The notes below the pieces were generated by a model. That model ran no database searches. It had not been told where the DNA came from and worked only from the letters and a program-made list of their open reading frames with translations. This document shows positions 1 to 64,000 of a stretch of DNA of 64,000 nucleotides, piece after piece (the first letter of the stretch is position 1; each line of letters opens with the position of its first letter). Source of the stretch: Streptomyces sp. NBC_00690 (lineage in GTDB: Bacteria > Actinomycetota > Actinomycetes > Streptomycetales > Streptomycetaceae). The DNA lies in contig NZ_CP109009.1 of the NCBI RefSeq assembly GCF_036226685.1, positions 4,588,001 through 4,652,000 on the forward strand, in the 5' to 3' direction. Made by a program: the position numbers and the translations under genes.

Positions 1-82
1 CCCCGCGCCTACGGGGACCACGGGAGCGCGCCACCGTGACCGGACGTACTGCGGGGGCCACCCCCGCGCCTACGGGGACCAC
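1..82 (-). CRISPR. Leader-proximal end of type I-E CRISPR array 1
   Basis: One complete 29-nt repeat (54-82), one 32-nt spacer (22-53) and the start of a second repeat (1-21) that runs off the window. Read on the minus strand the repeat begins GTGGTCCCCG and ends GGGGGTGGCCCC, the actinobacterial I-E type with a short GC stem. The 29/32 spacing is typical of type I-E. A conserved leader abuts the repeat at 83, so transcription runs leftward out of the window, away from cas3. Total array length cannot be seen. Confidence 0.92.
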
Positions 83-200
83 ACTTTCTGACCTGCGGTG
101 ATTCTAGCGATCTCGGAGCATTTCATTCGGTCGGTATCCCAGCTGCCCCGGCCCCGCTCATCGTCGCTTTTCCCTTCCATGCCTGCCAGCTCAAGACAGG
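83..200 (-). promoter_or_regulatory. Leader of CRISPR array 1
   Basis: Reverse-complemented, the roughly 48 bases next to the repeat match the leaders of arrays 2 and 3. Shared pieces include GAATGAAA, GATCGCTAGAATCACC and CAGGTCAG, ending AAGT directly before the repeat. The array promoter should lie here on the minus strand. The rest of 83-321 must also carry the divergent cas3 promoter; no clear hexamers were found. The outer boundary is arbitrary. Confidence 0.75.
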
Positions 201-321
201 GTCCATCCGTCCCCATCGATCTCACCTGGCATCCAAGTGAACAAGAACGGTCAACTCCCGTCGGCTGTCAGTGTTGCGTCTTAGGCTCCGGAATCAACCT
301 ACCGAGGGTGAAGGGGGCGAC

Positions 322-3300
322 ATGTCTGGATCGAACTTCAAGGGCACGGAAGGCAGCGACCCCGTCCTACCCGGTAGTCGCCCCAGCGCCGCGCACACCC
401 TTCCCGTTGGCGCGATCGTCCCCGACCCCGACCGCTACCTCCACCTCCTCTGGGGCAAGTCCGAGGAGAAGGCCGGGGGGACGGCCAATCCTCTGCTGTC
501 GCACCTTCTTGACACCGCTGCCGTTGCCGAACAGCTCTGGGACACCTATCTCGCCCCCGCCACCCGGCGCATGCTCGATCACACCGCGAGCGGCGGCGGG
601 AAGGGCAGTGGACGGGCGTTCTTCAGTTGGCTCTGCGGGGTTCATGACATCGGTAAGGCCACTCCCGCGTTCCAGCGACTGTGGCCCAAGGGCGCGCAGG
701 CTGTTCGGGCTGCGGGGCTCCAGTGGAACAGGCATGTGGTCGACAGCAGCCGCTGGCGACACGACCGGGCCGGAGCACATCTGTTGTGGCGGCTGTTGCC
801 CGTCGGTGGGTGGCAGGAGGAGCACATCGAGTGGGTGTGGCCGCTCGTCGCAGGACATCACGGCGCGTTCCCCGGGCTGCACGCCACCAAGCCGAACTCC
901 CGCGACCTCGTGGGGCGCGATCCCTGGCCCGCGGTGCAGTCCGCGTTACTACGGCACTTCACCGAGCAGTTGGGGTTCCAGGATCTCGCCGCGGTGCAAC
1001 CGCAGCACATGCCATCACGTGCCGATCAGCTCCACCTCAGCGGCCTGATCGTCATGGCCGATTGGATCGCCAGCGACGAACACCACTTCCAGGGCGTTGA
1101 CGACTTTGAGCGCCTGACCTTTGACCATGCGCGGCAGCGAGCGGCCGATGCCTGGAAGTCGTTGCGCCTGTCCGGTGGCTGGGGCCAACTCACCCTTCCC
1201 GGGCCCGAGGTGTTTGCCGAACGGTTCGGCCATGGTGCCCGACCGTCGCAGATCCTCGTCATGGATGCGGCCCGTCGTATGGAGGCTCCGGGGCTGCTGA
1301 TCGTTGAGGCGCCCATGGGGGAGGGCAAGACGAAGGCGGCGCTGATGGCCGCCGAGATCCTCGCCGCCAGGTTCGGCGCTGACGGCGTCTTTGTCGGGAT
1401 GCCCACCCAGGCCACCAGCGACCCGATGTTCAGCAACGTACGCGCCTGGACCAGGGCCATCGACGCCGATCTCGCCGACCGGGTTGCGCTGCTGCACGGC
1501 AAGCGGATGTTCAACAAGGAGTGGCGCGAGCTGTTGGAGGGCGCTTCGGGCGACCCGGACGCCCGTTTCGGGGTCGACGAGTACGGCGACTGTCATGACG
1601 ACGACCCGGACGGCCGCACCCCGACGGCCGAGGGATGTCCCCGGCCACGCGGTCCTGCCGAGTGGTTCCTCGGGGCCAAACGCGGACTGCTCTGCCCCTT
1701 CGTCGTGGGCACCATCGACCAGTTGCTGTTCGCCGCCACCCGCACCAAGCATGTGATGCTGCGCATGGCCGGACTGGCCGGCAAGGTCGTCGTCCTGGAC
1801 GAGGTCCATGCCGCCGATGTCTATATGTCCCAGTTCCTCAGGGAGGGGCTGCGGTGGCTCGGGCAGGCCGGCACCCCCGTCGTCCTGCTGTCGGCGACCC
1901 TCCCGCCTGCGCAGCGCCGTGAGCTCGTCGACGCCTATCTCGCCGGGGCGTCGACCCGCGAGGAGTTCACCGCCGAGGCTCTGCCCGACCCGCTCGGCTA
2001 TCCATCCGTCACCGCGGTCTGGACGGCCCCGGACGGTTCGGGACCGCGCTATGACGTGGACAGCGGGACGGGTTGGCGCGACGATCTGAAGGTTGCCGTA
2101 GAGCTGCTGCCCGAGCGCATCCCCACCCCACAGACCTCCGTCGAGGACCGCCAGGCTGCGCTGGCGGACGCCAACGCCGCCGTCGTGGAACTCCTCCGGA
2201 GTGAGGTCGGAGCCGGAGGCTGTGCGCTTGTCATCCGCAACACCGTCGAGCGCGCCCAAACCCTTCACACCGCACTGCGCGACCACTTCGGTGACGATGT
2301 GCTGTTGCTGCACGCACGACTCGCCGTCGACGCCCGAGCCGATCGCACCGCGGCCTGTCTGCGGCTGCTCGGTGCGCCCGGTGACTCGGCCGTCGAGACC
2401 TCACGTCCTCGGCGGTTGATCGTCGTGGCGACCCAGCTCGCCGAGCAGTCCTTCGATGTGGATGCCGATCTGCTCATCAGCGATCTCGCCCCCATGGACC
2501 TCCTTCTACAGCGCATCGGCCGCCTCCACCGACACAACGGCACCAGTCGACCCGAACGCCTCAGCGATCCGCGTGTGGTGATCACCGGGTTTGAACACGA
2601 CCTGAGTAGTAAGGAGTCCTTGCCGCGGTTCCATGGCGGGTCCGAGTTCATCTACGGACGGCATCTGCTGCTCCGCACGGCCGCCCAGGTCTTCGATGCT
2701 GTCGGCCGTGCCGTTCCTTGGAGCATCCCTTCGCAGGTGCCCACGCTCGTCGCCGACTGTTACGACCTCCCTCCGAGGCTCATCCAAGACGTGCAGAACG
2801 CCGAAGCGGCAGCGGACACCACGAGCATCGAGTCAGGGCCGGACGATTCCCTGATCCTGCCTTCATGGCGGACCGCGGCACAGGAGTTCCGGGCGGAGTG
2901 GGAGACCGAGCAGCGCAAGCGGGCCGCGAAGGCCGCGGGCTTCCTCCTCACCCGGGCCGGTGACCGCGAGGGCGAGACCCTCGCGGGCCTGCACTACGCA
3001 TCGGTACCCGGGGGCGGCCGGGACACCGATCTCGATGCCGTGGTCCGCGACGGTGCACCCAGTACGGAGGTGATCCTCGTCGTCCGGGACGGCGAGACCT
3101 ACCGCACGCTTTCCGGCCGCGCCCTGACCGTGAACGGCGAGGTGTCCGACGAACAACTCGACGATGTCCTCGGCGGTACGGTCCGTCTGCCGCCCCGCTA
3201 CACGGACGCGGCCGTACGACTGCCCCCGCTGCCCGGCTGGCTCAGCCATCCCCGCCTGCGCTATAGCCCCGCCCTCGTCCTTGACGCGGAACACCGCTCG

Positions 3301-3387
3301 GCACCCCTCGCCGACCGAATACTCCGCTACGACCACATGCTGGGCCTGGTCGAGGAACGGCCCATAGCGGGTACACCCGCACGGTGA
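322..3387 (+). CDS. cas3: CRISPR-associated helicase-nuclease Cas3 (type I-E)
   Basis: A signature type I nuclease-helicase that unwinds and degrades target DNA after recruitment by Cascade. The ATG at 322 is preferred because AAGGGGG lies about 6 bases upstream; an in-frame GTG at 271 would add 17 residues. The predicted 1021-residue protein has an N-terminal HD nuclease domain (HDIGK near residue 108), then SF2 helicase motifs: Walker A GEGKT (about 333), DEVH box (about 493), LLSATLP (motif III), and QRIGRLHRH (motif VI). Length and order fit a full Cas3, with no broken motif. It is first in the cas operon and divergent from array 1. Product is secure; only the start is uncertain. Confidence 0.96.
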   Translation: MSGSNFKGTEGSDPVLPGSRPSAAHTLPVGAIVPDPDRYLHLLWGKSEEKAGGTANPLLSHLLDTAAVAEQLWDTYLAPATRRMLDHTASGGGKGSGRAFFSWLCGVHDIGKATPAFQRLWPKGAQAVRAAGLQWNRHVVDSSRWRHDRAGAHLLWRLLPVGGWQEEHIEWVWPLVAGHHGAFPGLHATKPNSRDLVGRDPWPAVQSALLRHFTEQLGFQDLAAVQPQHMPSRADQLHLSGLIVMADWIASDEHHFQGVDDFERLTFDHARQRAADAWKSLRLSGGWGQLTLPGPEVFAERFGHGARPSQILVMDAARRMEAPGLLIVEAPMGEGKTKAALMAAEILAARFGADGVFVGMPTQATSDPMFSNVRAWTRAIDADLADRVALLHGKRMFNKEWRELLEGASGDPDARFGVDEYGDCHDDDPDGRTPTAEGCPRPRGPAEWFLGAKRGLLCPFVVGTIDQLLFAATRTKHVMLRMAGLAGKVVVLDEVHAADVYMSQFLREGLRWLGQAGTPVVLLSATLPPAQRRELVDAYLAGASTREEFTAEALPDPLGYPSVTAVWTAPDGSGPRYDVDSGTGWRDDLKVAVELLPERIPTPQTSVEDRQAALADANAAVVELLRSEVGAGGCALVIRNTVERAQTLHTALRDHFGDDVLLLHARLAVDARADRTAACLRLLGAPGDSAVETSRPRRLIVVATQLAEQSFDVDADLLISDLAPMDLLLQRIGRLHRHNGTSRPERLSDPRVVITGFEHDLSSKESLPRFHGGSEFIYGRHLLLRTAAQVFDAVGRAVPWSIPSQVPTLVADCYDLPPRLIQDVQNAEAAADTTSIESGPDDSLILPSWRTAAQEFRAEWETEQRKRAAKAAGFLLTRAGDREGETLAGLHYASVPGGGRDTDLDAVVRDGAPSTEVILVVRDGETYRTLSGRALTVNGEVSDEQLDDVLGGTVRLPPRYTDAAVRLPPLPGWLSHPRLRYSPALVLDAEHRSAPLADRILRYDHMLGLVEERPIAGTPAR

Positions 3388-3416
3388 GCGGGACTTTACG
3401 ACAATATGCAAACTTC

Positions 3417-3445
3417 CTGCCAAATCCCTTGTGAATGAGTAGAGT
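3417..3445 (+). promoter_or_regulatory. Possible promoter before cas8e
   Basis: The 87-base gap between cas3 and cas8e is AT-rich for this genome and holds a TAGAGT element at 3440, like a housekeeping Streptomyces -10 box. A weak CTGCCA lies about 17 bases upstream. It could drive the Cascade genes independently of cas3. This is a pattern match only. Confidence 0.3.
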
Positions 3446-3474
3446 TACTGCCGCCTCACAGGGAGAGGCAGTGC

Positions 3475-5310
3475 TTGGGGGGAACCAAGTTGTTCAATCT
3501 GCTGGATGAGCCATGGCTGCCCGTGCGCCATGGTGATGGAGCCGTGTGCGGCGGCTCCGAGGCGGTCGAGGACATCGGAGTACGCCGGCTGCTGCTGGAG
3601 GCCGATCGGTTCCAGGACCTCGTCGTCGACCTGCCCACACAGAAGCCTGCGCTCTACCGGCAAGTGCTTCTGCCCATCGTTGTCGACGCGTTGGGCAGGC
3701 CCACGAAGGCGGGCGAATGGGCCGCCTTGTTCGAGGCGGCGGCCTTCACCCCGGTACAGCGCGCCAAACTGAACGACTACCTCGACGAACACCGGCACCT
3801 CTTCGACCTCTTCGACGCCCAGCACCCCTTCGGCCAGGTCGCCGACCTCAGGACCGGCAAGGACGAGACCAAGGGTTCGGCGCTGCTGGTGGCGACGGCG
3901 GCCACGGGCAACAACGTGCCGCTGTTCTCCTCGCGCACGGAGGGCGATCCACTGGAGTTGACCCCGGCGCAGGCCGCCCGCTGGCTGCTGCACACCCACT
4001 GCTGGGACACCGCGGCCATCAAGACCGGCGCGGTCGGCGACCCGCTGATGAAGGCCGGCAAGACGACGGGCAATCCAACGGGGCCGCTGGGACAACTCGG
4101 TGTCGTACTGCCCCGGGGAAGGACGGTCTACGAAACGCTGCTGTTGAACATCCCGTTCGGGCAGGCGCTCCTCTCCACCGATCAGCCGCAGTGGCGCGGA
4201 CGGTCCCGGGACGTCCGGGCGGAGGACTCCTGTGCCACGGCCGTGTGGCACACCCGCCCGGCCCGTGGGCTGCTGGATCTATGGACGTGGCAGTCGCGCA
4301 GGATCAGGCTGGTCCCGGAGGAGACCCCTGATGGGACCAGGGTCACCAGGGTGATCGTCGCCGCTGGCGACCGACTGACCGTGACCCCTGACATCGAGCC
4401 GCACACCACCTGGACCACACCGCGCATCCCGGCCCGACCCAAGAAGGCGGCGGCCTCACCGAAGAGCACCAAGTCCCCCGCGCTCGAACGGCCACGCCAG
4501 CACCGCCCAGGGCAGGCCGCCTGGCGTGGTCTCGGCGCACTGCTGGCCCTCGGCAGTGTCACCGAGCACCGGGACGCGACCACCAAGACCGCCGGGTTCC
4601 GTACCAGCGCTCTCCTCGGCAACCTCGCCGAGACCGCGGACCGTATGTCGAACGCGTACCCCCTCCAGGTCGAGCTGACGGGGATCGTCTACGGCAACCA
4701 GTCGGCGGTCATCGAGGACGTCTTCTTCGATGAACTCCCCCTGCCGCTTGCCGCACTGGACCCGGAGGGTGAGGTCTGTGAGGTCCTGCTCCAGGTCGTG
4801 AACCAAGCGGAGGAGCTTGCGACAGCCGTCAACCACCTCTCCGCTGATCTACGGCGTGCGGCCGGTAGCGATCCGATCCCCTGGGACAAGGGACAGCGCC
4901 CAGGCGACACCTTGCTGCACGCCCTCGATCCCGTGGTGCGCCGACTACTGGTCGGTCTACGGAAGGCCGACGAAGCCGCGGATCGCGCCGCGCAGGGGGG
5001 TGACAACGAGGGTGACGTGTACGACGGGCAGGGACCGGGACTCGGAGACGGTGGGGCCGGCCGGTTCGAGCCGGGCTGGTCGGCATGGGAACAGAAGGCC
5101 GGACAGCTCACCTGGACAGTCGCAGAGCAGGTCTTCGCCACCGCCTCCCCCGGACTCTTCACCGGTCGGAAGGCAGGCAAGGAGGGCAAGGAGGGCAAGG
5201 AGATCGTGCACCGTCTCAGCACGGCTGAACGGGCGTTCCGCATCAAGCTGAACAAGATCCTTCCGCGGAGAGCGGCGCAAGGACGTCATCCGCGTCCCCG
5301 TGTCGAATGA
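3475..5310 (+). CDS. casA: Cascade large subunit Cas8e (CasA/Cse1)
   Basis: Large subunit of the type I-E Cascade complex, which recognises the PAM and recruits Cas3. The family-typical N-terminus LFNLLDEPWLPV begins about four residues in. The TTG at 3475 is the chosen start because GGGAGAGG lies about 6 bases upstream; no in-frame ATG gives this N-terminus. At 611 residues it is somewhat longer than the usual 500-560. Part of the excess is a basic, Pro/Ala-rich linker near residues 320-345 and a Gly-Lys-Glu repeat near residue 565, encoded by a 9-base tandem repeat at about 5176-5202. It follows cas3 and precedes the other Cascade genes. Assignment is firm. Confidence 0.93.
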   Translation: MGGTKLFNLLDEPWLPVRHGDGAVCGGSEAVEDIGVRRLLLEADRFQDLVVDLPTQKPALYRQVLLPIVVDALGRPTKAGEWAALFEAAAFTPVQRAKLNDYLDEHRHLFDLFDAQHPFGQVADLRTGKDETKGSALLVATAATGNNVPLFSSRTEGDPLELTPAQAARWLLHTHCWDTAAIKTGAVGDPLMKAGKTTGNPTGPLGQLGVVLPRGRTVYETLLLNIPFGQALLSTDQPQWRGRSRDVRAEDSCATAVWHTRPARGLLDLWTWQSRRIRLVPEETPDGTRVTRVIVAAGDRLTVTPDIEPHTTWTTPRIPARPKKAAASPKSTKSPALERPRQHRPGQAAWRGLGALLALGSVTEHRDATTKTAGFRTSALLGNLAETADRMSNAYPLQVELTGIVYGNQSAVIEDVFFDELPLPLAALDPEGEVCEVLLQVVNQAEELATAVNHLSADLRRAAGSDPIPWDKGQRPGDTLLHALDPVVRRLLVGLRKADEAADRAAQGGDNEGDVYDGQGPGLGDGGAGRFEPGWSAWEQKAGQLTWTVAEQVFATASPGLFTGRKAGKEGKEGKEIVHRLSTAERAFRIKLNKILPRRAAQGRHPRPRVE

Positions 5311-5573
5311 CCCCAACGCCTTCCGGGCGCTCGACAGGGATGGCAGCGGTGGGGGTCTGAATCCCGGCCATGCCTCGGGCGCCCCGCCCAAGCCCGTACC
5401 TGTACTCGTACCCGTACCCGTGCACCAGAGCTGGCCAGCGCCGGCCCGGTGTCAGCACAGCCAGCCGGCATGACCAGCCGGCATGACCGCCAACCGACCT
5501 GTGCCCGAACAACACCTTCCCGAACAACCAGAACCACCCACAAGTCAGACCGATCGAAGGGGGACCGACCGCA
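5311..5573 (+). other. 263-base gap inside the cas operon
   Basis: cas genes in such operons usually overlap or nearly touch, so this spacing is unusual. The stretch contains short iterations of CCCGTAC-like units at about 5395-5425 and a duplicated CAGCCGGCATGACC at about 5461-5487. No convincing coding sequence was found, nor an alternative frame extending cas8e with family-like sequence. It may carry an internal promoter for cse2 onward. Confidence 0.5.
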
Positions 5574-6230
5574 GTGCCCACCAATGCCCGCGCCGATACC
5601 GATACAACCGCCCGGGTCGCCCGCCGCTACTGGAACCAGCATGTGACCGGAGACGGCAACTGGCGCAGGGACGCCTTCACCGGGTCCGAGCTCCGCGCCG
5701 CCGGTGAGGACCTCGCCGCCCTCCGCTCCGGGCTGGGGCGCCCGGCCGCAACCGTCCCCGCCCTCTGGCGGTACTACACCTCACCCGTCGACGGCCGGGT
5801 CACCCGCGAACTGGAGGCGGAACACGCGGCACTCGCCCTCTACGGTCTTCACCAGCAGAGTCAGAGCGTCCCCATGCACCGGCGAGGCATCACCATAGGT
5901 GCCGCACTGCGCGCCCTCCATCGCAGTGGCCGGTTCAGCGAAGAGGCGGTGGACCGCCGTGTCGCCGCCGCCGTGCACACCACTGCCGTCCCGGCCCTGC
6001 TCTATCGACTGCGCGGACTGATCACCCAGCTCAGGTCCGTACAACAGCCCATCGACTACGACCAGTTGATGTCGGACGTCTGGCGCTGGAGCCACCCCGA
6101 ACACCGGCAGCGCGTGCGCCGCGAATGGGGGCTGGCCTACCACGCCTGGGGTCCCTCCTCACAGGACCAACCTGGCGCCGGACGCAACGGCGAGGGCGTC
6201 GCCACCACATCCGCGCCATCGACCCTGTGA
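5574..6230 (+). CDS. casB: Cascade small subunit Cse2 (CasB)
   Basis: Small helical Cascade subunit that stabilises the displaced strand. The GTG at 5574 follows a good ribosome site (GAAGGGGGA at 5556-5564). The 218-residue product has the family pattern of an N-terminal YWNQHV-like segment, arginine-rich helices (for example ELRAAGEDLAALRSGLG) and a late PIDYDQLMSDVWRWSHP motif; that segment, with Asp-Leu preceding W-W-H, is typical of Cse2. The stop overlaps the first possible ATG of cas7e by one base, so translation is probably coupled. Assignment rests on these motifs and on operon position. Confidence 0.9.
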   Translation: MPTNARADTDTTARVARRYWNQHVTGDGNWRRDAFTGSELRAAGEDLAALRSGLGRPAATVPALWRYYTSPVDGRVTRELEAEHAALALYGLHQQSQSVPMHRRGITIGAALRALHRSGRFSEEAVDRRVAAAVHTTAVPALLYRLRGLITQLRSVQQPIDYDQLMSDVWRWSHPEHRQRVRREWGLAYHAWGPSSQDQPGAGRNGEGVATTSAPSTL

Positions 6231-6259
6231 TGCGAGCCGAGAACACCCCGGAGGACCCC

Positions 6260-7414
6260 ATGGCGCTCCCCGCGTCCCGTACCTACATCGACATTCACAT
6301 CCTTCAGACCGTCCCGCCCGCCAATCTCAACCGTGATGACCAGGGCAATCCGAAGGAGGCGTACTTCGGCGGGGTCCGTCGCTCCCGGGTCTCCTCCCAG
6401 GCGTGGAAGCGTGCCACCCGCACCCACTTCACCGAGCGACTGCCCCGGCAGGACCTGGCGACCCGTACCCGTCGGGTGGCCGCCGCGCTGGCCGAGCAGA
6501 TCGCCGACGGCGACACCTGCGATGCCCAGACTGCGGCCCGTCTCGCGAACGCCCTGCTCGCACCGCTGAAGATCAGCGCGGGCAAGAAGGAGGGCGACAC
6601 CGCCTATCTCTTCTTCTACGGCCGCCGCCAACTCGCCGCCGTGGCCTCCCTCGTACGCGACCGGGTCGCGAAACTCGCAGTGCTGGACGACACCGCGTTG
6701 GCCGAGGAGATCAAGAAGCTCCCGGTGCAGGAGAAGTTCAGCTCCGGGCACCCCGTGGACGTCGCCCTCTTCGGTCGGATGGTCGCCGACATCCCCGCCC
6801 TGAACGTCGACGCCGCGACCCAGGTGGCACATGCCCTGTCGACCCATGCGGTGGAGCTGGAGTTCGACTACTTCACCGCCGTCGACGACGAGCAGAAGAA
6901 GGGGGAGGAGACCGGCGCCGGCATGATCGGCACCATCGGCTTCAACTCCGCGACCCTCTACCGCTATGCGTCGGTGGGGCTCCACCAGCTCCGCGCGAAC
7001 CTCTCCGACGAGGAAGCGACGATCAATGCCGTGGGGGAGTTCCTCACCTCCTTCGCCCGCTCCATGCCCACCGGCTACGGCAACTCCTTCGCCCACCGCA
7101 CACTGCCCAGCCTGGTCGCCGTCGTCGTACGCACCGACCAGCCGGTCAACCTGGTTTCCGCCTTCGAGGAGCCCATCGCCGTCCCCTCGGGCATCGCCGC
7201 CGCCTCCGCTCGCAGCCTTGCCCAGGAGCACGCCAGAGCCGTCAGGGCCTGGGGCGACACCCCCGCGCTCACCGCCCTCTGCCACACCTTCGACGAGTCC
7301 GACGACACGGCGAAGCTGCTGGAGAGCGCCTTCGGCGAAGCGATCGCCTTCCCCGAACTCCTGTCCCGGGTCCGGTCCCACCTCGCCCAAGTCCCCCAGC
7401 GGGCCGCACGATGA
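6260..7414 (+). CDS. casC: Cascade backbone subunit Cas7e (CasC/Cse4)
   Basis: RAMP-fold subunit that forms the six-copy crRNA-binding backbone of Cascade. The N-terminus TYIDIHILQTVPPANLNRDD, followed by a VRRSRVSSQAWKRATR segment, is diagnostic. I prefer the ATG at 6260 because GGAGGA lies about 5 bases upstream; an in-frame ATG at 6230, overlapping the cse2 stop, would add 10 residues. The product is 384 residues, close to the family norm. Its TGA overlaps the cas5e start in an ATGA junction. No motif appears lost. Confidence 0.94.
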   Translation: MALPASRTYIDIHILQTVPPANLNRDDQGNPKEAYFGGVRRSRVSSQAWKRATRTHFTERLPRQDLATRTRRVAAALAEQIADGDTCDAQTAARLANALLAPLKISAGKKEGDTAYLFFYGRRQLAAVASLVRDRVAKLAVLDDTALAEEIKKLPVQEKFSSGHPVDVALFGRMVADIPALNVDAATQVAHALSTHAVELEFDYFTAVDDEQKKGEETGAGMIGTIGFNSATLYRYASVGLHQLRANLSDEEATINAVGEFLTSFARSMPTGYGNSFAHRTLPSLVAVVVRTDQPVNLVSAFEEPIAVPSGIAAASARSLAQEHARAVRAWGDTPALTALCHTFDESDDTAKLLESAFGEAIAFPELLSRVRSHLAQVPQRAAR

Positions 7415-8262
7415 GCGGTCCTCACGAGCGCCCGGCGGTCCTGCTCCTCAGATTGGCCGGGCCCCTTCAAGCGTGGGGCTCACGCAGCGCCTTCAACCGT
7501 CGGGAGACGGGCGCCGAGCCCACCAAGTCCGGTGTGATCGGACTACTCGCCGCCGCCGCTGGATACGCCCGTGAAGACCCTCTGGACGAACTGCTGCCGC
7601 TGCGTCTCGGCGTCCGCGTGGACCAGCCGGGCACTCTGCTGCGCGACTACCACACGGTCAGCGACTACCGGGGCCGCCCGTTGCCCCAGGCCGGGGTCAC
7701 CGCCAAGGGGATCCAGAAGCCGACGGCACCGGCGAAGAACACCCATGTCACCACCCGCTACTACCTCCAGGACGCCGTCTTCCTCGCCGCCGTCGCCGGC
7801 CCGCGCGAACTACTGACCGGCCTGGACGGTGCGGTGCGCGCGCCCGCCTTCCCCCTTGCCCTCGGCCGCCGCTCCTGCCCGCCGACGCAGCCCATCTCCC
7901 TCGGATTGCGCGCGGCCGAGTTGGAGGAAGCGCTTCGGGCGGAGCCTTGGCAGGCGTCCCGGCGAGCCCGTGAGCAGTACGCCAAGCAGTGGGGTCGAGA
8001 CCGGGGCAGCAGTGGCTCCCTCTACCCGGCACGCGTCGACCGCTCGGTCACCGTCGAAGACCCGGACGGCGATGACGTACTGCACGACGCACCCGTCTCC
8101 TTCGACCCTCGCGCCCGCCGCTTCACCAGCCGTCGTGTACGGCATGGCTGGCTCAGCATCCCCACCGGCTTCCCGCGCACCGACGACCTCGACCCCGAGG
8201 GCGCCACGGACGACGGCGCCACAAGCGCCGGCCATGACCCGTTCGCCCTGCTGGGCTGGTGA
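7411..8262 (+). CDS. cas5e: Cascade subunit Cas5e (CasD)
   Basis: RAMP protein that binds the 5' handle of the crRNA and contacts Cas8e. The N-terminal LLLRLAGPLQAWGSRSAFN, followed by ETGAEPTKSGVIGLLAAAAG, is the hallmark of the type I-E Cas5 subfamily. The ATG at 7411 overlaps the cas7e stop (ATGA), so the two are translationally coupled. At 283 residues it is longer than E. coli CasD (about 225) but usual for actinobacteria. The cas6e start lies six bases after its stop. Confidence 0.93.
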   Translation: MSGPHERPAVLLLRLAGPLQAWGSRSAFNRRETGAEPTKSGVIGLLAAAAGYAREDPLDELLPLRLGVRVDQPGTLLRDYHTVSDYRGRPLPQAGVTAKGIQKPTAPAKNTHVTTRYYLQDAVFLAAVAGPRELLTGLDGAVRAPAFPLALGRRSCPPTQPISLGLRAAELEEALRAEPWQASRRAREQYAKQWGRDRGSSGSLYPARVDRSVTVEDPDGDDVLHDAPVSFDPRARRFTSRRVRHGWLSIPTGFPRTDDLDPEGATDDGATSAGHDPFALLGW

Positions 8263-8268
8263 CCTGCC

Positions 8269-9069
8269 ATGACCTATCTATCCCGTATCAGGATCAATCC
8301 CCTCCGGGCGGAGAGCCGCCGACTGCTCTCGAACCCGCGCGCCCTGCACGGCGCGGTGATGGGAGGAGTGCCGGGCGCCGCCGATGCGGAACGACTGCTG
8401 TGGCGGCTCGACGCCGACGACCCGCACCGGCCGTACCTCTTCGTCCTCACCCGCTCCAAGCCCGACTGGACCCATATCGTCGAACAGGCGGGATGGCCGG
8501 ACGCCGACGGTGAACACGCGGCCGTACGCGACTATGCACCGCTGCTCGACCAGATCGCGACGGGCCGGGAGTTCGCGTTCCGCCTGACGGCCAACCCCGT
8601 ACAGAACTCCGCGTCCCCGGTGAATCCCACCGCGGCGCAACGCTCCCGCCTGGAAGCGGCGACCGACGATCAGCGGGTACGTGGCTTCCGGCTGGCCCAC
8701 CGCACGGCCGCGGCCCAACTCGACTGGTTCCTGACGCGCACCGAGCGCTGGGGCTTCGCCGTCCCCGAGGCCCGTACCGACCCACCGGCGCCCGGAACCC
8801 TCCCACCACCGCCCGACGACGCCCACGCCCGGCCCGAGTCGGCCCCCTCGGCCCGGGAGGTCCGCATCACCGACCGCAGCCGCCACTCCTTCGCCAAGAA
8901 CGGCCGCGGCCCACGGGTCACCTTCCACACGGCGACCTTCGAGGGCCGTCTACGCGTTGTCGACCCCGATCTCTTCACGGCCCGACTCCTCGGAGGCATC
9001 GGCCCATCGAAGGCGTACGGCTGCGGCCTGCTCACCTTGGCCCCGCTCCCTGGAAACCCCAGGGGCTGA
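8269..9069 (+). CDS. cas6e: crRNA-processing endoribonuclease Cas6e (CasE/Cse3)
   Basis: Cleaves the pre-crRNA at the base of the repeat stem and stays bound to the 3' handle in Cascade. The ATG at 8269 gives 266 residues. The N-terminus MTYLSRIRIN starts the first RAMP domain. His27, in PRALHGAVMG, sits where catalytic His26 lies in characterised Cas6e proteins. The C-terminal SKAYGCGLLTLAPLPG is the glycine-rich loop of the family. It is the last recognisable cas gene; cas1 and cas2, which commonly follow, are missing. Confidence 0.94.
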   Translation: MTYLSRIRINPLRAESRRLLSNPRALHGAVMGGVPGAADAERLLWRLDADDPHRPYLFVLTRSKPDWTHIVEQAGWPDADGEHAAVRDYAPLLDQIATGREFAFRLTANPVQNSASPVNPTAAQRSRLEAATDDQRVRGFRLAHRTAAAQLDWFLTRTERWGFAVPEARTDPPAPGTLPPPPDDAHARPESAPSAREVRITDRSRHSFAKNGRGPRVTFHTATFEGRLRVVDPDLFTARLLGGIGPSKAYGCGLLTLAPLPGNPRG

Positions 9070-9245
9070 GTGGAGGATCTGCACCGGCTCGTGGACCGAG
9101 CACCGCGGCGGCTCGCCGACTCCGGCACGGCATGTGCGCGCTGATCCGTCCGAACGGCGAGCCGCGGCCCCATACGTCCGGCCCCTCACGGAGCTGGAGG
9201 TACTGACCGTCCCCCTCTGCAACCGCTGTTGGGGATCGAACCTCT

Positions 9246-9261
9246 TCTCCATGTGTGGAGA
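9246..9261. promoter_or_regulatory. Short palindrome upstream of TA pair 1
   Basis: TCTCCA and TGGAGA form a 6-base inverted repeat around a 4-base centre, about 65 bases before the antitoxin start. Type II antitoxins usually repress their own promoters through such palindromes. Position and symmetry are the only support, and the motif is not found before pair 2. Confidence 0.25.
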
Positions 9262-9325
9262 TGTCCGCGGTAACGCACGTTGCAGGAGGGGTAGTTTCAC
9301 AAGGACATATGGAAACGAGGAACAG

Positions 9326-9640
9326 ATGGCCGAGATCAAGTCGGGTCGGACCTTCAGCACCTACCTGGACGGCAGTCCGGTCGAACTGCCCGCGACCATC
9401 AACGGCGTACGGGCGGCACTCCCGCCCGATCTGCGCATCACGTTCGACACCGAACTCGGCGACGCCGCCGCCGAGGACCTGTTCGTACTGATGGCCGAGT
9501 GGGCCCAGAAGACCCGCCCCGACCTGCTCGCAGCCAAGGAAGCCATCTTCAAGCGCCTGGCCCGGGGCGACCACTCCGGCCTCATCTCCGCAGAAGAGGT
9601 GTCCGAGTATTTCGGCCCGGGTGGGGTGGGTACCGAGTGA
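9326..9640 (+). CDS. Putative antitoxin of TA pair 1
   Basis: A 104-residue protein of unknown family. The ATG at 9326 has ACGAGGA about 5 bases upstream; the longer upstream frame lacks a better start. Its segment VELPATINGVRAALPPDLR aligns by eye with VSVPATVAGIRDVLPDDAR in the protein starting at 16335, so the two are paralogues. The C-terminal half is helical and charged. Its stop overlaps the GTG of a RelE/ParE-like gene, the usual antitoxin-toxin arrangement. The antitoxin role is inferred from gene order and overlap, not from a known DNA-binding fold. Confidence 0.65.
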   Translation: MAEIKSGRTFSTYLDGSPVELPATINGVRAALPPDLRITFDTELGDAAAEDLFVLMAEWAQKTRPDLLAAKEAIFKRLARGDHSGLISAEEVSEYFGPGGVGTE

Positions 9641-9882
9641 GCACACTTCGCGTCGCGTACACGGATGTGGCGTTCGACGCCCTGAAGAAGATGAGCTGCG
9701 ACCGCCGCGCCCGCTTCGGCCAGGAGATCAGCCACCTCGCCGGCACCCCGTACATCCACGGCAGACCGGTGGACGACCTGTTGGACAAACGCCGGGCGGT
9801 ACTGGCGGGGACGGTGACGGACTACTGGGTGAGCGTCACGGTCCTGACGGTCACGGTCGTCTCCATCGTCCACACGGACTGA
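9637..9882 (+). CDS. RelE/ParE-like toxin of pair 1
   Basis: An 81-residue protein starting at a GTG that overlaps the upstream stop. The predicted order of an N-terminal strand (LRVAYTDVAFDAL), two helices, a loop (GTPYIHGRPV) and three C-terminal strands (RAVLAGTVTDYWVSVTVLTV, then VSIVHTD) matches the RelE/ParE fold. It aligns by eye over its full length with the product of 16580-16825. Toxicity, and whether it acts on mRNA or gyrase, cannot be judged. It lies just downstream of the Cascade genes. Confidence 0.65.
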   Translation: MSTLRVAYTDVAFDALKKMSCDRRARFGQEISHLAGTPYIHGRPVDDLLDKRRAVLAGTVTDYWVSVTVLTVTVVSIVHTD

Positions 9883-9995
9883 CCCGGGACCCGCCACCAT
9901 CCTGCGCGGTCCAGCTGGACCCCCGCACACCGCGCGCAGTCGGCCCCGGGCCCCGGCCTCACCCTTGACGGCGAGGCCAGAGCCGGTGCCCCGCC

Positions 9996-12665
9996 TTACT
10001 CGTCCGTCGAGGTGCCCTCCGTCACCGCCGTGCGCAACACCGCCAGCACCGCGTCCAGTTCGTCCGCCCGCACCCCGCCCCCCTGGGCGGATTCCGCCGA
10101 GCCGCCGCCCCGACCCCGTAGTGCCGCCTTCACCAGAGTGCCCGCCGAGAGGCCCAGTTCGCGGGCGCGGGTGTTGAGAGCCACCGCCAGGATGCCCTTG
10201 CCCTCCGTACGGGCCGCCACCGCCGCCACTGACGGTTCGGTGCGCGGCAGGGCATCGCGGATCGCCTGCGACAGGTCGCGGGCGTCCGAGGCCGTGCCGT
10301 CGATGAAGGTGGTGGCGAGCAGGGTGCCGGAGAGGTTCTCGGCGGATGCGGCCAGGTCGGTTGCGCGGGACAGTGCCGCCTCCCGCTTCAGGCGGGCGTT
10401 CTCACGGTCCGCTGCCTTGAGACGGGACAGGATGGCCTCGATCCGGTCCGGGAGTTCGGCGCGCGGGCCCGGGACCTGTTCGGCGATGCGGCTGACCAGG
10501 TCGCGTTCGCGGGCCAGATAGTCGAAGCCCTCCAAGCCCACCACCGCTTCCAGCCGGCGCATCCCCGCCCCCACCGACGATTCCGCGGTCAGCGACACCA
10601 CCCCGATCTGTGACGACCGTTCCACATGGGTACCGCCGCACAGCTCCCGCGACCACTCGCCGCCGATCTCGACGACCCGCACCTTCTCCCCGTACGTCTC
10701 GTCGAACAGCGCCAGCGCGCCCTTTCGTTTGGCCTCCGGCAGGGTCATCCACTCCACGCCCACCGGCAGGTCGCGCCTGAGCGCTCGGTTGGCCGCCTCC
10801 TCGATGTCACCGCGTACGAGGGGTGACAGCCCGCCGCGCCAGGGGAAGTCGAGACGGAGATAGCCGGGGCGGTTGTACGAGCCGGACTGGAGCGCGGTCG
10901 GGCCGAGGACTTCGCGCAGTGCGGCGTGCAGCACGTGCGTACCCGAGTGGGCTTGGCGGGCGCCCAGGCGCCAATCGGCGTCGACGGCCGCGCGCAGGGT
11001 GTCGCCCGGGGCGAGGTCGCCCGCGGTGACTCGGACCTGGTGGGCGACCAGACCGGGCAACGGACGTTGGACGTCCAGCACGTCCGCCTCGACCGAGGCC
11101 CCCGTCAGCCGGCCGGCGTCGCTCTCCTGCCCGCCCGACTCGGCGTAGAAGGGGGTGCGGTCGAGGAGTACGGTCACCACCGCACCGGCCCTGGCCGCCT
11201 TCACCGGGCCGTCGGGCCCCAGCACCGCCAGCACCCGGGAGTCCGTGGTCAGCGTGGACCACGCCTGCCAGTCGGTGGGGCCGTGTTCGTCCAGGACGGC
11301 GCGGAGGGCCGCCGTGTCCAGCGGGGCGGCGCCCTTGCGGGCGCGGGCGTCCGCGCGGGCCCGTTCGCGTTGGGCCGCCATCAAGGCCGTGAAGCCCTCG
11401 CGGTCGACTTCGATGCCCTGCTCGGCCGCCATCTCCAGGGTGAGGTCGATGGGGAACCCGTAGGTGTCGTGCAGCAGGAACGCCTGTGCGCCGGGCAGTG
11501 AGCGCCCGCCGCTGTCCTTCACCGCCGCCACCGCCGTGTCCAGCACCGTCGTGCCCTGTCGCAGGGTGGCCCGGAACGCGTCCTCCTCCGCGTCTGCCTG
11601 GTCCGCGCTGCGCTCGTACACCTCGGCGACCTCGGGATAGCTCGCCGCCATGCAGTCCCGGGCCGCCGGCAGCAGTTCCGGCAGCGCCCGGTCCTCGTAA
11701 CCCAGCTGACGCATCGAACGCACCGCCCGCCGCAGGATGCGGCGCAGGACATAGCCCCGGCCCTCGTTGCCTGGGGTGGTGCCGTCGGTGAGGAGCATCA
11801 GGGCGGTGCGGACGTGATCGGCGACCACGCGCAGCCGTACATCGGCCTGTTCATCGGCCCCGTACCGTACGCCCGCGAGTTCCGCCGCCCGGTTCAGGAT
11901 CGGGCGGGTCTCGTCGATCTCGTAGAGGTTGTCGACGCCCTGGAGGAGGGTCGCCATCCGTTCCAGGCCCATGCCGGTGTCGATGTTGCGGCGCGGCAGT
12001 TCGCCGAGGATGGGATAGCCGGACTTGCCGGGGCCCTCGCCGCGTTCGTACTGCATGAAGACAAGGTTCCAGAACTCCATGTACCGGTCCTCGTCGACCT
12101 CAGGACCGCCCTCACGGCCGAGTGCGGGGCCGCGGTCGTAGTACAGCTCCGAGCAGGGACCGCAGGGGCCGGGGACGCCCATGGACCAGAAGTTGTCCTC
12201 GTCGCCACGGGCCACGATCCGCTCGTCGGGCAGCCCGGCGAGCTGCCGCCACAGCCCGCGCGCATCGCCGTCCGAGTGGTGCACGGTGACCCAGATGCGG
12301 TCGGGGTCCAGTCCGTACCCGCCGTCGGTGAGGGGTTTCGTCGACAGTTCCCAGGCGTAGGCGATGGCCTGTTCCTTGAAGTAGTCGCCGAAGGAGAAGT
12401 TGCCGTTCATCTGGAAGAACGAACCGTGCCTGGTGGTCTTGCCGACTTCCTCGATGTCGAGGGTGCGGATGCACTTCTGCACACTCGTCGCCCGCGGCCA
12501 GGGAGGCTCTGCCGTTCCGGTCAGATAGGGCTTGAAGGGGACCATTCCCGCGTTGACGAACAGCAGCGTCGGGTCGGGTGTGGGCAGGGGTGCGCTGGGG
12601 ACGACGGTGTGGCCGCGCTCGGCGAAGTAGTCGAGGAAGCGGGTCCGGACTTCAGCGGTACGCAC
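9996..12665 (-). CDS. alaS: Alanyl-tRNA synthetase, probably a second divergent copy
   Basis: Class II synthetase that charges tRNA-Ala. The 889-residue protein has the full architecture: catalytic core (TSVQKCIRTLDIEEVGKTTR, then FFQMNGNFSFGDYFKE), NIDTGMGLERM, editing-domain zinc motifs (HSGTHVLH and CGGTH), and a C-terminal C-Ala domain ending RGGGSAESAQGGG. The GTG at 12665 begins VRTAEVRTRFLDYF, the family N-terminus; the frame stays open upstream but lacks homology. From memory it differs clearly from the housekeeping Streptomyces AlaRS (for example FFQMNGNFSF rather than FFQMCGNFSF). The usual alaS neighbours are also absent. A GNAT gene, now split by an IS, lies 16 bases upstream. Confidence 0.9.
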   Translation of the reverse strand: MRTAEVRTRFLDYFAERGHTVVPSAPLPTPDPTLLFVNAGMVPFKPYLTGTAEPPWPRATSVQKCIRTLDIEEVGKTTRHGSFFQMNGNFSFGDYFKEQAIAYAWELSTKPLTDGGYGLDPDRIWVTVHHSDGDARGLWRQLAGLPDERIVARGDEDNFWSMGVPGPCGPCSELYYDRGPALGREGGPEVDEDRYMEFWNLVFMQYERGEGPGKSGYPILGELPRRNIDTGMGLERMATLLQGVDNLYEIDETRPILNRAAELAGVRYGADEQADVRLRVVADHVRTALMLLTDGTTPGNEGRGYVLRRILRRAVRSMRQLGYEDRALPELLPAARDCMAASYPEVAEVYERSADQADAEEDAFRATLRQGTTVLDTAVAAVKDSGGRSLPGAQAFLLHDTYGFPIDLTLEMAAEQGIEVDREGFTALMAAQRERARADARARKGAAPLDTAALRAVLDEHGPTDWQAWSTLTTDSRVLAVLGPDGPVKAARAGAVVTVLLDRTPFYAESGGQESDAGRLTGASVEADVLDVQRPLPGLVAHQVRVTAGDLAPGDTLRAAVDADWRLGARQAHSGTHVLHAALREVLGPTALQSGSYNRPGYLRLDFPWRGGLSPLVRGDIEEAANRALRRDLPVGVEWMTLPEAKRKGALALFDETYGEKVRVVEIGGEWSRELCGGTHVERSSQIGVVSLTAESSVGAGMRRLEAVVGLEGFDYLARERDLVSRIAEQVPGPRAELPDRIEAILSRLKAADRENARLKREAALSRATDLAASAENLSGTLLATTFIDGTASDARDLSQAIRDALPRTEPSVAAVAARTEGKGILAVALNTRARELGLSAGTLVKAALRGRGGGSAESAQGGGVRADELDAVLAVLRTAVTEGTSTDE

Positions 12666-13100
12666 GGTTGCTCCAGAGGTGTCAGTGGGGGGTGTTGGCC
12701 GGGTGGCGCGGACCGAGGAAGACCGCCACGCTCCTGCCATCGGGCGCGGGATGGGTGACCTGCCGCCATCCTGCGCGCCGGTAGAAACGCAGGGCGTCGG
12801 CGGCGCGTACGGACGTCAGCAGCCAACTCCTGCCGTCCGGCGCGTCCGCCGTCACCGTATCCAGCAGTGCTCGCGCCACGCCGCGGCCACGCGCACGCCG
12901 GACCACGGCGAGTTCATCGACCTCGATCGCACCGCACAGCCACGCGCCGGTGCGCACCGGTCCCAGCGCAGTGTGCACCTGCGGATAGCAGCGGCCCATG
13001 GGGAAGGCTTCCGGTGCGGTCCAGGCGGTGGCGAACCCCACCGTCGATCCGTCGGTGTCGAAGGCCAGTGCGTAGCGGAATCCGGGATCTCTGCCAGTAA

Positions 13101-13993
13101 GAGGAGCTAACAGAAAGCTGTGGTGGAAGCCATGTCCTCTTCCCCTGGCGGATCGTTGGGCGGGGTATGGGGAAGGGGAATGGTCCGCCGTGGGTGGTGT
13201 CGGACGACCTGTGGATGCGGGTCGAGCCGCTGCTGCCGGTCAGGCAGCGCCGGTCGTGCAACCCGGGGCGGCTGCCGCTTGATGACCGCGGTTGCCTGCA
13301 GGGCATCTTGTTCGTGCTGCACACCGGGATCCAGTGGGAGTGGCTGCCGCAGGAGCTCGGGTTCGGCTCCGGAATGACGTGCTGGCGGAGGCTGCGGGAC
13401 TGGCACGAGGCCGGTGTCTGGGACCGGCTGCACCAGCTGCTTCTCACCGAACTGCATCGCGCGGGGAAGCTGGACTGGTCCCGGGCGGTGATCGACGGCT
13501 CGCACCGCCAAGCCCGTCGGGGCGGCCCAAAACCGGGCCGAGCCCGGTCGACCGCGCCCGGCCCGGCTCGAAGCACCACATCATCACCGATGCCGTCGGC
13601 ACACCGCTTGCCATCACCCTGACCGGCGGAAACCGCCACGACGTCACCCAGCTACTGCCCCTACTCGACGCGATCCCCCGCATCCGCGGGACCACCGGCC
13701 GGCCACGCCACCGTCCCCGGCAGCTGTTCGCCGACCGAGGCTACGACTACGACAAGTACCGCCGACTGCTGTGGAAGCGCGGCATCAAACCAGTCATCGC
13801 TCGCCGGGGCGTGCCCCACGGCTCCGGCCTAGGCACTGTTCGGTGGGTCGTCGAGCGCACGAACGCTTGGATTCATGGCTTCCGACGGCTACGGATCCGC
13901 TGGGACATCCGCGACGACATCCACGAAGCGTTCCTGAAACTCGCCTGCTGCGTGATCACCTACAGACGAGTCCAGGCATTGTGTTAGCTCCTC
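13101..13993 (+). mobile_element. IS5-family insertion sequence (893 bp)
   Basis: The ends are 12-base perfect inverted repeats, GAGGAGCTAACA at 13101-13112 and TGTTAGCTCCTC at 13982-13993. They are flanked by a 3-base direct repeat TAA (13098-13100 and 13994-13996), consistent with the short target duplications of the IS5 family (IS427-like group). The element holds a single transposase in two overlapping frames and looks complete. Rejoining the flanks restores a GNAT reading frame, which confirms the boundaries independently. Confidence 0.92.
13167..13987 (+). CDS. IS5-family DDE transposase, two frames joined by -1 frameshift
   Basis: Frame A (ATG 13167) encodes the N-terminal DUF4096-like region (DLWMRVEPLLP, then GCLQGILFVLHTGIQWEWLP) and the first catalytic Asp in VIDGSH. 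Frame B continues with SKHHIITDAVGTPL, a second Asp in GNRHDVTQLLPLL and the Glu in VVERTNAW, completing the DDE triad. The frames differ by -1. A canonical slippery heptamer, C CCA AAA, occurs at about 13526-13532 in the zero frame, so programmed frameshifting is the likely expression route. The TAG stop overlaps the right inverted repeat. The transposase is probably functional. Confidence 0.88.
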
Positions 13994-14124
13994 TAAGAAG
14001 CAATGCAATAAGGGTACGGGGGGTGCTCACCTGACCGAGGTGGCGAAGGGGGCGGACAGTAGAGTTCCGGCATGTCAGGCCCCTGCGGTCGGACCGCTCA
14101 CCCACTCCACCACCGGGACACGCC

Positions 14125-15438
14125 GTGACATCAGCAGCCGACGACGCCTCCTCCGTGCACCCGCCCGCGGTCACCGTGGTCGGCATCGGAGCCGACGGTT
14201 GGGAAGGGCTGCCCGAGGCATCGCGCACCGCGCTCCTCGGGGCCGAGGTGCTGATCGGCGGCCCGCGTCAACTGGAACTGCTGCCACCGGACTGCGCCGG
14301 CGAACGGGTCGCCTGGCCCTCCCCGCTGCGCCCGGCCGTCGCCGGGCTGCTCGCTGCCCACCGCGGGCGCGCGATCGTGGTCCTGGCCAGCGGCGACCCC
14401 ATGTTCTACGGGATCGGGCGCGCGCTCACCGAGGAGTTGGGCGGCGCCGCACTGGACGGAGGTCCGGAAGGAAGTCGGGGCGGAAGCCCGGGTGGACTGC
14501 GGGTCCTGCCGCACCCTTCGTCCGTGTCGTACGCGTGCGCCCGACTCGGCTGGCCACTGGAGGACACCGAGGTCATCACCGCCGTCGGCCGTCCCGTTGC
14601 GCGGCTCGCCGCCGCACTGCACCACGGACGCCGACTGCTGGTGCTCAGCGCCGGGGCACACACCCCCGACGAGGTCGCGCACCTGCTGCGCGAACACGGC
14701 TACGGACCGAGCCCGATGCGGGTACTCGCCCGACTCGGCGGCCCGTCCGAGTCATCGACCACCGCGACCGCCGACACCTGGACCCACTCGCTCGCGGACG
14801 CCCTCAACATCGTGGCCGTCGAATGCGTCCGCGCGCCGGACACCCCGCACATCGGAGCCGTACCCGGCCTGCCCGACGACGTCTACGAACACGACGGCCA
14901 GCTCACCAAGCGCCATGTCCGCGCGGCCACACTCGGCGCACTCGCGCCCGCGCCCGGTGAACTGCTGTGGGACATCGGCGGTGGTTCCGGATCGATCGCC
15001 ATCGAGTGGATGCGTACCCACCCGTCCTGCCAGGCGATCACCATCGAACGCGACCCCGTACGCGCCGAACGCATCGGCCGCAACGCCGATCGGCTGGGGG
15101 TGCCCGCCCTGCGCGTGGTCACCGGCCGAGCCCCAGCGACGCTGGCGGACCTGCCCGTGCCCGACGCCATCTTCATCGGCGGCGGACTGACCGCACCCGG
15201 CCTGCTCGACGCCTGTTGGGAAGCACTGCCAGAGGGCGGGCGGCTCGTCGCCAACACGGTGACACTGGAATCGGAGGCGCTGCTCGCCGACCGCTACCGG
15301 CGCCACGGCGGCGAACTCGTCCGGCTCGCGGTCGCCCACGCCGTACCCGTCGGCGGCTTCACCGGCTGGCGCCAGGCCATGCCGGTCACGCAATGGACCG
15401 TCACCAAACCCTCATCCGTCATGGGAGACCACAGATGA
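14125..15438 (+). CDS. cobL: Precorrin-6Y C5,15-methyltransferase (decarboxylating) CobL
   Basis: Bifunctional enzyme of aerobic cobalamin synthesis; it methylates C5 and C15 of the corrin ring and decarboxylates the C12 acetate. The 437-residue protein has an N-terminal CbiE-type tetrapyrrole methylase domain (VTVVGIGADGWEGL; VLASGDPMFYGIG) and a C-terminal CbiT domain with the SAM loop LLWDIGGGSGSIAIEWMR near residue 281. The GTG at 14125 is the start. Its stop overlaps the cobM start (ATGA). The IS lies 132 bases upstream; a TAGAGT at about 14059 may be a -10 box. No riboswitch was seen here. Confidence 0.93.
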   Translation: MTSAADDASSVHPPAVTVVGIGADGWEGLPEASRTALLGAEVLIGGPRQLELLPPDCAGERVAWPSPLRPAVAGLLAAHRGRAIVVLASGDPMFYGIGRALTEELGGAALDGGPEGSRGGSPGGLRVLPHPSSVSYACARLGWPLEDTEVITAVGRPVARLAAALHHGRRLLVLSAGAHTPDEVAHLLREHGYGPSPMRVLARLGGPSESSTTATADTWTHSLADALNIVAVECVRAPDTPHIGAVPGLPDDVYEHDGQLTKRHVRAATLGALAPAPGELLWDIGGGSGSIAIEWMRTHPSCQAITIERDPVRAERIGRNADRLGVPALRVVTGRAPATLADLPVPDAIFIGGGLTAPGLLDACWEALPEGGRLVANTVTLESEALLADRYRRHGGELVRLAVAHAVPVGGFTGWRQAMPVTQWTVTKPSSVMGDHR

Positions 15439-16190
15439 CCGTGTACTTCATCGGCGCAGGCCCGGGGGCCGCCGACCTGATCACCGTGCGCGGCGCCCGT
15501 ACCCTCGCCGCCTGCGGGGTCTGTCTGTACGCGGGCAGCCTGGTGCCCCGCGAACTCCTCGACGAGTGCCCACCGGACGCCCGACTCGTGGACACCGCCC
15601 AACTCGACCTCGACCAGATCGTCGCCGAAGTCGTCCGAGCCCACGAAGAAGGCCATGATGTGGCCCGCCTCCACTCGGGCGACCCGTCCGTCTTCAGCGC
15701 GGTCGCCGAACAGATGCGCCGCCTGGACGCCGTGGGAATTCCGTACGAGGTCATCCCGGGCGTACCGGCCTTCGCGGCGGCGGCAGCGGCACTCAAGCGG
15801 GAACTGACCGTGCCCACCGTCGGCCAGACCGTCATCCTCACCCGCGTCTCCCAACGCGCCACCCCCATGCCGGAAGGCGAGGACCTGGCGACCCTGGGCC
15901 GCAGCGGCGCGCTGATCGTGCTTCACCTTGCGATGCGTTACGTGGATCGGGTGGTGGACGAACTCCTCCCGCACTACGGCGCCGACTGCCCGGCCGCGGT
16001 GGTGGCGTACGCCTCCCGCCCGGAGGAGGTCATCCTGCGGGGCACGCTGGAGACGATCGCGGCCCAGGTGAAGGAGACGGGCATCCTGCGCACGGCGGTC
16101 ATCATGGTCGGCCGCACCCTGGGCGCCGAACAGTTCAGGGACAGCCATCTGTACTCGCCGGAACGAGAGCGCGGAGAACACGCCTGCTGA
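15435..16190 (+). CDS. cobM: Precorrin-4 C11-methyltransferase CobM
   Basis: SAM-dependent methylase of the aerobic corrin pathway. The 251-residue product starts MTVYFIGAGPGAADLITVRG, the typical GxGxGD-like N-terminus. It carries the precorrin-4 methylase signatures LHSGDPSVFSAVAEQM and YEVIPGVPAFAAAAAALKREL, and ends with a LRTAVIMVGRTLG segment. It overlaps cobL by four bases and is translationally coupled to it. The next pathway gene, cobK, lies 5.4 kb away beyond an accessory block. Confidence 0.94.
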   Translation: MTVYFIGAGPGAADLITVRGARTLAACGVCLYAGSLVPRELLDECPPDARLVDTAQLDLDQIVAEVVRAHEEGHDVARLHSGDPSVFSAVAEQMRRLDAVGIPYEVIPGVPAFAAAAAALKRELTVPTVGQTVILTRVSQRATPMPEGEDLATLGRSGALIVLHLAMRYVDRVVDELLPHYGADCPAAVVAYASRPEEVILRGTLETIAAQVKETGILRTAVIMVGRTLGAEQFRDSHLYSPERERGEHAC

Positions 16191-16249
16191 CGGGTGGTCA
16201 GAGCCTCGACTCACTACATTGGGACACCGACAGCGCATGACCGGGCGTG

Positions 16250-16267
16250 CCCCGACCACGATCGGGG
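16250..16267 (+). terminator. Hairpin downstream of cobLM
   Basis: CCCCGA and TCGGGG form a 6-base stem around a 6-base loop about 60 bases after the cobM stop. There is no U tract, as usual in Streptomyces. It is a candidate terminator separating cobLM from TA pair 2. Confidence 0.35.
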
Positions 16268-16334
16268 AAGTCGTCGTCCTGCCACCGAGAACAGGCTTGG
16301 CAGGGGGCGTTGTTCCTGAACGGGAAGGTTTCCG

Positions 16335-16583
16335 ATGATGGCTGAAGGCGACAGGCTGTGGACCATCCGCGGTGGTGAGAAGGTCAGCGTGCCCGCTACG
16401 GTGGCGGGCATTCGAGACGTTCTCCCGGACGATGCCCGGAAACAGTTCCTCGACGAGGTCTTCTCCGCGAACGTACACACGATCGAACAAGTCCTGCGAG
16501 AGTGGATCGTGCGGATCGCCTCCGAACCGGAGGACGACGAGACCTTCGCCGAGCTTCGAGCACGCGACCAGGAAAACCCATGA
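16335..16583 (+). CDS. Putative antitoxin of TA pair 2
   Basis: An 82-residue protein paralogous to the one starting at 9326 (shared V-S/E-V/L-PAT-x-x-GIR-x-x-LP-DD segment near the N-terminus). The ATG at 16335 follows GGGAAGG; a second ATG is the next codon but one. The C-terminal half is acidic and helical (EQVLREWIVRIASEPEDDE). It overlaps the toxin-like gene by four bases (ATGA). Family and DNA-binding fold are not recognised; the role is inferred from the pairing. Confidence 0.65.
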   Translation: MMAEGDRLWTIRGGEKVSVPATVAGIRDVLPDDARKQFLDEVFSANVHTIEQVLREWIVRIASEPEDDETFAELRARDQENP

Positions 16584-16825
16584 GCCGGTACGAGATCGCG
16601 TATGCGCCCGTGGCGGACACGGCGCTGAAGCACATGCAGTCGGCCCACGAGTTCCGGACGGAGATGTTCCGGACGCTCGGCAGGGATCCGTACGGCCATA
16701 GATCCCACCCGGTGGGCGGAGAGAAGGACCGCCGCCAGGCGATCGTGGCCGGGGTGATCGTCGTGTACTACGTGGCCCAATCGGTCCTCAAGGTGACGGC
16801 GGTCCGGCTGATACCTCCACCGTGA
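16580..16825 (+). CDS. RelE/ParE-like toxin of pair 2
   Basis: An 81-residue protein with a clear RelE/ParE layout: strand YEIAYAPVADTAL, two helices (HMQSAHEFRTEMFRTLG), the loop DPYGHRSHPVGG, and strands RQAIVAGVIVVYYVAQSVLK then VTAVRLIP. Basic residues before the last strands (EKDRRQ) could bind RNA or contact the target, as in this superfamily. It starts at ATG 16580, inside the end of the antitoxin gene. It is the better-conserved of the two toxin-like genes here. Biochemical target unknown. Confidence 0.7.
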   Translation: MSRYEIAYAPVADTALKHMQSAHEFRTEMFRTLGRDPYGHRSHPVGGEKDRRQAIVAGVIVVYYVAQSVLKVTAVRLIPPP

Positions 16826-16973
16826 GGGGCGCTTGAATGGTCTGAGGTGGGGGGTGTGACCCCTTACACCGGGGCGAGTTCTCGATGCTGGACGGGGTCG
16901 ATCCGCGAACTGTCGGGGGTGGTCCCTCCGCCACGAACGGCCCCGGCGATATCGCGTACGGTGCCGGACGGGG

Positions 16974-18842
16974 TCATTGCACATCGACGCCATGGGCGCG
17001 GGCCAAGGCGTCGAGACCGTCGGCCCAGCCCTGGCCGATGGCGCGCAACTTCCACACAGGGGATCCGTCCAGGGTGTGCCGGTACAACTCGGCGACGACC
17101 ATGGCGCGTATGTCCGGGTCACTCGGCGGATGGAACGCCCAGGCAGCACCGCTGCCGCACTCCATGCGCAGGGAGGCATGGGTGAGAGCCCCGCAGGCGA
17201 GGCCCGATTCGACGTTCATGTTGACCGCCACCGCAACGCGCCGAACCCGTGCGGGCAGGGCCGCCAGCTGAATGCTCGCGCTCTCCACGATGTCGGGACC
17301 TTCTGTGTGTCGGCCCAGAAGACGTACCGCCCCGGCGGCGGCGGATGGCTGGTTGTAGAAGACGAAGTCCTCGTCGCCGGCGACCTGTCCGTCGCCGTCG
17401 GTCAGGAAGAGCGTCAGATCGGCGTCGGCTCCGGCGAAGGAGAAGGCGACCAGCAGCCCTCGCCACGCCTCTTCGGGGAGCGTCAGGGTCTGTCCGGGAA
17501 CGAGAGACACCACGGGCTCACGCTCCATGACCATGGTGGCTGCCGTCGGTGAGGCGACGATCGTCTCCCGCCACTGAGCGAAGGGCATGATCCAGTACGG
17601 GTCGGAAGGGAACTCCGGATCGACGTCGGGGCCACCGTCATGCAGCCCGATGTTCAAGTTGGCCAAGGTTGAACCTGCGGAGTCGGGTTCGTCCCTGGCA
17701 TGGTCCAGCAGGTCCTGAAGGCCCGGCATCCGACGGGTGTTGAGGGGCTTGACCGTGCTGGAAGTGTTTCCCGCCGCGGTCTTCTTGACCGAGCAGAGCA
17801 CGTCCTCACCTATCTCCAGGAACCGAAGCGCGTCGTCCGGACCTTGCCAGGCAGTGCTTTCGATGGCTCGGCGGGTCCAGCGCCCGTATGCGACCACGCC
17901 GAGCCGCCGAGTCTCGGGCATCCGGGTCAGCACGGCCAGATTGATGGCGGTGATGCCCGGAGCGGTTGCGAACCCTTCCTTCAGGGTGGCGATGACATGG
18001 GACCCCATGACAGTGAGCCACCGCTCAGTCAGTTCACGTTTCCCGAGGTCCCTCAGCGTGGGCCGGCCGGCCGGGGTGGCGCCCGGGGCCTGTGTGGGCA
18101 ACGCGTCGATGTCCTGCTGCCGCATCACGACGGACATCACCGATCCGTCCACGCCGACAGCGCAGCCTGCGGCGGGATTGTCGGCGAAGGCCGCGTTCAC
18201 GGCCTCGCAGACGATTTCCTCGTCGTTGCCGGTCAGAGCCCGCCACCACTGCTCGGCGTCCGCCAGCAATTGCTCGTGCGCGCCCCGTAGGCGCGCCTGC
18301 TGGTCAGTCAGATATACGGGGGCGTCCTGCTCGGCCGCATCTTTGGCCACCGCACGCTCGGAGCGCGCGAACACTCCGAGTCCCCGCAGATGGAACGCCT
18401 GGGCCTCGGCGCGGGCCCACTCGACCCCCAACATGGGAGGCCCGGCCACGACGGGCGGGCGGGCCGGCGGGAAGGTCTGGAGATGCACATGGGTCATGCG
18501 CTGCCAGAGTTGCTGCAACTCGATGATCGCCGCGTCCCGCTGTGCGTCGTGCTCTGACCGAACGGCCCGCTGCCGCGCCAGGTCGAGTTCCTCGGCGGAC
18601 GGCGCGACACTCCGGTGCGGCGCAGTACGCCGGGTGCTGGTGCCCCGGCCCGGGGACGAGGTGGGACGTGCGACTGGCCGAGGTGGCGGCGCCACCCGCG
18701 TCGATCCGGCACCGGGCGCCGCCCGACCTCCCTCGCCCACCATCCCGACCTGCGCCGTGCGCGAGCCGACCGAAACCCGCACCCCGCGGGTGGAAACCCG
18801 CACACTCATCCCCGGAACACCGACACGAAATCCGAACCCCAT
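16974..18842 (-). CDS. DUF4236-TerD fusion protein
   Basis: A 622-residue cytoplasmic protein. The ATG at 18842 has GGGAGGG about 7 bases upstream; an upstream in-frame ATG would add 10 residues without a good ribosome site. Residues 1-30 (MGFGFRVGVPGMSVRVSTRG, then VRVSVG) match the DUF4236 pattern. A Pro/Ser-rich linker and a long helical middle follow, with no catalytic motif recognised. The last ~190 residues form a TerD domain (LVPGQTLTL, GADADLTLFLTDGDG, VRRVAVAVNMN, VVAELYRHTLDGSPVWKL), a calcium-binding fold linked to tellurite and stress responses. It is divergent from array 2. Role unknown beyond a likely stress or membrane-associated function. Confidence 0.8.
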   Translation of the reverse strand: MGFGFRVGVPGMSVRVSTRGVRVSVGSRTAQVGMVGEGGRAAPGAGSTRVAPPPRPVARPTSSPGRGTSTRRTAPHRSVAPSAEELDLARQRAVRSEHDAQRDAAIIELQQLWQRMTHVHLQTFPPARPPVVAGPPMLGVEWARAEAQAFHLRGLGVFARSERAVAKDAAEQDAPVYLTDQQARLRGAHEQLLADAEQWWRALTGNDEEIVCEAVNAAFADNPAAGCAVGVDGSVMSVVMRQQDIDALPTQAPGATPAGRPTLRDLGKRELTERWLTVMGSHVIATLKEGFATAPGITAINLAVLTRMPETRRLGVVAYGRWTRRAIESTAWQGPDDALRFLEIGEDVLCSVKKTAAGNTSSTVKPLNTRRMPGLQDLLDHARDEPDSAGSTLANLNIGLHDGGPDVDPEFPSDPYWIMPFAQWRETIVASPTAATMVMEREPVVSLVPGQTLTLPEEAWRGLLVAFSFAGADADLTLFLTDGDGQVAGDEDFVFYNQPSAAAGAVRLLGRHTEGPDIVESASIQLAALPARVRRVAVAVNMNVESGLACGALTHASLRMECGSGAAWAFHPPSDPDIRAMVVAELYRHTLDGSPVWKLRAIGQGWADGLDALARAHGVDVQ

Positions 18843-19008
18843 GGTGCATCCCTCCCGGGCCGAGTCTTTCATTCGCGAAGCAACCCCGTGATCTTGACCA
18901 GCCGATCCCTCGTGCCGAGGGTGCGACTGCCGGGTCGGTCGGCTCGACCGGGCAGGGTCTGCCTCGGGGACGATGAGTGCGGGTACGCGCAGTTTTGCCG
19001 CCCATCGC

Positions 19009-19134
19009 CAGCTAGCATCTTGGACGAGATCGAGGCGTTGGGTTGGGTCGGTCCACGATGGGGCGTGGTTAGGGCTCAGATTCCAACCGAATGAAAACGT
19101 CCATGATCGCCGACATCGCAGCAGGCCAGGAAGT
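19009..19134 (+). promoter_or_regulatory. Leader of CRISPR array 2
   Basis: From GCTAGCATCTTGGACGAG (19009) to the first repeat this matches the leader of array 3 over most of its length. Its last 48 bases also match the array 1 leader (CCGAATGAAA; CCATGATCGC; CAGGCCAGGAAGT). It must carry the array promoter. Conservation among three loci is the evidence; no hexamers are claimed. Confidence 0.75.
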
Positions 19135-19282
19135 GTGGTCCCCGCGGGCGCGGGGGTGGTCCCCGGGCTTCGACCTCTCGTAGCTTGGTGCGGTAGTGGT
19201 CCCCGCGGGCGCGGGGGTGGCCCCTCGTGATGCAGGTGGTCGGCGAGCAGGACGTCGTGGTCCCTGCGCGCGGGTGGCCCCG
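19135..19282 (+). CRISPR. Type I-E CRISPR array 2 (two spacers)
   Basis: Repeats at 19135-19163 and 19196-19224 are 29 bases (GTGGTCCCCGCGGGCGCGGG, then GGTGG and T/C-CCC). A shortened, degenerate terminal repeat lies at 19257-19282 (GTGGTCCCTGCG...). Spacers at 19164-19195 and 19225-19256 are each 32 bases. The decayed last repeat marks the leader-distal end, so this array is complete with two spacers. The reverse complement of the second spacer reads as an open frame, as expected if taken from coding phage or plasmid DNA. No match to either spacer was noticed in the window. Confidence 0.93.
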
Positions 19283-19472
19283 GTCGTCTGGGTGGGATGG
19301 TGACGACCGGGGCCCGGGAGCGGGTGAGTGGCCGCTCCCCTTCCTCGGGCCGGTGACACCGGGGCCGGACCGAGGGGTGCCCGCTCCTGTGCGGTCCTCC
19401 GCAGCGTCGGGGGACGCTGCCGCAGGGAGCGGGGGTGTGTGGTGGCCCGCCCGACTCTCCGACCCTCAGCGG

Positions 19473-19500
19473 AAGTCGGGCGGACCGGTTGACCGCCCCG
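19473..19500. repeat. Element shared with 48310-48337
   Basis: AGTCGGGCGGACCGG followed by TTGACCGCCCC recurs, inverted and with one inserted base, downstream of the small gene of the second regulator module. GGGCGG and CCGCCC can form a short hairpin, so it may be a terminator or a relic of module duplication. Function unknown. Confidence 0.5.
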
Positions 19501-19551
19501 CATGATGAACCCGCGAATTTAAGTGGCCAGGTATTCAGGGGGCGGACATCT

Positions 19552-19650
19552 TCAGTGCTGGTACCGGACCAGCATCAGCAGCAATGCAGTGGTTCCGAGG
19601 AATCCGCCGAGGAAGAACAGGGCGACCGCGTACGAGCGGAGTCGTTTCAT
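19552..19650 (-). CDS. 32-residue single-pass membrane peptide
   Basis: Too short for most gene finders. ATG at 19650 and TGA at 19552-19554 enclose 32 codons. The peptide begins MKRLRSYAVALFFLGGFLGT and ends in a leucine-rich run then RYQH: a basic N-terminus followed by one hydrophobic helix. A good ribosome site, GAGGG, lies about 7 bases upstream. No partner protein is evident; the nearest same-strand gene is the 86-residue module gene upstream. Could be a regulatory or stress membrane peptide. No family recognised. Confidence 0.5.
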   Translation of the reverse strand: MKRLRSYAVALFFLGGFLGTTALLLMLVRYQH

Positions 19651-19735
19651 GTGGTCACCCTCAGATGGAGCGCGGGAGCCTTGGCACACCATGTGCTTGG
19701 CGATCCTTCAACGTGGCGGAGGATCGCCATCACCC

Positions 19736-19996
19736 TCATGCCGAGCCTTCTTGCCGGCTGCTCCGTTCGTTCACCTCGGTCAGAGCCGGCCGAATCCGGT
19801 CAACCACACTGGCCGGCCGAAGGTCCGCCCTCACAGCGGTCCACTCAATCCCACCTCCAGGAGGACGGAGCGAGTAGCGGTCATCCTCCATATCCGCACC
19901 GGTGTCCATGACCACACCTAAAGCCTTCTGGGTGATGTCGAACACCAATTCCCCGACGCCGAGTTGGGGTGTATTCGCTACCTTCTTGCCAGACAT
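19736..19996 (-). CDS. Conserved small protein of regulator module, copy 1
   Basis: An 86-residue protein starting at ATG 19996 after GGAGAGGAG. It is clearly paralogous to the product of 47980-48246: both share LGVGELV, KALGVVMDT, RYSLRPP, GGIEWTAVRADLR and RPALTE. Family not recognised. It is divergent from an XRE regulator gene, with a palindrome just upstream of its ribosome site, so it is probably controlled by that regulator. No membrane segment, metal site or catalytic motif is visible. Confidence 0.75.
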   Translation of the reverse strand: MSGKKVANTPQLGVGELVFDITQKALGVVMDTGADMEDDRYSLRPPGGGIEWTAVRADLRPASVVDRIRPALTEVNERSSRQEGSA

Positions 19997-20011
19997 GGCT
20001 ACTCCTCTCCG

Positions 20012-20025
20012 TAGTGGAACCACTA
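20012..20025. promoter_or_regulatory. Probable operator of regulator module 1
   Basis: TAGTGG-AA-CCACTA is a perfect 6+2+6 palindrome, located 16 bases before the start of the small gene. The same element, with its centre changed, occurs at 47951-47964 in module 2 at the same distance, and the bases between palindrome and start are almost identical. Two independent copies in the same context make it a strong candidate binding site for the neighbouring XRE protein. Confidence 0.65.
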
Positions 20026-20099
20026 CCGGGTGCCATGAGCGTGTCCTAGAGTCAGAACCTGTTCAACGTGGCGTGGTGGCCACATAAGTTGGGGTCGCT

Positions 20100-20939
20100 G
20101 TGGTGAATCGCAAGGAACTGGACCCGGAAAGCAGCGCGCAGGCAGCCTTCGGCGCACGTCTGCGCAGCACCCGCGAGGCTCGCGGGTGGAGGCAAGAGGA
20201 TCTTTCCGTCCATATGGGCATTTCCAGTGGGCATATTTCAGGCGTCGAAACTGCGCGCAAGATGCCGTCTTTACACTTCGCGAAAGCTGCTGACCAGGCG
20301 TTGGGCTTGGCGGGAACAGTGGCCACATTTGAACGTCAATGGCGCGAGATGCAGCACGGCAGCTTGTTGGAAGGCTTCCCCGAGTACGTCAGCTATGAGG
20401 GCCGGGCCGAAGAGGTTCGGCTCTTCGAAGTCGGCCTGATTCCCGGACCGCTGCAGACGCGGGAGTACGCAGCAGCCATCGAAGCGGGCCATGTGCGGCG
20501 AGGGGCGATCGCTGCTGAACATGCCGCTGAGCGAGTTGAGTTCCTCATAGAGCGGCAGGCCGCGTTCGTACGGAACCCACCGCCGCTCGTGATTGTGGTC
20601 TTGGACGAGAGCTGTATCCGACGCACGATCGGTGGGCACGACGTCATGGACGCGCAGCTTTGCCAACTGCTGGAGTTCGCCGAACAGTCCAACACTTCGT
20701 TGCAAGTCGCGCCCTATGCCATGGGGGAACTGCGCCCCTTCAACCGATCCGTGAATCTGTTGACGCTGTCAGATCGATCGGTGGTGGCGTATGTCGAGTC
20801 CCAGACGCAGGGTTACCTGGAGCGTGATCTCGCCTCCGTTCGTCCACTGGTGAGGGCCTACCATCAACTACAGACATCGGCACTGTCGCAGGCAGAGTCT
20901 GTGGCCATGATCAGTGAGGTACGAAAGGGCACCCCGTGA
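20100..20939 (+). CDS. WhiJ-like XRE regulator with DUF5753, copy 1
   Basis: A 279-residue transcription regulator. Residues ~18-75 form an XRE helix-turn-helix (LRSTREARGWRQEDLSVHMG, then ISSGHISGVETARKMPS). The remainder is a DUF5753 domain (LFEVGLIPGPLQTREYA; VVLDESCIRRTIGG; LQVAPYAMGELRPFN). The chosen GTG at 20100 corresponds to the ATG of the paralogue at 47876. Its stop overlaps a DUF397 gene (GTGA). This pairing is known from Streptomyces whiJ-type loci that influence development and antibiotic production; the specific targets here are unknown. It probably binds the palindrome at 20012. Confidence 0.88.
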   Translation: MVNRKELDPESSAQAAFGARLRSTREARGWRQEDLSVHMGISSGHISGVETARKMPSLHFAKAADQALGLAGTVATFERQWREMQHGSLLEGFPEYVSYEGRAEEVRLFEVGLIPGPLQTREYAAAIEAGHVRRGAIAAEHAAERVEFLIERQAAFVRNPPPLVIVVLDESCIRRTIGGHDVMDAQLCQLLEFAEQSNTSLQVAPYAMGELRPFNRSVNLLTLSDRSVVAYVESQTQGYLERDLASVRPLVRAYHQLQTSALSQAESVAMISEVRKGTP

Positions 20940-21136
20940 CGACCGAACCATCCAATTGGATCAAGTCCTCATACAGTGGTAGCGGCGGTACCTGCATTGA
21001 GTGGGCCCCCAAGGACGTGAACGTCACCGGCATTGTTCCGGTACGTGACAGCAAGCGCCCGAACGGTCCCGTTCTGATGGTTTCCGCTTCGGCGTTCGCC
21101 GGGCTGGTCACCCTCGCACGGTCCGCGAACCTCTAG
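20936..21136 (+). CDS. DUF397 small protein, copy 1
   Basis: A 66-residue DUF397 protein with the hallmark WIKSSYSGSGGTCIEWA, followed by VPVRDSKRPNGPVL and SAFAGLV. The GTG start overlaps the XRE stop, so the two are translationally coupled. Proteins of this family accompany XRE-DUF5753 regulators and are thought to modulate them; some partnerships behave like an antitoxin-like or anti-regulator pair. It is nearly identical in layout to the product of 46840-47040. Confidence 0.9.
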   Translation: MTTEPSNWIKSSYSGSGGTCIEWAPKDVNVTGIVPVRDSKRPNGPVLMVSASAFAGLVTLARSANL

Positions 21137-21143
21137 AACCGCA

Positions 21144-21186
21144 CCGCTCCGGGCCCCGCCGTTCCCATCCTCCGGAGCGGCGGGGC
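21144..21186 (+). terminator. Hairpin after regulator module 1
   Basis: GCCCCGCCG (21153-21161) pairs with CGGCGGGGC (21178-21186), giving a strong 9-base stem shortly after the DUF397 stop. A competing stem, CCGCTCCG (21144-21151) with CGGAGCGG (21173-21180), overlaps it, so the two cannot form together. The simplest reading is a terminator. Confidence 0.55.
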
Positions 21187-21248
21187 TCACCCAAGTTCCG
21201 TGCAGGTTTGCCTTGATGTCTGATGCGGCGCTTCGCCCGTTGTTGCCC

Positions 21249-21369
21249 GCTAGCATCTGGACGAGGTGCGTGTGTTGGGCTGGATGACCCGCGATCGGGC
21301 GTGGTTGGGCCCGGAGTCCAACTGAATGAAATCGTCCATGATCGCTAGAATCACCGCAGGTCAGGAAGT
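21249..21369 (+). promoter_or_regulatory. Leader of CRISPR array 3
   Basis: It begins GCTAGCATCTGGACGAGG and runs to the first repeat, matching the array 2 leader throughout. Its final ~40 bases match the array 1 leader almost exactly (GATCGCTAGAATCACC; CAGGTCAGGAAGT). It presumably contains the array promoter. Confidence 0.75.
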
Positions 21370-21457
21370 GTGGTCCCCGCACGCGCGGGGGTGGTCCTGT
21401 GTCCTCCCGATTTGGAACGTTGAAGGCTGTGTGGTCCCCGCACGCGCGGGGCTCCCC
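21370..21457 (+). CRISPR. Type I-E CRISPR mini-array 3 (one spacer)
   Basis: A 29-base repeat (21370-21398; GTGGTCCCCGCACGCGCGGG, then GGTGGTCCT), one 32-base spacer (21399-21430), and a terminal repeat from 21431 that decays after GTGGTCCCCGCACGCGCGGG. The central loop differs from those of arrays 1 and 2. The decayed distal repeat indicates a complete one-spacer array. It lies 115 bases before cobK. Confidence 0.9.
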
Positions 21458-21571
21458 CTCGACGACCCACCCCCGCGAACACCGCCCTACCCCCGCGCCC
21501 CTCGTCACCCCCTGTGCTTGGCTGGACCGCAGCCCCACCCCAGCTCACCCCCTCCCCCCCCCGGAGCCCCC

Positions 21572-22336
21572 ATGCACCTCCTCATCCTCGGCGGTACCAC
21601 CGAGGCCCGGCAGCTTGCTGAGCGGTTGCAGATGAGCGGGGTGGCGGGGCTACGGGTCACGAGTTCGTTGGCCGGGCGGGTGGCTCGGCCGCGGATGCCC
21701 GTGGGGGAGGTGCGGGTTGGGGGGTTCGGTGGGGTGGAGGGGATGGTGGCGTGGGTGCGTGAGCACGGTGTGGGGGGCATCGTCGATGCGACGCACCCCT
21801 TTGCCGAGAACATCAGCTTCAACGCTGCCCGGGCCGCCGCCATCACCCGCGTACCGCTGCTCGCACTGCGGCGGCCGGGTTGGACGGCCGGGGAAGGGGA
21901 TCGGTGGCACTCCGTGGGGTCCTTGGTGGAGGCGGCTGAAGTGGTGCCGCGGCTCGGGGAGCGGGTGTTCCTGACCACCGGGCGGATGGGGCTCGCCGCG
22001 TTCGCCGGGCTGGAGCGGACGTGGTTCCTCGTCCGGTCCGTCGATCCGCCCGAGGCGCCGGGGCCGCCGCGGATGGAGGTGTTGTTGGACCGGGGGCCGT
22101 TCACCCTCGACGGGGAGCGGGAGGTCCTGCGCCGGCATCGGATCGATGTGGTGGTGACCAAGGACAGCGGTGGGGCGGCGACCGCGCCCAAGTTGGCCGC
22201 CGCGCGGGAGGGCGGGTTGCCCGTGGTGGTGGTGCGGCGGCCTCCCGCGCCCGAGGGCGTTGCGGTGGTGGGTACGTCGGATGAGGCCGCCGCCTGGGTG
22301 GTTCAGCTCTGTGCCGGCTCCGGGGCCTCCGGGTAG
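21572..22336 (+). CDS. cobK: Precorrin-6A reductase CobK
   Basis: NADPH-dependent reductase of the aerobic corrin pathway, converting precorrin-6A to the dihydro form that CobL uses. The 254-residue product starts MHLLILGGTTEARQLAERL, a Rossmann-like N-terminus. Family motifs follow: DATHPFAENIS, RVFLTTGRMGL and VVTKDSGGAATAPKL. The ATG at 21572 follows GGAGCCCCC. The local sequence is unusually G-rich. The gene converges on cobIJ, and the two 3' ends overlap by 34 bases. It lacks its usual cob neighbours upstream; CRISPR array 3 sits there instead. Confidence 0.93.
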   Translation: MHLLILGGTTEARQLAERLQMSGVAGLRVTSSLAGRVARPRMPVGEVRVGGFGGVEGMVAWVREHGVGGIVDATHPFAENISFNAARAAAITRVPLLALRRPGWTAGEGDRWHSVGSLVEAAEVVPRLGERVFLTTGRMGLAAFAGLERTWFLVRSVDPPEAPGPPRMEVLLDRGPFTLDGEREVLRRHRIDVVVTKDSGGAATAPKLAAAREGGLPVVVVRRPPAPEGVAVVGTSDEAAAWVVQLCAGSGASG

Positions 22337-23874
22337 CGGCGCGGGGTCCACACGATTTCCGTTCCGTTGCCGCGCCGGACGGCCTGGGTCTGTGACGAGC
22401 CCACCAGCAGGACCGTGCGCATGTCGACCTCGGCCGGGTCGAGTTCGCCGAGCCGGACGATCCGTACGGACTCCTCCGGGCCGCCGATGTCCCGGCCCAG
22501 TACCACCGGGGTCTGCGGGGAGCGGTGTTCCAGGAGGAGGTCCCGGGCCTTGCCGACCTGCCAGGTGCGGCTGCGTGAGCCCGGGTTGTAGAGGGCGAGG
22601 ACCAGGTCCGCAGCGGCTGCCGCCCGTAGGCGTTCCGCGATCACTTCCCAGGGCTTGAGCCGGTCGGAGAGCGAGATGGTGGCGTAGTCGTGGCCGAGGG
22701 GTGCACCTGCGCGGGCTGCTGCCGCGTTGGCTGCGGTCACCCCGGGGAGGACCCGTACCGGTACGTCGGCGTACTCGGGTTGCGATGCCACCTCCAGTAC
22801 CGCCGTGGCCATGGCGAACACTCCCGGGTCGCCACCGGAGACCACGGCCACCCGGCGTCCGCGTGCCGCGAGTTGGAGCGCGAATTCCGCCCGTTCGGCC
22901 TCGACGCGGTTGTCCGAGCCGTGGCGCTGCTGGCCGGGGCGCTCCGGTACGCGGTCCAGATAGGTGGTGTAGCCGACGAGGTCATCGGCCGCGGCGAGGG
23001 CTCCGCGGGTCTCGGGGGTGAGCCACAGCGGTCCCGCGGGGCCGGTCCCGACGACCATGACCTCACCGGTCGTCGCGGTGCGTACGGGCGCGTTCGGCAT
23101 GGCGCCGATGCGGCTCGGCAGCACGGCGACCGAGAAGTACGGCACCGAGTCGGCCGCCACATCGGCGAGGAGGGCGGTGCGCTCGTCGGGCATGGTGGCG
23201 CGTTCGACGTAGCGCGCCTCGTGGAGGCGGTCGGTGCGCTCCAGGGCGTTGCGGACCTTGGTGAAGGTGCGGCCCAGTTTCATCACGACGGCCGAGTCGG
23301 TCGCGGCGAGCCGGGCCGCCAACTCCTCCTCGGGCAGGGTGCCGGGCAGGATGGTGAGCACCTCATCGGCCTCCACCAGCGGCTCTCCGAGGCGGGCGGC
23401 TGCCGCGCTGACCGAGGTGACTCCGGGGATGACCTCGGTGGGATAGCGGTGGGCGAGCCGCTTGTGCATGTGCTGGTAGGAGCCGTAGAAGAGGGGGTCG
23501 CCCTCGGCGAGCACGGCGACCGTGCGGCCGGCGTCGAGGTGGGCCGCGAGCCGATCGGACGCCTCTTCGTAGAAGTCGTCGAGTGCTCCTCGGTAGCCGC
23601 CGGGGTGGTCGGTGGTCTCCACCGTCAGCGGATACATCAGCCGTTCCTCGATCTGGTCCGCGCGGATGTGCTTCGCGGCGATCGAGCGGGCGATGGAGCG
23701 TCCGTGGCGGGCCGAGTGGTAGGCGACGACATCTGCGGCGGCGATGACCTCCACGGCGCGCAGGGTCATCAGCGAGGGGTCGCCGGGGCCGAGTCCGACG
23801 CCGTAGAGCCTGCCGGGGGCGGCCGGGGCGCCTGTCGAGGCTGGGGCGTGGTCGTTGGGGGCGTTCACGTTCAC
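22303..23874 (-). CDS. cobIJ: Fused precorrin-2 C20- and precorrin-3B C17-methyltransferase CobIJ
   Basis: Two tetrapyrrole methylases in one 523-residue chain. The CobI half (residues ~20-255) has [20 protein letters not shown] and [16 protein letters not shown]; the CobJ half (from ~270) has [33 protein letters not shown] and [18 protein letters not shown]. The CobIJ fusion is normal in actinobacteria. The GTG at 23874 overlaps the cobH stop (GTGA); a second GTG at 23868 is possible. The open frame extends upstream without homology. It is last in the cobG-cobH-cobIJ operon. Confidence 0.93.
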
Positions 23875-24539
23875 TCTTCCTCGCTGGCGATGGCGTTGAG
23901 TGCGGCTGCTGCCATCGCGCTGCCGCCGCGTCTGCCGCGTATCACCAGGTGCTCCAGGCCGGACGGATGGTCGGCGAGGGCGTCCTTGGACTCGGCGGCG
24001 CCCACGAACCCGACCGGTACGCCGATGATCGCGGCGGGTCGGGGTGCGCCCTCCTCGATCATCTCCAGCAGTCGGAACAGGGCGGTGGGGGCGTTGCCGA
24101 CGGCGACGACGGCGCCTTCCATCCGCTCGCGCCACAGTTCCAGTGCGGCGGCGCTGCGGGTGGTGCCGAGGTCGGCCGCCAGTGCGGGGACGGTGGGGTC
24201 GGAGAGGGTGCAGATCACCTCGTTGTCGGCGGGGAGCCGTTTGCGGGTGACTCCGCTGGCGACCATGGCGACATCGCAGAGGATGGGGGCGCCCGCGCGC
24301 AGGGCTTCGCGGGCCTGTGCCACCACCTGGGGGGTGTAGGAGAGGTCGCGTACGAGGTCCACCATTCCGCAGGCGTGGATCATCCGTACCGCGACCTGGC
24401 TGACATCGGCCGGCAGGCCGGTGAGGTCGGCCTCGGCGCGGATGGTGGCGAAGGACTGGCGGTAGATCGCCGGTCCGTCCTTCTCGTACTCGTACACGGT
24501 GTGGTCTCTCTTCGGCGGGGACGGGGACGGTCGGGTCAT
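23871..24539 (-). CDS. cobH: Precorrin-8X methylmutase CobH
   Basis: Moves a methyl group from C11 to C12 to form hydrogenobyrinate. The 222-residue protein has the family pattern [35 protein letters not shown] (including the conserved substrate-binding His), [20 protein letters not shown] and [19 protein letters not shown]. The ATG at 24539 overlaps the cobG stop (ATGA), so translation is coupled. Length is standard, with nothing missing. Confidence 0.95.
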
Positions 24540-26095
24540 CGGGGACGACGGGCGTGGGCCACGGTGTGGGCGAGGGCGGCGGCGGACGTGTCGGTGGGGA
24601 CCGTGGTGCCGTGGGCGACGGGGGGTGGATCGCCGCAGACGCGGGTCACCCGGAAGCTGCCGTCGGGGGTGGCGAGGGCATCGACCCGGTCTCCCGGGGG
24701 GCGTCCGCAACGGCGTTCGCAGCCGGACCAGTAGACGGGGAGTTGGGTGAACCTCCCTGCTGTGGAAGGGAGTTCCCATGAGACCACGGCCTCGGCCATG
24801 GCGCGGACGTCGGCCGAGGACTTGGCGCATCCGGGCATGCCGATGCAGGCGCCGACACCGTTCCAGGGGGAGTCGGCCGTGGTGATCAGCCCGGTGGCGG
24901 CCAGTTCGTCGAGGGCGCTGCCGGCCTGGTCGCCTGGCATGCCGGTGACGATCACTCCGCGCCAGGGGGTGAGGCGCAGTTCGCCGTCGGGCGTCTTCCG
25001 GGCGGTGCTGGTCAGCCGTTCCCACTGGGGGCCGGTGAGGCGGCCGAGGGGGGCGCCGATGGAGAGCGCGGCCGGGGAGGTGGCGGCGGGGGCGCTGGGG
25101 CGGATGGCCTCAGCTGGGCCGCTCGGGCCGCGCGGGATGCACAGAAGGGACGGGAGGGATGGGAGAGACGGGAAAGATACGGAGGGCGGCGTGGGCGGGA
25201 CGGGCGGGGTGGGAGTCGGTCGGGGGTCCGGTGGGGTGACGATTCCGTACGGGGGCGGGGTGGCGGTCTCTCGCCGGGGGTGCCGTCGGATGCCCGTCAG
25301 GGGGATGCCCGCCTTCGCGAGCCGTGCCAGGGTCCCTTCCCGCAGTCGTGCGCCGGTGTCAGGGAGGTCCCGTACGCGCCAGACCTTGGCCTCGGGTGTG
25401 AGATCGGCCGCATCCAGGAACGTTTCAGCACAGAGCAGCGCGGCCCGTGGAGCATCGTCCGAACGGGACAGCAGCAGTACGTCATCGCTGTCCCCGATCC
25501 GCAGTCCGGCGCCACCGTCGTGGTCCCTCGCGGTCCGTCCGGATGTCCCGGCGGCCAGCAGGGTCACATCCGCGCGCAGGGCGTCCACGTCCCCGCGTCC
25601 GTCGTCCAGGGCGAACAGGAAACGCCCCGACAGGGCCGCCGCCCGAGCGCTGGCGCAGAGCAGTTCGTCCAGTGCCCTCAACCAACCCCGTACGCCGGGC
25701 CCCGAGCCGCTTCCGTCCAGTCCGTCCAGTCCGGCCAGGGGCGAGGCCACGACGTTGCGCACCCGCTCATGGGTCGCGGACGGCAACAGCCCTGCATTTC
25801 CCAGGAGCTGGGCCAACTCTCCGCCGCACTGCTCGCCGAGTCCGCGCAACTGCACATTGCCCCGGGAGGTGAGGTGCAGTTCGCCGTCGCCCAGCCGTCT
25901 GGCCGCCGTCAGCAGTGCCTCGGCCTGCGCCGGGCGCAGCACACCCCCGGGTATCCGGATCCGGGCCAGTGCGCCGTCGTCCGCCCGGTGCAGCCGCAGG
26001 GAACCGGGGCAGGCGTCACCGCGCACCCCGGAGGGGGTCGTACCGGTGGCGCCGGCTTGGGCCGGGCGGGGTGAGGTGGGCATGTCGGCGAGCAT
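24536..26095 (-). CDS. cobG: Precorrin-3B synthase CobG
   Basis: Oxygen-dependent ring-contraction enzyme related to sulfite/nitrite reductases. The 519-residue protein has ferredoxin-like half-domains ([36 protein letters not shown]) and a C-terminal Fe4S4/siroheme-type cysteine set in [10 protein letters not shown] and GCERRCGRP. Between the halves, at about residues 285-345, is a Pro/Ser-rich, low-complexity stretch ([15 protein letters not shown] and onward) that looks like a flexible insert. ATG 26095 is taken as start; ATG 26083 is equally possible, as neither has a clear ribosome site. First gene of cobGH-IJ, divergent from cobN. Confidence 0.9.
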
Positions 26096-26184
26096 ACCGA
26101 CCAGCCACGACCGTCATTTGGGACGGTATGAGCCACACCAGTAAGACGGTATGAACCGCACCGAAAAGGCGACCCTTACTATTT

Positions 26185-26325
26185 CGGGGACGGGCCACCC
26201 GGTCCGGCAACGCAGAAGGCGACAGCGGAGGAAGCCCGGTGTGAATCCGGCGCGGTCCCGCCACTGTGAGCCGGCCGGACGAAGGCAGTCGTCGGGGCGG
26301 CGAGTCAGGAACTCCCGTCGTCCGA
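26185..26325 (+). ncRNA. Cobalamin riboswitch (B12 element)
   Basis: Conserved core elements appear in order: GAAGGCGACAGCGGAGGAAG, CCCGGTGTGAATCCGG, CGGTCCCGCCACTGTGA (the B12 box region), then GTCAGGAACTCCCG closing the aptamer. It lies on the plus strand 45-180 bases before cobN, so it should repress cobN when adenosylcobalamin is plentiful. The 3' boundary of the expression platform is not resolved; a stem around CCCGGGGCG and the cobN ribosome site could be the switching part. Confidence 0.92.
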
Positions 26326-26368
26326 CACTGCCCGGGGCGTGGACACCCCGAGGAAGGCCCGATGCCGT

Positions 26369-29300
26369 ATGCCGCACGCACCGAAGACCCCTTCTACCGA
26401 TGGACCGGCCAGCCCCCCGAACCCCCCGGGCGACGCACCCGACATCGTCCTGTTGTCGACGTCCGACACCGATCTGCTCAGTGCCCGAGCCGCCGGTGGA
26501 CCGGTCGGCTTCCGCTATGCCAACCCTTCCCGCACCGCCCTCGACGACCTGCCCGCGCTGCTCGAAGGCGCCGGGCTGGTCGTCGTACGACTGCTGGGCG
26601 GGGTGCGTGCCTGGGAGGACGGACTCGACCGGATCCGGGCCAGCGGTCTGCCGCTGGTGGTCCTCACCGGTGAACAGGCGCCCGACGCACAGTTGATGGC
26701 CGCCTCCACCGTCCCCATCGGCATCGCCGCCGAAGCCCACGCCTATCTCGCCCACGGCGGCCCGGCCAACCTGGAGCAGTTGGCGCGATTCCTCTCCGAC
26801 ACCGTCCTGCTCACCGGCCACGGTTTCGACCCGCCGGCACCCGCACCCTCCTGGGGGCGGCTGGAGCGCACGTCCGCTGCCGGGGACGGCCCCACCATCG
26901 CCGTCCTCTACTACCGCGCCCACCACATGAGCGGAAACACCGCGTTCGTGGACACCCTGTGCGGTGCGATCGAGGCGGCGGGCGGCCGGGCGCTGCCGCT
27001 GTACGTGGCCTCGTTGCGGGCGCCGGAGCCCGAGTTGATCGAGGAGTTGCGGGCGGCCGAGACGATCGTGACGACCGTGCTCGCAGCCGGTGGCACCCGG
27101 CCAGCCGAGGCGTCCGCCGGCGGTGACGACGAGTCCTGGGACGCGGGTGCGCTCACCTCGCTCGACGTACCGATCCTCCAGGCCCTGTGTCTCACCGGAT
27201 CGCGCGCCGACTGGGAGGAGAACGACGAGGGCGTGTCCCCGCTGGACGCGGCCAGTCAGATCGCGGTGCCCGAGTTCGACGGGCGGTTGATCACCGTGCC
27301 GTTCTCCTTCAAGGAGATCGACGCCGATGGGCTGCCGGCCTATGTCGCCGACCCGGAACGCGCCGCCAGGGTGGCGGGGATCGCCGTGCGGCACGCCAGG
27401 CTGCGCCGCATACCCGCCGCGGACAAGCGCCTTGCGCTGGTCCTGTCCGCCTATCCCACCAAGCACTCGCGCATCGGCAACGCGGTCGGGCTCGACACCC
27501 CCGCGAGTGCGGTCGCGCTGCTGCGGCGACTGCGCACCGAAGGCTACGACTTCGGCACCGAGGACGTGCCCGGGCTGGCGTCCGGCGACGGTGACGAGCT
27601 GATCCGGGCCCTGATCAACGCGGGCGGGCACGACCGGGAGTGGCTCACCGAGGAGCAGTTGGCCCGCAACCCGGTCCGCATCCCCGCGGCGGACTACCGG
27701 CGCTGGTACGCCACCCTCCCCGAGGAGCTGCGCACCGCCGTGGAGGAGCACTGGGGGCCGCCGCCCGGTGAGATGTTCGTGGACCGGTCGCGCAATCCGG
27801 AGGGCGACATCGTCCTCGCCGCCCTGCGGCACGGCAATCTGCTGGTCGTCATCCAGCCGCCGCGCGGCTTCGGCGAGAACCCGATCGCGATCTACCACGA
27901 TCCCGATCTGCCGCCATCGCACCACTATCTGGCCGCCTACCGCTGGATCGCCACCTCCGACGCCGAGGGCGGCTTCGGCGCCGATGCGATGATCCACCTC
28001 GGCAAGCACGGCAATCTGGAGTGGCTGCCCGGCAAGAACGCCGGACTGTCCGCGGCCTGTGGACCCGATGCCGCGCTCGGCGATCTGCCGCTGATCTACC
28101 CGTTCCTGGTCAACGACCCCGGTGAGGGCACACAGGCCAAGCGCCGGGTGCACGCCACCCTGATCGACCACCTCGTACCGCCGATGGCCCGTGCCGACTC
28201 CTACGGTGACATCGCCCGCCTTGAGCAGCTGTTGGACGAGTACGCGCAGATCTCGTCCATGGACCCGGCGAAGCTGCCGGCGATCCGCGCCCAGATCTGG
28301 ACGCTGATCCAGGCTGCGAAGCTCGACCACGACCTCGGACTCGCCGACCGACCCGACGACGACGGCTTCGACGACTTCCTCCTCCACGTCGACGGCTGGC
28401 TGTGCGAGGTCAAGGACGCCCAGATCCGCGACGGGCTCCACGTCCTGGGTCAGGCACCGGCCGGTGCGGACCGGGTCAACCTGGTGCTGGCGATCCTGCG
28501 CGCCCGCCAGATCTGGGGCGGTACGACCGCACTGCCCGGGCTGCGGGAGGCGCTGGGGCTCGATGAGTCGGCGGCGACCCGCACCACCGCCGACGAGGCC
28601 GAGGCGAAGGCCCGCGCCCTGGTGCAGGCGATGGACGACGCGGGTTGGGATCTCGCGGCCGTACCCGCCGAGCACGGTCAGCAGGTCGCCGACATCCTGC
28701 GGTTCGCGGCCGTCGAGGTCGTGCCCAGGCTCGCGGCGACCACCGACGAGATCGATCACACCGTCCGTGCCCTGAACGGCCGTTTCGTGCCCGCGGGGCC
28801 GTCGGGTTCGCCGCTGCGCGGACTGGTCAACGTGCTGCCGACCGGTCGCAACTTCTACTCCGTCGACCCGAAGGCGGTGCCGTCCCGGCTGGCCTGGGAG
28901 ACCGGGCAGGCGCTCGCCGACTCACTGCTCAACCGCTACCGCACCGACAACGGCGACTGGCCGACATCGGTGGGACTGTCCCTGTGGGGCACCAGTGCGA
29001 TGCGCACCGCGGGCGACGACATCGCCGAGGCGATGGCGCTGCTGGGTGTCCGCCCCGTCTGGGACGACGCATCGCGGCGGGTCACCGGACTGGAGGCGAT
29101 CCCGCTCGCCGAACTGGGCCGGCCGCGCATCGATGTGACCCTGCGCATCTCGGGCTTCTTCCGGGACGCCTTCCCGCATGTGATCGGGCTGCTCGACGAC
29201 GCCGTACGACTCGCGGCCTCGCTGGAGGAGAGCGCGGACGACAACTTCGTCCGGGCACACACCCAGGCCGACCTCGCCGAGCACGGCGACGAACGCCGCG

Positions 29301-30049
29301 CCACGACCAGGATCTTCGGCTCCAGGCCGGGGACGTACGGGGCGGGCCTGCTCCAGCTCATCGACTCGCGCGACTGGCGTACGGACGCCGATCTCGCGGA
29401 GGTCTACACGGTGTGGGGCGGCTATGCGTACGGCCGTGAGCTGGACGGGCGTCCGGCGCGCGCCGAGATGGAGACGGCGTACAAGCGGATCGAGGTCGCC
29501 GCGAAGAACACCGACACGCGGGAGCACGACATCGCGGACTCGGACGACTACTTCCAGTACCACGGCGGCATGGTGGCGACCGTGCGCGCACTGCGGGGCA
29601 CCGCCCCGGAGGCGTACATCGGTGACTCGACCCGTCCGGAGACCGTCCGCACCCGCACCTTGGTGGAGGAGACGTCACGTGTCTTCCGGGCGCGCGTGGT
29701 CAATCCGAAGTGGATCGAGGCGATGCGACGCCACGGCTACAAGGGGGCGTTCGAACTGGCGGCGACCGTCGACTACCTCTTCGGGTACGACGCGACGACG
29801 GGCGTGATCGCGGACTGGATGTACGACAAGTTGACCGAGACGTATGTCCTGGACGCGCAGAACCAGGAGTTCCTGCGGCAGGCGAACCCGTGGGCGCTGC
29901 ACGGCATCGCGGAGCGTCTGTTGGAGGCGGAGTCGCGGGGCATGTGGGAGAAGCCGGACCCGGCCGTCCTGGCCGCCCTGCGGGAGGTGTTCCTCTCCAC
30001 CGAGGGCACCTTGGAGGACGAGGCGGAGGCGGCGGGCGGCGACGCCTGA
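26369..30049 (+). CDS. cobN: Cobaltochelatase large subunit CobN
   Basis: ATP-dependent insertion of cobalt into hydrogenobyrinic acid a,c-diamide, as the large H-type subunit working with CobS/CobT-like partners outside the window. About 1226 residues, normal for the family. Signatures include YPTKHSRIGNAVGLDTP, IHLGKHGNLEWLPGKNAGLS, MARADSYGDIARLEQLLDEY, DPKAVPSRLAWETG and RIFGSRPGTYGAG. The start is uncertain. ATG 26369 is in frame but has GAGGAAGG 13 bases upstream; GTG 26339 is also in frame; ATG 26361 has ideal spacing but is out of frame. A B12 riboswitch precedes it. Confidence 0.95.
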   Translation: MPHAPKTPSTDGPASPPNPPGDAPDIVLLSTSDTDLLSARAAGGPVGFRYANPSRTALDDLPALLEGAGLVVVRLLGGVRAWEDGLDRIRASGLPLVVLTGEQAPDAQLMAASTVPIGIAAEAHAYLAHGGPANLEQLARFLSDTVLLTGHGFDPPAPAPSWGRLERTSAAGDGPTIAVLYYRAHHMSGNTAFVDTLCGAIEAAGGRALPLYVASLRAPEPELIEELRAAETIVTTVLAAGGTRPAEASAGGDDESWDAGALTSLDVPILQALCLTGSRADWEENDEGVSPLDAASQIAVPEFDGRLITVPFSFKEIDADGLPAYVADPERAARVAGIAVRHARLRRIPAADKRLALVLSAYPTKHSRIGNAVGLDTPASAVALLRRLRTEGYDFGTEDVPGLASGDGDELIRALINAGGHDREWLTEEQLARNPVRIPAADYRRWYATLPEELRTAVEEHWGPPPGEMFVDRSRNPEGDIVLAALRHGNLLVVIQPPRGFGENPIAIYHDPDLPPSHHYLAAYRWIATSDAEGGFGADAMIHLGKHGNLEWLPGKNAGLSAACGPDAALGDLPLIYPFLVNDPGEGTQAKRRVHATLIDHLVPPMARADSYGDIARLEQLLDEYAQISSMDPAKLPAIRAQIWTLIQAAKLDHDLGLADRPDDDGFDDFLLHVDGWLCEVKDAQIRDGLHVLGQAPAGADRVNLVLAILRARQIWGGTTALPGLREALGLDESAATRTTADEAEAKARALVQAMDDAGWDLAAVPAEHGQQVADILRFAAVEVVPRLAATTDEIDHTVRALNGRFVPAGPSGSPLRGLVNVLPTGRNFYSVDPKAVPSRLAWETGQALADSLLNRYRTDNGDWPTSVGLSLWGTSAMRTAGDDIAEAMALLGVRPVWDDASRRVTGLEAIPLAELGRPRIDVTLRISGFFRDAFPHVIGLLDDAVRLAASLEESADDNFVRAHTQADLAEHGDERRATTRIFGSRPGTYGAGLLQLIDSRDWRTDADLAEVYTVWGGYAYGRELDGRPARAEMETAYKRIEVAAKNTDTREHDIADSDDYFQYHGGMVATVRALRGTAPEAYIGDSTRPETVRTRTLVEETSRVFRARVVNPKWIEAMRRHGYKGAFELAATVDYLFGYDATTGVIADWMYDKLTETYVLDAQNQEFLRQANPWALHGIAERLLEAESRGMWEKPDPAVLAALREVFLSTEGTLEDEAEAAGGDA

Positions 30050-30061
30050 GCCGACACCGGC

Positions 30062-30090
30062 CCGGACGGCCCCTCGGTGGGGCCGTCCGG
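30062..30090. terminator. Bidirectional terminator cobN / DUF418
   Basis: CCGGACGGCCCC and GGGGCCGTCCGG form a perfect 12-base stem around TCGGT between two convergent genes. No U tract, as is common here. It probably serves both strands. Confidence 0.8.
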
Positions 30091-30113
30091 ACCCGTCGAC
30101 CGGTGGTGGACGG

Positions 30114-31436
30114 CTACTGCTCGTTCCGCCAGCGCGGTCGTCGGGCGTTGGTGATCGTCCGCAGCACCCATTCGACCGGTCCGTACGCATGGCGGCCCAT
30201 CCACCAGCGGCTCACCACCAGTTGTGCGGCGAACAGGGAGAGGGCGATCAACACCGCCGTGGCCGGGCCCACCCGTCCGACGAGGGCGAAGCCGAAGCCC
30301 GTGAACAGCACGGCCAGGACGAGCGACTGGCTGAGGTAGTTCGTCAGTGCCATCCGCCCGGCAGGTGCCAGCGCCCGACCGATGCGGGCACCGCGGGCGG
30401 TCGCGACCAGTTGCAGCACGGTCGCCGCGTACGCGGCGGTCAGCAGCGGAGCGGTCAGCAGATCGACGGCGACCGCGAACGACAGGAAGTCCATCCCCTG
30501 GGTCCCCTGTGATGCCCAGGCGTAGAAGACGGCACCGGCCAGACCCACCGGGAAGCCGATCCACTGGAGCCGCCGCAGCAAAGTGCGGTGCGCTGACACA
30601 TTCGCCAGCAACTCCTTCTTGCCCGCGGCGAGTCCCACCAGGAACGCGGCGAGTGCAGCCGGCCCCTGGAGCAGGACGATGATCAGCAGGACGTCCGACA
30701 GCCTGGCCAGGTTCTCGCCGATGACGGACGCGGGATCGCCGCGCAGCGCGGCCAGCGTGTCCTGGATGCCCGCCGCGGTCTCCGGGGTGTCCACGGAGGC
30801 ACCGCCGTCGAGCCATATCAAGAAGCCCAGCAGCAGATACAGCAGTGCCGTGATCCCGAACAGCAGGATCGCGGTGCGCAGCGCCGATCGTGGCCGGGTG
30901 CCGCGGGCGGCCAGCAGGATCAGTCCCAACAGGGCGTACGTGGTGAGGATGTCCCCGGGGAACAGCACCACCGCGTGGAAGACGCCGATCGCGAGCAGGC
31001 CGGCACAGCGGCGCAGGAAGCGGGAGGTGAACCGGGCGCCGCTGCGTTCGGCGGACCGCATCTGCAAGGTGAAGCTGTAGCCGAAGAGGAAGGAGAAGAG
31101 CAGGTAGAACTTGGACTCCAGTAACACCACGGTCAGTTGGAGTGCGCTACGGTCCAGCGGGCCGTCAAAGCTGGGGTCGTGCACGCCTTCCAAACGGTGG
31201 GCGGAGGCGATGAAGGTGATGTTGACCAGCAGGATGCCGAGCAGTGCGAAGCCGCGGAGCACGTCCACGTCCGCGATGCGCTCCACCGGGCCGCGTACCG
31301 TCCGGGTGTTCGTCTCGTGGGCTGTGGGGCCGGGGAGCTGCTGTTCCCGTGGAGCGCCGCCCGCTTCTCGTGGAGTTCCGTCCGCTTCTTGTGGAGTGTC
31401 GTCCGTCGGCGACCGTTCGTCTGCCGTGTGACTCAT
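30114..31436 (-). CDS. DUF418 multi-pass membrane protein
   Basis: A 440-residue integral membrane protein. After a polar N-terminal tail with PREAGG-like repeats comes the family start DVLRGFALLGILLVNI, then about eight to ten hydrophobic segments. The C-terminal DUF418 domain holds RMALTNYLSQSLVLAVLF, GPATAVLIALSLFAAQLVV and RWWMGRHAYGPVEWVLR. The ATG at 31436 is the best start; the longer frame upstream is repeat-derived. DUF418 proteins are of unknown function, sometimes proposed transporters or acyltransferase relatives. Confidence 0.88.
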   Translation of the reverse strand: MSHTADERSPTDDTPQEADGTPREAGGAPREQQLPGPTAHETNTRTVRGPVERIADVDVLRGFALLGILLVNITFIASAHRLEGVHDPSFDGPLDRSALQLTVVLLESKFYLLFSFLFGYSFTLQMRSAERSGARFTSRFLRRCAGLLAIGVFHAVVLFPGDILTTYALLGLILLAARGTRPRSALRTAILLFGITALLYLLLGFLIWLDGGASVDTPETAAGIQDTLAALRGDPASVIGENLARLSDVLLIIVLLQGPAALAAFLVGLAAGKKELLANVSAHRTLLRRLQWIGFPVGLAGAVFYAWASQGTQGMDFLSFAVAVDLLTAPLLTAAYAATVLQLVATARGARIGRALAPAGRMALTNYLSQSLVLAVLFTGFGFALVGRVGPATAVLIALSLFAAQLVVSRWWMGRHAYGPVEWVLRTITNARRPRWRNEQ

Positions 31437-31484
31437 GCCGGGGCCTTTCGTGGTCGGCGGCCCGCCCGTGCAGGGGCGGGCCGT

Positions 31485-31548
31485 GGGTCGGGTCGGTGGA
31501 TCGGGTCGGGTCGGGTCGGTGGATCGGGTCGGGTCGGGTCGGTGGTGG
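31485..31548. repeat. 23-bp G-rich tandem repeat (about 2.8 copies)
   Basis: The unit is GGGTCGGGTCGGGTCGG followed by TGGATC. Copies lie at 31485-31502 (partial), 31503-31525 and 31526-31548 (last three bases changed). The G-runs are regularly spaced and could form a quadruplex-like structure on the plus strand, in the upstream region of the DUF418 gene. Function unknown. Confidence 0.8.
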
Positions 31549-31664
31549 CCGGTCTGGAGGACGCAGGGGTGACCGGGGTACCTGTTCGGGTACGGGCAGC
31601 GATGGGCGGTGATGGGTGGGAGCGGGCGGTTCGGCACTCTTCCGGAGTTGGAAGCTCCGGACCT

Positions 31665-31748
31665 CGCCCGGTGCCGCCTGGCCCGGTGCCGCTCGGCCCG
31701 GTGCCGCCCGGCTCGGCAAGGGTTCACCGCACGGCCCGGTGCCGTGAG
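31665..31748. repeat. 15-bp GCCCGGTGCCG tandem repeat
   Basis: GCCCGGTGCCG plus four variable bases occurs three times in a row (31665-31710), and once more at 31734-31748 after a 23-base interruption. The rest of 31437-31855 contains no convincing gene. It is the shared upstream region of the divergent DUF418 and hydrolase genes. Confidence 0.7.
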
Positions 31749-31855
31749 GGCTCCCCCCTGGAGTTCGCCGGGCGGGGAGGGTCTGCCGGGAAACACGGTG
31801 GCTGTGGGACCATGCCCCCTTCATGGCGTAGCGCGGTGGCGGGGGGAGTGCGTAC

Positions 31856-32701
31856 GTGTCCCTGGTGGTCTGTGTACACGGCATCGGCCAACAGTTCAGT
31901 GGTGAGGACGAGCAGCACAAACGCTGGCTCCCGGCCATGAACGACGGTCTGCGACGAGCCGGTCATCCGGTGCTCGCCCCCGAGGACGTGTCCTGTGCGT
32001 TCTACGGCGATCTGTTCCGGCCGCCGGGCCGACGGCTCTCCGGCACCCTTCCGCCCTATGACGCGTCCGATGTGGCCGAGGGGTTGGAGAGCGAACTGCT
32101 GCTCTCCTGGTGGGAGGAGGCGGCCCGGGTCGACGAGGCCGTGGTGTCGCCGGGCGAGCGCACCCTGATGCGTACGCCCCATGCCGTCCAGCGGGCCCTG
32201 GACGCCCTGAGCGGGTCGTCGTTCTTCGCGGACATCGCCCTGCGGGCGCTGATCGCCGACACCAAGCAGGTGCGGGCCTATCTCACCGACCCCTCGGTGC
32301 GCGCCGCCGCACAGGAGCGGGTCGCCGCGTCGATCACCCCGCGGACCCGGGTCGTGGTGGCCCACTCGCTGGGCAGCGTGGTGGCGTACGAGACGCTCGC
32401 CGCCCACCCCGAGTGGGCGGTGGACACCCTGGTCACCCTGGGGTCGCCGCTCGGCATCCGCCATCTCGTCTACCATCGGCTGCTGCCTGCGGGCGGTGTG
32501 TGGCCCGGCCCGGTGCGGCACTGGACGAACATCGCCGACGCCGGCGATGTGGTCGCGCTGGTCAAGGACTTGGCCGGACCGTTCGGTCCCCGGGTGGAGA
32601 ACCACATCGTCCACAACGGGGCGCGGGCGCATGACGTGGACCGCTATCTGAACACGGTGGAGGCGGGGCGGGCCGTGGGGCGCGGCTGCCACGGGAACTG
32701 A
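31856..32701 (+). CDS. Alpha/beta hydrolase (caspase-gene partner)
   Basis: A 281-residue cytoplasmic hydrolase. The N-terminal VVCVHGIGQQ supplies the oxyanion HG motif. The nucleophile elbow is VVAHSLGSVVAYE with Ser171; an Asp in NIADAGDVVAL and a late His in NHIVHNG are candidate triad partners. The GTG at 31856 has a GGGGGG-rich site upstream. No signal peptide. It ends 14 bases before the caspase-NTPase gene and almost certainly forms an operon with it. It could be a lipase, esterase or effector; substrate unknown. Confidence 0.82.
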   Translation: MSLVVCVHGIGQQFSGEDEQHKRWLPAMNDGLRRAGHPVLAPEDVSCAFYGDLFRPPGRRLSGTLPPYDASDVAEGLESELLLSWWEEAARVDEAVVSPGERTLMRTPHAVQRALDALSGSSFFADIALRALIADTKQVRAYLTDPSVRAAAQERVAASITPRTRVVVAHSLGSVVAYETLAAHPEWAVDTLVTLGSPLGIRHLVYHRLLPAGGVWPGPVRHWTNIADAGDVVALVKDLAGPFGPRVENHIVHNGARAHDVDRYLNTVEAGRAVGRGCHGN

Positions 32702-32715
32702 GGGGTGATGGCGGG

Positions 32716-35700
32716 GTGACAGGGGACGACGGACCGGCGCCCGATGAGCGTGCCGAGCCGCGACGGTTCCTGATCGCCACCGCCGTCCGACATCTGACGG
32801 ACGCGCCGAGCTACGACGTGCCCGAACTCGCCGACGACGTCCAGCGGATGGAGGATCTCTTCCTCCGCGACCTGGGCTATCGGCGGGGCGCCGACCTGGG
32901 GCTCGACCCCACGCGGAGGGAGTTCCTGCACGCGCTGCGCACCTTCGCCAAGGCGCCCGACCGACGCGCTGACGACCATCTGGTCGTCTATCTCGCCTGC
33001 CACGGCGCCGTCACCCTCGGCAGCGGTCTGCACCATCTCCTGCTCGCCGACACCGACCCCGACGACCTGCCGCACACCGCACTCCCCCCGAGGGACATCG
33101 CCCGCGCGCTGTGGGAGGAGACCGGGCTGCGCCGAGTGCTGATCTTCCTCGACGCCTGTCACTCGGGCGCCGCGGCCGACACCATCATCGACGCGGCACA
33201 CGTCGCCCGCCAGTTCACCGGTCCCCGTGGGGCCTCTCCCGGCAGTGAGGCGCTGATCGTCGTCTCCTCGTCCCGGCGCAAGGAGGAGACCTCGCCCGGG
33301 GTGCTGACGAACGCCCTCGTACGGGCCGTGCACGCCTCGTCCACGGCGGGCAACGTGCCCGCGTTCCTCTCCCTCAACACCGTCTTCGGCGTCATGTCCG
33401 GCGACCCGGCCATCCCCGACCACATGAACCTCAAGTGGGATGTGGCCGACGCGTCCCTCGATCTGCCGGGCTTTCTGCCCAACCCGCGGTACGTGGGCGG
33501 TACGGAAGGCCGCAGGCTCGACGAGATCGACCGGTTGATCGAGCAGAACGCCCGCCAGGACGCACAGCGGGAGGAGGAGTTGCGGGGCCACTTCCTGCCG
33601 CGCGCCCGGGGCACCGACGTACCCGACGACGACGTCTGGCACTTCACCGGCCGGCACCTCGCCCTGCGCGAACTCACCCACTGGCTGCGTCCCGAACGGG
33701 CCGCCGAACGGCTGGTCGTGGTCACCGGGGACCCCGGATCGGGCAAGTCCGCACTCCTGGGCCTGGTCAAGGTGGTCACCGACCCCGACTACCGGCCTTC
33801 CGTCCCCCGGGAGGCCCTCGCCCTGCCCGCGGACTGCCTGCCCGCCGCCGATGCGGTGGACGCGGCCGTCCTCGCCAGTCACCGCACGACCCGCGAAGTG
33901 CTCGACGCCCTCGCGGCGGTGGCCGGCCTCGTCGCCCGCTCGGCCGGCGAACTGATCACCCGCCTCCAGGGGCGCACCACCCCCCTGGTGGTGATCGTCG
34001 ACGCCGTGGACGAGGCGGTCGACCCCGACTCCCTCATCCGGGACCTGCTCGCCCCCCTCACCGATCCCTCGCTCGACCTGCCGCTGAGACTGCTCCTGGG
34101 CGCACGCCGACAGATCGTGGAACGCCGACTCCCGCACGCCCACCGCATCGACCTCGATGAGGACCGCTACACCGACCCGAGTGCGGTACGGGGCTATGTG
34201 ACCAAGCTCCTCACCGACCCCGCGTCCGCCGTCGCGAGCCGCCCGGCACAGCACATCGACGGGGTCGCCGAGGCCGTGGCCGAGGCCGCCGGGCACTCCT
34301 TCCTCGTTGCCCGGATCACCGCACTCACCCTCGCCCGCGACCCCGAACTCCCCGACCCCCTCCAACTGTCCTGGCGCGCCGACCTGCCCCGCTTCCCCGG
34401 CGATGCCATGGAACGCGATCTGCGCCAGCGCCTGGGCGACCAGACCACCCGGGCCCGCGATCTGCTGCTCCCCCTGGCGTTCGCCCAGGGTGCCGGTCTG
34501 CCCTGGGCGGGAATCTGGCCCCGGTTGGCGAGCGCGGTGAGCGGCCGGAGCTACGGCGACGCGGACATCGCCTGGTTGCGGACCCATGCCGGCTCCTATG
34601 TGGTGGAGGGCATCGAGAACGGTGAGTCCGTCTACCGGATCTACCACCGCGCCCTCATCGAACACCTCCGGGAGGGCCAGGACACCGAACGTATCCAACG
34701 CACCGTCACCGACACCCTGATCGCGGTGGCCAGGGAGTGGGCCCACCCGTATGTGCGTCGCTATCTGCCGCTCCACGGGGCACAGGGCGGCCGGTTGGAC
34801 GAACTCGTCCACGACGCCGCGTTCGTCCTCTCCAGCGACCTGGAGCAACTCCTCGCCGCGCTGCCCGCCCTCCGCACCTCCGATGGGGTCACCGCCGGCC
34901 GGGCAATCCGCACGGTTCAGGACGGACTGAGGGAGGCACCCGGGCAGCCCGAGACCCGCGCCCGCCTGCGGTGGGCCGCCGTCTGCCACCGTGCGGAACG
35001 CCTCGCCGCCTCCTGCGATGTGTCGGGACCGATGCCCTGGCGCACCCGGTGGGCCGTGTGGAGCACGGAGCAGCAGAACTGGCGCTTCACCGCACCTGAA
35101 CTGGGTCTGGATGCCGGGGCGGTCGTGGCATCGGCGCGGGGGCTGACCTTCGTCGGTGTCGAGAACCGCGACGACCCCGTTCGCTGGGCCCTGGGCTCCG
35201 GCGTCCGCGAGGACTCCCGGCACAGTCGCAGCAGGACCCCGCGGACGGGACGGGTGTGGGCGACCGCCGAGTTCGACGCACCCGTGGTGGCCTTCATCGG
35301 GGACGCCCGAATGGGCGTCCGTGTCGACGGTTCCTCTACGGAGCCGTTCCACGACCTGGAGGTGCAGGACGTGGACTCGGACGACTCCTTGGTGCTCAGC
35401 TTCCGCAAGGGAGTACGCGACGGCGCAGGAGAGGTGGTGGAGTGCGCGACCGTCCCCGGCCTCCTCGTGCTCAGATACGTCGATGGCTCGCTCGCCTGGC
35501 GTCCCGTACCGGACTTTCAGTTCACGTCGAGGATCGTGAAGGACACACACCGCTTGGCCGAGGTGCCGTTCGCGCCCACGGGTCATCTCTGCGTCGCTGT
35601 ACGACTGCCCGACCCCTGTATCGCGATCGGCGTCGACGAGCGCGTACTGCTGTGCCGGGACATGGTCGAACCCATCGAGATACGGCCCGGACACACCGTC

Positions 35701-38097
35701 AACTGCGCCACCGGGGTCCATCCGCACGTCCTCGGGCCGCTGCTGGTCAGCGGCGGCACGGACGGGCGCGTTCAGGTCAGCGCGGTCGCTTCCGGCCAAC
35801 CGGTACGCACCCTGCTCGACGGAGGGCCACCCGTGGCGGCCGTCAGCGCCCTCCGGGTCGGACCGCAGTGGTTGGTCATCGCCGTGACCGACAACGGCAC
35901 CCTGCACCGCTGGGACCTGGACACCGGCCGCCGCCTCGGCAACCCCCGGCGCGTGGGACGCGGCGGTCCGGTCCGCACGACCACCGGCCGCCTCGACGCC
36001 CGTCACTTCGCCGTCGTCGTCCATGGCTCGGGCCGCGGTGTGCAGATGTACGACATCGTCACCGGCGAACGGATCGGGGGCCATGTCTCCACGGGGGAGA
36101 TCACGGCCCTCTACGAGACCCGTGGCGAGCAGCCCGCGGTCTGTGCCGGGGGACGTGACGGGCTCGTCAGGATCGTCCACTCGGGCACCGCATCCGATGC
36201 GTTGCTCGTGCCCGCCCACCATGGGAAGGTCCTCGCCCTCGGGGCTGTGAGCGTGGACGGTGGCGAGGACGCACTCATCAGCGTGGGCGAGGACCACCAG
36301 ATCCGTTGTTGGCAGCCGCGGACCGGGGACGAGCTATGGACCAGCCGGGTCACCGCCGACGACCGGTGGCAAGGGACCACCGCGACCTGTGCGGCCGTTC
36401 ACTCCTGCTCCGACGGAACCGCGGTGGTGGTCATCGGCGATGCATCCGGTGCCCTCCACACGCTCCAGCTGGCCGACGGCATCGTCGTCCACGAAGCCTC
36501 GCCCCGGTGCGAGCCCATGATCACCGCGGTCTGTGCCGGGGTGGTCGGCGACCGCCGGGTCACCGTCGGTGCCACCGCGGACGGCGAGATCCACTGCTGG
36601 GACCTGGACGGCGACCGATGGCTCACCCGCTGCCGGCCCCCGACCGACGACCCCGAGTGGATCACCAGTCTCGCCCTCGCCCCCGACGGCTCCGGTGTCC
36701 TCGTCGCCGGCACCGAAGGGGGCATGCTCCTACGCTTCGACCTCCCGTCCGGGCGGGCGCACGGACCCGCCCACCGCGCCCACCGCGCCCGGGTGAACTC
36801 CCTCGCCTTCATCGACGACGGGAAGGGCGGGACCACCGTGGTGAGCGCATCCGACGATCGTGCGGTGACCGACTGGGACCTCGGTACGGGCGCGTTCGTC
36901 GAGCGGGCGACGGTACGCGTGGTCCCCGCGGTCAATGTCCTCGCCGCACGGGCGGTCCCCAACGGCGGTACGCGCACCGTGCTCGGCGGTGACGACAGCG
37001 GCACGGTCAAGGTGGTGTGGCGGTTCTGGAGGGACTCGGCCTGGCGCATCGACGACCTGGTGGAGCACACCTGGCCGCCGTCCGCGGTCTGCACCGGACC
37101 GTCGGGCCAGATCGCCATCGGCGGCATGCGGGGCGACCTCCAACTGCGCGACATCGCCACCGGGCGACTCCTCGCCCGGCTGCGATCGGTCAGCGACCGC
37201 CCGATCCGTCAACTGGAAGGCTTTCGCACCCCGGTCGGGGACCGCTATCTGGCCACGCTCAGCAGCAGCGGGATCGTGGAGCTCTGGGACCTGACCTCGG
37301 CCTCCTTCCGCGATGCGGGTCGAGTGCTCCCGACCTCGCCGGCCTTCGGCAACCTGAGCACGCTCCACCGGCAGGACGACGTCACGCTGTTGTTGTCCCT
37401 GCGGCAAGGCCATGAGATCCGGGGCCATCGATTCTCCGCGGACTCAGGTGCGTTGCCCACCGACGGGCTCCCGATCCTGTTCCCGGCACCGGCTCCCATT
37501 GCGGGGAGTGCCTTCCGGAGCGTCGAGCCACGGTGGCCGCTTGTCCTCGACGGACGTCGACTGCTGTTCATCCAGTACGAGCAGGGTGACATCGGCCTCC
37601 ACGACCTCGACACCCAGGGAAGTTCACGGCGGTTCCGGCTTGCGTCGGGCAGTGAGATCGTCCGGGTGGTGGCCCTGTCCGACCGGCCGGAACCCACGGT
37701 CCTGGTGTCGTCCCGGACACTCACGGCCGTCTATGGCATCCGTACCGTCCTCGACTCCTTCGACGCACCCCGACGGCGTCTCCTGCCCGCGGGCCGCAAG
37801 GCACTGACCCCGATCGCCAGTTGGCCGGTGCCGAGCCGCTGGGACGGTGGATTCATCGGCATACTGCCCGGTGGACGCGACTACGTGACGGAGGAGACGG
37901 GACGCCTGTTCGTGCAATCCCTCTCCGGCGAGGACGAGCGCCGGGAGATCGCCTTGCCGTTCACCGTGCGGGCGGCAGCCCTTGGCCCAGGCGGCGAACT
38001 GGTCGTGGCCGCACCCAACGGGGTGGTCCTGATCGACCCCCTGGAGCCGGCACCGACGGACGAAGCAGCGAAAGGGACCGCTGGCGCGCGAGCCTGA
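32716..38097 (+). CDS. Caspase-NTPase-beta-propeller protein (1793 aa)
   Basis: A three-part giant protein. Residues ~12-220 form a caspase-like (C14) domain with the catalytic pair His96 (YLACHGA) and Cys148 (LDACHSG). Residues ~305-620 are a STAND/NACHT-like NTPase: Walker A GDPGSGKS with Lys344, Walker B-like VVIVDAVDEA. The last ~1000 residues hold irregular WD40-type repeats (HRWDLDTGRRLG; IRCWQPRTGDELW; IHCWDLDGDRWL; VTDWDLGTGAFV; VELWDL). No signal peptide or membrane segment. The layout matches NTP-dependent sensor/effector proteins: the propeller senses, the NTPase oligomerises, the caspase cleaves. GTG start at 32716. Partner: the hydrolase upstream. Confidence 0.87.
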   Translation: MTGDDGPAPDERAEPRRFLIATAVRHLTDAPSYDVPELADDVQRMEDLFLRDLGYRRGADLGLDPTRREFLHALRTFAKAPDRRADDHLVVYLACHGAVTLGSGLHHLLLADTDPDDLPHTALPPRDIARALWEETGLRRVLIFLDACHSGAAADTIIDAAHVARQFTGPRGASPGSEALIVVSSSRRKEETSPGVLTNALVRAVHASSTAGNVPAFLSLNTVFGVMSGDPAIPDHMNLKWDVADASLDLPGFLPNPRYVGGTEGRRLDEIDRLIEQNARQDAQREEELRGHFLPRARGTDVPDDDVWHFTGRHLALRELTHWLRPERAAERLVVVTGDPGSGKSALLGLVKVVTDPDYRPSVPREALALPADCLPAADAVDAAVLASHRTTREVLDALAAVAGLVARSAGELITRLQGRTTPLVVIVDAVDEAVDPDSLIRDLLAPLTDPSLDLPLRLLLGARRQIVERRLPHAHRIDLDEDRYTDPSAVRGYVTKLLTDPASAVASRPAQHIDGVAEAVAEAAGHSFLVARITALTLARDPELPDPLQLSWRADLPRFPGDAMERDLRQRLGDQTTRARDLLLPLAFAQGAGLPWAGIWPRLASAVSGRSYGDADIAWLRTHAGSYVVEGIENGESVYRIYHRALIEHLREGQDTERIQRTVTDTLIAVAREWAHPYVRRYLPLHGAQGGRLDELVHDAAFVLSSDLEQLLAALPALRTSDGVTAGRAIRTVQDGLREAPGQPETRARLRWAAVCHRAERLAASCDVSGPMPWRTRWAVWSTEQQNWRFTAPELGLDAGAVVASARGLTFVGVENRDDPVRWALGSGVREDSRHSRSRTPRTGRVWATAEFDAPVVAFIGDARMGVRVDGSSTEPFHDLEVQDVDSDDSLVLSFRKGVRDGAGEVVECATVPGLLVLRYVDGSLAWRPVPDFQFTSRIVKDTHRLAEVPFAPTGHLCVAVRLPDPCIAIGVDERVLLCRDMVEPIEIRPGHTVNCATGVHPHVLGPLLVSGGTDGRVQVSAVASGQPVRTLLDGGPPVAAVSALRVGPQWLVIAVTDNGTLHRWDLDTGRRLGNPRRVGRGGPVRTTTGRLDARHFAVVVHGSGRGVQMYDIVTGERIGGHVSTGEITALYETRGEQPAVCAGGRDGLVRIVHSGTASDALLVPAHHGKVLALGAVSVDGGEDALISVGEDHQIRCWQPRTGDELWTSRVTADDRWQGTTATCAAVHSCSDGTAVVVIGDASGALHTLQLADGIVVHEASPRCEPMITAVCAGVVGDRRVTVGATADGEIHCWDLDGDRWLTRCRPPTDDPEWITSLALAPDGSGVLVAGTEGGMLLRFDLPSGRAHGPAHRAHRARVNSLAFIDDGKGGTTVVSASDDRAVTDWDLGTGAFVERATVRVVPAVNVLAARAVPNGGTRTVLGGDDSGTVKVVWRFWRDSAWRIDDLVEHTWPPSAVCTGPSGQIAIGGMRGDLQLRDIATGRLLARLRSVSDRPIRQLEGFRTPVGDRYLATLSSSGIVELWDLTSASFRDAGRVLPTSPAFGNLSTLHRQDDVTLLLSLRQGHEIRGHRFSADSGALPTDGLPILFPAPAPIAGSAFRSVEPRWPLVLDGRRLLFIQYEQGDIGLHDLDTQGSSRRFRLASGSEIVRVVALSDRPEPTVLVSSRTLTAVYGIRTVLDSFDAPRRRLLPAGRKALTPIASWPVPSRWDGGFIGILPGGRDYVTEETGRLFVQSLSGEDERREIALPFTVRAAALGPGGELVVAAPNGVVLIDPLEPAPTDEAAKGTAGARA

Positions 38098-38239
38098 GCC
38101 CGCGCCTGGGTTCGTCCGGTTGTACGGCACGGCACCCGGGAGCCACGAACGGTCGCGACGAAGGCTGAATCCTTTCACCACCTCCGCGTCTCTTATGCAT
38201 GTGCGGACGACAGCGTCAGCACCGAGAAGTGGAGGCATC

Positions 38240-38332
38240 GTGATCCTTGGACTTTCCCTCGCCGTCGCCGCCGTGCTGCTCTGCGCGTGCACGGTCGTCG
38301 TGCTGCGCCGTCGAGGACGCGGCCGTGGCTGA
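38240..38332 (+). CDS. 30-residue membrane peptide before the sigma gene
   Basis: The GTG at 38240 has GGAGG four bases upstream. The peptide reads MILGLSLAVAAVLLCACTVV followed by a basic RRRGRGRG tail: one hydrophobic helix with a positive cytoplasmic end. Its last codons overlap the ECF sigma gene start at 38325, so coupled translation is likely. It might anchor or tune the sigma factor, but it is too small to be a classical anti-sigma protein. Confidence 0.55.
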   Translation: MILGLSLAVAAVLLCACTVVVLRRRGRGRG

Positions 38333-38885
38333 CTCCCACTGGCCCGGTCAGCAACTGATCTCCGCAGCGCAGCAGGGCGACCCCGAGGCCACCGCCGCGC
38401 TGGTGTCTGGCTCGCACCCGCATGTGCGGCGGTTCGCCCACTCCCTGTGCGCCACCCCGCAGGACGCGGAGGACGCCGCACAGGAAGCCCTGATCATCCT
38501 CTACCGGAAGATCGGCATGCTGCGGGCGTCCGGGGCGCTCGCCTCCTGGATGTTCCGCATCGTCCGCAATGAGTGCCTGCGCAGGACCCGGCTGATGCTG
38601 CGCCACCACGGGCCCGTGCCGGATGCGGTGGTGCCTTCGTTCGAGGAGGACGTGTTCCAGCGCCTTGAGGCGGGCCGGGTGGCTGCGGCGATCACCGCGC
38701 TCCCCCTCGATCAGCGGCAGGTGCTGATCATGCGCGACATCCAGGGCCACAGCGGACGGGCGGTCGCCGACGCACTGGGTTTGAGCAACGCGGCGATGAA
38801 GTCACGGCTCAGACGGGCCAGGGAAGCCGTCCGCGCCGCACTGTTGACCTCGGCGGACGAGGGCCCCGGAGGTCGGCGTGACTGA
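38325..38885 (+). CDS. ECF-type RNA polymerase sigma factor
   Basis: A 186-residue group 4 sigma factor. Region 2 includes FAHSLCATPQDAEDAAQEAL and SGALASWMFRIVRNECLRR; region 4 is LPLDQRQVLIMRDIQGHSGR, then VADALGLSNAAMKSRLRRAR, with its helix-turn-helix. The GTG at 38325 has GAGGA about 7 bases upstream. It overlaps the peptide gene before it and the membrane protein gene after it, making a three-gene operon without an obvious zinc anti-sigma gene. The regulon is unknown. Confidence 0.9.
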   Translation: MADSHWPGQQLISAAQQGDPEATAALVSGSHPHVRRFAHSLCATPQDAEDAAQEALIILYRKIGMLRASGALASWMFRIVRNECLRRTRLMLRHHGPVPDAVVPSFEEDVFQRLEAGRVAAAITALPLDQRQVLIMRDIQGHSGRAVADALGLSNAAMKSRLRRAREAVRAALLTSADEGPGGRRD

Positions 38886-39333
38886 GCCTTCGAGCCCTCG
38901 TACGGCCGCTGGCCCAGCCATTCCAGCGAACTGGGCCGGCGCGACGAGCCCAACCGGTCCGGCCGGCTCGGGGAGCTTCGCCAGTGCCTCGCTCTCCCGT
39001 CATCTGCTGCGGGGCGCGGTGGGATTCGGTGGGCTCGCAGGGGCGGTGCTGCTCCTCCCCGCCCTGGGCTGGGCCAGTCTGCTACTGGTGCCCGTGGGCC
39101 TGCTGGCGCTGCGCGGCTGCCCGATGTGCTGGACGCTGGGGTTGGTCCAGACGCTCTCGATGGGCCGGCTCCGTCGGTCCTGCACGGAGCAGGGCTGCGA
39201 ACTGTCCCCGGCGGACGCGGCGCCTGGACGCACCGCAGCACCGGAACCCACCGCAGCGCCGGAACCAACCACAGCACCCGAATGCAGCCCAGCGCCCGCA
39301 TCCGTCGTGGCGGTCGGTGACCGCCTGCGATAG
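38878..39333 (+). CDS. Small membrane protein, DUF2892-like core
   Basis: A 151-residue protein whose GTG start overlaps the sigma stop. The N-terminus is Pro/Ala/Ser-rich; the middle has two hydrophobic segments (GAVGFGGLAGAVLLLPALGW, then LLLVPVGLLALRGCPMCWTLGL). Four cysteines appear (GCPMCW; CTEQGC). A low-complexity tail of AAPEPT repeats follows. The GCPMCW pattern resembles YgaP/DUF2892-type proteins and could be redox-active or bind a metal, so it may act as the sensor for the sigma factor. Inference only. Confidence 0.6.
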   Translation: MTEPSSPRTAAGPAIPANWAGATSPTGPAGSGSFASASLSRHLLRGAVGFGGLAGAVLLLPALGWASLLLVPVGLLALRGCPMCWTLGLVQTLSMGRLRRSCTEQGCELSPADAAPGRTAAPEPTAAPEPTTAPECSPAPASVVAVGDRLR

Positions 39334-39675
39334 CGGCGACCTGACCTGACCTGGCCTGTCCCGCCCTGCCCTGTATCGCCCTGCCTCGAATGGCCGACGG
39401 CCGTCCGTACGACGCTCGCCCCCGCGTACCGACCGTATCGGTGTCAATCATGGCTGTCTCGGGCAAACCAGGGCGATACAGGGGGCCGATGGCCCTCCCA
39501 CCATGGCCCTTCGGCCCCTGGCAGCCCCTGCCGATCCGACCGAGACTGAAGGTAGGGACGATCACCGCCCGCCCCGGTGTGGGGGCGGTGCAGAGCGGCA
39601 ACATCCGCTGCCGTCCCCGTCGGCCGCCCGGAAGCCGAGGCGGTCGCGCACCGAAGTGAAGATGGGAGCGCAGTG
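39334..39675. other. 342-base gap, no gene seen
   Basis: The stretch between the sigma operon and the usp gene shows CTGACCTGACCTGGCCTG-type iterations near 39340-39385 and otherwise ordinary GC-rich sequence. The open frames across it have no family-like sequence. It probably carries the promoter of the usp gene. Confidence 0.4.
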
Positions 39676-40569
39676 ATGAACGGACCGGTCGTCGTTGGGG
39701 TGGACGGCTCGAAGTCGAGTCTGGACGCCGTTGATGCGGCAGCGCGCGAGGCCCGGATTCGCGGGGTCTCACTGCATGTGGTGCACGCGTTCATCTGGCC
39801 GAAGATGCATGTCTCGCTCGGCCCTTCGCCGATGGGTCCGCCCGACGGCGGACTGCGCAACATCGCCGAGCGCGCACTGAACGAAGCGGTGGAGCATGCC
39901 CGTGCCACCGCACCCGATGTGGAGGTCACCCAGGACCTGATCACCGGTGAGGCCCTGAGCGTGCTGGAGGCCCAGTCCCGCAAGGCATCGCTGGTCGTCG
40001 TCGGCAGCCGGGGCATGGGCGGCTTCATCGGCCTCCTGGTGGGTTCCACGGCGGTGCACCTCGCCACTTACGGACGCTGCCCGGTACTGATCGTGCGCGG
40101 TACGCCCGACCCGGATGGGCCCGTCCTGTTGGCCGCCGACGGCTCCCCGGAGGGTGAGTCCGCGGTGGGCTTCGCCTTCGCCGAGGCTTCGATGCGCGGC
40201 GCCGAGTTGGTGGCGCTGCACGCCTGGGGCTCCTGGAGCGAGCGTGGCGATGACGACCCGGGCCACCCGGACAATCTGGTGGACGGTCTCGACCGGCTCC
40301 AGAACACCGAGGAGCGCGTACTGGCGGAAGCACTCTCGGGCTGGCAGGCCAAGTACCCGGATGTGACCGTGCGTCGCGAGATGGTCCGCAGCCGCCCCCG
40401 TCAGGCGCTGCTCGAAGCCAGCGGGGGCGCACAGCTGCTGGTCGTCGGCGCCCGTGGCCGCGGTGGGTTCACCGGGCTGCTGCTGGGTTCGGTGAGCCAG
40501 GCCGCACTGCACCACGCGAACTGCCCGGTCGCCGTGGTCCGCGCCGGCCAGATCACCGACGAGGACTGA
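39676..40569 (+). CDS. Tandem-domain universal stress protein
   Basis: A 297-residue cytoplasmic protein with two UspA domains. Domain 1 opens PVVVGVDGSKSSLDAVD and contains VVVGSRGMGGFIGLLVGST; domain 2 opens VLLAADGSPEGESAV and contains LLVVGARGRGGFTGLLLGS. Both keep the G-x2-G-x9-G-S/T ATP-binding pattern. ATG 39676 is chosen; GTG 39673 is an alternative one codon earlier. GGGAG lies upstream. Such proteins are typically induced by stress or hypoxia in actinobacteria. A strong hairpin follows the gene. Confidence 0.93.
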   Translation: MNGPVVVGVDGSKSSLDAVDAAAREARIRGVSLHVVHAFIWPKMHVSLGPSPMGPPDGGLRNIAERALNEAVEHARATAPDVEVTQDLITGEALSVLEAQSRKASLVVVGSRGMGGFIGLLVGSTAVHLATYGRCPVLIVRGTPDPDGPVLLAADGSPEGESAVGFAFAEASMRGAELVALHAWGSWSERGDDDPGHPDNLVDGLDRLQNTEERVLAEALSGWQAKYPDVTVRREMVRSRPRQALLEASGGAQLLVVGARGRGGFTGLLLGSVSQAALHHANCPVAVVRAGQITDED

Positions 40570-40590
40570 CCGGCCCAGCCGGCCGCCCCA

Positions 40591-40624
40591 ACGGTCCCGC
40601 GGTGTGAACACACCGCGGGACCGT
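40591..40624 (+). terminator. Terminator after the usp gene
   Basis: ACGGTCCCGCGGTGTG and CACACCGCGGGACCGT form a perfect 16-base inverted repeat with two central bases, followed by TTGT. It is the most stable hairpin near this junction and may also stop the convergent lipoprotein transcript. Confidence 0.88.
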
Positions 40625-40702
40625 TTGTCATATGCCGGCGACCACCGCCGATCGCGCACCACCGGAGCCCGGGTGCCGCGTGCCGCGTGCGTATGGAGTG
40701 AC

Positions 40703-41044
40703 TCAGTGGATGAGTCGGAAGCTCCGCCAGGGCTTGGCACGGGGTGCGGTGATGTCCGACGACATGGTCGCCACGTAGATCGAGTCACCGCCGGAACAGT
40801 CCGCGGTCGGGTAGAGGACGATGTCGACGAGGCTGCCGTTCTCCACGGACACGGCTCCCGCGGACGCCAGTTTGTGACAGCCGCGGACGAGCGGGCTGTG
40901 GATCGTCACATGGTTGTCCTGCGTGGTGTCGTAGGAGACGGGACCCACGGCAGTCCGGCCGAGGCCGGAGCAGCCCGCAAGGGTGAGGGCCAGCAGCGCC
41001 GCTCCAGCGGCGCCGGCGAGCCGCCGGGTGGGGATCACGGACAT
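40703..41044 (-). CDS. Small secreted lipoprotein, unknown function
   Basis: A 113-residue protein. The N-terminus MSVIPTRRLAGAAGAALLAL ends in the lipobox LAGC (Cys24), so the mature protein should be lipid-anchored outside the membrane. The mature part has two more cysteines (RGCHKL; ADCSGG) that may form a disulfide. No catalytic motif or family recognised; 113 residues suggests a single small beta-rich domain. ATG at 41044. Confidence 0.75.
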   Translation of the reverse strand: MSVIPTRRLAGAAGAALLALTLAGCSGLGRTAVGPVSYDTTQDNHVTIHSPLVRGCHKLASAGAVSVENGSLVDIVLYPTADCSGGDSIYVATMSSDITAPRAKPWRSFRLIH

Positions 41045-41373
41045 GGGCGGGGTCCTTGTCTGTGCGGGAGTCCTGCTGTCCTGCTGAAGATCACCTTGCC
41101 GGGTTCCCGGGAGAGCGGCATCCGGGGCGCGGCTGCCCGGGGTACGCGGGGTCCCGCCTGGCGGCGGTTCGAGCATCCGGAGCGCACACGGCCGCCGATC
41201 CCTACGCCTGTATCAAGATCATAAAACTGGCTATCACGTAATTTTCACTTCACTGCACAACCTTTACCCCGCTTCCCGGGTCGGATCAGCTGAGTCAGCA
41301 GACTCAGACAGACCTAGGGCCCCTGGTGACACCCTGCCGTGTCCCGGAAGCGGCCCCATGCATTGGGAGATAC
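41045..41373. other. Divergent promoter region
   Basis: The 329 bases between the lipoprotein and secreted-protein genes include an unusually AT-rich stretch (about 41210-41265: ATCAAGATCATAAAACTGGC, then ATCACGTAATTTTCACTTCA). Short direct repeats of GACTCAG lie near 41296-41310. No gene was identified. Both neighbours are probably transcribed from here. Confidence 0.45.
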
Positions 41374-42186
41374 ATGCGCATTCGTGCTTCTGTCGCGGTG
41401 GTGACCGGCGCTCTCGCGCTCACCGGTCTGGCAGTTCCCATGGCGCACGCAGACGCCGGCTCGGACTCGTGGAACGCGCCCCGTTCGAGCGCCAAGGTCT
41501 CCGCGGCTGGTGCTCCGACCATCTCGAACGTGGTGGCCAACGGTGGCAAGGCGATCGTCGTCGGCGCCACCGCCAAGAAGGTCGTGAAGGTCACGTACAC
41601 CGTGAGCGACCCGCAGGGCATCGGCTACGCGGACGTGGCCCTGTGGCGCGGGTCGAACTGGGACGAGCCCACCGCGTTCCTGGTCACCGGTGGAGCGGGT
41701 GCGACCTGCGGCACCGGCACCAAGGTGACCTGCACGTCCACCTTCACCATCGACCCGAAGATAGACCTGTGGAACGACCAGGCCGGTACGTGGAAGATCG
41801 CTTCCTTCGTCATGGACAAGAACGGTGCCGGCATCGAGCGGACCAACGTGGGCTCGGCCGTCGTCCAGCGTGAATCCAAGCTGACGGTGAACGCCTCCCC
41901 GGAGCCGGTCACCAAGGGCAAGACCATCACCATCACGGGTTCCCTGACCCGCGGTAGCTGGGACACCAACAAGTACGTGAGCTACGGCAGCCAGTCCGTG
42001 AAGCTCCAGTACCTGAAGAAGGGCACGTCCGCCTACACGACCCTGAAGACCATCAAGGCGGACAGCAAGGGCAACCTGAAGACGACGGTCAAGGCCACCT
42101 CCGACGGCCACTACCGCTACGTCTTCGCCGGTACGTCGACCACCGCGGGCCAGAACGCCGTCGCCGACTACATCGACGTGCGCTGA
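41374..42186 (+). CDS. Secreted beta-rich (Ig-like) protein
   Basis: A 270-residue exported protein. The signal peptide (MRIRASVAVVTGALALTGLA, then VPMAHA) is followed by a likely cleavage before DAGSD. The mature chain is Thr/Val/Lys-rich with repeated beta-strand-like segments: a first domain (KVVKVTYTVSDPQGIG) with one cysteine pair (ATCGTGTKVTC), and a second (KLTVNASPEPVTKGKTITIT) resembling bacterial Ig-like or calcium-binding modules. GGGAGA lies just before ATG 41374. Function unknown; probably a cell-surface or medium protein. Confidence 0.8.
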   Translation: MRIRASVAVVTGALALTGLAVPMAHADAGSDSWNAPRSSAKVSAAGAPTISNVVANGGKAIVVGATAKKVVKVTYTVSDPQGIGYADVALWRGSNWDEPTAFLVTGGAGATCGTGTKVTCTSTFTIDPKIDLWNDQAGTWKIASFVMDKNGAGIERTNVGSAVVQRESKLTVNASPEPVTKGKTITITGSLTRGSWDTNKYVSYGSQSVKLQYLKKGTSAYTTLKTIKADSKGNLKTTVKATSDGHYRYVFAGTSTTAGQNAVADYIDVR

Positions 42187-42209
42187 CGAGCTGAGACCGA
42201 CGTCGCACC

Positions 42210-42239
42210 GTCGGCCCGGACCGGGGGGTCCGGGCCGAC
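42210..42239 (+). terminator. Terminator 1 after secreted-protein gene
   Basis: GTCGGCCCGGAC and GTCCGGGCCGAC form a perfect 12-base stem with a 6-base G-rich loop, 24 bases after the stop codon. Confidence 0.8.
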
Positions 42240-42378
42240 ACCGGCACCGCGCTTCGGCGGGGTGACGGGCCGCAACACGGCAACTCATCCGCTCTGACGA
42301 GCACGCACGAACGGCTTGCACCCAACAGTGCGGGCTCGCCGGGGACAGAACCCTGACGGGCCCGCACGGATGCCGGCC

Positions 42379-42417
42379 AATGGGTCCCAAGCCCACGGGG
42401 GAGGCTTGGGACCCATT
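42379..42417. terminator. Bidirectional terminator before PA14-FN3 gene
   Basis: AATGGGTCCCAAGCC and GGCTTGGGACCCATT form a perfect 15-base stem around CACGGGGGA. It lies 5 bases beyond the stop of the minus-strand gene, with A/T-rich stem bases that could serve as a tail on either strand. Confidence 0.88.
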
Positions 42418-42421
42418 GCGT

Positions 42422-44431
42422 TCAGGACGTGGGAGGCACGATCGCCCAGGCCGCCGCGGGCGCCGACTCGCTACCGCCGGCATGGACGGCGCTCACCCAG
42501 TAGAAGTGAGTGGTCCCGGCACCCGGATTGGCGTGCTGGTACGAGAGTGCCGAGACGGGCTGATCGGTCAACTTCTCGTACGTCTTGGTCACCGGGTTCC
42601 AGTGGTGGACCAGATATCCCACGGCATCGGGGACACCGTCCCACGACAGCCGCACGGTCGAACCCTCCAGGACCGACTCCACGGTGTGGGACGCTCCGGG
42701 CGGGGTGGGAACCGAAGGCGTCAGGTCCAGCTCATTGACGAACACGAAGTTGGCGGTGCGGGTCCACTGGTAGTTGGAGTTGCCCGCGTTGTCCACCGCA
42801 TCGATGAAGTAGCAGGTTTCCTGGCCGTCCGGCAGTTCTACATACCGGAAGGCCGTCGTGGACGGGGCGAGGTGCTCCCGCTCGTAGGCGAAGCACACCG
42901 CCGGCTGATCGGGCTCGCGGCGCACTTCGCCGCTGTAGACCGTGTACCGCTTGAGATCGGATTCGGTGTTGGGGTCCCAGTCGAGCTCAGCGCCGTACTC
43001 GGTGGCCCGCACCGTCAGCCCCTTGACGGCGGCCGGTGGAGTGAGGTCCTTCGTGGGCGTGGTGACGGTCGCGACGGCGGAGGCGTTCGACTCCCGGCTG
43101 CGGTTGTCATGCGCCTTGATCACATAGTGGTACGTCGTACCCCATCCCACCGACGTGTCGACGCAGCTGTACTCGCGCCGGCCGTCGGGGAGCGTGACCG
43201 AACCGGTGAGGCAGCGCGTCGGTTCCACGGTGGTGTCCACCGGGAGAGAGGTGGAGCGATAGACGTGGAAGTTGTGGATCGCACCGTCCGTGCTGCGGTT
43301 GACCCGCCATTTCAATGTGGGCCGATGAGTACCGGTCCCGACCACGGCCGTCACCTCGTGCGGCGCCGCGACCAGGCGACTCTCTTCCGTGAACGCGTAC
43401 GGGGACATCCGCCCGGCCCCGTCGACCGCAGCCACCTGATACGTGCGGACCACCGAACGCAGTGCGGTGGTGTCGGTGAACGTGGTGGAGCTGACGGTGC
43501 TCGAACCCGTGCCGCCGGTGGGCTTGTTCCACACGATGGTGTAGCGAACGGCACCCTTCACGGGCTTCCAGGTCAACTGAACACCGGAGTCGGTGCCCTT
43601 CGCGGTGAGCCCATCCGGTACGGCGACGAGCACCGTCGTCACCGGTACGTCCACACTGCCCGCCGAGGAGTTGCCGGCTCGATCGTAGGCGCGGACCTCG
43701 TAGTAGTAGGTGGAACCGGGCTCCAGCGCGAGGTCCGTGTGGGAGGTGGCGGTCGTGGTGGCCGCCAGCCTGAAGGTGGTGGACGTCTTGCTGCGACGGT
43801 AGACGCGGTAACCCGCGAGGTCCATCTCCTTGTTCGCCGCCCAGGACACCTTGGGCCGAGCGGTTGCGTGGTCGATGGCCACCTTCACCCCACCGGGCAC
43901 CAACGGCTTGACCTTGTCGACCGCGGCCGTGGTTCGCGGTGCGTAGGTGAATTGCACATTCGCCGATCCGGTCCAGCTCGCATAGTCGATCCGCATGCTG
44001 TGCCGGCCGGACGGAATGGTGAGGTTGACCGTCTTCGACTGATTGCTCGACCCGTTGCGCCAGAGGTCGATCTTGCGCGATCCGTCGATGTACACGCGAA
44101 TTCCATCACGTGCCGCGACGGACAGCGAGAAAGGGCCACCCGAACCGAAGTCCCGGGTCATGGACCACCGTACGCCGAAGTTGTCCCGCGGCAGCCCGCT
44201 CGCGGGTGCGCCGGTGCCCCAACTCTCATTGATCGTCGAGTCGCAGTCGGTCTTCTTCGGGGTGCCCGACAATGAGGTGTTGGAGAAGAACTGCCGCTGG
44301 AATGCGGGTGAGACACAACTCACGGCAGCCGAAGCGGACGTGGTGGTCACGGCGGTGACAAGCCCGCCGACTGTCGTGGCGACAGTGAGTGCGGCGACCG
44401 TGCGAAGTCGGCCGCGAGGTATCAGGGTCAC
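42422..44431 (-). CDS. Secreted PA14 / fibronectin type III protein
   Basis: A 669-residue exported protein. The GTG at 44431 begins VTLIPRGRLRTVAALTVATT with a signal peptide ending near SASA. Next comes a PA14-like domain (residues ~45-160: NFGVRWSMTRDFGSGGPFSL, VAARDGIRVYIDGSRKI, SGRHSMRIDYASWTGSANVQ). Four or five fibronectin type III repeats follow, recognisable by repeated tyrosine-based ends (STYYYEVRAYDRAGNSS; TTYHYVIKAHDNRSRESNAS; THFYWVSAVHAGG). PA14 often binds carbohydrate and FN3 repeats act as spacers, so it is probably a cell-surface or extracellular glycan-binding protein. No catalytic domain seen. Confidence 0.86.
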   Translation of the reverse strand: MTLIPRGRLRTVAALTVATTVGGLVTAVTTTSASAAVSCVSPAFQRQFFSNTSLSGTPKKTDCDSTINESWGTGAPASGLPRDNFGVRWSMTRDFGSGGPFSLSVAARDGIRVYIDGSRKIDLWRNGSSNQSKTVNLTIPSGRHSMRIDYASWTGSANVQFTYAPRTTAAVDKVKPLVPGGVKVAIDHATARPKVSWAANKEMDLAGYRVYRRSKTSTTFRLAATTTATSHTDLALEPGSTYYYEVRAYDRAGNSSAGSVDVPVTTVLVAVPDGLTAKGTDSGVQLTWKPVKGAVRYTIVWNKPTGGTGSSTVSSTTFTDTTALRSVVRTYQVAAVDGAGRMSPYAFTEESRLVAAPHEVTAVVGTGTHRPTLKWRVNRSTDGAIHNFHVYRSTSLPVDTTVEPTRCLTGSVTLPDGRREYSCVDTSVGWGTTYHYVIKAHDNRSRESNASAVATVTTPTKDLTPPAAVKGLTVRATEYGAELDWDPNTESDLKRYTVYSGEVRREPDQPAVCFAYEREHLAPSTTAFRYVELPDGQETCYFIDAVDNAGNSNYQWTRTANFVFVNELDLTPSVPTPPGASHTVESVLEGSTVRLSWDGVPDAVGYLVHHWNPVTKTYEKLTDQPVSALSYQHANPGAGTTHFYWVSAVHAGGSESAPAAAWAIVPPTS

Positions 44432-45324
44432 GCGTGAATAGCCCTTTCCAGCCCGGATGACACAAAGATGCGATGAGGGGTGGGGGATTCTGTTCGGCGG
44501 CTCCAGCCAAGCCGAAATGCGCATCGAAGATGAGACTTTACTTGCTCAACACATATGTATACAAGAAGAATTGACCGATAGGGCGATCTTCCTTGCAGTC
44601 ACGCGGTGATGACCCCGAGTGCCCGTTCGGTGCTTGGATTCCCGCAATGACAGCGGGAGGAGAAGAATTTGCTCCGACGCGCCCTCACTATGAGTCATTG
44701 AATCCAGCCTGCATGTCACAATTCGTGTTGGACTAGGTGTCAGTCTTGCGCCCTTCATGAGGGTCGCGCAGCAGCCCGGACAAGGCGAGGACCCACGATG
44801 GTGAAGGGCTCATCCACCGCGCAGAACCAGCGGAAGGCGAGGACCGTCTTCGGCGAACTGCTCGGTTCGGCGCGCCCGGCCACGAAATCGGCCGAGCGAG
44901 GCATCGGCGGGACCGAAGCCGACCAGCCCTCCTCCGTCATCGAGACGGTCCTGATGTCTTGCGGGCAGGCCGAGAGCCGCGACCGCCCTTTCCCCGAGGA
45001 GGACCGGTCGTCCCTCTGTGCGCTTCCCGGATCCACCATCACCAGGGGGCATTGAGGACCTCCCCCGACGTGACGAAATGAGCGCGACGTCAACGTCGTG
45101 GCAGCGCGGTAGCCGATTTCACTGATGGACCTTGACGGTTCGTACAGGGCCTCTCGCCCCGTGAAATCCCTGGTACCAGCGGCAAATCGGAGGAAGAAGC
45201 CAGTCGGGTGGACCCGGCGGGCCGACGACCCCTGCCGAAATGCAGTGACGCACCTCCCGGCAGGCTCGTTAGCGGCGCATATGCGGTTCCGCGCCGACTG
45301 CCGCAAGCCACCTTTGGAGACTCG
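44432..45324. other. 893-base region with no supported gene
   Basis: It begins with an AT-rich stretch (about 44520-44580, including TTGCTCAACACATATGTATA) that probably holds the promoter of the PA14-FN3 gene. Several open frames cross the remainder on both strands, but none has a clear ribosome site or family-like sequence. Possibly remnant DNA beside the chimeric UPF0114/IstB frame. Confidence 0.4.
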
Positions 45325-46701
45325 TTGCTCAGCCCCGCTATGCCCGCGTCGACCAAGCAAGACTTCAAGAGTTACGCGGCTCCCTCACTCGGATACGCCC
45401 TCTTCGCCACCCGCTGGCTCCAAGCCCCGCTCTACTTCGGGCTGGTGGCCGCCCAAGGCGTCTACGTCTACAAGTTCTTCAATGAACTCTGGCACCTGGT
45501 GCTCAACATCATCAGCGGCCAGGCCGACGAAACCCACGTCATGCTCGCCGTGCTGAAGCTCGTCGATGTTGTGATGATCGCAAATCTGTTGATCATGGTC
45601 ATCGTCGGTGGCTATGAGACCTTCGTGTCGCGCATCGGCCTCCAAGGCCACCGCGACCAGCCGGAATGGCTGTCGCACGTCAACTCCAACGTGCTGAAGG
45701 TGAAACTGGCCACCGCCATCGTCGGGATCTCGTCCGTCCACCTGCTTCAGATGTTCGTCGATGTGTCCCACACCTCACAACACTCGCTGTTGTGGGGCAC
45801 CGTGATCCATATGGCGTTCATCCTCTCGGCAGCGATCCTCGCCTATATGTCGGGCCCCATGGAGTCACACGGCCATGCCGGACCTGGTCTGGGAGGTCCA
45901 CCCCACCGTGATGGGGACAGCGGATTCGCCGATGCCAGCGAGCCGTGCTCCATCCTCCAGGAGATGAGCGGACCGGTCCCACCCCCACGGCGCACGATCC
46001 CCGCGCAGGCCAACGCCACCGCTCGCACCGTCAAGAAGATCGAACAGCCGCAGCCTGCCCAGGCCACCGAGTCCACCACCATCGAAACCCGGGAGGCCGC
46101 GGGCGCCGATGCCAGGATCGTTGCCGCCGGCTTCCCCGCGCATAAGTCGTTGGAAGGCTTCGACGCCGACCGTCAGCGCCCCCACGACTGGGAGACCATC
46201 ACCCGTCTCGCCGCCCTGGACTTCGTCGACGCCCATGCCAACGCCGTCTTCCTCGGCCCTCCCGGCACCGGCAAGACCCATCTGGCCATTGCGCTGGGGA
46301 TGCGGGCCTGCCGTACCGGCCACAACGTGCGCTTCGCCACCGCCACCGAGTGGGTGGCCCGCCTCACGGAGGCGCAGAACACCGGCCGCCTCACTGAGGA
46401 GTTGACCCGACTCGACCAGTACGACCTGATCGTTGTGGACGAGATCGGTTATGTACCCTTCACCCCCGAGGCGACGAACCTGCTGTTCCGGTTGGTCTCC
46501 CACCGTTACGAACGCGGCTCGGTCCTGGTCACGGGCGACAAGTCGTTCGGCCGCTGGGCCGAGGTGTTCGGAGATGACCCCGTCACCTTCGCCATGATCG
46601 ACCGACTGGCACACCACGCCGATGTGATCACGCTCAAGGGCGACAGCTACCGCCTCCGCAGCTACCACCCCGACGCCGCCCTCATCAGCCCCGACGCTTG
46701 A
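45325..46701 (+). CDS. Chimeric UPF0114 membrane protein / IstB ATPase
   Basis: One 458-residue frame joins two unrelated families. Residues ~20-190 are a UPF0114 (YqhA/TIGR00645) membrane protein: FATRWLQAPLYFGLVAAQGV, VDVVMIANLLIMVIVGGYET, FVSRI, HVNSNVLKVKLATAIVGISS and a HSLLWGTVIHMAFILSAAIL segment. From about residue 260 it is an IS21-type IstB ATPase: FPAHKSLEGFD, GPPGTGKTHLA (Walker A), IVVDEIGYVPF (Walker B), TGDKSFGRWAEVFGD. The IstB N-terminus is missing, no istA is nearby, and the junction (about 45890-46060) is low-complexity. TTG 45325 has a ribosome site; ATG 45340 is the alternative. Probably a deletion or transposition scar. Confidence 0.78.
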   Translation: MLSPAMPASTKQDFKSYAAPSLGYALFATRWLQAPLYFGLVAAQGVYVYKFFNELWHLVLNIISGQADETHVMLAVLKLVDVVMIANLLIMVIVGGYETFVSRIGLQGHRDQPEWLSHVNSNVLKVKLATAIVGISSVHLLQMFVDVSHTSQHSLLWGTVIHMAFILSAAILAYMSGPMESHGHAGPGLGGPPHRDGDSGFADASEPCSILQEMSGPVPPPRRTIPAQANATARTVKKIEQPQPAQATESTTIETREAAGADARIVAAGFPAHKSLEGFDADRQRPHDWETITRLAALDFVDAHANAVFLGPPGTGKTHLAIALGMRACRTGHNVRFATATEWVARLTEAQNTGRLTEELTRLDQYDLIVVDEIGYVPFTPEATNLLFRLVSHRYERGSVLVTGDKSFGRWAEVFGDDPVTFAMIDRLAHHADVITLKGDSYRLRSYHPDAALISPDA

Positions 46702-46756
46702 TGCCCTTTCGTGGCTGTTCGACCACGGCTACGGATTCCGCCTGAGAAGCAATTAC

Positions 46757-46793
46757 GAGAGCCCCGTCCGGTCGGTCACCGGACGGGGCTCTC
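46757..46793. terminator. Bidirectional terminator
   Basis: GAGAGCCCCGTCCGGT and ACCGGACGGGGCTCTC form a perfect 16-base stem around CGGTC between the convergent IstB-type and DUF397 genes. Confidence 0.88.
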
Positions 46794-46839
46794 TGATGCG
46801 TGTTGTGCTTCAGTTCATCTTCTGCGCTGTGCTGTGGTG

Positions 46840-47040
46840 TTACAGCTTGGCGGCGCGGGCGAGGGAGACCAGGCCGGCGAACGCGTTGGTGGAGATCATC
46901 AGTACGGGTCCGCTGGGGCGCTTGCTGTCCCGGACGGGGACGATGCCGGTAGCGGACACGTGGTCGGGGGCCCATTCCACGCACTGACCACCGTTGTCGC
47001 TGTATGAGGATTTGACCCAGTTGCAGGGTTCGGTCGTCAC
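46840..47040 (-). CDS. DUF397 small protein, copy 2
   Basis: A 66-residue DUF397 protein (NWVKSSYSDNGGQCVEWAPD, then VSATGIVPVRDSKRPSGPVL and NAFAGLVSLARAAKL). Alignment by eye with the copy at 20936 shows the same length, the same S-S-Y-S signature and the same C-terminal pattern. The GTG start overlaps the stop of the XRE gene (GTGA). Confidence 0.9.
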   Translation of the reverse strand: MTTEPCNWVKSSYSDNGGQCVEWAPDHVSATGIVPVRDSKRPSGPVLMISTNAFAGLVSLARAAKL

Positions 47041-47876
47041 GGGGTGCCCTTTCGTAGCTGTTGGATCATGGCCACAGACTCGGTCTGGGGGAGTGCGTGC
47101 TTCTGCAACTGATGGTAGGCCGTCAACGTAGGCACCACGGAAGGCCCGTCACGTTCGAGATGCCCCCGAGCTGCGGACTCTGCGTAATAGACGAGCGAAC
47201 GATCGGCCAGTGTCAACACCGTTATCGGCAAGTTGAACGGGCGACGCTCCCCCATGGCGAACGGGGCGATTTGAAGAGAAGCGTTCGGTTCCTCCGCGAA
47301 CTCCAACAGCCTGTCGTATTGAGCGCCCATCACTGCGGAACCCCCAACGCTCCGACGGATGCAACCTTCGTCCAGCACCACGAAGATCAGAGGTGCGGGG
47401 GTTCGGACAAGTTTCGCTTGCCGCTCCGCGATCAGTTCGGTGCGCTCTCTCGCCTGGTCGTTCGTGATCGCGCCCCGCTCGACATACGCGTTCGCTAGTA
47501 CCACCGCGTACTCGGGAGTCTGAAGCAGGCCAGGGATGACACCTACCTCGTACAAACGGATCTCCACGGCCCTGCCCTCGTACCCGATGAACCCCGAGAA
47601 CCCTTCCAGAAGTGCCCCGTACTTCATGCCTAACCACTCACGTTCGAAAGACTCTTCGGTTCCGGCCAGGCCAAGTACCACGTCAGCGCGGCGACAGAAC
47701 GGCAAAGTTGCAATCTTCAGCCCAGTTTCGACATGGGATACCTGGGTCGGCGAATACTGCATCTCGGCGCCGAACTCTCGCTGTGTCCACCCCCGTTGTT
47801 CGCGCTCGCGGCGGAGTCGGGCCCCCAGGGCTGCTTGTGGACTCGCGTCCGGATTCAGTTCCTTCCGGTTAACCAT
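47037..47876 (-). CDS. WhiJ-like XRE regulator with DUF5753, copy 2
   Basis: A 279-residue regulator, the same length as copy 1. The helix-turn-helix is LRREREQRGWTQREFGAEMQ, then YSPTQVSHVETGLKIATLP. The DUF5753 part has LYEVGVIPGLLQTPEYAVVL, VVLDEGCIRRSVGG and LQIAPFAMGERRPFN. ATG 47876 follows TTGGGGAA. The shared body and opposite orientation show that both copies descend from a module duplication or independent acquisition. It likely controls the divergent small gene through the palindrome at 47951. Confidence 0.9.
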   Translation of the reverse strand: MVNRKELNPDASPQAALGARLRREREQRGWTQREFGAEMQYSPTQVSHVETGLKIATLPFCRRADVVLGLAGTEESFEREWLGMKYGALLEGFSGFIGYEGRAVEIRLYEVGVIPGLLQTPEYAVVLANAYVERGAITNDQARERTELIAERQAKLVRTPAPLIFVVLDEGCIRRSVGGSAVMGAQYDRLLEFAEEPNASLQIAPFAMGERRPFNLPITVLTLADRSLVYYAESAARGHLERDGPSVVPTLTAYHQLQKHALPQTESVAMIQQLRKGTP

Positions 47877-47950
47877 ATGTTCCCCAAGTTTGGTTGCCGG
47901 TTCCCCTAGTTGAACCGCTCTTCACCCTAGGTCAACCTGAATTCCCCCGG

Positions 47951-47964
47951 TAGTGAGTCCACTA
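47951..47964. promoter_or_regulatory. Probable operator of regulator module 2
   Basis: TAGTGAGTCCACTA keeps the TAGTG...CACTA half-sites of the module 1 palindrome, with the centre changed. The following CGGAGAGGAGT is identical in both modules, and the small-gene ATG is at the same distance (start 47980). Confidence 0.65.
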
Positions 47965-47979
47965 CGGAGAGGAGTGGTC

Positions 47980-48246
47980 ATGCCTGGCAGGAACCTAGCG
48001 GATCAAGCAGATAGGACGCCCCGGCTCGGCGTCGGTGAACTGGTGTATGACACCGCCGAGAAAGCGTTGGGGGTGGTCATGGACACGGACGACGGGGATG
48101 GTCGCTATTCGCTCCGTCCGCCCAAAGGCGGGATTGAGTGGACCGCTGTGAGAGCGGATCTTCGACTGCCCAGTGTGGTTGACCATCTTCGGCCCGCTCT
48201 CACTGAGTTGAATGCGCGCAGTAGTGAGGGCTCGTCGCGGGGATGA
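47980..48246 (+). CDS. Conserved small protein of regulator module, copy 2
   Basis: An 88-residue paralogue of the product of 19736-19996 (LGVGELVYDTAEKALGVVMD; RYSLRPPKGGIEWTAVRADL; VVDHLRPALTELNARSS). ATG 47980 follows GGAGAGGAGTGGTC. It has a two-residue insertion near the N-terminus relative to copy 1. Family not recognised. It completes the divergent three-gene module; its retention in both copies suggests it is functional. Confidence 0.75.
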   Translation: MPGRNLADQADRTPRLGVGELVYDTAEKALGVVMDTDDGDGRYSLRPPKGGIEWTAVRADLRLPSVVDHLRPALTELNARSSEGSSRG

Positions 48247-48309
48247 CCCGCTCATTCCAGCTCTGAAAGCGTCCCCCCCCCAAGTGCATGGACCTGTGCG
48301 GGTTCGTCG

Positions 48310-48337
48310 CGTGGGGCGGTCAATCCGGTCCGCCCGA
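48310..48337. repeat. Element shared with 19473-19500
   Basis: GGGGCGGTCAATCCGG followed by TCCGCCCGACT is the reverse complement, with one extra base, of the element near array 2. It lies downstream of the small gene, as in module 1, but at a different distance (64 versus 236 bases), because module 1 has the 32-residue peptide gene between them. Confidence 0.5.
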
Positions 48338-48500
48338 CTGGGCCATGGACAGCGACAGTCAGGCGGGCCGGACCCCCTGAACCCCCTCGGCTGGTGGGTC
48401 GGTCCGTCCACCGAGGGAAGAGAGGGTGCTCCGCATCCTCTGGCCCCGGTCGTCATCGGTGCCCGGACGGCCGGGGCCGCTACCTCTCACGGCAGGAAGC

Positions 48501-49232
48501 ATGACGAACAACAAACAGAACACAACCCTCGACAGACTTCGCACCGCGCTGGACACCCTGGCCAAGTGGCCCGATGTGAGTTGGGACGAGGTGTCCCGAG
48601 TCGCCGGCGAAGTCGTTCCACTGGTGTGGACGGCGCTGAAAGACCACGGTGTCTGGTACCAACTGGAACCGGCTGACCGGGCGGCCCTGTACTGGTCACT
48701 CTCCACAGGTCAGAGCGTCCAGACACACCGGCCCTCACCGGTTGCCGACTGGCGGACCGTGCTCGATGAACTATCCCGAGAATGCGCCTACTTCGCTGTT
48801 CACTGCGAGGGAAAGCACGAACGGTGGGCGGCAGCTGAAGGGCGGTACGAGGAGAAGGAAGGGGCAGCGCAGTTACTCGACTGGTACCAGGGATACACCC
48901 CCGCTTGGCGTCCCGAAGTGTTCCGGATACTCGAAACGGAACACCAAACGCTCCGACACCGGGAGGACGGGCCGCCGGTCCTGTCGCACGTGTTGAGCAG
49001 GGTGCATGACCGAGTCTGCGATCGAGACACACCCCGGCCCGACGAAGGGCACTACGGGCACTACGCCAGAACCGCACTGCGGCTCGCGTCGCTGCCCGAG
49101 GGATGGCAGATCGAGACCATGCGGCGGATAGCCGCAGGAACCCTGCCCGGTCACGCGGTGGACGGTGCGTTCGACGCGATCAACCTGCTGCCTCGCCACG
49201 GCGTGGAGCTCTCTCCCATGCCCCCGCCCTGA
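48501..49232 (+). CDS. Hypothetical 243-residue protein
   Basis: A soluble protein starting at ATG 48501 (CAGGAAG upstream). It is helical and Trp-rich (LAKWPDVSWDEVSRVAG; EGWQIETMRRIAAGTLPG), with no catalytic motif or family recognised. His and Cys residues are scattered. It lies beside the regulator module in a region of small accessory genes; a role in the module or in a mobile segment is possible but unsupported. Confidence 0.6.
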   Translation: MTNNKQNTTLDRLRTALDTLAKWPDVSWDEVSRVAGEVVPLVWTALKDHGVWYQLEPADRAALYWSLSTGQSVQTHRPSPVADWRTVLDELSRECAYFAVHCEGKHERWAAAEGRYEEKEGAAQLLDWYQGYTPAWRPEVFRILETEHQTLRHREDGPPVLSHVLSRVHDRVCDRDTPRPDEGHYGHYARTALRLASLPEGWQIETMRRIAAGTLPGHAVDGAFDAINLLPRHGVELSPMPPP

Positions 49233-49346
49233 CCGGCCCATCAGACTCCGTCCCTGCCGAGCGTTCCCGCAGGCACCCGGCAGGGGCGGGCCCTTCAACA
49301 CACAAGCGACCTAGCGGTCTACCGCCGTACAAGCACCAACAGAAAC

Positions 49347-49383
49347 GCCCCGATGGACCGGGCCTAATCGGTCGCATCGGGGC
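49347..49383. terminator. Imperfect hairpin between hypothetical genes
   Basis: GCCCCGATGGACCG and CGGTCGCATCGGGGC pair with a small mismatch around GGCCTAAT. It lies between the 243-residue gene and the next small gene. Terminator or attenuator; weak support. Confidence 0.4.
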
Positions 49384-49416
49384 TCACCGAAACAGCTAAT
49401 TGGAGCTGAACGACGT

Positions 49417-49743
49417 ATGCGCGACTTTATCGTGTGCGCCCTCGCATGGGCGCTCTACCTCGTCCGTCCCACTCGCCTGACCGGACAACCCCCCGTCCGC
49501 ACGGCCCCGACCGTCATCCCGCGGCGCGCATCGACGCACGTTCCCGGCCTTTCGGTGTGGGCGCGTCCATGGACCGGCCCCAGTGCGGAACTCGCCCGGT
49601 CGATCTTCCGAGCCGAAGAAGCGAACGCACTCACGCCCGAATGCCGCGAACGCTACTTCGCCACGGCCTGGGCCGAACACGGCTATGACTACCCCTATGT
49701 CGCCGTGGGCGTCCACCAGGTCCGTACGGGGGCAGTGGCATGA
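49417..49743 (+). CDS. Small hypothetical protein with N-terminal hydrophobic segment
   Basis: A 108-residue protein starting at ATG 49417 after GGAGCTGAAC. The N-terminus MRDFIVCALAWALYLVRPTR could be a signal anchor or short membrane helix. The C-terminal half (ARSIFRAEEANALTPECRER, then YFATAWAEHGYDYPYVAVGV) is soluble. No family recognised. Its stop overlaps the start of the next gene, so the two are coupled. Confidence 0.6.
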   Translation: MRDFIVCALAWALYLVRPTRLTGQPPVRTAPTVIPRRASTHVPGLSVWARPWTGPSAELARSIFRAEEANALTPECRERYFATAWAEHGYDYPYVAVGVHQVRTGAVA

Positions 49744-49943
49744 CCCGCGATGCACTCACGAACAAAACGCCCAAAGAAGTTGGCGCGACATGCTGCGTCT
49801 GCAAGCGCTGGACCCTCGCACCCCTGCCCGTGCGCCATGTTGAGCGAATGAGCGGTCCACCGATGACCCTGTACGCATGCCCCACACACGCCGCGACCCT
49901 GACACCCGCACCGGTGCCCGGCGAGCTTGAGCCGGACACATAG
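49740..49943 (+). CDS. Small Cys/His zinc-ribbon-like protein
   Basis: A 67-residue protein with CCVCKRW near residue 18 and a later YACPTHAATL; the spaced Cys/His residues could bind one zinc. ATG 49740 overlaps the upstream stop (ATGA). No family recognised. Such small metal-binding proteins often occur in plasmid- or phage-derived segments. It converges on the CHAT gene with a 20-base gap. Confidence 0.55.
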   Translation: MTRDALTNKTPKEVGATCCVCKRWTLAPLPVRHVERMSGPPMTLYACPTHAATLTPAPVPGELEPDT

Positions 49944-49963
49944 GCCCCTCTCAGACAGAAACG

Positions 49964-52900
49964 TCATGGCCCCAGGTGGATCAGGGCGGCCCGGTCGAGC
50001 AGGTGTTGTGGACGGGTGGAGTCGATCTGGCGGAGGGCGTTGTGCAGGGCATGGGCCGCACGATGGGCGTGGGGGATTCCGTCCGGGCGGATGAGAAAGC
50101 GGTAGAAGTGCACGGCGATCTCGGTGGCCATCTCATCCGTGATCTGACCGAGGCTGGCGATCACATGGCGATAGCCGGCGGCCTGGAAGGCACTGGCTAT
50201 CGACCAGGCGGCGCCGCCCTCCGCCACCCCGACGGACAGATGCGTATCGCAGGCGGACAGATAGGCCAGGGCGCCGTCCAGCACGAGATCGTGCGGCGGG
50301 AGGTCGTGCTGGGTGAGCCTCACCTCGTTGAGGTGGAGTCCCGAAGGCAGGTCGCCACGGTGTGATCCATGTCCCGAGAAGTGGAAGAACTGGTGGTCCG
50401 AGAGGGCTGCCACCACGCGCTCCGTCGTCGCCTCGGCACCGGTCATCAGCGTCGCACCCGGGATGAGTTCATGGATGCGCTCCACTTCCCTGGAGGCGTT
50501 CTCCAGCGAGGTGTCCCCGACGACCAGCAGCATCCGCCGTTCGCCGCCTGTTCTGCTGCCGGCGCTGCTTCTGCTCCGCTCCTGGCGACGGCCGTCGATG
50601 AGGGCCTGGATACCGGGTGTGTAGGAGTGGACGGCAAAGTCCATCGCGGTCCGTGGGCGGCTGGTGTCGTACTGCCCGGCGGCATGGAGCGGCAGGGATG
50701 CGAAGGCGCCGGTGGGGAACCACCACAGACGGGGTGGGTCCTCATCGGGGACGAACAGCCCGTCGGGTTCCTCCGGTGTGCGGGCGGAGCGAGCAGGGCT
50801 CTCTGCCCGTTCGGAGCGGGGGGTGAGCTGAAGTTCGTGGAGGATCTGTCTGACGGGGTTGTGCCACAGCCACTCCAGCACTTCCAGCGCCGCCCGGACT
50901 TTCGCCGGGTCTGCCGGGTCGCTCATAGCCGCGGTGTACCGCTGGGCCTGCTCGGTCAGGCTTCGGCTATCGAGTCGTACCAGTGGGAGGACCGACAGTC
51001 CGCGCCGCCCGGTCAGGATCAGCGCATCACAGCGGCGGTCCGCGGGATTGAGAACGACGATCGGCCCTTCCTCCGCCGCGTCGATCAACTGCTGGACGTC
51101 GAGGGTTGGGAAGAGGCTCTCCAAGCCCGGAGCATGCCGGATGGAGTCGACCAGGCCGTTCAGTCGGTTCGCCAGATCGGGAGAGGACACCGCCCTCGTC
51201 TCCTCGCCGAGACGGAGATCGAGGTGGAGCAGGTTCCAGAGCCATTCCAGCTCCGTCACCAGACTGGGTCCCGCTCGCCTCAGCACCTGGGTCACGAAGT
51301 CGGCACCGCGATTCCACAGCTGCAACAGCGCGCTCTGTTGCTCCAGGTACGCCAGTGCGCGCTTGGGTGCGCCCGCCTCGATCGCGTAGGCGGCTGCCTC
51401 CTGCCCTAGCCGGGCCCACATGGTGATGAGGTCGGCGCGCTCCCTTCCCGGGAGGAGTACGGCGGTCGCCATGGCGTGGGTCGCGTCGTCGTAGCCGCGC
51501 AGGACGGCGTCGGAATCTCTGAGTCGTACGGCCAGTGTGGTTCGCAGCAGATCGGCTCTCAGCCGTAGCAGCGGTGGCGCGCTCGACTCCCTGGACAGAT
51601 GGGCGGCGTCGCGCAGCGCGTCGCTGAGTTCATCCGTCGATGCGCGGGGATCCCGCTGGACCGTGATGGCCCTGAGGAGCACCGCTTGCCATCTGGTCAG
51701 GTCCTGGTCGGTGTGCAACGTCATCATGGAGTCGAGGAAGCGCGAGGCTTGTCGGCCATCCTTGCCGCGTGGGCTGAGGATCTCCCGTTGGAGCAGCGCG
51801 GAGGCCAGCCAGACCGTGTCGGAGCGGCTCCCCTGGCTGTCATGAGTGGACCGGCGCTCGGCTTCTGCGAGGATTGCGACCGCCTCATCGAGTACGGCAG
51901 GGTCGCCCACCAGTCGATGGTGGGCGAGGAGCGATTCCCTGAGTAGTCCGTCCGCCCGGCTCCACCGCGGCGGAGCCGGGTACGTCTCCTCCGCCAGCGC
52001 CACGGCCTCCCGGGCGTTGGCGATGGCCCGCTCGACCGTCGCCAGGTCACCGGTCACCGCGACGTCGTCGAGTTGGCATCGGGTCAGGGCGCTCAGCGCA
52101 GGCAGCAGCGAGGGCCGGTGGCGGCGTTTCACCACGGCCTGGAGTTCCTTGATGGCACGGGTGAGGTCGCGGTGCTCTCCCAGCAGGTGGAAGCGGATGC
52201 GCAGGGCGTTGCCGAGTTCGATTCGGAGCGTCCCACGGCGGGCCCGGGACGCAGGTGTGAGGGAGATCGCTGCTCGCAGGTCGCTCAAGGCCGATTCGAG
52301 GTCGCCGCGGCCCGCGGTCATACGGAGCAGCGCCAGGGACACGGCAGCTCGGGTGGCGAGTCCCTCCGCCTGGACGGACGCCGGCCATCCGGGTGCGGCA
52401 CAGAACTCCGTGATGAGCGCATGGGCCCTGTCGAACTCGTTGATCTCCTGAGTGGCCCCGAAGACCATCAGATGGAACTGGGCCAGGGCCAGTTCGATCA
52501 GCGTCGACGGCGTGCCGATCTGCTGCGCTGCGGCGGATGCCAGAGCTCGGGCCCGATGGAGGTTGAGGGACCGTGGATCTGCCTCGTGTTGGGCGATCAG
52601 CGTGCGCAGGAGTTCGCAGACCGCCTCCGTGTTGCCCTCTTCCTGTACGAGCCCGGCTTCCACTGCCACATTGAGCACTTCCACCGATCTCATGAGGTCG
52701 TCGAAGCGTCGCGAGTGGAAGTACCGTTCGCGCAGGGCCGCTCCGAGGACGATGGGGACGCGTCTGGATGTGGGGCGCGTCTCGTTGAGTTCGCCGGCGA
52801 TCCCAACGGCCTTGTCCAGGGAGTCCCGTACGCCGAAGTGCAGGCCGTCGAGGTAGAACGTCTCCGCGATCAGCACTCTGAGGGTGGACTGCTGGCGTGG

Positions 52901-53947
52901 TGCGTAGTTCGTGTCGAGCGCGTAGCGGGCCAGCCGTGCGGCCTCCTTGAGGAGTTTGTCCTCGTTCGCCTGGTGGAAGCGGGTGATGAGACGGTCGAGT
53001 TCCCTCATCAGGCGCGGTGTCACCACATCGAGCGGTGCACCGGTACGCATCAGCTCGTGCAGCACCTCCCACTCCGATGCCTCGTCCACCTGCCCGATTT
53101 GGCCGGGCGGGTCGAGGCGATAGAGCTCACCCCCTCCCGTACGGAGGTTGACCGCACCCGGCCCCACGGGAACGCGGACCACCGCGCCGGCCTCGATCCG
53201 TACCGGGGGTTGGGCCCGGCTCGTGAGGACCTCCACCATCCGGGGGTGGGTGTCGGGTACCAGGATCGCCACCGCGTCCGGACCCTGGACCTCGCCGATG
53301 AGGAGGTTCCTGCCCTCCCTGCGCAGTCCGAGCCGGACCCGGCCGACGGCCGGGGCGATCGTCGCCACGTCCGCGAGGGTCAGGTCCGGTGCCGGTCCCA
53401 GCGGGAGGGAAGGGGCGTGGGCGCGGGTCGCATTGGCCAGGCTCCAGGCGGTGGCGCTCGTCCGGGCCGCTTCGGGCAGTCGCTGCCAGGCGCCGGCGAA
53501 CCAGCCGGCGACCCCGCTGCGCTGTTCCCGGACGAGGGCGTGCAGAGCCCGGCCGAGGTGCTGTTCGGCCTTGTCGGTGTCACCGGTCAGGCTCGCCCAG
53601 GTGATCTGCTCCTCCAGGAAGAGCGCGGGTGAGAGGTCCTGGTGGTGGTCGGAGAGAAGGGTGAAGACCTCCGCCATCCCCGGCTCGGCTGCCAGCCGCC
53701 GGGTGAGTCGCCCCCGTAGATAGGGCAGGCACTCGGGCAGCAGGGCGATGGCGTCGTGAGTCCGGGCGCCCACCCACTCGCAGAACCACAGATCGGCCTC
53801 GGCCCCGACATCGAGGTGCGGATGGAGACCCAGCCGTACGGCACGGATCAGTTCGGGCTCGATGCGGGTGGCGATGCTGAGCGTGGTCGCCAGCTCCAGA
53901 GCCCCGGGCGGGGGCGCGGGCGGTAGGCCGTCGGGGAACTCGATCAC
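49964..53947 (-). CDS. CHAT-domain protease with TPR-like helices (1327 aa)
   Basis: A large soluble protein. The C-terminal ~330 residues form a caspase-like CHAT domain with catalytic His1193 (FFHFSGHGSH) and Cys1233 (YLSACDTHLS). The long N-terminal and central region (residues ~100-900) is helical and TPR-like (ALSDLRAAISLTPASRARRG; LLGEHRDLTRAIKELQAVVK). The GTG at 53947 overlaps the vWA gene stop (GTGA). Last gene of a five-gene operon. In related conflict systems the CHAT protease is the effector triggered by the NTPase partner. No signal peptide; catalytic residues intact. Confidence 0.87.
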   Translation of the reverse strand: MIEFPDGLPPAPPPGALELATTLSIATRIEPELIRAVRLGLHPHLDVGAEADLWFCEWVGARTHDAIALLPECLPYLRGRLTRRLAAEPGMAEVFTLLSDHHQDLSPALFLEEQITWASLTGDTDKAEQHLGRALHALVREQRSGVAGWFAGAWQRLPEAARTSATAWSLANATRAHAPSLPLGPAPDLTLADVATIAPAVGRVRLGLRREGRNLLIGEVQGPDAVAILVPDTHPRMVEVLTSRAQPPVRIEAGAVVRVPVGPGAVNLRTGGGELYRLDPPGQIGQVDEASEWEVLHELMRTGAPLDVVTPRLMRELDRLITRFHQANEDKLLKEAARLARYALDTNYAPRQQSTLRVLIAETFYLDGLHFGVRDSLDKAVGIAGELNETRPTSRRVPIVLGAALRERYFHSRRFDDLMRSVEVLNVAVEAGLVQEEGNTEAVCELLRTLIAQHEADPRSLNLHRARALASAAAQQIGTPSTLIELALAQFHLMVFGATQEINEFDRAHALITEFCAAPGWPASVQAEGLATRAAVSLALLRMTAGRGDLESALSDLRAAISLTPASRARRGTLRIELGNALRIRFHLLGEHRDLTRAIKELQAVVKRRHRPSLLPALSALTRCQLDDVAVTGDLATVERAIANAREAVALAEETYPAPPRWSRADGLLRESLLAHHRLVGDPAVLDEAVAILAEAERRSTHDSQGSRSDTVWLASALLQREILSPRGKDGRQASRFLDSMMTLHTDQDLTRWQAVLLRAITVQRDPRASTDELSDALRDAAHLSRESSAPPLLRLRADLLRTTLAVRLRDSDAVLRGYDDATHAMATAVLLPGRERADLITMWARLGQEAAAYAIEAGAPKRALAYLEQQSALLQLWNRGADFVTQVLRRAGPSLVTELEWLWNLLHLDLRLGEETRAVSSPDLANRLNGLVDSIRHAPGLESLFPTLDVQQLIDAAEEGPIVVLNPADRRCDALILTGRRGLSVLPLVRLDSRSLTEQAQRYTAAMSDPADPAKVRAALEVLEWLWHNPVRQILHELQLTPRSERAESPARSARTPEEPDGLFVPDEDPPRLWWFPTGAFASLPLHAAGQYDTSRPRTAMDFAVHSYTPGIQALIDGRRQERSRSSAGSRTGGERRMLLVVGDTSLENASREVERIHELIPGATLMTGAEATTERVVAALSDHQFFHFSGHGSHRGDLPSGLHLNEVRLTQHDLPPHDLVLDGALAYLSACDTHLSVGVAEGGAAWSIASAFQAAGYRHVIASLGQITDEMATEIAVHFYRFLIRPDGIPHAHRAAHALHNALRQIDSTRPQHLLDRAALIHLGP

Positions 53948-54912
53948 GGCATCCTCGCGCTGATCTGGCCGGTGGTGGTGGTCCGGTCCCAACTCACGAG
54001 CGGCAGCAGCGCATTCATCCAGGCCGGCCAGCGCGCGGGCGGATAGGGGACGAGGGCGACGGGCTGGCAGCCGGCACGGGTGACGAGCGCGATGAACTCC
54101 TGCCACTCCTCGGGGGTGCTCCGCCCATGGGCGTAGGGCTGTGCGCCGAGACCGAGGTCGGAGAGCAGCAGGATGCGCTGGCCGCCCGTCGGCGGGGTGT
54201 AGTCGGTGCGGGTCCAGCGGGCGCCGGAGCCCGTGCCGCGTTGCGGGGCGTCGGAGAAGTACCCGACGTCGACGAGTTCGCGGCCGACGACCGAGCGGAT
54301 CTGGCGGACCAGATGGTCCTGGTCGCGTCGGAAGGGCTGCATGGTGCTGCCGCGGTCGACCAGCACCTGGACGCCGTAGCGCAGGGTGCGCACCTGCCTG
54401 CGGGGCAGTTGGACGACGGGGCGGCAGCGGGCGAGCGTCTCGATCAGTGCGTCGATGTCGATCGGCCCGTCGTCCACCTGCTGGGCCAGGGCCGCCCGGA
54501 TGAGGCTGCTGGTCCAGCGGGGGACCAGCAGGGGGATGTGCGGGCGTACGGTGCGTTCGGTCGTGGGGAGCGCGAGGCGTTCGACCGGATCGGGTGCGGG
54601 GCTCGTGGTCTCGATGCGGCGGGGCTGGAGCAGCGGGAGTTCCGCCAGGGCCCTGCTCGGCTCGGGCTCCTCAACGGTGTCGGGTTCCGCAGGCTCGTCT
54701 TCGCGGTGTCGTGGCGCCCGTTCGTTGTGGTCGTCGGACGGGTGAGCGGGCTGGAGCGGGGGAGCGGGGAGGGGTTCGTCGTCGAGGGGTGTGACGGCAG
54801 TGGTGGTGAAACCCAACACCCGCAGCACCTGGACCTGTTCCTCCTCGGTCTGCGCCGTTTCGAGCGCTCGGACCGCGTCCCCGATCCAGATCTGCGGGCG
54901 CACTCTGCTCAC
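53944..54912 (-). CDS. vWA-like protein (SAV_2336 type)
   Basis: A 322-residue soluble protein. The GTG at 54912 overlaps the MoxR stop (GTGA). An acidic, proline-rich linker (residues ~45-125) precedes a von Willebrand A-like domain: VQVLVDRGSTMQPFRRD has a degenerate metal site (D-x-G-S-T), and RILLLSDLGLG supplies the second strand. The C-terminus ends TGQISARMP. vWA proteins next to MoxR ATPases act together as a chaperone-like unit. It resembles Streptomyces proteins often annotated SAV_2336 N-terminal. Confidence 0.72.
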   Translation of the reverse strand: MSRVRPQIWIGDAVRALETAQTEEEQVQVLRVLGFTTTAVTPLDDEPLPAPPLQPAHPSDDHNERAPRHREDEPAEPDTVEEPEPSRALAELPLLQPRRIETTSPAPDPVERLALPTTERTVRPHIPLLVPRWTSSLIRAALAQQVDDGPIDIDALIETLARCRPVVQLPRRQVRTLRYGVQVLVDRGSTMQPFRRDQDHLVRQIRSVVGRELVDVGYFSDAPQRGTGSGARWTRTDYTPPTGGQRILLLSDLGLGAQPYAHGRSTPEEWQEFIALVTRAGCQPVALVPYPPARWPAWMNALLPLVSWDRTTTTGQISARMP

Positions 54913-55835
54913 CCCTGCTTCTGGGGTGATTTGGTCAGGGTGAGGGTGCGGATCAGTTCCCACTTCGGGCCACCGGGCCGGATGTCGAGGGCCCGGCAGG
55001 CACGCAATGCATCCAGGTACTCGGCAGTGCTGGGCAGCCGATCGCGCCGGGCGTCACGGCCCTCCCGTGCGCTCATCAACTCGATGGCCAGCGCCTCGGC
55101 CAGTCGCCGGGTCGCTGTGTCCCACTCCTGGCCCTCGTGGCGCAGATGCATTTCGGCGATCCGCAGCAGGCTCGCGCCGGTCGGCGCAGGCAGGGTGAAG
55201 GTGACGCACCGCCGGAGGAACGCCTGAGGCAGTTCCCGTTCGTCGTTGGTGGTGATCACGACCAGATGTGCGCCGACGGACGGCTCCCGACAGACGGTGG
55301 TTTCGGTCTCGGCAACGGTGAACTCCTGCGAACCGAGCGGTACGAGGAGGCTGTTGGGCACGTCCGGGTCGGCCTTGTCGATCTCGTCGATGAGGACGAC
55401 GGCGTCCTTGGCCTGGCGCTCGTGGGCGAAACGATCCATGGGGTCGTGGGCCGCCGGCGCCCTGAACAGCCCACCGCGGGTGCGGGCGGACTCGGGCGCC
55501 AGCGACCACCACAGCACACCGGGCCGTACGTACTCGGCGTCCTGGAGGTGGGAGCGGTGCGCCTGGGCGTCCGCGAGCCGTCGCACGCTGTCGAAGGTCC
55601 ACAGCAGATCGGTGGCCCGGGTCCGGGAGGTCACCACGTGCTCGTAGTACCGCATGCCCTCGGTGCGGGCGTAGAAGGGGGCGAGGGACGACTTGCCCGA
55701 TCCGGGCTCACCGCTCAGCAGCAGCGGTCGATCGGTGGCCAGCGCGACCTTGATGGCCAGATCGAGTTCGGCAGGCATGTCGTAGAGCTGACCGTCCCGG
55801 GGATCGGGACCGTGGGGAGTGGGCGGGGCGGTCAC
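54909..55835 (-). CDS. MoxR-family AAA+ ATPase
   Basis: A 308-residue ATPase. Walker A GEPGSGKS is at residues 42-49, Walker B VVLIDEIDKAD at about 146-156, with a sensor 1-like VVITTNDERELP and arginine finger region FLRRCVTFTLP. The GTG at 55835 is preferred because CCGAGGAG lies 5 bases upstream; ATG 55892, directly after the TIR stop, would add 19 residues. MoxR proteins usually partner vWA proteins to remodel or activate other proteins. The stop overlaps the vWA start. Confidence 0.85.
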   Translation of the reverse strand: MTAPPTPHGPDPRDGQLYDMPAELDLAIKVALATDRPLLLSGEPGSGKSSLAPFYARTEGMRYYEHVVTSRTRATDLLWTFDSVRRLADAQAHRSHLQDAEYVRPGVLWWSLAPESARTRGGLFRAPAAHDPMDRFAHERQAKDAVVLIDEIDKADPDVPNSLLVPLGSQEFTVAETETTVCREPSVGAHLVVITTNDERELPQAFLRRCVTFTLPAPTGASLLRIAEMHLRHEGQEWDTATRRLAEALAIELMSAREGRDARRDRLPSTAEYLDALRACRALDIRPGGPKWELIRTLTLTKSPQKQG

Positions 55836-55892
55836 GAGTGCTCCTCGGATGTGTCGGTGGGCCGGCTCGGGGGGATCGGTGGCGGCGTCCAT

Positions 55893-57152
55893 CTAGTACC
55901 TGCCGTGGAGCCGGTCCGGCAGCTTCCACAGCCGTCGGGTGAGCTGCTTCGCTTCGTTTTCGTCCTGGCCTTCGAGCAGGGGCTTCAGCACGATCGGATT
56001 CTTGAAGGCGGCCTGGACGTGCGCATCGGGCAGAGCGGTGCCCGTGGCCACCACCACGACCAGCCAGGAGAACTTTCCGTGCAGCAGTTTGACCGCCTCG
56101 GCGAGGTCGGTCGTGGGCGGGTCGGGCTCCCGGATGATGAGGTAGCGGACGTCCTCGCGCAGATTGGACGGGAGGATGCGGTCCTCCTCGTCGTCCGCGT
56201 CGAAGAACTGTTTCCACACGGCGTCCTCCCAGTCGCGGAACCTGGCCGCGACCACGTCCTCCCCCGCGGGCATGGGGCCGCCCACCGACACCATCTCGTA
56301 GCCGCGGGTGGCATTGCAGGTCGCCCGGCGTATGTAGTGCTTGGCGGTGTCCGGCTGGCGGGCGTTGAGGAATACGGTCATGTCCCGCGGCTGGGTCGCC
56401 GATGCCGGCAGCACCCCTCGTGCGGCCTCTTCGCTGACCCAGGTGGTCTCCAGGGAGGCGATCAGCCGTCGGAGCGTGTCGGTCGACAGCGAAGGCGCCA
56501 CTTCGTGGACCGCGTGCGACATGCGGTCCACGGGTGCGACCAGGAACTGGTGCGCCAGGAAGAGACAGCCCCCGTTGAGCTGGGGCAGATGCTTCTCCTT
56601 CAGCTTCAGCGCGGTCGCGGCCTTCACCAGACGGCCCGTGTGCTGGGCCTCGCCGAGGTACTCCGAGAGCGTGTTGAGCCAGGCTGCCATCGGGTCGTTC
56701 TCAGACGCCTGCGCGGGCAGTTCGGCGAACTGCTTGAGGACCAGTTCGGCGATGCTCCCGGCGTCCTGCGGTGCGCCGCGTGCGGTGCGCGCGAACTGGA
56801 CCGGTCGCAACTCCTCCATACCGGCGTCCTTGACCGAGCCGGTGGACAGATCTCCCAGGAGCACGGGCACCACGGTCAGCCGGGCGCCCAGAGCCCTGCG
56901 CCACATCAGGATGTTGACCTCGCGGCGCACCCAGAAGGACTTCAGCGCCTTCTCGTTGATGAGGACCACGGCGGCGTGACAGCGGGCGAGCCAGTCGACG
57001 ATCTCCGGACGCCACTCCTGGCCCGGCGGGATGTCCTCCTGGTCCACGAGGGGTTGGAAGCCCTTGGCGGCGAGGCCGTCCTTGATGGTCTCCAACACCG
57101 TCATCGCGAACTCGTCGCCGCGCGCACTATGGCTGATGAAGACGTCCCTCAC
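55893..57152 (-). CDS. TIR-domain protein (419 aa)
   Basis: The N-terminal ~130 residues form a TIR domain: RDVFISHSARGDEFAMTVLE, then QPLVDQEDIPPGQEW, VVLINEKALKSFWVRREV with the expected catalytic Glu78, and VVPVLLGDL. This suggests NADase activity or a signalling role. The remaining ~280 residues are helical, then alpha/beta, with no recognised domain; they may be an iSTAND-like or sensor module. GTG start at 57152. It follows the SLATT-like gene by 43 bases and precedes MoxR closely. Soluble, no signal peptide. Confidence 0.82.
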   Translation of the reverse strand: MRDVFISHSARGDEFAMTVLETIKDGLAAKGFQPLVDQEDIPPGQEWRPEIVDWLARCHAAVVLINEKALKSFWVRREVNILMWRRALGARLTVVPVLLGDLSTGSVKDAGMEELRPVQFARTARGAPQDAGSIAELVLKQFAELPAQASENDPMAAWLNTLSEYLGEAQHTGRLVKAATALKLKEKHLPQLNGGCLFLAHQFLVAPVDRMSHAVHEVAPSLSTDTLRRLIASLETTWVSEEAARGVLPASATQPRDMTVFLNARQPDTAKHYIRRATCNATRGYEMVSVGGPMPAGEDVVAARFRDWEDAVWKQFFDADDEEDRILPSNLREDVRYLIIREPDPPTTDLAEAVKLLHGKFSWLVVVVATGTALPDAHVQAAFKNPIVLKPLLEGQDENEAKQLTRRLWKLPDRLHGRY

Positions 57153-57195
57153 GTCGTCGATTGTGATCCATTGTCAGCCGATTCGGCAGGGAGTC

Positions 57196-58440
57196 TCACA
57201 AACCGGCGTCGAACTCCGGTTTCACGACGATGATGCGCCACCGCCGCAGTTCCTCCGCAAGGGTCAGCTCCACCCGGACCGCCAGCGCCCTGAACAGGAC
57301 CACCGCATCAGGGGTGGCGGGCTTGGACAGCAGGGTGCGCAGGGTGTTCTCGTGCCCCAGCAGTTCCTGACGGGTCTCCCGGTAGGAGGCGGCCAGCCGC
57401 TGGGCGGCGAACAGGTTCTGGATCGCCAACACGGCGTTGCACAGGGGCGGGAGGCCCGCGGCCAGCAGGGCGACGATCGCCGCCGTCGTCGACGGGGTGT
57501 GACCGTCCGGGCCGGCCAGCAGCAGGGCGGCGTAGCACAGGGCGACGGCGATGCCGGCGAGCACCATCGCCTTGGCCACCCGGCCGAGGGACCTCTCGGT
57601 CCGCTCGCACTTCTCGACGGACAACTCCATGAACAGGGCCTGACGCCTTATGCGGTAGTCCAGATAGGTCCGCATCCGGTCGACGACGTCGGGCGCGGGA
57701 CCCTGCTGGGGGGAATTGCGGCGCCACACCTCGTCCTGCCAGTGGTGCTCGTCGCCGAGCGTCGTCCGATCGGCGAAACGGTTCAGTTCGTCGAGTTGGG
57801 CCTGTTCGGCGTTGGAGAGGACGTTCAGCCGGGCGTCGCGCACCCGCTCCGCGTCTTCGGAGGACAGCCCGAGATAGGGCCCGACCCCGGCGAGGAGCAG
57901 AAACATCTCCCGGCGGAACACCTCGCCCCGCATCCGACTGACCACCCAGGGCCTGGAAGGCTCCTGCCCCGTCCAGATGGTCCAGATCATGGCGACCAAC
58001 AGCAGGCACTCGGCCAGGATGAAACCGATCGCCAAGGACTCGCCGTTGTTGAGGAACACGGTCTGCACGGTCAGGAACAGCACGGCGAGCGCCGGCAGCA
58101 CCGCAAGGCGGATGCCCACGGCCCGGAAGTCGCCCTGGTGATCCACCGGATCATTTCCGGACGGCCGTCGCAGCACCCCCGCATAGTCGATCGGCGGACG
58201 GACGTCCGCTCCAGGCGTCCAGGCGTCCCGCTGCGCCCGGCTGGCTCTCCTGCGCCGTCGATGTGCCCATTCGCGTCCGATGCGATAGCCGCTGTCGATC
58301 AGTACGAGCAGCCAGAACGCCCCGGCGACCGGGGTGAGGACCAAGAAGGCGGACAACCCGGTGATCGAGGCCGCAACGACCAGCCCTGCGAAAACGACCG
58401 TACTCGCGACAACGACGACAGCCCGTGCGGCAGCCAGCAT
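57196..58440 (-). CDS. SLATT/DUF4231-like membrane protein
   Basis: A 414-residue membrane protein, first gene of the operon. Predicted helices: two near residues 5-50, two at ~110-160, and a C-terminal pair (MVLAGIAVALCYAALLLAG; TAAIVALLAAGLPPLCNAVL) embedded in coiled segments (FMELSVEKCERTERSLGRVA; AASYRETRQELLGHENTLRT). This C-terminal layout matches SLATT-type two-TM proteins, proposed pore-forming effectors of conflict systems. Start ATG 58440. Assignment to SLATT is by pattern; DUF4231 is the alternative name. Confidence 0.68.
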   Translation of the reverse strand: MLAAARAVVVVASTVVFAGLVVAASITGLSAFLVLTPVAGAFWLLVLIDSGYRIGREWAHRRRRRASRAQRDAWTPGADVRPPIDYAGVLRRPSGNDPVDHQGDFRAVGIRLAVLPALAVLFLTVQTVFLNNGESLAIGFILAECLLLVAMIWTIWTGQEPSRPWVVSRMRGEVFRREMFLLLAGVGPYLGLSSEDAERVRDARLNVLSNAEQAQLDELNRFADRTTLGDEHHWQDEVWRRNSPQQGPAPDVVDRMRTYLDYRIRRQALFMELSVEKCERTERSLGRVAKAMVLAGIAVALCYAALLLAGPDGHTPSTTAAIVALLAAGLPPLCNAVLAIQNLFAAQRLAASYRETRQELLGHENTLRTLLSKPATPDAVVLFRALAVRVELTLAEELRRWRIIVVKPEFDAGL

Positions 58441-58746
58441 GTTCCCCCCTACAGCGGCGCGTCACTCGACGCTATCGAAGATTCCCAAGCTGCTGCTCCG
58501 GAACCCTGGACCCCCGAACGAGGCGTCCCCGTTCGCCAGCGGCTTCGGCGCACGGTCTTCGTCGGGAGGCGGGGGCCGAGGGCCGGGGGCAGGGGTCGGG
58601 GCTCGGCCGGACGGGGGAGCTCTCGCCCGTCCGGCGGCCGTGCGCGGCCGTGCGGGTGCCGGCCGTGCCGGACGGTGGTGCACTGGATCGGGTCGTATCC
58701 GGCATCAGGGCCGCACGGCGACGGCCAACGCACATCGGAGGCAACC
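58441..58746. other. Divergent promoter region
   Basis: The 306 bases separate the conflict operon from the DoxX gene. The sequence is GC-rich, with GGGGGCCGAGGGCCGGGGGC-type runs near 58570-58595. No gene was found; GTG 58747 is preceded by GGAGG. The promoter of the five-gene operon must lie here on the minus strand, but no hexamers are claimed. Confidence 0.4.
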
Positions 58747-59175
58747 GTGGAGCCGTTCATCGCCCTCGTCGTGGGGCTCGTCGTGGCCCGGGTCATCGGC
58801 TGGGCCGGAGTGGACGCGCTCGACAACTGGCAGAACGCCCTCAAGGTCGGCGTGGCGCTGATGTTCCTGCTCGCGGCGTTCGCCCACTTCCACCCCAAGC
58901 TGCGTCCGCAGATCGTCGAGATGGTTCCGCCGGTGTTGCCGCGACCGGAGCTGCTGGTGAACATCACCGGCGCACTGGAGATCGCCGGGGCGGTCGGCCT
59001 GCTGATCCCCGCCACCTCCACCTGGGCGGCGATCGGCCTGATCCTGCTGATGGCGGCGATGTACCCGGCCAATGTCTCCGCCGCCCGCCGAAAGGTGGCC
59101 CAGGGCGATCCGATCGGACCGCGTACGGTCTTCCAACTCGTCTACATGGGAGCTGCGGCGCTCACCCTCGTCTGA
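58747..59175 (+). CDS. DoxX-family membrane protein
   Basis: A 142-residue protein with four predicted helices (ALVVGLVVARVIGWAGVDAL; VALMFLLAAFAHFHPKLRPQ; ALEIAGAVGLLIPATSTWAA; TVFQLVYMGAAALTLV) in DoxX layout. GTG 58747 has GGAGG upstream. DoxX proteins are small membrane redox or unknown-function proteins. Convergent with the response-regulator gene. Confidence 0.85.
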   Translation: MEPFIALVVGLVVARVIGWAGVDALDNWQNALKVGVALMFLLAAFAHFHPKLRPQIVEMVPPVLPRPELLVNITGALEIAGAVGLLIPATSTWAAIGLILLMAAMYPANVSAARRKVAQGDPIGPRTVFQLVYMGAAALTLV

Positions 59176-59210
59176 ACCGCCCGTCGAGCGCGGGAGCCGT
59201 GCGCTGCGCC

Positions 59211-59233
59211 CGTGGCGGGATTCCCGCGCCACG
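59211..59233. terminator. Hairpin between DoxX and response-regulator genes
   Basis: CGTGGCGGGA and TCCCGCGCCACG pair with one bulged base. Located between convergent genes, it is a candidate bidirectional terminator. Confidence 0.45.
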
Positions 59234-59301
59234 CCTGTGCCCGGGGTCGCCGCCGGGCGGGGCCGGCGGGGTGCGGCTCCGGGCCGCCGAACTGTCTGGC
59301 C

Positions 59302-60081
59302 CTACGTTCCGTCGGAGCCCGCACCACGGGCCTGGACCAGACCGGATTCATAGGCCGCGATGACCGCCTGCGCCCGGTCGCGGACGTTCAGCTTGGCGAA
59401 GACGCTGGTGATGTGGTTCTTCACGGTCTGGACCCCGATCTGCATGCTCCGGGAGATCTCGCCGTTGTCGAGCCCCGAGGCGATCAACCGCAGCACCTCC
59501 ACCTCCCGCGGGGTGAGTTCGGAGAGGTCCTTGGAGACGGTCTGCTCGGTGATGAAGGTGGCGATCAGCCGGGTCAGCATCCGGGGGGCCACGACCGCCT
59601 CGCCCATGTCGACGGTGTGCAGCGCCGAGGCCAACTCCTCCGGGGACACGTCCTTGGGCAGGAAACCCGATGCACCCGCTCGCAGGGCGCGGATGACGTA
59701 CTCGTCGATGTCGAAGGTGCTCAGGGCCAGCACCCGGCACTCGGGCAGTTCGACGGTCAGCCGTTCCGTGGCGCGCACCCCGTCGAGCACGGGCATCCGG
59801 ATGTCCATGAGGATCACCCGGGGGCGCAGTTCATGGGCCGCGGCGATGGCCTGTTCGCCGTCGGCGACCTCACCGACGACCTCGATGCCGGGTGCGTTGC
59901 GCAGGATCAGGGCCAGGCCGCGACGGACCAGGGGCTGGTCATCGGCTATGAGCACGGTGATCATCCCGGAACGGTCCGGAGCGGTCGGTACGGAGGACGG
60001 GTCCGGGCCGGGGCGGTCCACCTGCGGGGAGGTGGTGCCGGTGAGGGCCGGGGTGCCGTCGGCGGGGGCGGACAGTGTCAT
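59302..60081 (-). CDS. NarL/LuxR-type response regulator
   Basis: A 259-residue regulator. The receiver domain (ITVLIADDQPLVRRGLALIL; VILMDIRMPVLDG with phospho-acceptor Asp93; ALSTFDIDEYVIRAL; FLPKDVSPEEL) is followed by a LuxR helix-turn-helix (LSELTPREVEVLRLIASGLD; QTVKNHITSVFAKLN). The first ~39 residues lack homology; Met40, directly before ITVLIADD, may be the true start. It overlaps the histidine kinase gene by four bases (ATGA). Confidence 0.92.
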   Translation of the reverse strand: MTLSAPADGTPALTGTTSPQVDRPGPDPSSVPTAPDRSGMITVLIADDQPLVRRGLALILRNAPGIEVVGEVADGEQAIAAAHELRPRVILMDIRMPVLDGVRATERLTVELPECRVLALSTFDIDEYVIRALRAGASGFLPKDVSPEELASALHTVDMGEAVVAPRMLTRLIATFITEQTVSKDLSELTPREVEVLRLIASGLDNGEISRSMQIGVQTVKNHITSVFAKLNVRDRAQAVIAAYESGLVQARGAGSDGT

Positions 60082-61316
60082 CGGACCCTCACTCCTCGAT
60101 CGTCGTTGTGGTCGGTCAGCGGCACTGTCGCCGTGACCCTGAAGCCGCCCTGGTCACGCCTGCCGACGTCCAGTGAGCCCCCGTGCACGGCGACTCTCTC
60201 GCGCATTCCCAGCAGACCGTATCCGCCGCCCGTCACGCCCTGGGGGCGCTGGCCTCCGGCACCGTCGTCGGTGATCTCCAGGGTGATCCGGTCGGGCAGA
60301 TAGCCGAGGTGGACATCGGCGCTGGCGGGGCCCGCGTGCTTGCGGACGTTGGTCAGTGCTTCCTGGGCTATCCGGTAGAGGGTGAGACCCACGGTCGTCG
60401 GCAGTGGCTGCGGCTCACCGGTGACGACGAGCCGCGCGGACAGACCGCTGGCCCGGGACTCGGCGATCAGGGCGTCGAGGTCGGCGACGCCCGGCTGCGG
60501 CTGCGAGGGCGCTTCCTCAAAGGTGTCGTCGCCCCGCAGCACACCGAGCATCTGTCGCATCTCGCGCAGCGCCGTACGGGCGGACGCCTCCAGGGTGACG
60601 AGTGCCTCCCTGGAGGTCTCCGGGTCCTGTTCCAGATGGGTCCTCGCCCCTCCGGACATCAGATACATGGTGGTGATGTGGTGGGCCACCACATCGTGGA
60701 GTTCCCGGGCGATACGCCGTCGCTCCTGTGCCACCGCGCGCTCGGCCAGGAGTTCCCGGTTGAGGTCCAACTGACGGCGCCACTTGCGGACCCACCACCC
60801 CAGGATGACCACGAAGAACAGTCCGAGGCACTCTCCCGCCAGATCCTGCGGGCGCATGCCGTTCCAGAGACCGCGGAAGACCTGGACCAGTTGGATCACC
60901 ACGAAGGCGAGTGCCACCGTGCGTGGAGGGCAGAGCCTGGTGATCGCGTACATGGCGAGCAGGGTGGGGACGCCATTGCCGTGGGCCATGGGGGTCGCCA
61001 GGCTCGCAACGGTCTGGAGGGTCAGGATTCCCACGAGCGCGGCCAGGGGATGTTCGCGCCGGATCAAGAGGGGCAGTGCGGACAGGACGAGCAGGATCAC
61101 ACCTACGGGCGTGATCTGTTTCCCGTTGGCCAGGCTCGTCCCCGTGTAGTCGAGGATCTCCAGTGCGGCGACCACCAGGACCAGGACGTCCCCGCGGAGC
61201 CAGGAGAGCGCCGGGGACATCAATCCGCGTTCGCCCGCGAGTTGCCACCACCACCGAGGGTCCAGCCGAACACCGCGGGCCCGGACGGGGACCGCGGTAC
61301 GGGGGTCGGGGCCCAT
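60078..61316 (-). CDS. HisKA_3-type sensor histidine kinase
   Basis: A 412-residue kinase. Five or six membrane helices in residues ~40-175 lack an evident extracellular sensor domain. A HisKA_3 dimerisation segment follows: RIARELHDVVAHHITTM with phospho-His207. The HATPase has LYRIAQEALTNVRKHAG, ITDDGAGG and GGYGLLGMRERVAVHGG. ATG 61316 has GGAGG about 6 bases upstream; the longer frame is not supported. It is divergent from the MMPL gene, suggesting that this two-component system controls the transporter, perhaps in response to membrane or drug stress. Confidence 0.92.
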   Translation of the reverse strand: MGPDPRTAVPVRARGVRLDPRWWWQLAGERGLMSPALSWLRGDVLVLVVAALEILDYTGTSLANGKQITPVGVILLVLSALPLLIRREHPLAALVGILTLQTVASLATPMAHGNGVPTLLAMYAITRLCPPRTVALAFVVIQLVQVFRGLWNGMRPQDLAGECLGLFFVVILGWWVRKWRRQLDLNRELLAERAVAQERRRIARELHDVVAHHITTMYLMSGGARTHLEQDPETSREALVTLEASARTALREMRQMLGVLRGDDTFEEAPSQPQPGVADLDALIAESRASGLSARLVVTGEPQPLPTTVGLTLYRIAQEALTNVRKHAGPASADVHLGYLPDRITLEITDDGAGGQRPQGVTGGGYGLLGMRERVAVHGGSLDVGRRDQGGFRVTATVPLTDHNDDRGVRVR

Positions 61317-61694
61317 CGGGGCGCCTCCTTCACACAGGTGGAACGGGGATACGGGAACGGCGGTGGCGGTCCGACCTGCTCGGGAGTGCATCGTCCCTCA
61401 CACACTTCCGAGCAGGTCGGCACGGCCGCCGAGGGAGACCGAGGGTGTTGTGGGGCGGGCCCCCGTCGGGTGACGGTCCCCCGGAATCGTGCGGTCCATC
61501 GCATCACATCCCACCGTCGTCGCCATCCTCACCTGGGACGACACCCACCCAGGACCCTGGTCCTGGGTCCCGCGCACCCCGGACCCCGGTCCGGACCGCG
61601 GCCCCTTCCCCCGGCCGATGCCCCCGCGATGCCTTCCCTGATGGGCTGTGGAGAGTCCGAAGGGTCCGTGCAGCCAATTGCCGAGAGAAGAAAA
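61317..61694. other. Divergent promoter region of kinase and MMPL genes
   Basis: 378 bases between divergent starts. An inverted repeat, GGGTCC/GGACCC-type runs near 61550-61600 (CCCAGGACCCTGGTCCTGGG), could form a hairpin or be a binding site for the response regulator. No gene was seen. Confidence 0.45.
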
Positions 61695-63920
61695 ATGATT
61701 CGCAGTCTGACATCGTTCGCGACGCGTCGTCGGTGGGTGACGATCATCATCTGGACCCTCCTGGGCGCGGCGCTGACCGTCGTAGGGCAATCCATGATGT
61801 TCAGCGCCACCGATTCGCAGGCGGGTGACTTCCTGCCCAAGGGCTACGATTCGGCTGCGGCTCTGAAAATAGCCGAGGACGAGTTCGACGCGAAACCCGA
61901 CGGCAATGCGGCGACCGTTCTCGTCGCCAGGACCGACGGGAAGAAACTGACCGTCCAGGACCGCAAGGAGATCGGCGAAACCACCGCTGAACTGGGCGAT
62001 CGTCGAGTCGTCGGGCCCAAGCCCGAGATGCCGCTGATGAAGGACCACTCCCAGACTCCGCGGGTGTCCGTGGGCCCCATGGCCCCTGACGGCTCCTTCC
62101 AACTGCTCTCGGTCTCCGTCACCGGAAACATGAACGACCCCGGGCTCCGGGAGATCTATCGGGAATTCCGTGACACCGCCGAGGAGGAATTCGGCGACAA
62201 GGGAATGCGCGTCGGATTCACGGGCGGCATCGCCAGCACCACGGACACCGTGGAAGCCGGCGAATTCCGCGAGAAGATCATCGGCGTTCTGACGGTGGGC
62301 CTGATCGTCCTGCTGAACGTACTGGTGTTCCGCAGTGTGCTCGCCGCGCTGCTCCCGTTGATCGCGGTGTCGTTGATCGGTGGCGTCGCCGCCGGAGCGG
62401 TGGCCGGATCGGCGGAGCTCTTCGACATCAAGCTCGATGCGTCCACACCGTCCCTCATCACCGTTGTGCTGCTGGGCATCGGCATCGACTACTTCCTCTT
62501 CCTGCTCTTCCGGTTCCGTGAGCAGTTGCGCACCCACCCGGAGCAGGACGCGGTGACGGCGGCGACCGAGACGGCGGGACGGGTGGGCAACGCCATCCTG
62601 TCCGCGGGGCTCACGATCGTCGCGGCGTTCGCCACACTGGGTGTCGCGAGCTTCGGGCAGTTCCGGGTCCTCGGCCCGGCGATCGCCATCTCCGTGCTCG
62701 TGATGCTGCTGGCGAGCCTCACCCTGATGCCCGCACTCCTGGCGGTCAGCGGACGTGCCATGTTCTGGCCCTCGAAGGCGTGGAAGAAGGAACGCCAGGG
62801 CGGCGTCAGTGCCCGCCTCGGGCTGGAGATCACCCGACGGCCCGTGCGCTACCTCCTCGGCACCCTGGCGTTGCTGGGGGTGCTGTCGGCCGGTGTGGTC
62901 GGTGTGAAGATGAGCTACGACCCGGCCGGTCTGCCCGAGACGGACGCGGTCAAGGTCGCCGCGGAGATCTCCCGCAGCCTGCCCGCGGGCGCCACCGATC
63001 CGCACACCGTCTACGTCCGCAGCGAGAGCGGCACCCTGCGGCCGGACGCACTGTCCGGTCTGACCAACTCGCTCGCCAAGGTCGAAGGAGTGGGGCAGGT
63101 GGCTTCGCCCACCCTCAACCCCGATCGCACGGCCGCCCGCATCGATGTGATCCTGGCCGTCAAGTCCGACACCCAACAGGCCCGTGACCTGGTGTCCGGC
63201 CCCGTACGATCCGCCATCGAGAAGAACACCCCCGAGAACACCGAAGCGCACATCACGGGCACAGCGGCCGTCTTCGCCGACATCGCGACCGCCGTGGAGA
63301 AGGACCTACGGCTGGTCTTTCCGATCGCAGCCGCTCTGATCGCCCTGATCCTGCTCCTGCTGCTGCGTTCGGTGCTGGCCCCGCTGGTGCTCATGATCGC
63401 GGTGGGACTGGGATTCGCGGCCACCCTCGGTGCGGGCACCTTGGCCTTCCAACACCTGCTGGACCGACCGGGCATCTCGTTCACACTGCCGTTGGTGCTG
63501 TTCCTCTTCGTCGTCGCACTCGGCACCGACTACAACATCCTCATCAGCGACCGGATCAGGGAAGAGATGGACAAGCCGGTCTCCGTGCGGCACGCCGTGG
63601 CCGAGGCCGTGCGTCACACCGCACCCGCCATCGCCACCGCGGGCCTGGTGCTCGCGGGTTCCTTCGCCAGCCTGGTCGCCAACCCGGCGACCCAGGAGGT
63701 CGGCTTCGCCACCGCCCTGGGCATCGTGTTGTCCTCGTTCGTGCTGTCGATCGTCCTGGTCCCGGCGGTGGCCGTACTGCTGGGCCGTGGACTGTGGTGG
63801 CCGCGGCGACCTGACCGCACCGCGGGGCGCCATGCCTCGGAACGCCAGGAAACCCAGCCAGCCGAGCAGGCCCACCCGTACCCGGCGCAGCAACTCCACG
63901 ACGAGTACCCGGTCCGCTAA
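61695..63920 (+). CDS. MMPL/RND-family transporter
   Basis: A 741-residue membrane protein with about 12 helices in two repeats, each with a large extracytoplasmic loop. Signatures: RRRWVTIIIWTLLGAALTVV at the N-terminus, ITVVLLGIGIDYFLFLLFRF (helix 4-type GxxxDY), and LPLVLFLFVVALGTDYNILI in the second half with the paired D-Y motif. The long frame upstream is not coding. ATG 61695 follows GAGAGAAG. MmpL-like transporters export lipids, siderophores or drugs in actinobacteria. Regulated probably by the divergent two-component system. Substrate unknown. Confidence 0.92.
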   Translation: MIRSLTSFATRRRWVTIIIWTLLGAALTVVGQSMMFSATDSQAGDFLPKGYDSAAALKIAEDEFDAKPDGNAATVLVARTDGKKLTVQDRKEIGETTAELGDRRVVGPKPEMPLMKDHSQTPRVSVGPMAPDGSFQLLSVSVTGNMNDPGLREIYREFRDTAEEEFGDKGMRVGFTGGIASTTDTVEAGEFREKIIGVLTVGLIVLLNVLVFRSVLAALLPLIAVSLIGGVAAGAVAGSAELFDIKLDASTPSLITVVLLGIGIDYFLFLLFRFREQLRTHPEQDAVTAATETAGRVGNAILSAGLTIVAAFATLGVASFGQFRVLGPAIAISVLVMLLASLTLMPALLAVSGRAMFWPSKAWKKERQGGVSARLGLEITRRPVRYLLGTLALLGVLSAGVVGVKMSYDPAGLPETDAVKVAAEISRSLPAGATDPHTVYVRSESGTLRPDALSGLTNSLAKVEGVGQVASPTLNPDRTAARIDVILAVKSDTQQARDLVSGPVRSAIEKNTPENTEAHITGTAAVFADIATAVEKDLRLVFPIAAALIALILLLLLRSVLAPLVLMIAVGLGFAATLGAGTLAFQHLLDRPGISFTLPLVLFLFVVALGTDYNILISDRIREEMDKPVSVRHAVAEAVRHTAPAIATAGLVLAGSFASLVANPATQEVGFATALGIVLSSFVLSIVLVPAVAVLLGRGLWWPRRPDRTAGRHASERQETQPAEQAHPYPAQQLHDEYPVR

Positions 63921-64000
63921 CACGGCCTGGCACATCGACGACCGTCGGCCCGGATCCCCGCCCGCCTCACCAGGAGGGGAGCGGACGATCCGGGCCAGCG
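63921..64000. other. Window end, no gene seen
   Basis: Eighty bases beyond the MMPL stop. CCGGATC (63951-63957) and GATCCGGG (63987-63994) can pair as a loose hairpin, possibly the transporter terminator. Confidence 0.3.

Follow-up and report, generated by a model that had tools for sequence, protein, structure and literature searches.

The closest described relatives of the locus examined here are the TERNS3 systems, which have been found, among others, in actinobacteria and are described as predictions; according to the section devoted to them, they combine a TIR domain fused to an alpha+beta component, a MoxR ATPase, a separate vWA protein, and a vWA-L module with exchangeable effectors (PMC8195603, eLife 2021). 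A five-gene operon of Streptomyces sp. NBC_00690, located in a window of 64,000 nucleotides (the whole stretch of DNA analyzed), has the same layout as far as the published description and the gene order can be compared. Its genes look like a variant of a TERNS3-type predicted immunity or cell-suicide system whose core has already been described. The original prediction of a novel unit around a MoxR-vWA core thus holds with respect to a conserved five-gene conflict-type unit but not with respect to the novelty of the core, whose layout appears in that section. The comparison comprises 39 loci, i.e., all 21 of one search and others picked from the matches of further searches, and leaves out loci without a TIR-TERNS3 gene (14 such loci were read). 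The features of the operon in the window are as follows.

57196..58440, minus strand, SLATT-type membrane protein gene (414 aa, six transmembrane segments predicted from hydropathy; SLATT_1-like part, residues 279 to 402)
55893..57152, minus strand, TIR protein gene (419 aa)
56748..57152, minus strand, TIR domain (residues 1 to 135; TIR_2, 1.8e-15)
56919..56921, minus strand, codon of Glu78, the presumed catalytic Glu of the TIR
55893..56747, minus strand, TERNS3-like domain (residues 136 to 419; helices, then an alpha/beta part)
54909..55892, minus strand, MoxR-type AAA+ ATPase gene (327 aa; AAA_5, 4.7e-11)
54909..54912, minus strand, 4-bp GTGA overlap MoxR/vWA (among the seven five-gene loci, seen only in the window)
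53944..54912, minus strand, vWA protein gene (322 aa; helices at the N-terminus, then a linker of low confidence and a vWA-like fold whose MIDAS is degenerate)
53944..53947, minus strand, 4-bp GTGA overlap vWA/CHAT protein (present in six of the seven five-gene loci)
49964..53947, minus strand, CHAT protein gene (1327 aa; the mechanical ORF start lies further upstream)
53048..53947, minus strand, vWA-L-like constant module (residues 1 to 300 of the CHAT protein)
50768..53047, minus strand, middle region (residues 301 to 1060; possibly TPR-like repeats)
49964..50767, minus strand, CHAT domain of the caspase superfamily (within residues 1061 to 1327; CHAT, 2.6e-24)
50369..50371, minus strand, codon of His1193 of the CHAT dyad (His kept in five of the seven five-gene loci)
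50249..50251, minus strand, codon of Cys1233 of the CHAT dyad (Cys kept in five of the seven five-gene loci)

The five genes adjoin each other on the minus strand, lack internal stops, and are separated by 43, 0, -4, and -4 bp (5' to 3' along the operon). Coordinates and stop-free frames hence bear out the predicted uninterrupted run as well as both GTGA overlaps, with a gap of -4 bp each at the MoxR/vWA and vWA/CHAT junctions. The best PADLOC matches to the operon were weak, and the double FtsH AAA+ protein of the FtsH ternary systems was not found among the five genes, one of which encodes an AAA protein.

The genes for the TIR-TERNS3-like protein, the MoxR ATPase, and the vWA protein follow each other in this order in all 39 loci (in L145 with a partial TIR), and throughout this set the TERNS3-like domain lies behind the TIR. 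The 5' core gene accordingly encodes, as in TERNS3, a TIR and an alpha+beta domain in one protein; the AlphaFold model of this TIR protein has a mean pLDDT of 88. Glu78, whose presence had been predicted and was confirmed, corresponds in the alignment to the final E of the 7uxr segment W-T-E-Y-E, i.e., to that of the W-x-x-x-E pattern of TIR NADases, and is invariant in 38 of 38 readable loci. With regard to the iSTAND and iSTAND2 ternary systems, whose third component is an inactive STAND, a profile search of the whole protein yielded no STAND match, and the NCBIfam equivalog model for Thoeris TIRs reached at best 26.1 bits (cut-off, 220). Foldseek matches of the model to decarboxylases had low TM-scores and were attributed to a common alpha/beta arrangement. 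As a side observation, the VIA list for the TIR protein was filled by the TIR domain, and the TERNS3-like part was folded together with the TIR.

The seven Walker, sensor, and Arg residues of the MoxR protein are intact in 39 of 39 loci, in line with the ATPase motifs of TERNS3, and relatives of the window protein are annotated as "MoxR family ATPase". The adjoining separate vWA gene, likewise a TERNS3 trait, is recognized from profiles, structure model, and gene order; the window protein has no Pfam match, and its identity is based on the model and on profile comparisons. The top-ranked structural match is NorD of the NorQ-NorD pair. Since the vWA-like fold forms the C-terminal end of the protein, the arrangement differs from the beta-propeller ternary systems, in which the propeller lies C-terminal to the vWA. 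A PDB sequence search with the vWA alignment gave no match, and Foldseek matches to aminotransferases were dismissed as a common alpha/beta arrangement because of their low TM-scores.

Directly after the vWA gene, 36 of the 39 loci encode the vWA-L-like module with a variable C-terminus; in L130 and L131 this gene is on the other strand, and in L145 the module was not found, leaving 38 loci in which it precedes differing C-terminal parts. A constant module fused to exchangeable effectors in an adjacent separate gene is again the TERNS3 arrangement. Homology to vWA-L is at best tentative, with statistically weak hhalign values of 0.11 and 6.4e-4 in the expected place, the latter against the stretch after the vWA in VMAP-type proteins, with a set that holds duplicates of some loci. 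The C-terminal parts comprise CHAT (9 loci), FxsT or other NB-ARC/NTPase-TPR proteins (22 loci, one of them inferred; L069 has NTPase and TPR matches and no NB-ARC match), and weakly caspase-like/TPR proteins (4 loci, labeled from one weak, below-cut-off match in L042 and from similarity to L042); the remainder are WD40, Schlafen helicase, or unknown. The sequence of L065 ends inside the vWA-L, so that its FxsT label rests on the radical SAM (rSAM) gene and on its relatives, and a profile scan upheld the C-terminal labels of L128, L150, L126, and L071 as well as the core labels of L150 and L151. In the MoxR tree, which also contains 10 of the 14 loci without a TIR-TERNS3 gene (labeled NACHT, a NACHT match having been found only in L044 to L046), there is one clade each for the FxsT, NB-ARC/NTPase, and caspase-like types.

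In the window protein, the middle region has no Pfam match; it is the fastest-evolving part (mean identity, 36%), and the plasmid relative is annotated as "CHAT domain-containing tetratricopeptide repeat protein". A PDB sequence search with the CHAT protein gave no match, and the NCBIfam model of Csx29, the TPR-CHAT protein of Craspase, reached 10.1 bits versus a cut-off of 300. His1193 and Cys1233 are present as predicted, and the dyad is whole in four of the seven five-gene loci (window, L055, L056, and L057) but broken in three of the six clade relatives of the window (L058, L059, and L118). By eye, it is intact in the CHAT of plasmid locus L151 and seemingly lost in the remote CHAT of L124, where no SLATT was found. 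The prediction of conserved catalytic residues therefore applies to the TIR (Glu in 38 of 38) but not to CHAT (dyad broken in 3 of 7), and the CHAT domain is probably an accessory module whose catalysis would not be required.

The SLATT assignment of the window protein has an E value of 3.7e-6 for NCBIfam SLATT_1 and a score of 26.9 bits, which is below the curated cut-off of 41. Its close relatives in L055 and L058 are also below the curated cut-off, and the relative in L144 scores 27.0 bits versus a Pfam cut-off of 26.3. At the same place, L151, L040, and L131 encode another, shorter kind of protein with tandem DUF4231/SLATT_1 and SLATT scores of 2.1e-17 to 4.6e-22; the one of L151 bears only a distant similarity to the window SLATT. 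Every frame was searched, as the gene caller misses some genes, e.g., the window SLATT itself. Of the 39 loci, 17 have a SLATT on the 5' side of the TIR. They comprise CHAT, FxsT, and Schlafen loci, namely all eight with the window-type CHAT protein, eight of the FxsT type, and L131, which lacks CHAT (in L068, the match is partial and covers 128 aa at 34%). The search, which would overlook SLATTs dissimilar to its queries, detected none in the other 22 loci, and the core can accordingly exist without SLATT. Given the differing C-terminal parts, the occurrence of SLATT is linked more closely to the TIR side than to the protease.

Seven strains, which form one MoxR clade, carry the exact SLATT-TIR-MoxR-vWA-CHAT set, and a plasmid (L151) has a divergent version of it. 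The expected co-occurrence was thus recovered in seven loci plus the plasmid copy, but CHAT is found in only 9 of the 39 core loci. SLATT and vWA occur together in 5 of 392 sampled genus genomes, a patchy distribution, and relatives of the window SLATT were found in six: five have it together with the core, and in L144 it adjoins a TIR-NACHT gene. Of the 29 genus matches, G219, G221, G222, G234, G260, and G324 are outside these counts, and G370 was taken as L058 because of matching coordinates. Among plasmid records, 16 matched MoxR, and the two Streptomyces records among them were read; phage records gave two matches at 34% identity. For an empty-site comparison via the flanking two-component genes, the best relative was about 70% identical.

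That the five genes are a chance cluster or a housekeeping chaperone operon is hardly credible: the loci compared offered no evidence for it, the occurrence is patchy, and the order of the five genes is the same in seven strains, among which L055 is the only one whose flanking genes match those of the window. An analogy with caspase-like proteases and bacterial gasdermins suggests a CHAT effector switch that would cleave SLATT or another partner and thereby open a pore. This would fit the SLATT of all eight loci with a window-type CHAT protein, the intact dyads in the window, L055, L056, L057, and L151, and the seeming loss of the dyad in L124, where no SLATT was found. With the window SLATT as the sole query, SLATT had seemed exclusive to CHAT loci; the divergent plasmid SLATT as an additional query revealed it in the FxsT-type loci and L131, and activation of SLATT by CHAT was consequently demoted as the main model. 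Since L058, L059, and L118 moreover keep SLATT despite a broken dyad, we regard it as rather improbable. The three staged effectors of the original prediction are weakened as well, as CHAT is confined to 9 of 39 loci and need not be catalytic (3 of 7 loci have a broken dyad), and SLATT occurs with several C-terminal modules.

Direct activation of the CHAT protease by a cyclic ADP-ribose-type messenger of the TIR would have a precedent in the description of type IV Thoeris (PMC12847820), and a TIR and a caspase-superfamily domain do share the operon. It is nevertheless distinctly improbable, as most relatives have CHAT replaced or broken while the TIR Glu stays, and the NCBIfam Thoeris models are far below their cut-offs. 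The vWA-L/CHAT protein might instead be a sensor or decoy, with the TIR as the sole killer, similar to the sensor-first model in the account of VMAP systems in PMC10907252. The C-terminal modules indeed appear largely repeat- or STAND-like and often broken where enzyme-like: besides the CHAT dyads, the TIR inside FxsT has no Glu at position W+4 in any of the 13 aligned rows, and the caspase-like part, a weak label, lacks the Cys at the expected place in four of four and has His-Gly in one of four (both by eye). The Glu of the 5'-gene TIR is invariant, and Kaur et al. report that about 70% of the caspases at the effector position are inactive. The intact dyad of the window and the unexplained SLATT make this reading unlikely.

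We consider it reasonably probable that the operon is a TERNS3-type ternary conflict system, with a TIR NADase under the control of MoxR-vWA, SLATT as the membrane effector, and CHAT as an accessory module. Its core would consist of the TIR-TERNS3-like protein, the MoxR AAA+ ATPase, the vWA co-chaperone, and the vWA-L-like module carrying the possibly TPR-like region and CHAT. This complex would be kept off until the vWA/vWA-L side binds an invader-derived trigger; ATP-driven remodeling by MoxR might then activate the TIR, whose cleavage of NAD+ would lead to depletion or to an ADP-ribose-type signal. SLATT, encoded just 5' of the TIR, would respond as a membrane effector, presumably a pore, and the cell would be killed or arrested. 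The CHAT of the window may still be a protease and provide a second output, whereas within the family it may lose its enzymatic role and become a binding, regulatory, or decoy module. A more specific version, a chaperone-gated second-messenger branch, is a tentative possibility: MoxR-vWA would license the ADP-ribose-type signal of the TIR, the SLATT pore would be its dedicated receptor, and the C-terminal modules, among which CHAT, caspase-like, and TIR parts are often catalytically dead, would be trigger-setting decoys or sensors, with the dyad of the window CHAT still present. The TIR active site, ATPase, vWA, and TERNS3-like domain are fixed, the C-terminal module is exchanged, and SLATT is optional, which shows which mutants would separate the "effector" from the "sensor/decoy" readings.

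In comparison with known systems, the TERNS3 section of PMC8195603 names neither CHAT nor SLATT as an effector, whereas the window encodes a CHAT and a SLATT-type protein, and the word "SLATT" does not occur in the main text of that article. In the literature searched, the term TERNS3 appeared in three papers, two of which use it in an unrelated sense. The VMAP systems, as outlined in the respective part of PMC7159879 (eLife 2020), share a MoxR-vWA pair and exchangeable, often inactive C-terminal domains but have VMAP-C, which is absent here, and an effector fused to the vWA protein, whereas vWA and effector are on separate genes in the window. According to the same article, TIR and other nucleotide-related domains occur together with SLATT in GAP1-N1 GTPase conflict systems, which are built around a GTPase instead of the MoxR-vWA core of the window. 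Membership in the VMAP systems was rejected, as no window protein matched VMAP-C up to an E value of 1; the same library found VMAP-C in L053 and L047 and only VMAP-M2 in L049, and the MoxR proteins of the VMAP-type loci used for comparison share about a third of their residues with that of the window. We know of no MoxR-vWA core in type IV Thoeris. Its joint occurrence of a TIR and a caspase-superfamily protease, as described in PMC12847820, is shared with the window. The FxSxx-COOH system (FxsB radical SAM and FxsT) is the type of 14 of the 39 loci with the same core, 13 of which have the rSAM gene beside the core and 13 an FxsT match behind the vWA-L-like module; the window, in contrast, has no FxsT match and no rSAM gene among its five genes. 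TERNS3-type cores are thereby tied both to FxSxx-COOH peptide systems and to putative SLATT pores.

The five minus-strand genes were all found as open frames in a 9.17-Mb genome, with gaps of 43, 0, -4, and -4 bp in gene order, and the order (SLATT, TIR, MoxR, vWA, CHAT) and coordinates of the original prediction were borne out. With the CHAT gene starting at the GTG at 53947 (1,327 amino acids), its residue numbering for His1193 and Cys1233 was reproduced as well. An HTH_31/DUF5753 regulator gene (47037 to 47876, minus strand; best NCBIfam match Sco1979-type, below the cutoff) lies between the operon and a single plus-strand ORF (45208 to 46701) fusing UPF0114 with an IstB-like ATPase; in Streptomyces albipurpureus (locus L055), the corresponding operon is immediately followed downstream by a 476-amino-acid relative of this ORF (77% identical over 475 residues).

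A search with the window MoxR protein gave strong matches within the genus, and the neighborhoods read yielded 39 loci, including the window, that share a core of TIR-TERNS3-like protein, MoxR, and vWA, in this order throughout. All five genes are kept in seven loci (window, L055, L056, L057, L058, L059, and L118), whose MoxR proteins form one clade (support 100/99). A Streptomyces plasmid, classed as mobilizable, carries a divergent copy of the set (L151; identity of 35% for the TIR protein, 57% for MoxR, 36% for vWA, and 31% for the CHAT protein) with a different SLATT protein of 295 amino acids. Its MoxR lies outside this clade, but the copy may share a common origin with the others. Since only L055 among these eight loci shares flanking genes with the window, the set sits at varying sites. 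The five genes co-occur in these loci; in other core loci the C-terminal part differs. Residues 1 to 300 of the CHAT protein (the vWA-L-like module) have a counterpart in 38 of the 39 loci, the gene with this module not being found in L145, and the part behind it varies:

CHAT with the same middle region (residues 301 to 1060): 8 loci, including the plasmid copy
Remote CHAT: L124
FxsT type (TIR/NB-ARC/TPR): 14 loci, one of them inferred because the contig ends there
NB-ARC/TPR or NTPase/TPR: 8 loci
Weakly caspase-like plus TPR protein: 4 loci
WD40, gene on the opposite strand: L130
Schlafen-type helicase, gene on the opposite strand: L131
No assigned type: L075

In the MoxR tree, the FxsT type, the NB-ARC/NTPase type, and the caspase-like type each make up a single clade. 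In the 14 FxSxx-COOH-type loci, FxsT is placed behind the vWA-L-like module (seen in 13, inferred in one), and an FxsB-type radical SAM gene adjoins in 13. FxSxx-COOH genes were seen inside the TERNS3-like operons of L039, L040, L062, L063, L065 to L068, L070, L072, L119, L120, L126, and L129. The opposite-strand vWA-L fusion genes of L130 and L131 are about 2.4 kb and 3.2 kb, respectively, from the TIR gene.

As sole query, the window SLATT found relatives in 6 of 392 genus genomes; in five of these the vWA core accompanies it, whereas in the sixth the core is missing and a TIR-NACHT gene is the neighbor. With the plasmid SLATT and others added, SLATT was located upstream of TIR in 17 of the 39 loci (8 CHAT, 8 FxsT type, and 1 Schlafen); it therefore tracks the TIR side more than CHAT. 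L151, L040, and L131 have shorter SLATT proteins with a clear tandem DUF4231/SLATT_1 composition. In the sixth genome of the first search (G279, locus L144), the SLATT relative (36%) lies immediately upstream of a TIR-NACHT-HEAT protein; neither the MoxR query nor the vWA query matched anything in the 19.5 kb of sequence covering the locus, and this pair is possibly a two-gene TIR/SLATT system.

Active-site residues are conserved in the TIR protein, whose Asp37, Trp74, Arg77, and Glu78 are identical in all 38 loci readable at these positions (all but L145), but the CHAT dyad is complete in just four of the seven five-gene loci (L058 lacks His, L059 Cys, and L118 both). Judged by eye, both dyad residues are present in L151 and seemingly absent from the remote CHAT of L124. 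In MoxR, seven motif residues do not vary among the 39 loci. Mean pairwise identity among the seven five-gene loci is 0.73 for MoxR, 0.68 for TIR, 0.66 for the vWA core, 0.65 for SLATT, 0.63 for vWA-L, 0.55 for the TERNS3-like region, 0.47 for CHAT, and 0.36 for the middle region.

NADase activity, pore activity, and phage defense, like the direction of signaling, are presumed for the window operon. The two published views of this class, effector release (PMC7159879) and sensor first (PMC10907252), make opposite predictions for CHAT mutants, between which this operon could discriminate.

Several related MoxR-vWA loci lack the TIR-TERNS3 gene (L044 to L046, L125, L127, L133 to L137, and L146 to L149), most with a vWA-L match; L044 to L046 have a NACHT protein 5' of MoxR in its place. 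In several of the loci listed, a separate TIR-like match lies close by. The genome of the window also carries a VMAP-type ternary system (L053, G000:C1:5843000-5862000) comprising a trypsin plus VMAP-C protein, a MoxR match, and a 1,184-amino-acid protein. A profile search that detected VMAP-C at L053 as a positive control did not find the domain in the window proteins. Assignment of the window operon to the TERNS3 kind is, by architecture, well supported. The section of PMC8195603 on TERNS3 systems names neither CHAT nor SLATT as an effector. It gives a separate vWA gene, an adjacent gene with vWA-L fused to effectors, and a 5' gene whose novel alpha+beta domain is usually fused to TIR; the window operon agrees on every one of these architectural points, with a vWA-L-like module and an alpha+beta domain that is likened to TERNS3 by layout.
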